NCBI GenBank assembly: GCA_030272785.1
Contig: JARXKM010000013.1
Span: 4,445 to 40,193, forward strand
DNA: 35,749 nucleotides
Direction of reading: 5' to 3'
DNA from: Pseudomonadota bacterium
GTDB lineage: Bacteria > Pseudomonadota > Gammaproteobacteria > Burkholderiales > Burkholderiaceae_D
This document shows, piece after piece, positions 1-35,749 of the stretch. Positions within the stretch are counted from its first letter, which is position 1; each line of letters opens with the position of its first letter. The position numbers and the translations under genes are program-made. The notes beneath the pieces were generated by a model. That model saw only the letters and a list, made by a program, of their open reading frames with translations. It had not been told where the DNA came from and searched no databases.

Positions 1-426
1 CCCCAGGTAGGAGTGCGAACTGTAAGGGCTGCCATCGGGGGCATAGCCGTTGACAAACACCCCCAGGTTGTTCGGTTGAGCGGGCACGTTGGCGACGCTC
101 CAGGTCAGGGTCGAAAAGTCACAGATCAGCGTGAACTGCCAATTCGCCTGGTTCACGCTGCGCTCGTGGCCGGCCGAATAGTACACCTGGGCGCCGAGCG
201 GGCTGTAGTCGGTCAGCACAGCGCTGCCCCCCCACTGGCCGAAGGGCGCGGTCATCGCATACGTGTCGGTCGGCGTCTCGCGGTAAATCGCCGGCGTCAC
301 ATCCTGCGGAAAATTTTTCATCGGGACGTCGGCAAAATAACCTACCGGCGGCACCCAGCTGGGCGCCGTCGCCGGTGGCGGCGGACGAATTTTCACCGAG
401 AACGGATTGGAAGTAGTTTGGGTCAT
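1..426 (-). CDS. Partial protein of unknown function, possibly beta-propeller (N-terminal 142 aa)
   Basis: An open frame starts at ATG 426 and runs off the left edge without a stop. A purine-rich AGAAAGG about 8 nt upstream serves as ribosome binding site. There is no signal peptide: the protein opens with a short polar stretch, then a run of prolines at residues 15-18. The visible part is rich in Gly, Tyr, Ser and Trp, with a Gly-Gly-Ser-Ala segment near residue 67, a YYSAGHE segment, and a FSTLTWSVANVP segment. The last has the aromatic and turn spacing of Kelch or galactose-oxidase-like blades. I do not recognise the family, and the propeller idea is weak inference. It lies downstream of, and in the same direction as, the lipoprotein gene at 626-1090, with about 200 nt between them. 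Confidence 0.6.
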   Translation of the reverse strand, partial: MTQTTSNPFSVKIRPPPPATAPSWVPPVGYFADVPMKNFPQDVTPAIYRETPTDTYAMTAPFGQWGGSAVLTDYSPLGAQVYYSAGHERSVNQANWQFTLICDFSTLTWSVANVPAQPNNLGVFVNGYAPDGSPYSSHSYLG

Positions 427-625
427 GGGATGTGCCTTTCTGACGACAGGTTGGTGCGATCGGACCTTGCGACGCCGCTAGCGAGGCGGCCAGACGGGAA
501 AAGGCGACGCGGCGCGCGTTGCAACGCTCGAGTCCGCTGGAATTCAGTCTATCAAATTTGCCACCGCGCCGCCGCATCTCCGGCCCGATGTTGGGCGGGC
601 ATGACGGCTTGGCGCGTCAGGCTGA

Positions 626-1090
626 TCAGCCGACGGTCGCGATGAGGACATGGCCGTCGCTGTTGGTCTGGGTGCCGCGACCGTCATAATCGAACGACAG
701 CGTGCGGCTGTTGAAGGTCACGCCGGACGGCAGCGGGATGGCATTCAGCGACAGCGTGATGGCGGCGCTGTTGCTCACTTTCACGTAGCTGGCAACGGAA
801 AAACTCGACGCCACGCCTTCGGTGAACGCAATTTCCGGAACGTCGACCCAGGTCGTCGCGACCGGAGCGGGCGTTGGCGCCGGCACCGGTACAGGAACGG
901 GTGCCGGTGCGACGACCGGCGCGCTGACTGCGGTAGCACCGCCGCCGCCGCCGCCGCAGCCCTCGACGACGATCGCTGCCGCGCCAGCGGTCAGGTATCG
1001 CATGAAGGTGCGCCGGTTCAGCGCCGGCCGGTGGGTGCGCACGGCGTCGCGCTCGTCAGTGGAAGTCAGGAGGTTGCGGGCAGTATTCAT
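626..1090 (-). CDS. Small Tat-type lipoprotein with one Ig/cadherin-like domain (154 aa)
   Basis: The start is taken at ATG 1090, with AAGG about 10 nt upstream; an in-frame ATG at 1150 would add an unlikely leader. The N-terminus has a twin-arginine motif (RRTFMRYL, Arg26-Arg27), a short hydrophobic stretch, and a lipobox-like VEGC with Cys45. So export by Tat and lipid anchoring are likely. After the Cys come seven glycines and a Pro/Val/Ala linker (about residues 58-83). A domain of about 70 residues follows, with the pattern of putative Ig or cadherin-like modules (PLPSGVTFN, LSFDYDGRG, DGHV). Such modules often precede larger catalytic or propeller domains, but here the frame simply ends. 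The function is unknown. It may be a surface or periplasmic binding module linked to the downstream gene. Confidence 0.7.
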   Translation of the reverse strand: MNTARNLLTSTDERDAVRTHRPALNRRTFMRYLTAGAAAIVVEGCGGGGGGATAVSAPVVAPAPVPVPVPAPTPAPVATTWVDVPEIAFTEGVASSFSVASYVKVSNSAAITLSLNAIPLPSGVTFNSRTLSFDYDGRGTQTNSDGHVLIATVG

Positions 1091-1372
1091 TTGGCAAGTA
1101 CCTTGTAAAGGTGATAACGGCGATGCATGTCTAGTATTGCCGTGCATCAAGATTTAGAGGTAGCTTCTCATAAAACGCAGAAAGTTGCCGCAACAAATTA
1201 AAATTTCGTGGGTTTGGCGGCCTAATCTGTTCAAGATTTATGCATTCGATATTAAAAAACCGATTTAGTTACTCAATCAATAATGCATCAAATGCGAATT
1301 GAACAATTCTTTCCTGGTACCGGCAGCGGATAGAAAAGGGCGTCATCTGTTTATATTCAAAACATCATCTTT

Positions 1373-1394
1373 ATTGCATCACATGCAATTTTTT
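1373..1394 (+). terminator. Hairpin plus T-run, terminator-like or operator palindrome
   Basis: ATTGCAT (1373-1379) and ATGCAAT (1383-1389) are perfect inverted repeats around a CAC loop. A run of six T follows (1389-1394). The shape is that of an intrinsic terminator, but the stem is short and mostly A/T, and no gene on the plus strand lies just upstream. A protein-binding palindrome is equally possible, because a similar sequence occurs 90 bp upstream. Confidence 0.3.
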
Positions 1395-1665
1395 AATAAT
1401 TGATATCGTTGTAAGCGCGGTGCTTGGTGCGGCGCGTCCGATACCAAATCCGCGCCGGTTTTTGTACTTTAACCGCCACAAAGTGCACATGCGATGTCGA
1501 ACGTCAAAAGGTCGTGATAAGATCGCCGGCTCAGCCGACAATGGCGGCGTTTCCGCGGTGGGCAGGCGTGGCCAGCATGGTCAAAATCGCGCATATTGCC
1601 GAGACGCAAGCCTGCATTTTCGTGGACCCGATGCGCGCCATGGATGGCGGCGGCGGCCGGTCCGC

Positions 1666-1689
1666 GGCAAGCCGGCAAGCCGGCCTGCC
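1666..1689 (+). other. Strong GC-rich hairpin in intergenic DNA
   Basis: GGCAAGCCGG (1666-1675) and CCGGCCTGCC (1680-1689) pair as a 10-bp stem with one mismatch around a CAAG tetraloop. No T run follows. It lies inside the GC-rich core of the intergenic region, so it could belong to a transcript leader or a small RNA. No known riboswitch fold was recognised. Confidence 0.35.
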
Positions 1690-1798
1690 GATGCATGCGG
1701 CATACGCAAGCCGACAGGCTGGGTGGGCAATATGTTAGAATAAATACATCACGACAAGATGCACATTATTTCTTTTTGACAAATTTAGTTGCTTTTTA

Positions 1799-1827
1799 TT
1801 GATCTGAATCTACTTGTGTGCTATATT
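1799..1827 (+). promoter_or_regulatory. Candidate sigma70 promoter of the tviB-tviC-sugar transferase unit
   Basis: A -35-like TTGATC (1799-1804) is followed by a 17-bp spacer and a -10 element TATATT (1822-1827). TGC stands directly before the -10, giving an extended -10 (TGn). The segment is AT-rich in an otherwise GC-rich locus and ends about 48 nt before the tviB start. A TTGACA also lies at 1776-1781 but has no good -10 at the right distance. No convincing GG-N10-GC sigma54 element was seen nearby. Confidence 0.55.
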
Positions 1828-1874
1828 GAAAGTTAATATAATTACAAAAATTGATCGTCGCACGGAACCCGATA

Positions 1875-3164
1875 ATGAAATTTAATGACATCGTAGCAGT
1901 GGTAGGACTTGGGTATGTCGGCATGCCGCTGGCCGTGGAATTTGGAAAAAAACGCACCACCGTCGGGTTTGACCTGTCCAGCGCCAAGGTAGAGAGTTAC
2001 CAGCAGCATGTGGATCCGACCGGTGAACTGTCGGGAGAGCAGTTGCGGGCGGCGCGCCATCTGTCGGTCAGCACCGACCCGGCCACCCTGGCGAACGCCG
2101 ATTATATTGTGGTGGCGGTGCCGACCCCGGTCGATGCTGCGCATAACCCCGATTTCACGCCGCTGGCCGGCGCCAGCAAGACGGTCGGCCTGCACATGAA
2201 GCGCGGCGCCATCGTCATTTTCGAGTCCACCGTCTATCCGGGTGCGACCGAAGAAATCTGCATTCCGATTTTGGAACAGCACTCGGGCCTGAAATGGCGG
2301 CAGGATTTCCACGTCGGCTTTTCGCCCGAGCGGATCAATCCGGGCGACAAGGAACGGACCCTGACGACGATCACCAAAGTGGTCTCCGGCGACGACGCCG
2401 ACACGCTCGACCTGGTGGCCACGCTGTATGAGTCGATCATCACCGCCGGCGTGCACCGCGCCTCCAGCATCAAGGTGGCGGAAGCGGCGAAGGTGATCGA
2501 AAACACCCAGCGCGACCTGAATATCGCCCTGATGAACGAGTTGGCGATCATTTTCGACAAGATCGGCATCGATACGCTGGAAGTATTGAAGGCGGCCGGC
2601 ACCAAATGGAATTTCCTGCCGTTCCGGCCTGGCCTGGTCGGCGGCCATTGCATCGGCGTCGATCCGTATTACCTGACGCACAAGGCGGAAATGGTCGGCT
2701 ATCACCCGCAGGTGATCCTGGCCGGGCGCCGCATCAACGACGGCATGGCCAAGTTCGTCGCCGAAAAGACCGTGAAGACCATGATCGCCGCCGGTTTCAA
2801 CGTCAAAGGCTCGAAAGTGAACGTGATCGGCCTGACGTTCAAGGAAAACTGTCCGGACCTGCGCAATTCGAAAGTGGCCGACATCGTCTTTGAATTGCGT
2901 TCTTACGGTGTTGATGTGCACGTCTACGATCCGGTCGCTTCGGCCGCGGAAGCGCTGCATGAATACGGTATCGCGCTGACCAGCTGGGAAGACCTGCCGC
3001 GCGCCGATGCCCTCATCGCCGCCGTCTCGCACAAGGAACTGCTGGCGCGTCCGCTGACGGACCTGCAAGCGAAACTGAACGAGGGCGGCTGCTTCATCGA
3101 CGTCAAATCGCAATTCGACCAGCAGGCGATCAGCGCCGCCGGTTTCAGCGTCTGGCGTCTGTAA
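1875..3164 (+). CDS. tviB: UDP-N-acetyl-hexosamine 6-dehydrogenase (TviB/WbpA-like)
   Basis: This is an NAD-dependent UDP-sugar dehydrogenase, 429 aa, the usual length. It should oxidise C6 of UDP-GlcNAc or UDP-GalNAc to the uronic acid for the polysaccharide. The N-terminal Rossmann motif [10 protein letters not shown] comes within the first 20 residues. The central domain has ESTVYPG and [14 protein letters not shown], and the active-site block [11 protein letters not shown] places the catalytic Cys at residue 259. [11 protein letters not shown] marks the C-terminal UDP-binding domain. From memory it resembles Vi-antigen TviB more than UDP-glucose dehydrogenases. A TTG 24 nt upstream (1851) is in frame. 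I chose ATG 1875 because the MKFNDI start matches the family and leaves room for the promoter at 1799-1827; an ACGGA ribosome site is weak. The partner epimerase follows after 56 nt. Confidence 0.93.
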
Positions 3165-3220
3165 CCGATCGCAACAGCGGCGCACGCACGCGCCGGATGG
3201 TAGAACAATGGGAAAGCACA

Positions 3221-4261
3221 GTGACGAAATTTAACGACATCCAGCACCACCTGCGCGAGCACCGTTACCACTGGCTGGTGACCGGCGCGGCCGGCTTCAT
3301 CGGCTCGAACCTGGTGGAGGCCCTGCTCAAGCTCGATCAGCGCGTTACCGGGCTGGATAATTTTGCCACCGGCCACCAGCATAATCTCGACCAGGTGCAG
3401 GCGCTGGTCGGTGCCGAGGCGTGGCAACGCTTCAGCTTCATCGACGGCGACATCCGCCGGCAGGACGACTGCGCGCACGCCTGCGCGGGCGTCGATTTCG
3501 TCCTGCACCAGGCCGCGCTGGGGTCGGTCTCGCGCTCGATCGCCGACCCGATCGCCACCAACGAAACCAACGTCACCGGTTTCCTCAACATGCTCACCGC
3601 CGCGCGCGACGCCAAGGTGCGCCGGTTTGTCTACGCCGCCTCCAGCTCGACCTACGGCGACCATCCGGCCCTGCCGAAGCAGGAGCCGGTGATCGGCAAT
3701 CCATTGTCGCCGTATGCGGTGACCAAATATGTCAACGAGCTGTACGCCAACGTGTTCGCGCGCACGTACGGCAGCGAATCGATCGGGCTGCGTTATTTCA
3801 ATGTGTTCGGCCCGCGCCAGGATCCGCACGGCGCCTACGCCGCGGTGATTCCGCTGTGGATCGCCGCGCTGATCGGCAACGCGCCGCTGAAGATCAATGG
3901 CGACGGCGAGACCAGCCGCGACTTCTGCTTCATCGACAATGTCGTCCAGGCGAACCTGCTGGCCGCGCTGGCCGACCAGCCCGGCGCCGTCAACGAGGTG
4001 TACAACGTCGCCGTCAACGCCCGCACCAGCCTGAACCAGCTGCACCGGATGATGTGCGAACTGCTGCAGGAGCGCTTCCCGCATGTGCGCACCCACCAGC
4101 CCGAATATGTCGGCTTTCGCGCCGGCGACGTGCGCCATTCGCAAGCCGATATATCGAAAGCGGCGACGCTGCTCGGCTTCGCGCCGACCCACCGTATCGA
4201 CGAGGGCTTGCGGCAGGCCATGGATTGGTATATCCATGACCTGACAGGCGAGAACACATGA
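3221..4261 (+). CDS. tviC: UDP-N-acetylglucosamine 4-epimerase (TviC/WbpP-like)
   Basis: This is an extended short-chain dehydrogenase/reductase, 346 aa, that interconverts the C4 epimers of UDP-HexNAc or its uronic acid, supplying GalNAc-type precursors with TviB. It shows the NAD motif GAAGFIG (residues 22-28), [13 protein letters not shown], an SSSTYGD block near residues 141-147 and the catalytic YAVTK (Tyr165, Lys169). [14 protein letters not shown] and [11 protein letters not shown] are typical of WbpP/TviC. The start is set at GTG 3221, giving MTKFNDI, because family members begin about 18 residues before the glycine motif and GGGAAAG lies close upstream. An in-frame ATG at 3197 lacks a good ribosome site. 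The stop at 4259-4261 is followed by 88 nt with only very short open frames before the sugar transferase. Confidence 0.93.
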
Positions 4262-4349
4262 CCGCTCGCTCGACGGTGCCGCGACGCGCCGGTTGCGCCC
4301 GCGCGGCCGTTGACGCGTCGATAGTCTGAGATGAGCAGGGGGAAATGAC

Positions 4350-5750
4350 ATGTTAAAGATCTCGAACCATTATGTGTCGAAAATAGTCTTCGTGCTGTTG
4401 TTCGTCGAGGTGCTGGTGCTGATCGGTGCCGCCTATGCCGGCGCGGCAGTGCGCCTGCTCGACACCAGCGCCACCGGCGCGCCGCATTTCGAGCACTTCC
4501 TCACCTCCGCCATCGCCTTTGCGGTCGCCATCATCTTCAGCATGAGCGCGATGGGCATGTACCAGCTCAATTTCAGCGAAGGGCTGCGCAATCCCTTCTT
4601 CATGAAGCTGATGCCGTCGTTCCTGATGGGCTTTGTGATCCTCACGCTGGTGTTCTATGTGGCGCCGGAGCTGTATTTCGGGCGCGGCATCCTGATCCTG
4701 GTCTTCGTCATCGCCGCCGGCGGCATCTTCACGGCGCGCATGATCTTCTTCAAGACGTCGGAGGCGCGCTTTCTCGAGTCGCGCATCATCTTCCTCGGCG
4801 GCGGGCCGCTGGCCAAGGAATGCAGCGACCTGGCCGACCAGAGCAACAAATATCACCGCTACGACATTGCCGGCTTCATCCCGGTGCCGTCGGAAGAATT
4901 GTGCATCGCCCCGGAGCGCCTGCTGAAAGTGCGCGAGGGCGACTCGCTGGTGTCGCTGGCGAACCAGTACGACGTCGCCGAAATCGTCGTCTCGGTGCAG
5001 AACCGGCGCGGCGGCTTTCCGATCAAGGAACTGCTCGACTGCAAGCTGCAGGGCATCAAGGTGACCGATGCGGCGACCTTCTTCGAACGCGAAACGGCGC
5101 AGATCCGGGTCGATTCGCTGCAGCCGAGCTGGCTGGTGTTCGGCGGCGGTTTCGACCAGAGTTTCATCCGCACCTTCATGAAGCGCGGCTTCGACCTGAT
5201 CTGCAGCACCATCATCCTGGCCCTGTCGTTCCCGGTCATGCTGGTGACGGCGCTGCTGATCTTCCTCGAGGACGGCGCGCCGGTGTTCTACTCGCAGGAA
5301 CGGGTCGGCAAGGACGGCCATCCGTTCAAGGTGCTGAAGTTCCGCAGCATGCGCAACGATGCGGAAAAAGGCGGCAAGCCGCAGTGGGCCGCGCAGGACG
5401 ATCCGCGCGTGACGCGCATCGGCAACTTCATCCGCCGCGTGCGGATCGACGAGCTGCCGCAGATCCTCAACGTCTTCAAGGGCGAAATGTCGTTCGTCGG
5501 CCCACGTCCGGAACGGCCCTATTTTGTCGAGCAGCTGATCGAAGTGGTGCCCTACTATAACGTGCGCCACAGCATCAAGCCGGGCATCACCGGCTGGGCG
5601 CAGGTGCGCTACGGCTATGGCGCATCGGCCGAAGATGCTTTGCAAAAACTGCAGTACGATTTGTACTACGTCAAGAACAACAGCTTGTTCCTCGATGTGC
5701 TGGTGCTGATCGACACGCTCAAGGTGGTGCTGTTCCGCGGCGGCCGCTGA
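4350..5750 (+). CDS. Undecaprenyl-phosphate sugar phosphotransferase, PEP-CTERM/EPS type
   Basis: This membrane enzyme (466 aa) moves a sugar-1-phosphate onto undecaprenyl phosphate and so starts the EPS repeat unit. The N-terminal 130 residues hold about four membrane segments. A nucleotide-binding-like middle domain follows (LGGGPLAKEC near residue 150). The C-terminal bacterial sugar transferase domain starts at KRGFDLICS, with the FYSQERVGKDG, KFRSMRNDAE, RIDELPQ and FVGPRPERP blocks all intact. It fits the family called sugar transferase, PEP-CTERM/EpsB type (TIGR03013 from memory). A strong AGGGGG ribosome site lies before ATG 4350. Which sugar is transferred cannot be read from the sequence; the tviB/tviC neighbours do not settle it, since the first sugar may be glucose or galactose. 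Confidence 0.92.
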   Translation: MLKISNHYVSKIVFVLLFVEVLVLIGAAYAGAAVRLLDTSATGAPHFEHFLTSAIAFAVAIIFSMSAMGMYQLNFSEGLRNPFFMKLMPSFLMGFVILTLVFYVAPELYFGRGILILVFVIAAGGIFTARMIFFKTSEARFLESRIIFLGGGPLAKECSDLADQSNKYHRYDIAGFIPVPSEELCIAPERLLKVREGDSLVSLANQYDVAEIVVSVQNRRGGFPIKELLDCKLQGIKVTDAATFFERETAQIRVDSLQPSWLVFGGGFDQSFIRTFMKRGFDLICSTIILALSFPVMLVTALLIFLEDGAPVFYSQERVGKDGHPFKVLKFRSMRNDAEKGGKPQWAAQDDPRVTRIGNFIRRVRIDELPQILNVFKGEMSFVGPRPERPYFVEQLIEVVPYYNVRHSIKPGITGWAQVRYGYGASAEDALQKLQYDLYYVKNNSLFLDVLVLIDTLKVVLFRGGR

Positions 5751-5845
5751 TGTGGCGGCGGATGCGGCGCACGGCCTTGCCAATGGCGAACCTGATCGGA
5801 CTGACCATGCGCGCATCCGCTGACCCGAAGGACGGTGCCCGTTGA
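5750..5845 (+). CDS. Possible 31-aa leader/coupling ORF upstream of prsK
   Basis: An ATG overlaps the sugar transferase stop (TGATG at 5748-5752). The frame stays open for 31 codons and stops at TGA 5843-5845, which overlaps the TTG start of prsK. It therefore exactly fills the gap and could carry ribosomes from one gene to the next. The peptide begins MWRRMRR and resembles nothing known. Because stops are rare in GC-rich DNA, a 31-codon frame here may be chance. Confidence 0.2.
   Translation: MWRRMRRTALPMANLIGLTMRASADPKDGAR
5758..5820 (+). repeat. 9-bp inverted repeat in the prsK leader
   Basis: GCGGATGCG (5758-5766) and CGCATCCGC (5812-5820) are perfect inverted repeats 45 nt apart. The right arm ends 6 nt before the GAAGGA ribosome site of prsK (5827-5832). 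A long-loop stem in the mRNA, or a regulator operator, is possible. Confidence 0.35.
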
Positions 5846-7911
5846 CCAATATCGCCAGCTACAGCTACGGCATCTCGGCACTGGCGTTCCTGGCGCTTGC
5901 CATCCTGCTCGCCACCAGCTGGCGCGGTCGCGCGCACAGCCGCCTGCTGGCGCTGGCCACCGGCATCACCGCCATCTCCAACGCGCTGCTGGCATGGGGC
6001 GCGGGCGGAGAGGCGCTGCGCACGGTGCTCACCGAGAGCTTCGAAATCCTGCGCAACGGCGCCTGGTCGGCCTTCCTGATCGTGCTGATCGGCCATTTCC
6101 ACCGCGACGACGCGCGCCTGCCGCTGCGCCCGTCGGTATTGCTGGTGGCCGGTTTCTATCTGATCTTCCTGCTCGCCACCGTGTCCGGCCAGTTCGACCT
6201 CGCCTTGCTCGATGCACACGGCATGATGCCGGTCGTCATCGCCCGCATCGGCATGGCGGTGCTGGGCATGCTGCTGGTCGAACAGCTGTATCGCAACAAG
6301 CCGGAGCAGGGGCGCTGGGCCATCAAGTTCGCCTGCCTGGGCATCGGCGCCATGTTCGCCTACGACTTCTACCTGTACAGCGACGCGCTGCTGTTCCATG
6401 CGATCAACCCGGCGATCTGGGCGGCACGCGGCGTCGTCGATGCCCTGACGGTGCCGCTGGTCGCCATCTCGGTCGCGCGCAGCGCCGCCTGGTCGACCGA
6501 ACTGGCGCTGTCGCGCCGCGTCATGTTCCACTCGGCCGCGCTGTTCGGCTCGGCGATTTACCTGCTGACGATGGGTTCGGCCGGCTACTACCTGCGCTAT
6601 TTCGGCGGCAGCTGGGGCTCGGTGATGCAGGTGATCTTCCTGTTCGGCGCGCTGGTGCTGCTGATCGGCATCCTGTTTTCCGGCTCGTTCCGGGCCTGGC
6701 TGAAGGTGTTCATCAGCAAGCATTTCTATCACTACAATTACGATTACCGCGAGGAATGGCTGCGCTTTAACGGCACCTTGTCGAAGGACGGCCCGGGGCT
6801 GGGCGAGCGCAGCATCCAGGCGGTCGCCGCGATGGTCGAAAGCCCCGCCGGCCTGATCTGGATCGGCCGCGATGGCGGGCTGTTCGAGCCGGCCGCCAAC
6901 TGGCACCTGCCGCCGACCACCCTGACCGAACCGGCCGATTCGCCGTTCTGCCGCTTCCTCGCGGCGAGCCAGTGGGTGGTCGACCTGCAGGAATACCAGC
7001 GCGATCCGGGCAAGTACGACGACGTGGCGATGCCGGCCTGGCTGCTGGCCTACCCGCGCGGCTGGCTGGTGGTGCCGCTGATGATGCAGGGCAAGCTGTT
7101 CGGCTTCATGCTGCTGCTGCAGCCGCGCAGCGCGATTGCGCTCAACTGGGAAGTGATCGACCTGCTCAAGATCGCCGGCAGCCAGGCGGCCAGCTACCTG
7201 GCGCAGTACGAGGCGGCCAACGCGCTGATGGTGGCGCGCCAGTTCGAGTCGTTCAACCGGATGTCGACCTTCGTGGTGCACGACCTGAAGAACCTGGTGT
7301 TGCAGCTGTCGCTGCTGATGTCGAATGCGGAGCGCCACAAGAACAATCCCGAGTTCCAGCAGGATATGATCGAGACGGTCAACTACTCGGTGCAAAAGAT
7401 GAAGCTGCTGCTGCAAAAACTGAGCCGCAGCGCCTCGCCCGAGCGCCCGGCGCCGCTGTCGATCGAGCGCCTGCTGAAACAGGCGGTGGCGCTGAAGGCG
7501 GCGTTCGAGCCGCGCCCGGTGCTGCGCGTGGCCGACCCCGGGCTGACCGTGCAGGCCGACGGCGAACGGCTCGAACGGGTGGTCGGCCACCTGATCCAGA
7601 ACGCCATCGAGGCCACCGCCCGCGACGGTCGGGTCGACATCGAATTGACGCGGCACGCCGACGCGGTGCTGATCCGCATCAGCGACACCGGCGAAGGGAT
7701 GAGCGAGGACTTCATCCGCGAGCGCCTGTTCAAGCCGTTCGAATCGACCAAGTCGGCCGGCATGGGCATCGGCGTGTTCGAAAGCCTCGAATATGTCCGC
7801 GAGCTCGGCGGTACGCTAGAGGTCAGCAGCGTCGAGTCGCGCGGCACGGTGTTCAGCATCACCCTGCCGCTGCTGGGGCAGGAAGCGCACACGATCAACC
7901 AAGCAGCATGA
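5842..7911 (+). CDS. prsK: PrsK, membrane histidine kinase of the PEP-CTERM/XrtA system
   Basis: This is a sensor kinase of 689 aa. The first 290 or so residues form about eight membrane segments with no obvious periplasmic sensor. A GAF-like domain (about 310-455) follows, then a dimerisation helix with the phospho-acceptor His480 in VVHDLKNL. The ATPase domain has HLIQNAIEA (N box), DTGEGM (G1), LFKPFESTKS (F box) and GMGIGVFES (G2). This order and the HDLKN box match PrsK (TIGR02916 from memory). The start is TTG 5842, preceded by GAAGGA at 5827-5832; no ATG lies close by in frame. The partner regulator prsR begins 16 nt after the stop. The signal is unknown; the many membrane helices suggest it senses something within the inner membrane. 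Confidence 0.93.
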   Translation: MTNIASYSYGISALAFLALAILLATSWRGRAHSRLLALATGITAISNALLAWGAGGEALRTVLTESFEILRNGAWSAFLIVLIGHFHRDDARLPLRPSVLLVAGFYLIFLLATVSGQFDLALLDAHGMMPVVIARIGMAVLGMLLVEQLYRNKPEQGRWAIKFACLGIGAMFAYDFYLYSDALLFHAINPAIWAARGVVDALTVPLVAISVARSAAWSTELALSRRVMFHSAALFGSAIYLLTMGSAGYYLRYFGGSWGSVMQVIFLFGALVLLIGILFSGSFRAWLKVFISKHFYHYNYDYREEWLRFNGTLSKDGPGLGERSIQAVAAMVESPAGLIWIGRDGGLFEPAANWHLPPTTLTEPADSPFCRFLAASQWVVDLQEYQRDPGKYDDVAMPAWLLAYPRGWLVVPLMMQGKLFGFMLLLQPRSAIALNWEVIDLLKIAGSQAASYLAQYEAANALMVARQFESFNRMSTFVVHDLKNLVLQLSLLMSNAERHKNNPEFQQDMIETVNYSVQKMKLLLQKLSRSASPERPAPLSIERLLKQAVALKAAFEPRPVLRVADPGLTVQADGERLERVVGHLIQNAIEATARDGRVDIELTRHADAVLIRISDTGEGMSEDFIRERLFKPFESTKSAGMGIGVFESLEYVRELGGTLEVSSVESRGTVFSITLPLLGQEAHTINQAA

Positions 7912-7927
7912 TGGACCGAGGTAACCA

Positions 7928-9286
7928 GTGACTGAACCGAAGCAAAAACTGTTGATCATCGAGGACGATCCGGGCCTGCAAACGCAGCTGCGCTGGAGTT
8001 TCGACGCCTACGATGTGGTGGTCGCGGGCGACCGCGAAAGCGCGCTCACGCAAATCCGCCGCCACGAGCCGGCGGTGGTGACGATGGACCTGGGCCTGCC
8101 GCCCGATCCGGACGGCTCGACCGAAGGGCTGGCGACGTTGCAGCAGATCCTCGCGCTGGCGCCGGACACGCGGGTGATCGTGCTCACTGGCAACCAGGAG
8201 CGCGGCAACGCGGTCAAGGCGATCGCCATGGGCGCCTACGACTTCCACCAGAAGCCGTGCGACCCCGAGGTGCTCGGCCTGGTGATCAAGCGCGCCTTCT
8301 TCCTCAATGCGCTGCAAAAGGAAAACCGCCGCATGCAGCAGGCGCAGGCCGAGTCGCCGATGTCGGGCGTGATCTCGCGCGACGCCGGCATGCTCAAGGT
8401 GTGCCGCAATATCGAGAAAGTGGCGCCGACCTCGGCGTCGGTGATGATCCTCGGCGAGAGCGGCACCGGCAAGGAAGTGCTGGCGCGCGCGCTGCACGCG
8501 CTCAGCCCGCGCGCCGGCCAGCGCTTCATGGCGATCAACTGCGCGGCGATCCCGGAAAACCTGCTCGAGAGCGAACTGTTCGGCTACGAAAAAGGCGCCT
8601 TCACCGGCGCTGCCAAGCAGACCAAAGGCAAGGTCGAACTGGCGCACGGCGGCACCTTCTTCCTCGACGAGGTGGGCGACCTGCCGATGGCGCTGCAGGC
8701 CAAGCTGCTGCGCTTTCTGCAGGAGCGCGTCATCGAGCGGGTCGGCGGCCACGAGGAAATACCGGTCGACGTGCGCATCGTCTGCGCGACCCACCAGAAA
8801 CTGAAGGACCTGACCGCCAGCGGGCGCTTCCGCGAAGACTTGTACTACCGCCTGTGCGAGATCGTCGTCACCATTCCGCCGCTGCGCGACCGTCCCGGCG
8901 ACGCGGCGCTGCTGGCGCACCATTTCAAGAACAAGTTCAGCGCGCAGGAGTCGCGCACGGCCCTGCATTTCAGCAGCGAAGCGATCGCCGCGATCGAATC
9001 CTACGGCTGGCCGGGCAATGTGCGCGAAATGGAAAACTGCATCAAGCGCGCGGTCATCATGACCGACGGCCAGAGCATCGCCGCCGACGACCTCGGCCTC
9101 TCGGCCATCGCCGTCGACGAGCCGCTGAACCTGCGCCAGGTGCGCGACGAGGCCGAGCACAAGGCGATCGTCAAGGCGCTGGCGAGGGTCGACGGCAACA
9201 TCGTCAAGGCGTCGGAACTGCTCGGCGTCAGCCGGCCGACCATGTATGACCTGCTGAACCGGCACGCCATCAAGGCGGGCAACTGA
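7928..9286 (+). CDS. prsR: PrsR, sigma54-dependent response regulator of PEP-CTERM/EPS genes
   Basis: This NtrC-type activator has 452 aa. The receiver domain has the phosphorylation site Asp54 in TMDLGLP. A sigma54-interacting AAA+ domain contains Walker A GESGTGKE (residues 176-183), GAFTGA (223-228) and the Walker B block [12 protein letters not shown]-terminal Fis-type helix-turn-helix ends with [13 protein letters not shown]. It matches the PEP-CTERM-box response regulator family (TIGR02915 from memory), which pairs with PrsK and is thought to drive PEP-CTERM protein and EPS genes from sigma54 promoters. The start is GTG 7928, with GAGG about 6 nt upstream. I saw no clear sigma54 promoter in the main intergenic gaps, so its targets here remain open. 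Confidence 0.94.
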
Positions 9287-9294
9287 GTCCGGCA

Positions 9295-9311
9295 CGGGCA
9301 GCGCTTGCCCG
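9295..9311 (+). terminator. Hairpin after prsR, terminator-like
   Basis: CGGGCA (9295-9300) and TGCCCG (9306-9311) form a perfect 6-bp stem around GCGCT, 8 nt after the prsR stop. There is no T run, so it may only slow polymerase or protect the mRNA 3' end rather than terminate. Confidence 0.3.
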
Positions 9312-9366
9312 CAGCGCCCGGGCGGATCGGCCCGCGCGCCAGGATCGCATGGTTTAGGAGGCAACG

Positions 9367-10755
9367 ATGCGCGTGGCCAGAGCCGTTTTCGTGCTCACCG
9401 GCGCGATGCTGGCCGCGCTGGCCGCCGCCGGCCTGCTCATGCTCGACCGGCACGGGGTGAGCCCCGCCGCGCTGGCCTTCCACTTGGGAACCGACAGCGG
9501 CACGGCGACGCGTTGGACGCGCCAGGCGCTGCTGCGGCTGGACCGGCCGCCGCCGGTGCCGCTCGCGCTGGATCGGCTGTCGTTCGGCGCGCGCGCCATC
9601 GCCGCGGCGGCGCCGGCTCCCCTGCGCGAAGTGGCCGCCGCAAACCTGGCGGCCTTGCGCAGCGCGATGGCGCAGGCGACGCCGGGCGACCGCATCACGC
9701 TCGCCGCGGGGGTCTGGCGCATCGGCCAGGTGCCGCTGGCCGCCTCCCGTGCGGGCACCGCGTCGGCCTACATCACGGTACGCGGCGCGCCCGGCGCGCG
9801 CCTCGACGTCGACGGCGCGCAAGGGTTTCTCGTCTCCGCGCCGTTCTGGCGTTTCGAGCAACTGGTGATGCGCGGCGTGTGCGCGCGCCACGCCGATTGC
9901 GAGCATGCCTTCCACGTCGTCGGCGACGCCCATCACTTCAGCGCGCAGGGCAATACCATCACCGATTTCAACGCCCACCTGAAGATCAACGGCCATGGCG
10001 GGCGCTTCCCCGACAGCGGCACCATCGACGGCAACCGGCTCACCAACAGCGCACCGCGGCGCACCAGTTTGCCGGTGACGCCGATCGACCTGGTCGGCGC
10101 CAGCGGCTGGACCATCCGCCACAACCTGATCGCCGATTTCATCAAGGAAGGCGGCGACTACACCAGCTACGGCGCGTACGCCAAAGGCGCCGGCGCGCAC
10201 AACGCGTTCGAACAGAACATCATCTGGTGCGAGCACCTGCTGCGCGCTCGCCCGGGACTGCGGGTCGGCCTGTCGCTCGGCGGCGGCGGCACCGAAGCGC
10301 GCTTTTGCCGCGACGGCAGATGCATTGTCGAGCAGGAGGACAGCCGGGTGGCGGCGAACCTGGTGGCGTCCTGTTCGGCCGATGGCATCTATCTCAACAG
10401 TGCGGCGCGCAGCACGGTGCGCCACAACACGCTGGTCGGCACCGGCGGCATCGTCCTGCGCTATCCGACCAGCAGCGCCGACGTCGAAGGCAACCTGCTC
10501 GACGCGCCGATCCGTGCGGGCGACGGCGCCATCCTGCGCGCCGTCGACAACCGCACTGCGCCGCTGGCCTACCGCTATTTTGGTGCCCATGCGCTGGCGG
10601 ATGTGCTAGGCGCCGACATGGCGTGGCGTGGCGCGCCGCCGCGGCGGTCCGCGGCCGGCGCGGCGCCGCCCGACCTGTGCGGCGTGGCGCGTCCATCATT
10701 GCCCGCTTACGGCGCGTTCGAGGAGTTTTCCGCCTGCCGCGCCGGCACCCGCTGA
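9367..10755 (+). CDS. Secreted or anchored right-handed parallel beta-helix protein, possibly polysaccharide lyase/epimerase-like
   Basis: A protein of 462 aa with one N-terminal hydrophobic segment (about residues 5-25) that is either a signal peptide or a membrane anchor. After a proline-rich stretch, ALRSAMAQATPGDRITLAAGVWR is typical of the cap of parallel beta-helix proteins such as chondroitinase-B/PL6-like enzymes. Repeated short strands ending in asparagine follow (GNTITDFN, GNRLTNS, HNLIADFIKEGGDYTSYG, EQNIIWCEH, AANLVASCSADGIYLN, RHNTLVGTGGI). It may trim or bind the polymer in the periplasm. A perfect AGGAGG stands 5 nt before ATG 9367. Its last 49 bp overlap the 3' end of the convergent gene at 10707-13133. 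Lyase activity is inference: I cannot identify a certain catalytic Lys/Arg pair. Confidence 0.8.
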   Translation: MRVARAVFVLTGAMLAALAAAGLLMLDRHGVSPAALAFHLGTDSGTATRWTRQALLRLDRPPPVPLALDRLSFGARAIAAAAPAPLREVAAANLAALRSAMAQATPGDRITLAAGVWRIGQVPLAASRAGTASAYITVRGAPGARLDVDGAQGFLVSAPFWRFEQLVMRGVCARHADCEHAFHVVGDAHHFSAQGNTITDFNAHLKINGHGGRFPDSGTIDGNRLTNSAPRRTSLPVTPIDLVGASGWTIRHNLIADFIKEGGDYTSYGAYAKGAGAHNAFEQNIIWCEHLLRARPGLRVGLSLGGGGTEARFCRDGRCIVEQEDSRVAANLVASCSADGIYLNSAARSTVRHNTLVGTGGIVLRYPTSSADVEGNLLDAPIRAGDGAILRAVDNRTAPLAYRYFGAHALADVLGADMAWRGAPPRRSAAGAAPPDLCGVARPSLPAYGAFEEFSACRAGTR

Positions 10756-13133
10756 GCCGCCGGTGCGGCCGCGCGGCGAACATGGCGCGCCGCCGGCCGC
10801 GTTGCGTGCGCCGGACGCAGAGCCGCCGCGCATGCCACCAGGAAGAACAGCAGGGTCAGGCGCGGCACGTCGAACAGGCTGTCGAACGCGCCGATGCAAA
10901 GAAAGCCGGCCAGTGCCGCCAGGTAGACGGCCGCCATGTCTTCGCCGTCGATGGCGCGCAGCACCAGGTCGGCGCCGAGATAGAGCAGCAGCAGCGCCAG
11001 CGCCGTCAGGCCGGCCCAGCCCTGCTCGAAAAACAGGTTGACCGCGACATTCTTGATATGCCACGGCATGTGGTCATGATCGCTGCTGAAGAACCAGGCG
11101 GTGTTGGCGCGGGCGAAATCACCATTGCGCAACAGGTCGGCGCCGCCACCCGCCGGGCGCAGGCTCACATTTGCGACGTCGATCGTCATGGCGGCGCCCT
11201 GCAGCGAAAATTCCAGTTGCACCGGACGCAGGTTCAGGTGGTCCGCCGGCACCGTCAGTGCGGCCTCGTAGTGGGTCCAGCCCGGGGCGCCGGATTTGCC
11301 CAGCGGCGCCGCGACACAGGCCTGCGAATACAGCATCCAGCGTTCGCACAGCGCGAACATGACGATGCCCTTGCCTTGGTGCGGCCGGATGTCGGCGCCC
11401 AGCCGGTAGCTGGCGCCGGCGACGACATCGACCCGCTGCAGCAGGCGCACCACTTGGTCGTGGCCGATTGCGTGCTGCGGCGCGCCGAGGCGCAGGAACG
11501 GCTTGCCGGCCTCGGCTTCGTAGCGGAAGGAACCGGGCAGCTCGCCGTTCCAGTTGCGCGCAGTGTAGACGTCGGGATAGCGTCCCAGTCCCATGCCGAA
11601 CAGGGCGGTGGGGCTATCCTGATCCATCATGCCGACCGCTTCGCGCCAGTGACGCAGGCGCATGTCGATGTCGGTGCCCACCGTGGCGAAGCGCTCGCCC
11701 ATGAAGTAACTCGAGGACAGCGGGATCACCGTGATCATGGCGATGGCCGCGCACAGCAGCGCGGTCAGGCTGGTGCGGTCCAGCCGCACCAGCGGTTCGG
11801 CGCGCAGGCGGCTGGCCGCCAGGCCGGCGGCTGCCAGCAGCGCGACGGCGGCGATATCGGCCGCGGCGCCGCCGCCGCCCCAGTGGAAGGCGACCAGTCC
11901 GGCGCCCAGCGCCAGCGCGGGCAACGCGGCGGCGGCAAGCGCGGCGCCGCGCCGGCGCGCGACCATCGACACGGCACCGGCGCCGAACGCGGCGGCGGCG
12001 ATGGCAAAGCCGAGGTAGGCGCCCTTGTCGACCCGGGCGGCCAGCAGTGCCGTCGTGGCCAGCAGCAGCAACGCCGCGCCCGCCACCAGCGGGCGGCGCG
12101 CCAGCCGGCCCGGCGCGCCCGCCAGCACGAAGCTGGCCGCCAGCAGCGTCAGCGCGCACGCCAGGCCGCGGTAGCCGCCGCTGGCGAACACGCGCGCCAG
12201 CGTCCAGCCGGTGACGGCCAACAGCGCGGCGATGGCCAGCGCGCTGCCGGCATGCAGCCGGCCGTGCCGCGCGCGGCGGGCCAGCAGCAGCGCACCGACG
12301 ATCGCGCCCGACATCCCGTAGGCAACATAGATGTCGCGCGAAAACAGCGCCAGGCCCGCGTAGCTGCCCAGCAGCAGTAGCAGCAGTCCGGCCGCCAGTT
12401 CAATCCGGGTGCGCGGTCCGACCAGCCAGGCGGCGACGAACGGGAAGCTCAGCGCGAGATAGGCGTCGAGCGCGGCGCCGCCGGTGTGCATCGCCGAAAA
12501 CATCCCGGTCGGCCGGTAGTCGCTGGCGAAATTGCTCAGCCCGGGAAACAGCGCGCGCTCGGTCATGACGGCGATGGCGGCGCCGGCCAGCCCGAGCAGC
12601 ATGCCGGGCACGAACAGGCGCCGCAAGGACGCCAGCGCGGGGCCGGCGCCGCGCTGCAGCAGCGGCAGCAATAGCAGCGCCCAGGCCAGGCCCTTGGCGG
12701 TGCGCACACTGTTGTAACGGCTGGAATACGAGGCGAAGGCGTTGGCGTCGAGCGGCGCGATCGGGGTCGCGCCGATCCAGGCGGCGATCAGCCAGGCGGC
12801 CACCACCAACCCGAGCGACCAGGCGAACAACGGCGGCAACGCCGCGGGGCGGTCGTCGGCGCCGATGCGCGCATAGCCGACGGCGCAGGTTGCCAGCAAC
12901 AGCAGGTCAAGCTCGTCGAGATAGTACCAGCCGGTCCATGGTGCCAGGTCGAGCACCGGCAGCAGCGCCGGCACGGCGATCAGCCAGGCATGCGGGCGCC
13001 ACCACAGCAAGGCGCAGTAGGCGCACAGCGACACCGCCAGCAGCGCCTTGTCGAGCGGGTACAGCGCCGCCGCGCCGGCAAGGCCGGCCAGCAGCAGCGC
13101 GGCGGCGCATTTCGCCACAGCGGGCCGCATCAT
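10707..13133 (-). CDS. Wzy/O-antigen ligase-like membrane protein with an inserted carbohydrate-binding-like domain
   Basis: At 808 aa this is nearly twice the usual Wzy length. The first 480 or so residues hold many membrane helices. A soluble region at about residues 530-690 follows. It shows the opening SFRYEAEAGKPFLRL, VDVVAGASYRLGADIRP, GWTHYEAALTVPAD and LLRNGDFARANTAWFF, the look of a CBM4/9-like beta-sandwich. Membrane helices then resume after HIKNVAVNLFFEQGW, which resembles the His/Asn-rich periplasmic motif of O-antigen ligases. The C-terminal 45 residues are Ala/Arg-rich and overlap the neighbouring convergent gene. The start ATG 13133 overlaps the stop of the TPR gene (ATGA), so the two are translationally coupled. 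Likely role: polymerisation, or ligation of glycan to an acceptor, in the inner membrane. This role is inferred. Confidence 0.8.
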   Translation of the reverse strand: MMRPAVAKCAAALLLAGLAGAAALYPLDKALLAVSLCAYCALLWWRPHAWLIAVPALLPVLDLAPWTGWYYLDELDLLLLATCAVGYARIGADDRPAALPPLFAWSLGLVVAAWLIAAWIGATPIAPLDANAFASYSSRYNSVRTAKGLAWALLLLPLLQRGAGPALASLRRLFVPGMLLGLAGAAIAVMTERALFPGLSNFASDYRPTGMFSAMHTGGAALDAYLALSFPFVAAWLVGPRTRIELAAGLLLLLLGSYAGLALFSRDIYVAYGMSGAIVGALLLARRARHGRLHAGSALAIAALLAVTGWTLARVFASGGYRGLACALTLLAASFVLAGAPGRLARRPLVAGAALLLLATTALLAARVDKGAYLGFAIAAAAFGAGAVSMVARRRGAALAAAALPALALGAGLVAFHWGGGGAAADIAAVALLAAAGLAASRLRAEPLVRLDRTSLTALLCAAIAMITVIPLSSSYFMGERFATVGTDIDMRLRHWREAVGMMDQDSPTALFGMGLGRYPDVYTARNWNGELPGSFRYEAEAGKPFLRLGAPQHAIGHDQVVRLLQRVDVVAGASYRLGADIRPHQGKGIVMFALCERWMLYSQACVAAPLGKSGAPGWTHYEAALTVPADHLNLRPVQLEFSLQGAAMTIDVANVSLRPAGGGADLLRNGDFARANTAWFFSSDHDHMPWHIKNVAVNLFFEQGWAGLTALALLLLYLGADLVLRAIDGEDMAAVYLAALAGFLCIGAFDSLFDVPRLTLLFFLVACAAALRPAHATRPAARHVRRAAAPAAQRVPARQAENSSNAP

Positions 13134-13777
13134 TTGGCCGGCGCGTCATCCCATTTGCCGACCGCCTTGAGCTGGTTCTTCAGACCCGGCAAGGGGAAGC
13201 CGAGTCCGTACGCCTTCTTCGCGTAGGCCAGCGCCTGGTCGTACTTCTTCGCCTTCATCGAGGCGAGACCGGCATTGTAGTTGATGATCGGATTGTCCGG
13301 TTCGAGGTCGACGGCGCGCAGGAATTCCGCGTTGGCCTGCTCGGTCTTGCCATGCGTGGCCAGGTGGTTGGCATACACCGCGTGCACCATGCCGTCGTCG
13401 GGCGCAAACGTGATGGCGCGCAGGAAATAGCAGTCGACCGGGTAGTTGGCCCCGCGCACCTGCGGCGCTTTCTCGATCACCCCCTGGCGCGACATGGTGG
13501 CCAGCGCCCGGGGATGATTCGGCCAGGCCCGCAGCGTGTAGTCGACGTCACCGCCCACATACCCGGTTTTTCCTTTGATATTTTGCTCGACCTCGGTGGT
13601 GAAGTGCGCGCCCTCGACAATGTTGATCTCATAAGGAAGCAATGGTGCCTTCCGATAATCGAACGGTCCGAAACCGTTTTTCAGCTCGCCGCAAATCTTG
13701 ACCGGGCCCTGCGCGTAGCTGTTGGCACCGGCGATCATGCCGAGCGTTACTGCAAAATAGGCCAATCTGCGTGTCAT
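13130..13777 (-). CDS. Exported TPR-repeat protein of the EPS cluster (215 aa)
   Basis: The start is set at ATG 13777, with GGAG 6 nt upstream; a TTG further up is less likely. The N-terminus MTRRLAYFAVTLGMIAGANSYAQ is a clear Sec signal peptide with cleavage after AQ or nearby. The mature part begins with about 100 residues containing two widely spaced Cys, one in VKICGEL and one in PVDCYFL, which could form a disulfide. Two tetratricopeptide repeats follow (VHAVYANHLATHGKTEQANAEFLRA and NPIINYNAGLASMKAKKYDQALAYAKKA regions). It probably acts as a periplasmic scaffold. Its stop overlaps the start of the Wzy-like gene by 4 nt, which suggests that the two proteins work as a pair. I do not know a named family. 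Confidence 0.82.
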   Translation of the reverse strand: MTRRLAYFAVTLGMIAGANSYAQGPVKICGELKNGFGPFDYRKAPLLPYEINIVEGAHFTTEVEQNIKGKTGYVGGDVDYTLRAWPNHPRALATMSRQGVIEKAPQVRGANYPVDCYFLRAITFAPDDGMVHAVYANHLATHGKTEQANAEFLRAVDLEPDNPIINYNAGLASMKAKKYDQALAYAKKAYGLGFPLPGLKNQLKAVGKWDDAPAK

Positions 13778-13871
13778 CGCCAGCTCCAAAGGTTATACCG
13801 AAATGCCAACATGGCAGGAATCATGCACTTTTCTATGGCGGGAAGCAATCGTGCCGATCGCGCGCACCCGC

Positions 13872-14735
13872 TTACCACGAGGATATCCACTGCGCGGTCC
13901 ACGCGGCCACCTGGTCACGCCACGCCTGGCGCGAAAAGGTATGGTCGGCCCCCGCCAGGCGCCGCTCGGTCACGCGCGCGCCGGCCAGTTGTTGCTGCCA
14001 CTGCGCCGAGCCTTTGACCATCTCGAGGAATTCCTGCGCCGTCAGGTCGATCGGGCAGAGGATCAGCAGCACCTTGCCATGGAAGGCGGCCAGGCCGGCG
14101 AGCATGCGCTCGGGCAGCGCCAGCGCGGCGTCACCGCCGCCGCCGTTACTGTTGCCGCCGCCGGCGGCCGCCCGCACCAGGCGCAGCAGCGAACCCACCG
14201 CCGCGCGGAAATCGAACTTGCCGGCGGCGATCTTGCGCCACAGGCCGGGGGCCAACAAGCGGCCGCGGTAATAGTGCTTGAGGGTCGCCTTGGCGAGGCC
14301 GTCGGTTGTGCGCGCCCAGGGATTGAGCAGCACCAGGCCGACCACGCGGGCGTCGGTGGCGGCGTAAAACAAGGCCGCCGAGGCGGCGTCGCACAAGCCC
14401 CACACGACCACTTCGGCCAGCCCGGCGACGGCGCCGGTCATGAAGTCGACCGCGGCGCGCAGGTCGGCGTCGACCTGCGCGAAGTCGCGCGCCGCGCCCT
14501 CGCTGTCGCCCATGCCGCGGTAGTCGAAACGCAGCACGGCGATGCCTTGCGCCGCCAGGCTGCGCGCCAGCAGCGTGAACTGGCGATGACTGCCGACGCG
14601 GTACTGCGGGCCGCCGACGACCACCAGCACACCGCGCCGCGCCGGCTGCTGCGGCAGGCTCAGGATGCCCATGAGTTGGTCGTCCTGGCAGGCGAACGTG
14701 ACGGCGTGTTCGTCAAATAGCATGGCGTCTTTCAT
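13872..14735 (-). CDS. Exosortase A system-associated hydrolase 1 (alpha/beta hydrolase)
   Basis: A cytoplasmic alpha/beta hydrolase of 287 aa, matching the family named hydrolase 1, exosortase A associated (TIGR03100 from memory). The start ATG 14735 overlaps the stop of hydrolase 2 (ATGA). The oxyanion region VVVGGPQYRVGSHRQF and the DYRGMGDSEG block are intact. The nucleophile elbow reads GLCDAAS, so a Cys stands where most family members have Ser. PIDLT and the late GADHTFS supply the likely Asp and His. A Cys-type thioesterase or transferase acting on an acyl carrier protein thioester is a reasonable guess, given the ACP two genes upstream. A run of glycines (GGGNSNGGGG) sits in the cap loop. 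Confidence 0.9.
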   Translation of the reverse strand: MKDAMLFDEHAVTFACQDDQLMGILSLPQQPARRGVLVVVGGPQYRVGSHRQFTLLARSLAAQGIAVLRFDYRGMGDSEGAARDFAQVDADLRAAVDFMTGAVAGLAEVVVWGLCDAASAALFYAATDARVVGLVLLNPWARTTDGLAKATLKHYYRGRLLAPGLWRKIAAGKFDFRAAVGSLLRLVRAAAGGGNSNGGGGDAALALPERMLAGLAAFHGKVLLILCPIDLTAQEFLEMVKGSAQWQQQLAGARVTERRLAGADHTFSRQAWRDQVAAWTAQWISSW

Positions 14736-15577
14736 GGTGCGTGCTCGAACACGGCCGACGTCGCTGCCAGTAACGCCGGGCATTCGGTGATCTCCTGCGC
14801 GGACCAGAATGCCGGGCAGGGCAGCGCGTGCAGCGCGAAATCGGCGCCGGCCGCCTGCCAGCCTTGCGCGACGCGGGCCGCGCCCGGCGGCACTGCCTGG
14901 CCGGCGCCGCCCACCGCTTCGAACCAGTCGACCTTGACGCCGCGCGGCGTCAGCGCGCTCATCTCGAGCGCATCGATCGCCAGCGCCAGCGGCGCGGCCA
15001 GCGCGTAGCCGGCGATTTCAAGTGTCGCGCCCGCGTGCAGTTGCGCGCGCAAGGCCTGGGTGCTGGTGCCGGCTTGCCCGCCTTCATTGAGCATCTCGTT
15101 GGCCACGCGCAGGCGCAGAAACTGGGTCAGCATCGTCTTGCCGCTCTGTACCGGCTGCCACAGCGCCAGCGCGTGCACCGGCGCGACCGGTTCGGCGGCG
15201 TAATCGAGTGCCAGCAGGGCCCCCAGGCGCAGGCCCCACAGGCTCACCGGCGCCGGCAGGCGCTGTTGCAGCCAGCGGTGCGCGCAGGCCAGGTCGCGCT
15301 TCCAGATGTCCCAGCGCGCGTCGGCGAAGTCGCCGCTGCTGTCGCCGCAGCCGTACAGGTCGATCAGCAGCACGCCATAGCCGAGCGCGGACAGGGCGCG
15401 CGCCTGCAGCGCCGCCATGCGGCGCGACTTGTTCATTTCCTCGGCGAACGGCGGGACGTACAGAATCGCGCCGCGGCACGGCCCGTCAGCCGGCGGATAA
15501 TAAATGCACAGCCGCTGACCGGGGTCGGCGGCGAGGAAAAACGGCGCCGCGCGCACGCCACGTGCAGCGTCGGTCAT
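14732..15577 (-). CDS. Exosortase A system-associated hydrolase 2 (alpha/beta fold, probably non-catalytic)
   Basis: A protein of 281 aa matching the family hydrolase 2, exosortase A associated (TIGR03101 from memory). The fold signature is present: ILYVPPFAEEMNKSRRM and IDLYGCGDSSGDF. The nucleophile elbow reads LWGLRLGALLA, with Arg where Ser or Cys should stand. I see no late His in the usual place either, since the end reads ALPCPAFW. It may therefore be a binding protein or a partner of hydrolase 1 rather than an enzyme. It overlaps the ACP gene upstream and hydrolase 1 downstream by 4 nt each, so all three are made together. Confidence 0.9.
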   Translation of the reverse strand: MTDAARGVRAAPFFLAADPGQRLCIYYPPADGPCRGAILYVPPFAEEMNKSRRMAALQARALSALGYGVLLIDLYGCGDSSGDFADARWDIWKRDLACAHRWLQQRLPAPVSLWGLRLGALLALDYAAEPVAPVHALALWQPVQSGKTMLTQFLRLRVANEMLNEGGQAGTSTQALRAQLHAGATLEIAGYALAAPLALAIDALEMSALTPRGVKVDWFEAVGGAGQAVPPGAARVAQGWQAAGADFALHALPCPAFWSAQEITECPALLAATSAVFEHAP

Positions 15578-15822
15578 GCCGCCAGTTTGTCCTGCACGAA
15601 AGCGGCCAGGGTGCCGAGCGTTTCGAAAGTGCTGGCGCTGATTTCGTCGTCCTCGACGACGATGCCGAAGTGCTCCTCGAGGGCGGTGATCAGGTTGACC
15701 ACGGCCATCGAATCGAGTTCCGGGATGCTGCCCAGCAATGGCGAGCTCTCCGTCAGCGCGGCTTTGGCGTCGCCCAGGCTGAGCACGTCGCCGAGGATAT
15801 TTCTGATTTCTTCAAGATACAT
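15574..15822 (-). CDS. Acyl carrier protein of the exosortase A-associated module (82 aa)
   Basis: A phosphopantetheine-binding carrier protein. The start is ATG 15822 (MYLEEIRNIL), with CGGAG about 5 nt upstream. The attachment site is Ser38 in PELDSMAVVNLI, followed by the acidic helix EEHFGIVVEDDEI, the docking surface of carrier proteins. The length is normal. This is not the housekeeping AcpP, whose attachment motif is DSLD. It is first in a tightly coupled three-gene unit with hydrolases 2 and 1 (4-nt overlaps). It would carry the group activated by the AMP-forming ligase at 18590-20167, although that gene is on the other strand and about 2.8 kb away. Confidence 0.92.
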   Translation of the reverse strand: MYLEEIRNILGDVLSLGDAKAALTESSPLLGSIPELDSMAVVNLITALEEHFGIVVEDDEISASTFETLGTLAAFVQDKLAA

Positions 15823-15914
15823 GCAAGCTCCGAAATGGGGCCCGGCGGTGCGCGCGGACCATGATAGTGAGAGGCACGCGCTGTGCGCGCGCATTGTTTC
15901 AATTTACATATCGG

Positions 15915-15956
15915 CAGTATAACCGCGCCAGTATAACCGCGCAGCCGGTAACCGCG
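15915..15956 (-). repeat. Tandem 14-bp repeat upstream of the ACP gene
   Basis: CAGTATAACCGCGC occurs twice head to tail (15915-15928, 15929-15942), followed by a degenerate third copy ending GGTAACCGCG (to 15956). Read on the minus strand each perfect copy contains TATACT, a good -10 hexamer, spaced 14 bp apart. No matching -35 was found, so promoter function for the ACP unit is only possible. Confidence 0.4.
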
Positions 15957-15983
15957 TGGCCGGGCGCGGCGCCATCCTGCCGC

Positions 15984-17006
15984 CTAGACAGTATTGCCGC
16001 GGCGGGCCAGGTTCTGCATCAGCCTGACCGTAAAGCGCAACTGGTCCTGGTTCCATGGGGTGAAGCGCGGCAGCTGGAACAGGTCGCCGCCCGGCCGCGC
16101 CGCGCCCCACGAGGTGCAGACGGCAGCGTCGAAGCCGAGGCTGCGGACGATGTCGACGTGCTCGGCCTGATAGTCCTGGCCCGGGATGCCGTTCGGGTAG
16201 GCGAACAGGCGCACCGGCGCACCGATCAGTTGTTCCAGTTGCGCCTTGCCGGCGGCGATTTCGTCGCGCGCGCCGGCCGCGCTCATGCGCGCGAGGATAG
16301 GATGGCTGACCGTGTGGCCGCCGATTTCCATGCCGGCGGCGTGCAGGCGGCGCAACTGGTCGGTGCGCATCATCAGGTCGTCCGGCAGCGCAATGCCGAC
16401 CAGCTCGGTGAGGGCGGCGATCTTGTCTTCGCGCTCGGCCAGCGGCAAGTATTTGAGCTGGTCGAGCAGGGCGCCGACCGCCTGGCGCCGGCTGCCCCAG
16501 CTGTCGAGCGTGTAGCGCCCCAGCTGCAGCGGCGTGAGGTCGAGCTGTGCTGGCGCGCGCCGGACCAGCTCGATGACGGTGTCGTTGAACATCCGGCCGC
16601 CGTCGAGGAAGCCGGTGGCGACGAAAAACGTCGCCGGCAGCGCATGGCGCTGCAGCAGCGGCAGCGCGATCTCGGCATTGTCGGCGTAGCCGTCGTCGAA
16701 CGTGATGCAGGCCGCGCGCGGCGGCAGGCTGTCGTGGCGCAGGCCATGCACCGCTTCGCTGAGCGAAATGACGTTGAAGCTGCGTTTCAGGTAGCGCAAA
16801 TGCTGCTCGAATCGCTGCGCATCGACTTCGGCCGGGAACAGCGGGTCGGGCGCGGCCAGCACCCGGTGGTAGATCAGGATCGACAGCCGCTTGCGCAGCG
16901 GACTGAGCGACACGGCGCGCGCCAGCGCCTGGCAGGCCAGCGACGCCAGCGCGGCGTTGGCGCCGGGCGCCGGCACGGCCGGCGGGGAAGATCGGGCTAT
17001 CAGCAT
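15984..17006 (-). CDS. Polysaccharide deacetylase (NodB domain)
   Basis: A carbohydrate esterase 4 type protein of 340 aa. The N-terminal 40 residues are Ala/Pro-rich with no clear signal peptide. The NodB domain shows ILIYHRV, the metal and base motif TFDDGYADN (Asp104, Asp105), the zinc motif HTVSH (His231, His235), and ARLFAYP-like FAYPNG. It should remove N-acetyl groups from hexosamines, probably on the lipid-linked or finished EPS. An insertion of about 60 residues between strands (residues 140-200) is longer than in simple NodB. The start ATG 17006 lies 14 nt after the O-ligase stop and lacks a good ribosome site, so translation may depend on ribosomes coming off the upstream gene. It differs from the DUF3473-type deacetylase at 31459-32343. 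Confidence 0.9.
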   Translation of the reverse strand: MLIARSSPPAVPAPGANAALASLACQALARAVSLSPLRKRLSILIYHRVLAAPDPLFPAEVDAQRFEQHLRYLKRSFNVISLSEAVHGLRHDSLPPRAACITFDDGYADNAEIALPLLQRHALPATFFVATGFLDGGRMFNDTVIELVRRAPAQLDLTPLQLGRYTLDSWGSRRQAVGALLDQLKYLPLAEREDKIAALTELVGIALPDDLMMRTDQLRRLHAAGMEIGGHTVSHPILARMSAAGARDEIAAGKAQLEQLIGAPVRLFAYPNGIPGQDYQAEHVDIVRSLGFDAAVCTSWGAARPGGDLFQLPRFTPWNQDQLRFTVRLMQNLARRGNTV

Positions 17007-17020
17007 GATGAGGGGCAGGG

Positions 17021-18328
17021 TTAGGAGGATGACCTCGCCGCGTGGGCGACGAGCGGTGCGGGGCGGGCTGTGGCGGGCAGCAATTTACTGCCGGTGGCGG
17101 CGAGTTCCTGTTCGACCAGGCGGCCGGTGACGACCATGATCGCCATCAGATAGTACGGCACGTCGAAATACAGCAGGCTGAGGAAGGCGCCGCCGGTGCC
17201 GAAGCCGATCATGCTCACTTGCAGCATGGTCGCCAGGGTCGCCGCCCATTTCAGGTCGGGCCGCAGCGCCGTCGACTTGACGATCCTGGTGCCGGTGCGC
17301 CACACCTGCAGCCCGAGCAGCAGGTACAGGGCCAGCCCGACGAAGCCGTGTTCGCCCAGCACCTGGAAGTACAGGCTGTGCGCGGCGTGAATATCGGTCG
17401 GCACCGGCGCGTAGCGGGCGAAAGTGGACTCGTCATATATGTCGAAGCCACCGCCCACCAGCGGCCGGTCGGATGCCAGGTTGAACGTCATCGTCCATGC
17501 GTTGATGCGGCCCTGGGCCGAATCGTCGGACTTATACTCCTTGACCGAATCCATGCGCTGCATCCATTGGGCCGGCATGAACGCCAGCGCGGCCGGGATG
17601 ACCAGCACCATGATCAGCCCGAGTTTCGCCTTGTGCGCACTTTTCAGCCACAGGAACAGTACCATTGCCGAGATGCCGAGCATGGCGCCGCGCGAATAGG
17701 ATCCGATCGCCGCCATGGCGCACAGCACGGTGGCGGCGCCGAGCGCGTAGCGATGCCAGCGCTTGGTCGCCTCGAGGAACAGATAATAAAAGACCGGGAT
17801 GACCGTGATCAGGCCGAGCGCGATTTCGTTATTGCCTTCGATGAAGGTGCCTTCCGGACCCCACACCCGGAAACTGCCGCCGCTGAGGACGGTGAATGCG
17901 CCGCCCTTGACGCCGTAATAGCCGAGCGAGCCGACCAGTACCCAGATCAGCAAGTGGATCTGGCGCTTGGTCTTGACCACCATCAGCGTCACGCCGGTCA
18001 TCAAGGCGATCTTCAGGAAGCGCATCAGCAGTTCGGTGGTCGGATGCAGCGCGAACAGCTCGCCGAACGCCATCCAGAACGTCAGCGCGAAAAAGGTCGC
18101 CACGACGGGCGTGAACGGCAGCCGCTTGGGATCCTTGGTAAACAGCACCCCGGCCAGCGTGACGCCGGCGATGATGGCGGCGAACGGGAAATCGTAGGCG
18201 AAGCCCCAGCTGAGGCGGTGCGGGTTCATCACGCTCATCCAGACCCACATGAGGACGCCGATGTACGGCCGCTTGAAGGCGAACGGCAACGAAGCGAACA
18301 CGATCAGGGTGATGATGATGTCTCTCAT
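17021..18328 (-). CDS. Putative O-glycosylation ligase, exosortase A system-associated
   Basis: A membrane protein of 435 aa with about ten to twelve helices, in the Wzy/WaaL superfamily. It matches the exosortase A-linked putative O-glycosylation ligase family (TIGR03097 from memory). Distinctive blocks include WVWMSVMNPHRLSWGFAYDF, VWGPEGTFIEGNNEIAL and IGSYSRGAMLG. The periplasmic motif AHSLYFQVLGEHGFVGL carries the His conserved in O-antigen ligases. It could transfer the EPS to sorted PEP-CTERM proteins or polymerise it; direct proof is lacking for the family. The start is ATG 18328 with a weak GAGTG. It is the first gene of the minus-strand unit and is divergent from the AMP-ligase gene. 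Confidence 0.92.
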   Translation of the reverse strand: MRDIIITLIVFASLPFAFKRPYIGVLMWVWMSVMNPHRLSWGFAYDFPFAAIIAGVTLAGVLFTKDPKRLPFTPVVATFFALTFWMAFGELFALHPTTELLMRFLKIALMTGVTLMVVKTKRQIHLLIWVLVGSLGYYGVKGGAFTVLSGGSFRVWGPEGTFIEGNNEIALGLITVIPVFYYLFLEATKRWHRYALGAATVLCAMAAIGSYSRGAMLGISAMVLFLWLKSAHKAKLGLIMVLVIPAALAFMPAQWMQRMDSVKEYKSDDSAQGRINAWTMTFNLASDRPLVGGGFDIYDESTFARYAPVPTDIHAAHSLYFQVLGEHGFVGLALYLLLGLQVWRTGTRIVKSTALRPDLKWAATLATMLQVSMIGFGTGGAFLSLLYFDVPYYLMAIMVVTGRLVEQELAATGSKLLPATARPAPLVAHAARSSS

Positions 18329-18381
18329 TGATCACTCAAATAATTTATTGGGAGCATTTGTTTGAACTTTTGAACGGCGCA

Positions 18382-18414
18382 CGTTGCATTCGCGTTGCAT
18401 CGGCTTGCCTGCAA
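18382..18414. promoter_or_regulatory. Phased TTGC repeats in the divergent promoter region
   Basis: The 261-bp gap 18329-18589 separates two divergent units and must hold promoters for both. CGTTGCAT occurs at 18382-18389 and 18393-18400, and TTGCCTGCAA (an inverted repeat) at 18405-18414. So TTGC recurs at 18384, 18395 and 18405, about one helical turn apart. This looks like a regulator operator array. No strong -35/-10 pair or sigma54 element was recognised around it. Confidence 0.35.
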
Positions 18415-18544
18415 TACTGTACAAGGGTTTTTCCCGCTAGAATGTAACGGTCAGGCAGACGCTAGCGCATTATCGTCGATACCTGGCGCTTGCGGCGCTC
18501 CCAAGAAATATTTTTCGCCAGACACGGTGAATATTAAAATGATA

Positions 18545-18554
18545 ATGATATCAT
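18545..18554. promoter_or_regulatory. Palindrome ATGATATCAT in an AT-rich patch before the ligase gene
   Basis: ATGATATCAT is a perfect 10-bp palindrome inside an AT-rich patch (18530-18556) about 35 nt before the ligase start. Several -10-like hexamers (TAAAAT at 18535-18540, GATAAT at 18541-18546) lie here. It may be a promoter core with an operator. A Fur box was considered but only half of it fits. Confidence 0.3.
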
Positions 18555-18589
18555 GTGCCGCGCTTGGCGCATGACCCCTCAAGGCCCCC

Positions 18590-20167
18590 ATGAGTAATTT
18601 GATACACGAATTCATTTTCCGCTCGGCGACGCGCACGCCGCAAGCCGAAGCCCTGGTCTACGGCACCAGCCGGCTCGATTACGCTACCCTCGCCGGCGGC
18701 GTCGACGGCGCGGCGCAAGCCTTGCTGGCGGCCGGCCTCGGGCGCGGCGAACGGGTCGCGGTGTACCTGGAAAAGCGCATCGAAAACGTGCTCGCCATGT
18801 TCGGCGCGGCCGCCGCCGGCGGCGTGTTCGTGCCGGTCAATCCGCTGCTCAAGCCCGAGCAGGTCGGCTACATCCTGGCCGACTGCAATGTGCGGGTGCT
18901 GGTCACCTCGGTCGACCGGCTCAAGCTGCTGGCGCCGGCGCTGGCCGCCTGTCCCGACCTGCACACGGTGCTGGTGGTCGGCGCCGGCGCACTGCCGGCG
19001 CTGCCCGGCGTCACGCTGCAGGCCTGGGACGGGCCGGCCCCGGCGCCGCGCGCGCCGCACCGCGTGATCGATACCGACATGGCGGCGATTCTGTATACCT
19101 CCGGCAGCACCGGCAAGCCGAAGGGCGTCGTGCTGTCGCACCGCAACATGGTGGCCGGCGCCGACAGCGTCGCCAGCTACCTGGGCAACACGGCGGCCGA
19201 TCGCCTGCTGGCGGTGCTGCCGCTCAGCTTCGACTACGGCCTGTCGCAGCTGACCACCGCCTTCAGCGTCGGCGCCACCGTCGTGCTGATCAACCACCTG
19301 CTGGCGCGCGACGTGCTCAAGGCGGTCGTCGCGGAGCGCGTCACCGGCCTGGCTGCCGTGCCGCCGCTGTGGATCCAGCTGGCGGCGCTGCCGTGGCCGG
19401 CCGACTGCAGCTTGCGCTATCTGACCAATTCCGGCGGCGCGCTGCAGCGCCCCACGCTCGACGCCCTGCGTGCCGCGCTGCCAAACGCCAAGCCGTTCCT
19501 GATGTACGGCCTGACCGAGGCGTTCCGTTCGACCTACCTGCCGCCCGACGAAGCCGAGCGGCGCCCCGATTCGATGGGCAAGGCGATTCCGAACGCCGAA
19601 GTGATGGTGCTGCGCGCCGACGGCAGCGCATGCGATGCGGGCGAGCCGGGCGAGCTGGTGCACCGCGGCGCACTGGTGTCGCTCGGCTACTGGAACGACC
19701 CGGCCAAGACGGCCGAGCGCTTCAAGCCGTTCGTGTCGGTGCACCAGGGCCTGGTGCTCACCGAGATGGCGGTGTGGTCGGGCGACACCGTGCGCAAGGA
19801 CGCCGACGGTTTCCTCTACTTCATCAGCCGCAACGATGAAATGATCAAGACGTCCGGCTACCGGGTCAGCCCGAGCGAGGTCGAAGAAGTGGTCTACGCG
19901 CGCGAGCACGTGGCCGAGGCGGCGGCGATCGGCGTCGCCCATCCCGCGCTGGGCCAGGCGATCGTGGTGATCGCCTATCCGAAGGAAGGCGCCGCGCTGA
20001 CGGCGGCCGAGCTGCTGGCCGCCTGCAAGCCGCACCTGCCGGCCTACATGCTGCCGGCCAAGGTCGTGATGGCCGACGCCAGCCTGCCGCGCAACCCGAA
20101 CGGCAAGATCGACCGCAAGCTGCTCAGCTTGCAATACGAAAACACTTTTATGGAAACTACCCAATGA
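18590..20167 (+). CDS. AMP-forming acyl/aminoacyl ligase, exosortase A system-associated
   Basis: An ANL-superfamily adenylating enzyme of 525 aa, matching the acyl-CoA ligase (AMP-forming), exosortase A associated family (TIGR03098 from memory). The ATP loop is YTSGSTGKPKG (residues 169-179). MYGLTEAFRSTYLPP, the hinge region ISRNDEMIKTSGYRVSP, and the late NPNGKIDRK with catalytic Lys506 are all present. It has no fused carrier domain, so it must load either CoA or the separate ACP at 15574-15822. Its substrate cannot be read from the sequence. The next gene overlaps by 4 nt (ATGA). AAGG lies 6 nt before ATG 18590. The adjacent PLP decarboxylase hints that the acid or its product is amino-acid-derived. 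Confidence 0.93.
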   Translation: MSNLIHEFIFRSATRTPQAEALVYGTSRLDYATLAGGVDGAAQALLAAGLGRGERVAVYLEKRIENVLAMFGAAAAGGVFVPVNPLLKPEQVGYILADCNVRVLVTSVDRLKLLAPALAACPDLHTVLVVGAGALPALPGVTLQAWDGPAPAPRAPHRVIDTDMAAILYTSGSTGKPKGVVLSHRNMVAGADSVASYLGNTAADRLLAVLPLSFDYGLSQLTTAFSVGATVVLINHLLARDVLKAVVAERVTGLAAVPPLWIQLAALPWPADCSLRYLTNSGGALQRPTLDALRAALPNAKPFLMYGLTEAFRSTYLPPDEAERRPDSMGKAIPNAEVMVLRADGSACDAGEPGELVHRGALVSLGYWNDPAKTAERFKPFVSVHQGLVLTEMAVWSGDTVRKDADGFLYFISRNDEMIKTSGYRVSPSEVEEVVYAREHVAEAAAIGVAHPALGQAIVVIAYPKEGAALTAAELLAACKPHLPAYMLPAKVVMADASLPRNPNGKIDRKLLSLQYENTFMETTQ

Positions 20168-21399
20168 GCGCACCGCGCCCCCAGCATGCGCCGCTGCTGC
20201 AATTTGACGTCGAGGACGACTGCCTGCAGATCGGCGGCATGCCGCTCACCCGGCTCGCCGAGCGGGTCGGCAGCACGCCGTTCTATGCCTACGACCGCGC
20301 CCGCCTGACCGAGCGCGTGGCGCTGCTGCGGCGCCACCTGCCGCCCGAAGTGCACCTGCATTACGCGATGAAGGCGAACCCGATGCCGGCCGTTGTGCAG
20401 CACATGGCCGGGCTGGTCGACGGCCTCGACATCGCCTCCGGCGGCGAGATGCGCGTCGCGCTCGACACCCCGATGGATCCCGGTCTGGTCAGTTTCGCCG
20501 GGCCCGGCAAGAGCGACACCGACCTGTCCTGCGCGATCGCCGCCGGGGTGGTGCTGAACATGGAGTCGGCCGCCGAGATGGAGCGCATCGCCGCCATCGG
20601 CGCCCGCCTGCGGCTGCGCCCGAAGGTGGCGGTGCGGGTCAATCCCGACTTCGAACTGAAGTCGTCGGGCATGAAGATGGGCGGCGGGCCGAAGCAGTTC
20701 GGCGTCGATGCCGAGCTGGTGCCGGCGATGCTGGCGCGCATCGGCGAACTGGCGCTGGCGTTCCAGGGCTTCCACATCTACAGCGGCTCGCAGAACCTGA
20801 AGGCCGAGTCGATCCAGGAGGCGCACGAGAAGACCTTCGCGCTGGCGATCCGGCTGGCCGCCCACGCGCCCAGCCCGGTGCTCACGCTGAACATCGGCGG
20901 CGGCTTCGGCATCCCGTATTTCCCCGGCGAGCAGCGGCTCGACCTGGCCGCGGTCGGCGCCAACCTGGCGCTGCTGCTGCCGGACGTGAAGAAGGCGCTG
21001 CCGCAGGCGCAGGTGGTGATCGAGCTGGGCCGCTATCTGGTGGCCGAGGCCGGCATCTACGTCAGCCGCGTCATCGAGCGCAAGAGCTCGCGCGGCCAGG
21101 TCTACCTGGTCACCGACGGCGGCCTGCACCACCACCTGGCGGCCTCGGGCAACTTTGGCCAGGTGATCCGCAAGAACTATCCTGTGGCGATCGGTAACAA
21201 GATGGCCGGCGCGGCGCGCGAGAACGTCTCCGTGGTCGGGCCGTTGTGCACGCCGCTCGACCTGCTGGCCGACAAGATGGACCTGGCCCACGCCGAGCCG
21301 GGCGACCTGGTGGTGGTGTTCCAGTCGGGCGCCTACGGCCTGACGGCCAGCCCGGTGGCCTTCCTGAGCCACCCGATGGCGGCCGAAGTGCTGGTCTGA
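20164..21399 (+). CDS. PLP-dependent decarboxylase, exosortase A system-associated
   Basis: A fold-III (alanine racemase / ornithine decarboxylase-like) PLP enzyme of 411 aa, matching the exosortase A-associated pyridoxal-dependent decarboxylase family (TIGR03099 from memory). The PLP Lys is Lys70 in HYAMKANP. HIYSGSQNL and the phosphate loop NIGGGFGIPY follow. The active-site Cys in VVGPLCTPLD, shared with diaminopimelate and ornithine decarboxylases, is present. It would decarboxylate an amino acid, or an amino-acyl group on the carrier; diaminopimelate specificity motifs are not clear. It starts inside the ligase stop codon, so the two are made together. It ends 61 nt before the asparagine-synthase-like gene. 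Confidence 0.93.
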   Translation: MSAPRPQHAPLLQFDVEDDCLQIGGMPLTRLAERVGSTPFYAYDRARLTERVALLRRHLPPEVHLHYAMKANPMPAVVQHMAGLVDGLDIASGGEMRVALDTPMDPGLVSFAGPGKSDTDLSCAIAAGVVLNMESAAEMERIAAIGARLRLRPKVAVRVNPDFELKSSGMKMGGGPKQFGVDAELVPAMLARIGELALAFQGFHIYSGSQNLKAESIQEAHEKTFALAIRLAAHAPSPVLTLNIGGGFGIPYFPGEQRLDLAAVGANLALLLPDVKKALPQAQVVIELGRYLVAEAGIYVSRVIERKSSRGQVYLVTDGGLHHHLAASGNFGQVIRKNYPVAIGNKMAGAARENVSVVGPLCTPLDLLADKMDLAHAEPGDLVVVFQSGAYGLTASPVAFLSHPMAAEVLV

Positions 21400-21431
21400 C
21401 GATTTCAAACGCATACTGCAAGGACAAAACG

Positions 21432-21464
21432 ATGATGGCTGACTTTTTGGAGAGCGCACAGTGA
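21432..21464 (+). CDS. Possible 10-codon leader ORF before the asparagine-synthase-like gene
   Basis: An ATG at 21432, with AAGGA 7 nt upstream, opens a 10-codon frame (MMADFLESAQ). It ends at TGA 21462-21464 and overlaps the GTG start of the next gene. The GGAG inside it is that gene's ribosome site. It may serve only to couple translation; no function for the peptide is claimed. Confidence 0.25.
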   Translation: MMADFLESAQ

Positions 21465-23311
21465 GCGGTGTGTGTGGATGGATCGGCTACGGCGCCAGCG
21501 CCGCCGACAATGGCGCGCTGATCGCGGCGATGGCCGCGCCGCTGGCGCGCTTCGACGGCGCGCCGGTGCAGCCGCTGCACGGCAGCAAGAGCGCCGCCGC
21601 CGTGGCCGCCGCCGCCGGCAGCGCGCACGTGTACCAGCGCGACGGCCTGATGGTGGCGCTGTGGGGCGACGCCCGCCTGACCGACGCCGCGCTGGCGCGC
21701 CAGGGCGCGGCCGACGGCATCGCCCAGACCCTGGCCGAGGCGTGGCGGCGCGACCCCGACGCGGTGTGCACGCAGCTGAGCGGCGCGTTCGCCCTGTGCA
21801 TCGTCGACGACGGCGCCGGCGAAGCCTTGCTGGCGATCGACCGCATGGGCACCCACCCGATGAGTTACCGGGTGGACGGCGAAGCGCTGCTGTTCGCCAG
21901 TTCGGCCGATGCGCTGGTGCGCCATCCGCTCGGGCGCGCCGAGATCGACCGCCAGGCCATCTACAACTACGTCTACTTCCACATGGTGCCGGCACCGCGC
22001 TCGATCTACCGCGGCCAGCAGCGCCTGCTGCCGGGCGAATGCCTGCGCTACAGCAAAGGACGCATCAGCAAGCGCCAGTACTGGAAGATGGCGTTCGACC
22101 CGCAGCCCGACCAGCCGTTCGAGGCCTTGCGCGAGGAGTTTCTCGACGTGCTCAAGAGTAGCGTGCGCGAAGCGGCCGGCGCCAGCCGGGTCGGCGCCTT
22201 CCTGTCCGGCGGCACCGACAGCTCGACCATCGCCGGCATCCTCACCGACGTCGGCGGCAAGCCGGCCGACACCTATTCGATCGGTTTCGCCGCCGAGGGC
22301 TACGACGAAACCGGCTACGCCCGCATCGCCGAGCGTCATTTCGGCACCAATCACCATGCCTACTACGTCACCCAGGACGACGTGGTGGCGGCCATCCCGC
22401 AGATCGCCGCGGTGTTCGACCAGCCGTTCGGCAACGCCTCGGCGGTGCCGGCCTTCTATTGTTCGCGCCTGGCCAGGGCCGATGGCGTGACGCGCATGCT
22501 GGGCGGCGACGGCGGCGACGAGCTGTTCGGCGGCAACGAGCGCTATGCCAAGCAGCAGGTGTTCGCCCGCTACCACAAGCTGCCCGGCCTGCTGCGCAAG
22601 GCCCTGCTCGAGCCGGCGATCTTCCATTTCCCCGGCGCCAAAGGCATCGGCCTGATGCGCAAGGCGCGCAGTTACATCGAGCAGGCCTCGGTGCCGATGC
22701 CGGCCCGGCTGGAAACCTACAACCTGCTGGGCCGCTACGGTCCGAGCCAGGTGTTTACGGACGCGTTCCTGGCCGGCGTCGACGTCAACGACCCGCTCGC
22801 CGCGCTGGCCGACACCTACGGCCAGCAAGAGGGCGCCAGCCTGCTCAACCGCATGCTGGCGCTGGACATGAAGGTGACCCTGGCCGACAACGACCTGCCG
22901 AAGGTGATCAAGGCGTGCGAACTGGCCGGCATGGAAGTGGCGTTCCCGTTCCTGTCGGACCGCATGGTCGAATTCTCGGCGCGCCTGACCGACAAGCAGA
23001 AGCTCAACGGCAACCAGCTGCGCTATTTCTTCAAGGAGGCGTTGCGCGGCTTCCTGCCCGACGAAATCATCACCAAGCAAAAACACGGGTTCGGCCTGCC
23101 GTTCGGCGTCTGGCTGAGCGACCATCCGGCGCTCAAGCAGCTGGCGATCGACAGCCTGCACGACCTGAAAGGACGCGCCATCGTGCGCGCCGATTTCATC
23201 GATGCGCTGGTCGGCCAGCACTTGCAGGAGCATGCCGGCTACCACGGCACCATGGTGTGGGTGCTGATGATGCTTGAGCAGTGGCTCAAGCAGCACGACA
23301 GCAGCGTGTGA
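21461..23311 (+). CDS. Asparagine synthase-like amidotransferase with degenerate glutaminase domain
   Basis: A protein of 616 aa with an N-terminal class II glutaminase-like domain and a C-terminal asparagine synthase domain. The synthetase ATP loop SGGTDSS (residues 249-255) and the GGDGGDELFGGN and KQKHGFGLPFGVW blocks are intact. The glutaminase half is poor: it lacks the RGPD, GHRRL and NGEIYN motifs seen in the second amidotransferase of this locus. From the GTG at 21461 (GGAG 8 nt upstream) the protein begins MSGVCGW, so the Cys is fifth. An in-frame GTG at 21470 would give MCGW with the Cys second, as class II glutaminases need, but it has a worse ribosome site. It may use free ammonia or another nucleophile to make an amide, with substrate possibly from the ligase/decarboxylase genes just upstream. 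Confidence 0.88.
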   Translation: MSGVCGWIGYGASAADNGALIAAMAAPLARFDGAPVQPLHGSKSAAAVAAAAGSAHVYQRDGLMVALWGDARLTDAALARQGAADGIAQTLAEAWRRDPDAVCTQLSGAFALCIVDDGAGEALLAIDRMGTHPMSYRVDGEALLFASSADALVRHPLGRAEIDRQAIYNYVYFHMVPAPRSIYRGQQRLLPGECLRYSKGRISKRQYWKMAFDPQPDQPFEALREEFLDVLKSSVREAAGASRVGAFLSGGTDSSTIAGILTDVGGKPADTYSIGFAAEGYDETGYARIAERHFGTNHHAYYVTQDDVVAAIPQIAAVFDQPFGNASAVPAFYCSRLARADGVTRMLGGDGGDELFGGNERYAKQQVFARYHKLPGLLRKALLEPAIFHFPGAKGIGLMRKARSYIEQASVPMPARLETYNLLGRYGPSQVFTDAFLAGVDVNDPLAALADTYGQQEGASLLNRMLALDMKVTLADNDLPKVIKACELAGMEVAFPFLSDRMVEFSARLTDKQKLNGNQLRYFFKEALRGFLPDEIITKQKHGFGLPFGVWLSDHPALKQLAIDSLHDLKGRAIVRADFIDALVGQHLQEHAGYHGTMVWVLMMLEQWLKQHDSSV

Positions 23312-23319
23312 GCATGTAG

Positions 23320-23342
23320 GCGCCGGCACCCTCGGCCGGCGC
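23320..23342. terminator. Hairpin between convergent genes, probable bidirectional terminator
   Basis: GCGCCGGC (23320-23327) and GCCGGCGC (23335-23342) form a perfect 8-bp GC stem around a 7-nt loop. It sits in the 37-bp gap between the plus-strand gene ending at 23311 and the minus-strand gene ending at 23349. There is no T run on either strand, so it is a stem-only or Rho-assisted end. Confidence 0.45.
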
Positions 23343-23348
23343 GCGGAC

Positions 23349-24563
23349 TTATTTCCCGGTCGCTTTCGGCAAGCCGGCATACACCGGCTTGTAGCGCGCC
23401 ACGCTGGCACCCCAGTTGCGCTCGCGCTCGACGAAGGCGCGCCCGGCGGCGCGCAAGGCCGGCCAGCGCTCCGGCGCGCCGAGCAGCGCCAGCGTCTTTT
23501 CCGCCAGCGCCTGCGGGTTGCCCGCCTCGAACAACACGCCGGTCTTGCCATCGTCGATCAGTTCGCCGTGGCCGCCGACGTCGGAGGCGACCAGGATGCG
23601 GCCCTGCGCCATCGCCTCGAGCGGCTTGAGCGGCGTGACCAGGTCGGTCAGGCGCATCTTCAGGCGCGGGTAGACCAGCACGTCGATCAGGTTGTAATAG
23701 CGCTGCACCTGGTCGTGCGGTACCCGGCCGGTAAACACCACGCTGGCGGCCACGCCCAGCTGGTCGGCCAGCTGGCGCAGTTGCGCCTCCTGCGGGCCGC
23801 CGCCGACCAGCAGCACGCGCAGCGCCGGCGTGTGCGCCAACATGGCCGGCAATGCGCGCAGCAGCACGTCGAGTCCCTCGTAGGCGTAGAACGAGCCGAT
23901 GAAGCCGAGCACCTGGCAGCCATCCAGGCCCAGTTCGCGGCCCAGCGCGGCGTCGCGCTGCTCGCCGACGCTGAAGTCCTCGATGTTGACCGCGTTGGGA
24001 ATCACGGTCACCTTGGCGGCCGGGATGCCGCGCCCGACGATCTCGGCGCGCAGGCCTTCGCAGATGGTGGTGACCGCGTTCACCCGTTTGAGCGCGTGGG
24101 TCTCCATGGCGCGCGTGAGGCGGTAGCGCAATCCCCATTCGCGGCTGGTGCCATGGTCGACCGCGGCATCCTCCCAGAACGCGCGGATCTCGTAGACCAC
24201 CGGGATGCCGAGCGCGCGGCCGACGCGCAGCGCGGCGATCGCATTGAGCGGCGGCGAGTGGGCGTGGATGACGTCCGGCCGCACCTCCAGCGCGACCGCC
24301 TTGAGGCGCCGCGCCAGGCCGCCGATGACGGCCAGCTGGTTGAGCACCGGCAGGCCGGCCAGGCGGCCGCGGACCGGCGCGGTGCGGTGGAAGATCCAGC
24401 CGTCGACGTCGTCCTGCGGCGCGCCGTAGTGGCCCTGTTTTTGGCCGGTGACGTGGACGGTGTCCCAGCCGAGCGCGCGCTGCTGCTTGAGGATCGACAG
24501 GGTGCGGAAGGTATAGCCGCTGTGCAGCGGAATCGAATGGTCGAGCACGTGAAGGATGCGCAT
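23349..24563 (-). CDS. Glycosyltransferase family 4, PEP-CTERM/exosortase A-associated
   Basis: A GT-B glycosyltransferase of 404 aa, matching the exosortase A-associated family of the Daro_2409 type (TIGR04063 from memory). The N-terminal domain opens MRILHVLDHSIPLHSGYTFR, the acceptor-side glycine-containing loop. RPDVIHAHSPPLNA lies in the middle. The C-terminal donor domain has FIGSFYAYEGLDVLLRA and the EX7E-like block PLKPLEAMAQGRILVASDVGGHGELI. It adds a sugar from a nucleotide donor to the lipid-linked repeat on the cytoplasmic face. The start ATG 24563 follows the amidotransferase stop after 1 nt, and the ribosome site GGAG lies inside the end of that gene. It is the last gene of the long minus-strand unit. 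Confidence 0.93.
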   Translation of the reverse strand: MRILHVLDHSIPLHSGYTFRTLSILKQQRALGWDTVHVTGQKQGHYGAPQDDVDGWIFHRTAPVRGRLAGLPVLNQLAVIGGLARRLKAVALEVRPDVIHAHSPPLNAIAALRVGRALGIPVVYEIRAFWEDAAVDHGTSREWGLRYRLTRAMETHALKRVNAVTTICEGLRAEIVGRGIPAAKVTVIPNAVNIEDFSVGEQRDAALGRELGLDGCQVLGFIGSFYAYEGLDVLLRALPAMLAHTPALRVLLVGGGPQEAQLRQLADQLGVAASVVFTGRVPHDQVQRYYNLIDVLVYPRLKMRLTDLVTPLKPLEAMAQGRILVASDVGGHGELIDDGKTGVLFEAGNPQALAEKTLALLGAPERWPALRAAGRAFVERERNWGASVARYKPVYAGLPKATGK

Positions 24564-24564
24564 C

Positions 24565-26463
24565 TCAGTCTCCCTGCAGTTCTTTGCGCAGGAACGCCTC
24601 GAACATCAGCAAGGTCCAGATCGAGGCGCTGTAGTCGCGCCGGCCGGACTGGTGCTGTTCAACCAGTTCGGCCAGGAACTGCCGGTTGAAGATGCCGGTG
24701 TCGGCCAGCAGCGGCCCGAGCAGCGACTCTTGCACGCGCGCGCGCAACGGGCCGCGGAACCAGCTTGCCAGCGGTACCGAAAAGCCCATCTTCTTGCGGT
24801 ACAGGATATCTTCGCTGAGGTAGGGCTCGAGGCTTTTCTTGAACACGTACTTGCCTTCGCTGCCGCGCAGCTTCATGTCGGACGGCAGGCCGGAGATCCA
24901 TTCGACCAGCTGGTGGTCGAGCAGCGGCACGCGCACCTCGAGCGCGTGCGCCATGCTGGCGCGGTCGACCTTGGTGAGGATGTCGCCCGGCAGGTAGGTC
25001 TTCATGTCGAGGTACTGGATCATCGACAGCGGATCGTCGGTGGGCGAACTGGCCGCGTGCCCCTGCATCACCTCGATGGCGCGGTAGCCGTGCAGGTCGG
25101 TGCGAAATTTCGCCGAAAACAGCCGCTCGCGCATCGCGTCCGACATCACCGACACGCCGTGGAAGTAGCCTTCGACCAAGTCGCGCGAGAGCGCCTCGAA
25201 GGTGGTCTTGGCGCGGAACATGCGCGGCGCCCAGTCGGCCTTTGGATAGTACTTGCCGAGCGGGCCGAACACCAGCTTGCGCAAGGTCGGCGGCACCCGC
25301 GAGCGCACCGCGTCCTCGGCCATCGCGTAGCGGTAGCGCCGGTAGCCGGCCAGGTTCTCGTCGCCGCCGTCGCCCGACAGCGCCACCGTGACGCGCTTCC
25401 TGGCCAGCTGGCAGACCCGGTAGGTCGGAATCGCCGAGCTGTCGGCGTACGGCTCGTCGTACAGGCCGGCCAGGGTGTCGAGCAGGGCGTAGTCGTCGGT
25501 GTCGACCGTCTCGGTATGGTGGTCGGTGTGGTACTGGCGCGCCACCTGCTCGGCGTACTGCGACTCGTCGTAGTGCTTGTCGTTGAAGGCGATCGAGCAG
25601 GTGTGCACCGGATCCTTCATCAGGCCGGCCATCATCGCCACGATCGCGCTCGAATCGACGCCGCCGGACAGGAAGGCGCCGAGCGGCACTTCGGCCTTCA
25701 GGCGGATCTGCACCGCTTCGCGCAGGCGCACGATCAGTTCGGCCTCGGCGTCCTGCTCGGTCATTTTTGCATGCAGCTTGAACGGCGCATCCCAGAACTG
25801 CTTCGGCTCGGGCAGCGGCTGGCCGATGCGCACCGTCAGGCTGAAGCCGGGCGACAGTTTCTTGGCGCCGAGGTAGATGGTCTTCGGCTCGGGCACGTAG
25901 CCGTAGGCGAAATAGTCTTCCACCGCGCGCGGGTCGATCGCGCGCGGCAGGCCCGGATGGGCGCGCAGCGACTTCAGTTCGGAGCCGAAGATGAACATGC
26001 CGTCGGGCAGCACGGCGTAATAGAACGGCTTGACGCCGAGCCGGTCGCGCGCCATGAACATGGTCTGCTGCTGGCGGTCCCACACGCAGATGGCGAACAT
26101 GCCGCGCAGCTTGTGCACGCAGTCCTCGCCCCAGGCTTCCCACGCATGCACGATGGTTTCGGTGTCGCTCTTGGTGCGGAACACGTAGCCGAGCTGCTGC
26201 AGCTCCTCGGTCAGGGCGGGGAAATTGTAGATTTCGCCGTTGAACACCACGCCGACGTCGCCGGCGGCGTTGAACATCGGCTGCTGGCCGCTGGCGATGT
26301 CGATCACCGACAGGCGCCGGTGGCCGAAGCCGACCCCGGGCTCGGTGTAGATGTCGCCCTCGTCGGGGCCGCGATGGTGCTGCGTTTCGTTCATGCGCTT
26401 GAGCAGCGCCGGATCGATCGGGCGCGCACCGCGCGTATCAAAGATGCCTACGATTCCACACAT
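24565..26463 (-). CDS. XrtA/PEP-CTERM system amidotransferase 1 (asparagine synthase family)
   Basis: A complete class II glutamine amidotransferase fused to an asparagine synthase domain, 632 aa. The start ATG 26463 is fixed by the catalytic Cys2 (MCGIVGIFDTRG). HHRGPDEG, GHRRLSVID and NGEIYN are intact glutaminase motifs, and SGGVDSS (residues 266-272) is the synthetase ATP loop. It matches the exosortase A amidotransferase 1 family (TIGR03108 from memory). It likely turns a carboxyl, perhaps of a uronic acid residue made by the TviB pathway, into an amide using glutamine. The gene overlaps the upstream glycosyltransferase by 16 nt. It differs from the paralogue at 21461-23311, whose glutaminase half is degenerate. 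Confidence 0.94.
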   Translation of the reverse strand: MCGIVGIFDTRGARPIDPALLKRMNETQHHRGPDEGDIYTEPGVGFGHRRLSVIDIASGQQPMFNAAGDVGVVFNGEIYNFPALTEELQQLGYVFRTKSDTETIVHAWEAWGEDCVHKLRGMFAICVWDRQQQTMFMARDRLGVKPFYYAVLPDGMFIFGSELKSLRAHPGLPRAIDPRAVEDYFAYGYVPEPKTIYLGAKKLSPGFSLTVRIGQPLPEPKQFWDAPFKLHAKMTEQDAEAELIVRLREAVQIRLKAEVPLGAFLSGGVDSSAIVAMMAGLMKDPVHTCSIAFNDKHYDESQYAEQVARQYHTDHHTETVDTDDYALLDTLAGLYDEPYADSSAIPTYRVCQLARKRVTVALSGDGGDENLAGYRRYRYAMAEDAVRSRVPPTLRKLVFGPLGKYYPKADWAPRMFRAKTTFEALSRDLVEGYFHGVSVMSDAMRERLFSAKFRTDLHGYRAIEVMQGHAASSPTDDPLSMIQYLDMKTYLPGDILTKVDRASMAHALEVRVPLLDHQLVEWISGLPSDMKLRGSEGKYVFKKSLEPYLSEDILYRKKMGFSVPLASWFRGPLRARVQESLLGPLLADTGIFNRQFLAELVEQHQSGRRDYSASIWTLLMFEAFLRKELQGD

Positions 26464-27632
26464 GTCTTGACGGGCTTTCTGAATGTTGTTTTACGTGCGC
26501 ACAGGGTGTCGTACAGCGCCTGGTAGGCGGCCACCATGGCGGGCATATTGTAGAGGCGCAGGACGCGTTCGCGCCCGGCGCCGCCGTGGCGGCGCGCCAG
26601 CTCCGGCGCGCTGACGTAGCGCGCCAGCGCGGCGGCCATCGCCGCCGGATCGGACGGCGCCACCAGGGTGCCGGTGACGCCATCGTCGATCACTTCGGGG
26701 ATGCCGCCGACGCGCGTGCCGACTACCGGCAGGCCGCTGGCCATCGCCTCGAGGGCGGCGCCGGGCGTGCCTTCGGCCAGCGACGACATGGCGAACAGGT
26801 CGCAAGCGCGCAGGATGTCGGCGATGTCGGCGCGCTTGCCGGGCAGCCAGACCAGCTCGGCGAGGCCGGCGGCGGCCACCTTGGCGCGCAGCGCCGCCAG
26901 CAGCGGGCCGTCGCCGACGATCGCCAGCCGCAGCCGCGCGGCATGCTCGGGCAGCTGCGCGCGCAGCAGCACGAACGCGTCGACCAGGCCGGCATGGTCC
27001 TTGACGTCCTGGATGCGGCCGACGCTGCCGATGACGATGCAGTCGGGGCCGAAGCCGGTGACACTGTCCTGGCGGCCGCCGGCGGCCGGATGGAAGCGGT
27101 CCGAGTCGATGCCGTTGCCGAGCAGCCGGCTCTTGTGCGCCGGCACGCCGATGACGCTGCGGTTCCATGCCACCATGTCGGCCGAGTTGGCGTAGCAACA
27201 GTCATGAAACGGCAGCATCAGGCGGCGCAGCAGGCGGTGCTTCGGATTGCTGCCGTCGGGGTCGGCGGCGTCGCGTCCGTGGGTGCCGTTGATGCGCACC
27301 GGCACGCCGGCGAGCAGGGCGGCCGGCGCATATTCGACGCCCGACAAATTGTAGCTGTGCAGCACCGCCGGCTTCAGGCGGCGCAGCAGACGCCACAGCT
27401 GGACGTGGGTCTGCAGCGACAGGCCGGGCTGCTTGTGCAGCGCATACAGTTCGACGCCCGGCTTGCTGATGCGGTCGGCGAAGTCGGTGGTCTCGGTCAG
27501 CGCCACCACCGCGTGGCGGTAGGCCTGGGCCGGCAAGCGGTTGATGCGCTCGACCATCAGGTTCTCCAGCCCGCCGAAGTCGAGCCGGTAGACCAGGTGG
27601 ACGATCAGCGGAATCTCGTGCGCGTCGCTCAT
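26448..27632 (-). CDS. Glycosyltransferase, PEP-CTERM/EpsH1-associated (stp2 type)
   Basis: A GT-B family 4 enzyme of 394 aa, matching sugar transferase stp2 of EpsH-type loci (TIGR03088 from memory). The N-terminus has VHLVYRLDFGGLENLMVERIN and then HSYNLSGVEYAPAALLAG. The C-terminal half has IGSVGRIQDVKDH and the donor-binding EX7E block EGTPGAALEAMASGLPVVGTRVGGIPEVI. It is the second or third glycosyltransferase in repeat-unit assembly. It starts 1 nt after the exosortase stop (TAG C ATG) and overlaps the amidotransferase start, so its dosage is tied to both. Confidence 0.94.
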   Translation of the reverse strand: MSDAHEIPLIVHLVYRLDFGGLENLMVERINRLPAQAYRHAVVALTETTDFADRISKPGVELYALHKQPGLSLQTHVQLWRLLRRLKPAVLHSYNLSGVEYAPAALLAGVPVRINGTHGRDAADPDGSNPKHRLLRRLMLPFHDCCYANSADMVAWNRSVIGVPAHKSRLLGNGIDSDRFHPAAGGRQDSVTGFGPDCIVIGSVGRIQDVKDHAGLVDAFVLLRAQLPEHAARLRLAIVGDGPLLAALRAKVAAAGLAELVWLPGKRADIADILRACDLFAMSSLAEGTPGAALEAMASGLPVVGTRVGGIPEVIDDGVTGTLVAPSDPAAMAAALARYVSAPELARRHGGAGRERVLRLYNMPAMVAAYQALYDTLCARKTTFRKPVKTCVES

Positions 27633-27633
27633 G

Positions 27634-29175
27634 CTAGCGCCCCCGGGTGGCGGCCAACGCGGTGTCGATCGGCGCCAGGTGGGCGGCGAGGAAGGCGCGC
27701 AGCGCGGTGCGCGCCTGGTCGGGCTGCTCGATATACGGCGCCGACAGCATCACCGCGGCGCCGTCGTCGCCGCGCCGCATCAGCTTGGCGCGCGCCTGCA
27801 GCAGCTTGCCGCCGGCGCTGCTGACAGCGCGCTGCTGGTCGATCCAGTACCAGTACCAGACCAGGAACGGACCGTCGCGGCCTTGCATACGCACTTCGCG
27901 CACCTGCAGTGGCTGACCTCCCGGCGCTTCGCTGCGCACGGCGCTGCCGGCCTGCTGAAACCCGTTGTCCTCTTCGGCGGCCATCGTGTTGATCGAACTG
28001 ATCAGGGACTTGGCGCTGTTCTGGTTGCGGTAGTACAGGATCGTCAGCGCCACCGGCGGGGTGCCGGGCACGGCCTGGGTGACGCGGTTGACGGCGGCGT
28101 CGGCGGCCATGAAGTTCGGCTGCCAGCTCGAGAAGGCCGGCGCGGCCGGCCAGCTGAGCGCGACCGGTGCCAGCGCCACCGGACGGGCGTTGTAGTTGGC
28201 CTGGTCGTTGAAGTGCGCCAGCGCCGGCCACAGCGCCGTCAGCGCCAGCACCGCCAGCGCCATGTTGCGCGGCGCCGCGCGCGCGGCCGGCGCCGCGCCG
28301 CCATTGAGCTGGCGCGGCGCGGCCGCCTCGTCCTCGCGCCAGTAGCTGCCGATCCAGAACATGACGAACATCACCAGGCCGAAGAACAGCCAGCCGTAGA
28401 TCAGGTGATCGACCCCGGTCGCCAGTTTCATGTTGCTCAGGTGGCCGATCATGACGATCATGTAGGCACGCAGGCCGTTGGCGATCACCGGCACCACGAT
28501 CGACAGCGCGACGAACAGCAGGCGCCGGGCGGTCGAGCGGTAGGTCAGGTAGGCGTACAGGCAGCCGATGGTGACCGAGGAAATCAGGTAGCGCACGCCG
28601 CTGCAGGCGTCCACCACCGACCAGCTGCCGGTGGGCAGTTCGAAGCGGGTGCCGTTGCGCAGGACCGGGATGCCGGTCAGCTGCACCGCGCGCACGGTGA
28701 AGTCGGCGGTGAACTGGATCAGCGGGCCGACGAAGATTTCGCCGAACGGCACCGCGAACAGCAGGAACAGCAGCGGGAAGGCGAGCGAGCCGGCCAGCCG
28801 GCGACCCAGCAAGGCCAGAGCGATCAGCGGCAGCATCGCCACGAAGGCGTACTGGGTCACCACCTGCACTTCGCCGGCGCGCGCCAGCAGCCAGCCGGCG
28901 CCGGCCAGCGCCAGCAGCACCAGCGCCGGCCAGTACGGGGCCGGCGGCAGGGCGGTGAAATTGGCGCGCCGGCGCCAGATCAGCCACAGGCTGATCGGCA
29001 TGATGATGTAGCCGTGGGCGAAGGTCTCCGAGCTGTTCCAGATCGACACGATCGACTGGACGGTACCGAAATACAGCGCGAACGGCGCCAGCAGCGCCAG
29101 CACCATGAGCGCAATGACGGCGGGCGACAGGCGCGGTGTGGCGTTCAGCACGGCGGCAGGAGGGGTCAGGTACAT
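27634..29175 (-). CDS. xrtA: Exosortase A (XrtA/EpsH) fused to an EpsI domain
   Basis: This is the transpeptidase that recognises PEP-CTERM tails of exported proteins and cuts them in the inner membrane. The 513-aa product has about eight membrane helices in residues 15-275, with the catalytic Cys191 in DACSGVRY, Arg236 in NGLRAY and His257 in GVDHLIYGW, the conserved exosortase set. After a linker (about 280-300) one more membrane helix leads into a soluble C-terminal domain of about 200 residues. That domain matches EpsI (SWQPNF, LTILYYRNQNSAKSLISSIN, VWYWYWI). EpsI is a separate protein in some EPS loci and fused in others. The start ATG 29175 overlaps the upstream glycosyltransferase by 10 nt. 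No PEP-CTERM substrate was found in the window. Confidence 0.95.
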   Translation of the reverse strand: MYLTPPAAVLNATPRLSPAVIALMVLALLAPFALYFGTVQSIVSIWNSSETFAHGYIIMPISLWLIWRRRANFTALPPAPYWPALVLLALAGAGWLLARAGEVQVVTQYAFVAMLPLIALALLGRRLAGSLAFPLLFLLFAVPFGEIFVGPLIQFTADFTVRAVQLTGIPVLRNGTRFELPTGSWSVVDACSGVRYLISSVTIGCLYAYLTYRSTARRLLFVALSIVVPVIANGLRAYMIVMIGHLSNMKLATGVDHLIYGWLFFGLVMFVMFWIGSYWREDEAAAPRQLNGGAAPAARAAPRNMALAVLALTALWPALAHFNDQANYNARPVALAPVALSWPAAPAFSSWQPNFMAADAAVNRVTQAVPGTPPVALTILYYRNQNSAKSLISSINTMAAEEDNGFQQAGSAVRSEAPGGQPLQVREVRMQGRDGPFLVWYWYWIDQQRAVSSAGGKLLQARAKLMRRGDDGAAVMLSAPYIEQPDQARTALRAFLAAHLAPIDTALAATRGR

Positions 29176-30359
29176 TCGAGTCTCGCGTCAATGTGGGCCA
29201 GGTTGGCGGGCCAGCTGTAAAGTTGTTCGACCCGCGCGCGCGCCGAGCGGCCCAGCGCCGCGTCGGGCGCCGCCAGCAGGGCGGCGACGGCATCGGCGAA
29301 GGCGACGGCGCCGTCGGCCAGCAGCAGGTCGGTGCCTGCGCGCGCGGCGATGCCTTCGAGCGCCTGCGGCGACACCACCACCGCGGCGGCCATCGCCATC
29401 GCCTCGAGCACCTTGTTCTGGATGCCGCGCGCGATGCGCAGCGGCGCCACCGCCACGGCGGCGTGGGCGATGTAGGGGCGCACGTCGGGCACGGTGCCGG
29501 TCACCACCACGCCGGGCAGCTGGGCCAGCGCCAGCACCGCCGCCGACGGCCGCGCACCGACGATGTAGAAGCGCAGCTCGGCGCCGCGCGCGCGCAGCAG
29601 CGGCAGCACCTCGGCGGCGAACCACTGCACCGCGTCGACGTTCGGCCAGTAGTCCATGGCGCCGGTAAACACCACCGCGCGTTCGCCGTCGGGGTAGGGA
29701 TCGGGATAGGCGCGCAGGGGCGAAAAATAGTCGGTGTCGACGCCGTTGTTGAAAAAGCCGATGCGCGCGTCGCTCTCGGGCGCCAGCTGGCGGAACAGGT
29801 CGGCCTCGGGCGCCGACACGAACAGCGCGGCGTCGCAGCTGCGCGCGACGTGGCGCTCGTAGGCCAGCAGCTGGCGTGCCTCGTGGCGGTACAGCCAGCT
29901 CATCGGCCAGCGTTTCTGGTCGGCGTATTGGCGCCACTTGTCCGAATCGACGTCGCAGAAGTCGACCACCCGGCGCGCTTGCGGATACGCCTCGGCGTAC
30001 TGCGCCATGGCCGACGAGAACACCACGATGCGCCCGATGCCGTGCTGCCGCACCGCCTGCGCGCTCCAGGCGCGCAGGCCGGCGTCGCGGTAGTAGTCGA
30101 GCGAGAGCGAACGGTTCGCCAGCAGCGCGCCGAGGCTGCGCACGCGCGCCAGCAGCGGTTGCAGCGGGGCGAAGTGGCTGCTCGCGCACAGCGCCTGTAC
30201 GTGCGGCACGTGCTGCCAGTCGTCGGCATCGTCGACGAAGGTGGCCAGGTGCACGCGGTAGCGCTGCGCCAGGTGCTTGAGCAGGTGGTAGGAGCGGATC
30301 TTGTCGCCCTTGTTGGGCGGATACGGGATGCGGTGGATCAGCAGCAGCAGGTCTTCCAT
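29166..30359 (-). CDS. Glycosyltransferase, PEP-CTERM/EpsH1-associated (stp1 type)
   Basis: A GT-B type sugar transferase of 397 aa, matching stp1 of EpsH-type loci (TIGR03087 from memory). The start is set at ATG 30359 (MEDLLLLIHRIPYPPNKGDKIRS), the usual opening of the family; an upstream in-frame start at 30431 would add a foreign leader inside the FemAB gene. VVDFCDVDSDKW and FTGAMDYWPNVDAV lie in the middle. The donor-binding block is ARGIQNKVLEAMAMAAAVVVSP. It follows the FemAB stop by 5 nt and overlaps xrtA. The ribosome site is weak (GGGCTGAG), so coupling to the upstream gene is likely. Confidence 0.93.
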   Translation of the reverse strand: MEDLLLLIHRIPYPPNKGDKIRSYHLLKHLAQRYRVHLATFVDDADDWQHVPHVQALCASSHFAPLQPLLARVRSLGALLANRSLSLDYYRDAGLRAWSAQAVRQHGIGRIVVFSSAMAQYAEAYPQARRVVDFCDVDSDKWRQYADQKRWPMSWLYRHEARQLLAYERHVARSCDAALFVSAPEADLFRQLAPESDARIGFFNNGVDTDYFSPLRAYPDPYPDGERAVVFTGAMDYWPNVDAVQWFAAEVLPLLRARGAELRFYIVGARPSAAVLALAQLPGVVVTGTVPDVRPYIAHAAVAVAPLRIARGIQNKVLEAMAMAAAVVVSPQALEGIAARAGTDLLLADGAVAFADAVAALLAAPDAALGRSARARVEQLYSWPANLAHIDARLECT

Positions 30360-30364
30360 CGGGC

Positions 30365-31462
30365 TCAGCCCAGGTTGCGCACGATGTGCGGACCGAGCGC
30401 GTTGGCCAACCCCAGCGGCAGCTTCTTCCACAGCTTGATGAACAGCGCGTACTTCGGGTTCAGCGGATTGTTGTCGGGCAGTGCGCTGGACTGGTACAGG
30501 CGGTACTCGTACGGCAGCGGCTGGGCGGTGAAGCCCCAGTTCTTCTTGAAGTCGTAGGCGCCGGTGCCGAGCTTGCTGCGGCCGAAGTCGAACAGGCGGC
30601 AGCCGCGCGCGGCGGCTGCCTGCATCAGGTTCCAGTACATGAAATCGTTGCCGGCGACGTCGCGCGCGAGCGGCATGCCGCCGCCGTAGTAGGGCACCAC
30701 CTCGTCGCGCCAGTAGAAGCTGAGCACGGCGGCCACCAGCGCGCCGTTCTGGGTGATCACGCGCACTTCGCAGTCGTCGCCGAACTCCTCTTTGAGCAGG
30801 GCGAAGTATTTTTTCGGAAACACCGGCGTGCCGAGCCGGTGCACGCTGCTGGCGTAGGCGGCGAACATGCGATCGACGTTGTCGTCGACTTCGCCGACCA
30901 GGCCGAGCTTAATGCCCTTGCGCACCATCGCGCGCTGCTTGCGCGGGATCGCGTTGAGGTTTTCGTCGTCGTCGGCCGAAATGGCCTTGCGGAACGTGAC
31001 GTACAGGTCCTTGGTCTGCCAGGCCGGATCGCCCGGATGGGCGGCGACCAGGTTGCGGTATTCGAGGTGGCCGACCTTGAGCTGGCGCGCCAGCGCGTCG
31101 GCGGCGGCGTCGAGCGCGCCGCGCGCCGCATCGCTGACGGCGGCGACGCCGCCGTAGACGCAGAACTGCATGGCGCCGAGCGCGTGGCCGAACAGCCGGC
31201 TGTTGATCTCGCACAGCGGCAGCACGCCGGTGATCTGGCCGTCCTGTTCGGCGTAGTAGAACCAGGTCTTGAGCTTGAACGACTGCTCGATCACCCGCTG
31301 CCAGCCGGCGCGGTGGAAGAAGGTGGCGTCCGGGCAGGCGGCGACGAAAGCGTCCCAGCGCGCGTGCTCGTGCGGCTGCATCAGTTTCACGCTGACCGGG
31401 GCGGCGCTGTGCACCGGTGCTGATTGCGTCGAACTCAAGGTCGAACTCATGGTCAAACTCAT
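30365..31462 (-). CDS. FemAB-like acyltransferase, XrtA/PEP-CTERM-associated
   Basis: A GNAT-fold protein of 365 aa, matching the XrtA-associated FemAB family (TIGR03019 from memory). The relevant marks are WDAFVAACPDATFFHRAGW near the N-terminus, ALGAMQFCVYGGVAA, and the C-terminal FDFGRSKLGTGAYDFKKNWGF, typical of FemAB/FemX-like proteins. FemX relatives move amino acids from aminoacyl-tRNA to cell-wall precursors; in EPS loci the donor and acceptor are unknown. Transfer of an aminoacyl or acyl group onto a sugar amine fits the deacetylases on either side. The start ATG 31462 overlaps the deacetylase stop (ATGA); a second ATG at 31450 would remove four residues. Confidence 0.92.
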   Translation of the reverse strand: MSLTMSSTLSSTQSAPVHSAAPVSVKLMQPHEHARWDAFVAACPDATFFHRAGWQRVIEQSFKLKTWFYYAEQDGQITGVLPLCEINSRLFGHALGAMQFCVYGGVAAVSDAARGALDAAADALARQLKVGHLEYRNLVAAHPGDPAWQTKDLYVTFRKAISADDDENLNAIPRKQRAMVRKGIKLGLVGEVDDNVDRMFAAYASSVHRLGTPVFPKKYFALLKEEFGDDCEVRVITQNGALVAAVLSFYWRDEVVPYYGGGMPLARDVAGNDFMYWNLMQAAAARGCRLFDFGRSKLGTGAYDFKKNWGFTAQPLPYEYRLYQSSALPDNNPLNPKYALFIKLWKKLPLGLANALGPHIVRNLG

Positions 31463-32343
31463 TGCGGGCCTAAGAAGATGCGGTCCATCCGGTCCCAGGC
31501 GAAATCGCGGGTGAGCGCGACGATGCGCCCTTCCATGCGGTCCAGGTTGACGTAGTGGCGAAAGCGGCTCTTGGCGTCGACCCCTTCAGGGCGCGGCTGG
31601 CCGGGATCGATTTCCCACGGATGGCAATAGAAAATCGCCGGCTGGCGGTCGGCGTCGTTGACGCGCCGCATCATCCAGCGCGACAGCGCGTACGGCAGCA
31701 GGCGGAAGTAGCCGCCGCCGCCGGCCGGCAGGTTGCGGTTCATCAGGCGCACGGTGGTGATCGGCACTTCCAGCAGGCCGCCCGGGCCGTTCGGGTAAAA
31801 CGCGAAGCGCGGCGCGTCGGGCATGCCGTAGTGGTCGTGGGCGATCGGGTAGATGCTCGAGCTGTAGCGGTAGCCGGCCTCGGTGAGCGCGTCGAGCGCC
31901 CACAGGTTGGCGGTGCCGATCGAAAAGCTGGGCGCGCGGTAGCCGAGCACGGCCTGGCCGCCGATGTCTTCGAGCAGCGCCTTGGCGCGCGTGATGTCGT
32001 CGCTGAACTCGGCGCGGCTCTGGTCGGAGGCGCGCAGGTGGCCGTAGCCGTGGCTGGCCAGCTCGTGGCCGGCGGCGACGATGCGGCGCACCATCGCCGG
32101 ATAGCGTTCGGCGATCCAGCCGAGCGTGAAGAAGGTGGCCGACACCTTGGCGTCGGCGAGCAGGGCGAGGAAGCGCTCGATGTTGGCCTCGACCCGGCAT
32201 TCGCGCCCGTCCCAGCTGTCGCGCGCGATGTGCGGGGCGAACGCCGACACCTGGAAATAATCCTCGACGTCGATCGTCATCGCATTGCGGATCGTCTGGC
32301 CGGGCGCGCTGGCCGGGCGGATCAGGGCGTCGTCGCGCTTCAT
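31459..32343 (-). CDS. XrtA-associated polysaccharide deacetylase (DUF3473 type)
   Basis: A NodB-type deacetylase of 294 aa with a C-terminal DUF3473 part, matching the PEP-CTERM-linked family (TIGR03006 from memory). MTIDVEDYFQVSAF carries the metal Asp25 and ELASHGYGH the His98 and His102 pair. GYRAPSFSIG and CHPWEIDPGQPR follow. It would remove N-acetyl groups from HexNAc residues of the EPS. I placed the start at ATG 32343, which overlaps the ATPase stop (ATGA). A long in-frame extension upstream lies within the ATPase gene and is Arg-rich, hence not real. No signal peptide is seen, which fits action on lipid-linked precursors in the cytoplasm, although membrane-side action is also possible. 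Confidence 0.94.
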   Translation of the reverse strand: MKRDDALIRPASAPGQTIRNAMTIDVEDYFQVSAFAPHIARDSWDGRECRVEANIERFLALLADAKVSATFFTLGWIAERYPAMVRRIVAAGHELASHGYGHLRASDQSRAEFSDDITRAKALLEDIGGQAVLGYRAPSFSIGTANLWALDALTEAGYRYSSSIYPIAHDHYGMPDAPRFAFYPNGPGGLLEVPITTVRLMNRNLPAGGGGYFRLLPYALSRWMMRRVNDADRQPAIFYCHPWEIDPGQPRPEGVDAKSRFRHYVNLDRMEGRIVALTRDFAWDRMDRIFLGPQ

Positions 32344-33338
32344 TCGTGCGGCTCGGCAGGCGCGGCCGCGGCGGGCGTGGCGACGATTTTTTTCAGGATC
32401 GACAGCACCGAGACGATCGATTTTTCCAGCCGCATCATGCGCTCGTCGATCTGGCCGCCGCTGCCGGCCGTCTCCGGGCCGCCCGGTGCGGCGGCGATGG
32501 CGGCGATGGCGGCGCCGGCCGGCAGTTCGAACTCGTCGTCGATATCGCGGATCACCGTCTCGACGTCGCTTTCGCTGAACGCGTGCAGCTCTTCCAGGTA
32601 GCCCATCAGCAGCAGGCGGTCGCACAGGGTGTTGGTCTTGCGCGGAATGCCGCCGGTGTAGCCGAAGATGGCGGCATGCGCGCCGGCCGAGAAGGCGGGA
32701 TCGCCGTTCCAGCCGACGGTGGCGAGGCGGTGCTCGATGTAGGCCTGGGTCTCGGCCGCGTCCATCGGGCCGAGGTGGTAGCTGGCGATGACGCGCTGGC
32801 GCAGCTGCGACATGCCGTCGCTGTGCAAGGTGACGCGGAACTCCGGCTGGCCGAGCAGGAAGGTCTGCAGCAGCGACTTGTCGTCGGTCTGGAAGTTCGA
32901 CAGCATGCGCAATTCCTCGACCGTGCGCGCGCTCAGGTTCTGCGCCTCGTCGACGATCAGCAAGGCGCGCCGGCCCTGCTGCTCGCAGGCGCGCAGGAAC
33001 TGTTCGATCCGGGTCAGCAGGTCGGCCTTGCTGGCGTTTTCATACGGCAGCCCGAACGACGAGGCGACCATGCGCAAGGTGTCGTCCGAATCGAGATTGG
33101 TATTGACGATGTGGGCGGCGACGATCTGCTCGGACGGCAGATTGTTGAGCAGGTTGCGCACCAGCGTGGTCTTGCCGGCGCCGACTTCGCCGGTGATGAC
33201 GATGAAGCCCTCGCCCTGCGACAGGCCATAGTCGAGGTAAGCCATGGCGCGCTTGTGGCCCTTGCTGCCGTAGAAGAAATGGGGGTCGGGACGCAGCCGG
33301 AACGGTTTGGCGCTGAGCCCGTAAAAGGTTTCATACAT
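32340..33338 (-). CDS. XrtA/PEP-CTERM-associated ExeA-like AAA ATPase
   Basis: An ATPase of 332 aa, matching the exosortase-associated ATPase family (TIGR03015 from memory) related to ExeA/GspA. It has MYETFYGLSAKPFRLRPDPHFFY at the start, Walker A GEVGAGKTT (residues 50-58), Walker B LLIVDEAQN (Asp130, Glu131) and GFTGGIPRKTNTL-like GYTGGIPRKTNTL near the end of the AAA domain. The last 60 residues are Ala/Gly-rich and include a possible short coiled coil (MMRLEKSIVSVLSILKKIV). It may energise assembly of the export machinery through the peptidoglycan. The start ATG 33338 has GGAG about 12 nt upstream. It sits 17 nt after the outer-membrane protein gene. Confidence 0.94.
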   Translation of the reverse strand: MYETFYGLSAKPFRLRPDPHFFYGSKGHKRAMAYLDYGLSQGEGFIVITGEVGAGKTTLVRNLLNNLPSEQIVAAHIVNTNLDSDDTLRMVASSFGLPYENASKADLLTRIEQFLRACEQQGRRALLIVDEAQNLSARTVEELRMLSNFQTDDKSLLQTFLLGQPEFRVTLHSDGMSQLRQRVIASYHLGPMDAAETQAYIEHRLATVGWNGDPAFSAGAHAAIFGYTGGIPRKTNTLCDRLLLMGYLEELHAFSESDVETVIRDIDDEFELPAGAAIAAIAAAPGGPETAGSGGQIDERMMRLEKSIVSVLSILKKIVATPAAAAPAEPHE

Positions 33339-33355
33339 CGGTGTGTTCGACTCCG

Positions 33356-34921
33356 CTATAACGCTAGTGAAAGGGACGCGCTGAGCGCATTTTCGCGATA
33401 CGTGCGTCCGCCCAAAGTGAGCGTATCGCCTTCGGCCCGGTGCAGCTCGACCGCCGCCTTCAGTTTCGGCTGCAGCTGGCGCGTCAGCGCCGCGCTGACC
33501 AGCCGCGCGGTGCTCTTGACGCCGGTCGCCAGCGATTCGCTGCGCGTCGAACTGGCGACCAGATTGACGCCGCTGCGCGGCGAAAGGCGGTAATTGAGCG
33601 ACAGCGCGGCCACGGCCTGGCGCGTATTGTCGTTCAGGCTGGCCGGGTTGATGCCGGCCAGCGCGCTGTCGCTCTCCTGCACCGACAGGGCGGTGCGGCG
33701 GGTGGCGTTGAGCGAGAGCACGGTGGTGGTCTTGGCCGTGTTGAACGCCGCCGCCGCCTGCAACTGGCGCTGCAGCAGGAAGCGGTTGCTGAAGTAGTTA
33801 ACGTTGTCGGCCAGCGACGCCGGCAGGCCGGTGGTGCGCAGGTAGGCGTCGACGGCTTGGCGGCGCGCCACCGGATCGGCGATGTTGGCGCTGAACAGGC
33901 GATCGAGCAGGGCGGCCGTGTCGACCGTGGCCGGCAGCAGGAACTGCTCGCGCGCGGTGGTGACGGCATCGTTGTAGTTCAGGCTCCAGACCGTGCTGCG
34001 GCTGCGGTGGCTGGCGTTGAGCGCATAGCTGGCGCCGTAGTAGCGCTGGCCCGCGCTGGCCTGCAGCGACGTGCGCAGCGACGGCGTCCACGTGAAGCCG
34101 AGCGAATAGCTGGCACCGGCGGTCTTGCCGCCCGTCGACTGGTAGTCGTACTTGTCGTAGCCGCCGGCGCCGGTCAGGCTGAACGATTCCGCCAGGCGCC
34201 AGCGCAGGTTGGTCGAGGCGTTTTCCGCGGTCGACTTGCCGCCGCGCGTGCTGTCGAGGTGCTGCTCGCTCGCCTGCAGGCCCCAGCCGAGCGTGCGGTA
34301 GGCCGCGCCGCTGGCGATGTTCATCGACACGGTGTCGCCGACGCTGTCGCCGAACCCGATATTGCCGGACTTGACCGAATCGCGCGCATAACGCAATTCG
34401 GCATTGGCGGCATTGCCGAAGCGGTGCACCAGGTAGGGGCTGAGGCGATAACTGCTGACGTCGGCGCGATTGGTGTTGCTGTACGGATTGTTGGCCAGCT
34501 GCGGGCCGAACGCCGAGATGGCGCGCTGGGCGATCGACGCGCTGCCGTCGAACAACAGCAGGTCTTCGACCAGCTTGGCCTTGGCGTGCGCGTCGAGCTG
34601 GCGCTGCGAGCGGTTGTTGCCGGCCACCTGATTGTCCGAATATCGGTAGAGGTGACTGGTGAAGGCGGCATTGAGCTTCAGGCGCGGGCCTTCGTTGACG
34701 ATCAACAGCGACGGCGCCAGATCGGTGATGAACTCGCTGTGGGCCAGTGCGGCCGTCTCCAGCCTGACGTTGTCGGTATAGGTCTCGCGCAGTTCGACGC
34801 TGGGAACGACCTTCCAGTCGGCGCGGCAAGACGGGGCCATCAGCAAGGCCAGCATCGCCACCGGCGCCGCCAGCGGCAGCGCGGCGCCGGCCGTGGCCGG
34901 CGCGCGCCGTCGTTTAGCCAT
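33356..34921 (-). CDS. PEP-CTERM-associated outer-membrane beta-barrel protein
   Basis: A protein of 521 aa, matching the PEP-CTERM-linked outer-membrane family (TIGR03016 from memory). The start is ATG 34921 (MAKRRRAPATAG), followed by a hydrophobic signal segment and likely cleavage near CRA-DW. The mature part is made of alternating short amphipathic strands rich in Tyr, Ser and Asn (ELRETYTDNVRLE at the start, RLSPYLVHRFGN, NLRWRLAESFSLTGAGGYDKY) and ends in SLSLAL, a barrel-type C-terminus. It is probably an outer-membrane porin-like part of EPS secretion. The start overlaps the tyrosine kinase stop by 8 nt. No lipobox fits, despite a Cys in the signal region. Confidence 0.9.
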   Translation of the reverse strand: MAKRRRAPATAGAALPLAAPVAMLALLMAPSCRADWKVVPSVELRETYTDNVRLETAALAHSEFITDLAPSLLIVNEGPRLKLNAAFTSHLYRYSDNQVAGNNRSQRQLDAHAKAKLVEDLLLFDGSASIAQRAISAFGPQLANNPYSNTNRADVSSYRLSPYLVHRFGNAANAELRYARDSVKSGNIGFGDSVGDTVSMNIASGAAYRTLGWGLQASEQHLDSTRGGKSTAENASTNLRWRLAESFSLTGAGGYDKYDYQSTGGKTAGASYSLGFTWTPSLRTSLQASAGQRYYGASYALNASHRSRSTVWSLNYNDAVTTAREQFLLPATVDTAALLDRLFSANIADPVARRQAVDAYLRTTGLPASLADNVNYFSNRFLLQRQLQAAAAFNTAKTTTVLSLNATRRTALSVQESDSALAGINPASLNDNTRQAVAALSLNYRLSPRSGVNLVASSTRSESLATGVKSTARLVSAALTRQLQPKLKAAVELHRAEGDTLTLGGRTYRENALSASLSLAL

Positions 34922-35749
34922 AGTGATAGTCATAGGTTTCTTCGATGCCCGGGAACTCGCGCGTCTTGTTGTAGATGATATTGACGTTGTTGCAGCCTTC
35001 GAGCTGGCGCAACGATTCCTTGACGGCATGCTGGGTGGTCGTTTCCGATTCCACCACCAGGACGATCTGGCCCATGTGGGTGGCCAGCACGTGCGCTTCG
35101 CTGGTCAGCAGCAGCGGCGGCGAGTCGAAAATGACGATACGGTCGGGATAGCGGTTGGCGATCTCGTGGACGAAGTTGCTCATCGACTGGCTGGCGAGCA
35201 ATTCGGTGGCGCGCGGCGTGCTGGTGCCGGCGGACAGGATGCTCAGTGCGTCGACATTGGTGCGTAGCAAAACGTCGGCCAGGTCGATCTTGTCGTCGAG
35301 CAGGATGTCCATCAGGCCGCGCTCCGCCGGCAAGCCGAGGGTGCGCAGCACCGAAGGACGGGCGACGTCGGCATCGATCAGCAGCACCGTGTGGTCCAGC
35401 TCCATGGCAATGCTCATCGCCAGGTTGATCGCGCAATAGGTCTTGCCCTCGCCCGGTACCGAACTGGTGACCATGATCAGGTTGGCGGGCTTGGTGCTGT
35501 CGGCGCTTTCGCTGAATGCCCGCTTGATCAATGGCCGCTTGATGATGCGGAAGTCTTCCACCAGCATGGTGCGACCGCCAGCGGCCGTGACCATGCCCAT
35601 GTCACGCATCCGGTTCAGGTCCAGTTCGACCTTCTTGACGCCTTGCTTGCGCGCCTTGAGCGGCGCCGGCGCCACCACGGCGGCAGGCGCAGCGACGGCG
35701 GCAGGCGCAGCGACGGCGGCAGGCGCAGCGACGGCGGCAGGCGCAGCGA
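34914..35749 (-). CDS. XrtA-associated tyrosine autokinase (BY-kinase, 5' part outside window)
   Basis: The open frame continues past the right edge with no stop, so only the C-terminal 278 codons are seen. Walker A SSVPGEGKT (about 35440-35465), Walker A' LLIDADVARP (about 35355-35385) and Walker B IVIFDSPPLLL identify a bacterial tyrosine kinase of the exosortase-associated family (TIGR03018 from memory). The C-terminal tail ends TYDYHYG with three tyrosines, the usual autophosphorylation cluster, which lets it control a Wzc/EpsF-type chain-length protein, likely encoded further right. The visible N-terminal part has an Ala/Pro/Val repeat (35677-35748) as a linker before KVELDLNRMRDMG. A GTG at 35678 could be read as a start, but the frame before it is open and the family is longer. 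Confidence 0.93.
   Translation of the reverse strand, partial: AAPAAVAAPAAVAAPAAVAAPAAVVAPAPLKARKQGVKKVELDLNRMRDMGMVTAAGGRTMLVEDFRIIKRPLIKRAFSESADSTKPANLIMVTSSVPGEGKTYCAINLAMSIAMELDHTVLLIDADVARPSVLRTLGLPAERGLMDILLDDKIDLADVLLRTNVDALSILSAGTSTPRATELLASQSMSNFVHEIANRYPDRIVIFDSPPLLLTSEAHVLATHMGQIVLVVESETTTQHAVKESLRQLEGCNNVNIIYNKTREFPGIEETYDYHYG
35677..35748 (-). repeat. Four perfect 18-bp tandem repeats in the kinase linker
   Basis: The 18-mer ACGGCGGCAGGCGCAGCG occurs four times without change at 35677, 35695, 35713 and 35731, up to the window edge. In the kinase frame each copy encodes six residues of the pattern V-A-A-P-A-A. Perfect copies imply recent expansion or slippage. Multiples of 18 keep the frame, so linker length can vary without breaking the gene. 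Confidence 0.85.

Follow-up and report, generated by a model that had tools for sequence, protein, structure and literature searches.

We propose that the 808-residue membrane protein encoded at 10707..13133 of the window (the whole stretch of 35,749 nucleotides that was analysed), hereafter Wzy-CBM, is putatively the Wzy of an exopolysaccharide linked to XrtA, and we rate this reading at about even odds (a probability near 0.5). Wzy-CBM would polymerise the repeat units, and a predicted beta-sandwich of the carbohydrate-binding module (CBM) 4/9 type would be built into its Wzy_C catalytic domain, in the final large loop on the periplasmic side, with GN1 ahead of it and GN2 behind. There, close to the active site, the module may bind the growing chain or the acceptor repeat on its lipid carrier, and holding the chain between rounds of addition would raise processivity or set chain length. 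The relevant features of the window are:

1851..4261, forward strand: genes for a TviB-like nucleotide-sugar dehydrogenase and a TviC-like epimerase, recurrent Wzy-CBM neighbours
9367..10755, forward strand: right-handed beta-helix protein, convergent with Wzy-CBM and overlapping its 3′ end by 49 bases
10707..13133, reverse strand: Wzy-CBM, a Wzy_C/O-antigen-ligase-type membrane protein with a CBM-like insert, 808 residues (family assigned from homologs)
11010..11054, reverse strand: GN2-type motif K694-N695-X9-G705-X2-G708, its usual His replaced
11058..11081, reverse strand: DHDHMPWH segment after the insert, residues 685-692 (H688 in 52/55 homologs, W691 in 53/55)
11082..11552, reverse strand: CBM4/9-like beta-sandwich insert, residues 528-684 (predicted from AlphaFold2, Foldseek, VIA-align, profile and conservation)
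11589..11660, reverse strand: GN1-type motif R492-X20-G513-x-G515 before the insert
11784..12236, reverse strand: variable membrane block, about residues 300-450, absent from shorter members of the alignment
12336..12341, reverse strand: SR motif S265-R266 (R266 in 55/55)
12477..12518, reverse strand: N-terminal loop motif YR...MHxGG, residues 206-219 (R207 and M215 in 55/55, H216 in 53/55)
13130..13789, reverse strand: TPR protein with a signal-peptide-like start (by eye), overlapping Wzy-CBM by ATGA at 13130-13133
17021..18328, reverse strand: ordinary Wzy_C ligase of the XrtA system (TIGR03097), a comparison protein
27634..29175, reverse strand: exosortase A (XrtA; TIGR03109 above cut-off)

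Against NCBIfam the window protein had no match, and against Pfam none that was meaningful; its assignment to the Wzy_C family, in line with the original prediction of a Wzy-like polymerase or ligase, is supported by Pfam matches of homologs and by profile alignment. PF04932 matched nine of the 15 family members scanned, two above the cut-off of 31.7 (L046, 38.8; L138, 32.1) and seven below it; the six matchless members include the window protein. When the Wzy-CBM core, with the first 20 residues, the middle block and the insert all removed, was compared by hhalign with 23 ordinary Wzy_C proteins, 399 columns were aligned (E 1.6e-20, 99.3%) and the alignment reached the C-terminus; with the insert left in, 317 columns were aligned (E 1.4e-13). 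These 23 were kept from the 30 loci L094-L123 by a filter demanding H[NS], a requirement that biases the set toward the canonical motif; one gene is represented twice, as L094 and L114, and several of the genomes supply two loci. Wzy-CBM has in common with the ligases and polymerases of the superfamily a polytopic core, SR, GN1, and GN2 minus its His, whereas it carries about 140-170 additional residues between GN1 and GN2. The spacing of these motifs is 169-201 residues in the Wzy-CBM family compared with mostly 20-37 in ordinary Wzy_C proteins, where the G.G nearest to the His lies at 20-37 in 21 of 23 (L102 has 10, the next being 26, and L122 has none).

According to the consulted portion of PMC12502699, GN1 reads RX(11-24)GXG and GN2 reads HNX9GX(2-4)G, and deletion of these motifs abolished the activity of a Wzy. 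Conservation was assessed in an alignment of 55 proteins that excludes duplicates (L001, L002, L089, L091, L092), broken frames (L005, L048, L049), a contig-end locus (L054), ordinary Wzy_C proteins (L051, L052), genomes G266, G255, G278, G249 and the partial G005, as well as L135-L138. GN1 is intact throughout, with R492, G513 and G515 each present in 55/55. The full GN2 pattern is absent, since no homolog has His at position 694 (0/55): this position is Lys in 45/55 and otherwise Glu, Asp, Leu or Phe, followed by Asn (43/55) or Ser (12/55) at 695, G705 (55/55) and G708 (53/55). A His two residues ahead, H692, is found in 51/55. Therefore, we do not class Wzy-CBM as a WaaL-type ligase, and the ligase-type His motif predicted originally stands only in part: a GN2-like motif does follow the insert, but K694-N695 replaces His-Asn and the His sits at 692.

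The insert occurs in all 55 aligned homologs, and the ordinary Wzy_C proteins measured are without it; the homologs were gathered by querying with the full-length protein or a profile of it, a procedure that biases the set toward insert carriers, and the set does not take in 20 weak partial matches. Its presence in all aligned members suggests that the insert was probably acquired by the ancestor of the family. A search with the insert across the phylum matched 5 of 348 genomes; the new matches (L135-L138) are themselves Wzy-CBM, no other host protein was found, and plasmid and viral contigs gave no match. In its own genome, the insert occurs only in two copies of the Wzy-CBM gene. Some members of the family are fused to VanZ domains.

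Hydropathy analysis placed hydrophobic segments up to about residue 472, a hydrophilic stretch at 473-706 (234 residues) and then three further segments. These three segments, the charge of the C-terminal tail (six Lys/Arg to one Asp/Glu) and an invariant cysteine pair indicate that the insert-bearing loop is probably extracytoplasmic, consistent with the periplasmic loop proposed before; the loop at 726-735, inside by this topology, has one Lys/Arg to three Asp/Glu, which counts against it. The full-length structure prediction, made from an alignment of six rows, was poor (pLDDT 51.4, pTM 0.36) and was set aside, so the placement of the CBM over the active site is putative.

The insert itself is predicted to be a beta-sandwich resembling carbohydrate-binding modules. 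The original prediction had such a domain at residues 530-690, including LLRNGDFARANTAWFF; its numbering is correct, and we bound the insert at about 528-684. AlphaFold2, given residues 495-717 and an alignment only five rows deep, returned the beta-sandwich with a mean pLDDT of 66.9 and poor ends; across model positions 41-180, ten-residue blocks scored 66-91, with one at 51. At E<=0.001, Foldseek gave 28 matches, and the titles of 21 name CBMs or binding domains, with TM-scores by query length of 0.27-0.44. VIA-align ranked the CBM of the GH10 xylanase PbXyn10C first (4mgq; Z 11.5, rmsd 2.9, 132 aligned), almost level with CBM4 modules (Z 10.0-10.8), and Foldseek placed 4mgq at rank 46 only (E 2.8e-3). 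The same structure is the sole clear match of the insert profile among PDB chains (E 5.8e-9, next row 0.26). Pfam CBM_4_9 matched 3 of 27 insert members weakly (E<=1, best 0.0072), the window member not among them; CBM_4_9_1 matched 4 of 27 weakly. In L080, Pfam Wzy_C covers 724-833 and a weak CBM_4_9 match follows directly at 836-894.

The 4mgq module is presumably an insert in PbXyn10C as well, and its host is a soluble hydrolase whereas that of our insert is a membrane protein. The cysteine pair C596/C606 has no counterpart as a pair in either 4mgq alignment, one of which has Cys at the C606 column. C596, C606, Q566, N670, F673 and W680 are invariant (55/55), and insert identity runs from 7.5 points lower than that of the core to 0.9 points higher across identity bins. 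Position 563, which we equate with the ligand-binding Tyr of an inserted xylanase CBM, is Tyr in 11/55 and mostly Arg (41/55), and Q566 aligns with Pro in 4mgq. The idea that R563 marks an acidic polymer was rejected, because the Tyr-bearing loci L043, L045 and L046 also have TviB/TviC-like neighbours. Such genes accompany Wzy-CBM on 15 of 32 stretches, and they lead us to expect an N-acetylhexosaminuronic acid in the polysaccharide.

The window carries an XrtA/PEP-CTERM exopolysaccharide locus, with TIGR03109 and TIGR03016 in the same cluster. PrsK, PrsR, hydrolases 1 and 2, TIGR03097, TIGR03013, TIGR03087, TIGR03088, FemAB, the TIGR03006 deacetylase, an ATPase, an acyl-CoA ligase and a decarboxylase also scored above their cut-offs, and one further gene weakly resembles TIGR03108 amidotransferases. 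Among the 53 genomes counted for Wzy-CBM (from 55, with G171 and G182 dropped as ordinary Wzy_C), 52 encode the TIGR03097 ligase, compared with 124 of 294 overall in one family sample, and 36 of 37 same-contig pairs lie within 51 kb. This separate ligase leaves the polymerase role free for Wzy-CBM. Conversely, 72 of the 124 TIGR03097 genomes in the sample show no Wzy-CBM; hence, it is not the general XrtA polymerase.

The ATGA coupling of the TPR gene is as predicted, while its role as a partner held for only part of the family: the gene immediately precedes Wzy-CBM in the copies of the own genome and in the 10 best-scoring loci (10/10, L006-L015), but no match was found in the next genus group (19/19 loci, L016-L034) or the seven short-form loci L035-L041. 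A periplasmic scaffold in one clade is plausible. The beta-helix protein was rejected as a conserved partner: PF13229 occurs in 28 of the 38 Wzy-CBM genomes given, but lies within a few kb only in the own genome (about 32 kb in the next nearest, G070). A separate beta-helix family, with no detectable kinship to the window protein, adjoins Wzy-CBM in L004, L135 and L138 and is fused to it in L137.

Fold resemblance, insertion place, conservation and cluster context are the observed part of the polymerase explanation, and other readings draw on the same data. Wzy-CBM might instead be a ligase that hands completed chains, or repeats, on to an acceptor, the CBM recognising the chain or the acceptor. 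PF04932 spans ligases and polymerases alike, the profile-alignment partners include the XrtA ligase (L094), and we conjecture that exosortase clusters contain glycan-to-protein transfer; the near-universal TIGR03097 putative ligase and the missing GN2 His make this unlikely. We are similarly doubtful that the fold has lost its sugar binding and now serves only structure or docking, with a Wzz-type co-polymerase, the TPR protein or VanZ domains as the partner. A common fold proves no function, the likely ligand Tyr is usually Arg, and the strongest conservation falls on residues of structural appearance, namely the cysteine pair, NGxF and W680; however, the TPR partner is clade-restricted whereas the insert is in every homolog, and Q566, three residues past the Tyr/Arg, would reproduce the Y-x-x-Q spacing of Y213/Q216 in Pm25 CBM4-1. 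In that module, Y213A abolished binding and Q216A diminished it (PMC7848910, consulted in part).

We give little credence to a Wzx/Wzy polymerase akin to a processive synthase complex, in which the CBM would grip the chain while TPR, beta-helix or VanZ partners, sometimes fused, modify or cut it as it emerges; assembly would then combine Wzy-dependent and alginate-type features. A checkpoint appears very unlikely, with the CBM sensing modification (deacetylation, amidation, epimerisation) or length and admitting or stopping extension, in the manner of the CBM of Wzt during export (PMC11127046, in part). The deacetylase, amidotransferase-like and beta-helix genes of the cluster and the L137 fusion fit it, but no modifying neighbour was seen family-wide and the L137 beta-helix family was found in four loci only.

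The polymerase reading has parallels in the GT-C enzymes EmbA/B/C, AftD and ORF12/GT136, likewise membrane glycosyltransferases with lipid-linked sugar and an extracytoplasmic CBM, though from another enzyme family and with the CBM C-terminal in ORF12 and EmbC rather than inside the catalytic domain. In the part of PMC11127046 consulted, the CBMs of EmbC, AftD and ORF12 contact the polymer, and mutations in the EmbC CBM reduce both the amount and the length of the arabinan made, but ORF12, whose CBM binds its polymer, could do without that CBM in the conditions examined. The catalytic domain of Pm25 is likewise interrupted, by two CBM4s, and xylanase catalysis stayed intact after their excision, which counts against a need for the CBM (PMC7848910, in part). 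No Wzy with a CBM is described in the literature searched, including the consulted parts of PMC12004945, PMC12419801, PMC12502699, PMC11127046, PMC7848910 and PMC1569441.

Whether Wzy polymerases retain their chain is an unsettled question. If the CBM grips the polymer, an excisable module in the catalytic loop would make retention testable by deletion or swap, and Wzy-CBM offers a sequence handle on the polymerases of XrtA exopolysaccharides. The O-antigen polymerase is reportedly distributive, going by the title of a 2014 paper from Zhao et al.

A circular permutation of the CBM was also considered, as the NGxF...W segment of the insert lies on the C-terminal side. In canonical CBM4 modules, this segment stands at the N-terminal side, and in 4mgq it lies toward the C-terminal side, the same order as in the insert. 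The construct primers for Pm25, in the portion of PMC7848910 consulted, suggest an N-terminal NGxF...W in canonical CBM4.

The gene for the 808-residue Wzy-CBM protein, a Wzy_C-type membrane protein with an insert resembling a carbohydrate-binding module (CBM) at about residues 528-684, lies in an XrtA/PEP-CTERM exopolysaccharide locus:

10707-13133, minus strand, Wzy-CBM open reading frame, 808 residues
27634-29175, minus strand, exosortase A

PrsK, PrsR, hydrolases 1 and 2, the TIGR03097 ligase (the Wzy_C ligase family of the XrtA system), the initiating transferase, glycosyltransferases, FemAB, the deacetylase and the ATPase of this cluster scored over their NCBIfam cut-offs. Scanned alone, the window's Wzy-CBM protein had no NCBIfam match, and its sole Pfam match was at chance level (E 0.68). 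Its gene overlaps a convergent beta-helix gene (9367-10755) by 49 bases. Contig C36 of the same genome bin carries a second copy of the locus (window positions 1726-35747; 99.94% identity over 34,025 aligned bases, 14 mismatches, 4 gap openings); the two copies probably reflect strain variation or assembly rather than two loci.

Profile comparisons assign Wzy-CBM to the Wzy_C proteins. PF04932 matched nine of the 15 members scanned, two of them over the cut-off, and left six unmatched, including the window protein. The family, with its first 20 residues and middle block cut, was aligned with 23 ordinary Wzy_C proteins. When the insert was kept, the alignment covered 317 columns (98.0%, E 1.4e-13) and stopped about 30 residues inside it; when residues 524-684 were also cut, the alignment reached the C-terminus (399 columns, 99.3%, E 1.6e-20). 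The insert lies between the motifs GN1 and GN2, defined as for pneumococcal Wzy in the available text of PMC12502699. According to the same text, deletion of either motif from Wzy23F abolished the capsule, as did the GN2 change G322A, and none of the alanine changes tried in GN1 did so; the authors did not exclude misfolding of the mutants. Counting back from the His, 21 of the 23 ordinary proteins have their nearest G.G at a distance of 20-37 residues, compared with 169-201 residues from G517 to W691 in Wzy-CBM, where the landmarks differ slightly. Among 59 PF04932 matches in 20 relatives, those reaching the profile end cover at most 573 bases, and therefore none contains an insert of this kind; the only Wzy-CBM among the 59 (genome G070) ends at profile position 113 of 149.

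The insert is CBM-like, and the strongest point for this is a match at the sequence level to 4mgq, the CBM of xylanase PbXyn10C. This structure was the sole match of the whole-family profile among PDB chains (E 1.8e-7) and led the insert-only search (E 5.8e-9; next row 0.26). AlphaFold2 modeled residues 495-717 from five alignment rows with a mean pLDDT of 66.9; model residues 41-180 form blocks at 66-91, with one at 51, and both ends are poor. Foldseek returned 28 matches at E<=0.001, 21 of them titled CBMs or binding domains; among the remainder are glycanases along with a Cry protein and a phage tailspike. The Foldseek rank of 4mgq was 46 (E 2.8e-3). In VIA-align, 4mgq came top at Z 11.5 and the next row had Z 10.8, so that the two are tied by that program's rule; other beta-sandwiches, such as meprin, reached up to Z 9. 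Pfam CBM_4_9 weakly matched three of 27 insert members, and at locus L080 it directly follows Wzy_C within one protein (below cut-off).

Across 55 Wzy-CBM proteins, C596, C606, Q566, N670, F673 and W680 of the insert and R207, R266, R481, D488 and R492 of the core are invariant. Across identity bins, insert identity stays close to core identity (7.5 points lower to 0.9 points higher), which argues against the insert being a decoration that the protein could dispense with. None of the 55 has the GN2 His, which is mostly replaced by Lys (45; K694-N695 in the window protein), and 51 have a His two positions before this site. Because three hydrophobic segments (by hydropathy) and a positively charged tail (6 Lys/Arg, 1 Asp/Glu) follow the insert, it is probably extracytoplasmic; the short loop 726-735 (1 Lys/Arg, 3 Asp/Glu) gives no help for this topology. 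The C596/C606 pair would be compatible with a periplasmic disulfide.

With homology, insertion site, conservation and context established, the favored reading is that Wzy-CBM would polymerise lipid-linked repeats, acting as a polymerase rather than a ligase, and that its CBM would bind sugar, holding the donor chain or acceptor repeat beside the active site and making the enzyme processive. CBM-bearing GT-C enzymes and catalytic domains interrupted by a CBM are separately known; the portions available of the literature searched, which included a minority of subscription journals, yielded no description of a CBM inside a Wzy_C domain. As reported in the accessible part of PMC11127046, the CBMs of the GT-C glycosyltransferases EmbC and AftD touch the acceptor polysaccharide, mutations in the EmbC CBM reduce both the amount and the length of the arabinan made, and the ORF12 CBM binds its own polymer and was dispensable in the test made. 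Either an EmbC-like or an ORF12-like outcome is possible for the Wzy-CBM insert.

Among 294 genomes of the same family, 55 had matches, and removal of two (G171, G182) as ordinary Wzy_C left 53, the window's own genome included. At class level (275 genomes), seven besides the own genome matched strongly, each from another family (G525, G376, G417, G407, G501, G301, G390); the other 20 matches were weak and partial. A scan of named genomes, based on short peptide patterns and therefore not exhaustive, gave three relatives, one each in a Rhodocyclales, an Azonexus and a Propionivibrio MAG. The Propionivibrio homolog (L005:5935-8388) is split into three frames, possibly by sequencing error. The middle membrane block (about residues 300-450) varies and is missing from shorter proteins. 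Nine of 15 members scanned with Pfam (L042, L044, L045, L080, L081, L083, L084, L087, L138; 1062-1147 aa) carry N-terminal VanZ domains, with two or three stretches apiece, and exopolysaccharide genes have been linked with VanZ-1 domains (PMC12419801, available text). At L137:4207-7779, a single 1190-aa frame joins Wzy-CBM, a signal-peptide-like segment and a beta-helix domain (PF13229, below cut-off), and genes related to this beta-helix adjoin Wzy-CBM at L004, L135 and L138. At L082:4678-7941, Wzy-CBM is followed by about 440 additional C-terminal residues, secreted-looking by eye and with no Pfam match at E<=0.01.

TIGR03097 exceeded its cut-off in 52 of the 53 Wzy-CBM genomes compared with 124 of the 294 genomes in the whole sample (Fisher p 5e-22, relatedness ignored), and in none of 14 well-known control genomes. 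The two genes shared a contig in 37 pairs (36 within 51 kb, one at 156 kb) and were on separate contigs in 15. TviB-like and TviC-like genes, whose scores do not reach the NCBIfam cut-offs of those two families, occur on the same fetched stretch as Wzy-CBM in 15 of the 32 loci shown, one of the 15 being the duplicate of the window locus. In the next genus group (19 of 19 loci) and at the seven short-form loci, the flanks contain no TPR gene of this kind. The TPR gene lies directly upstream of Wzy-CBM in all ten best-scoring loci, and related TPR genes occur elsewhere near Wzy-CBM at L045, L085 and L137.
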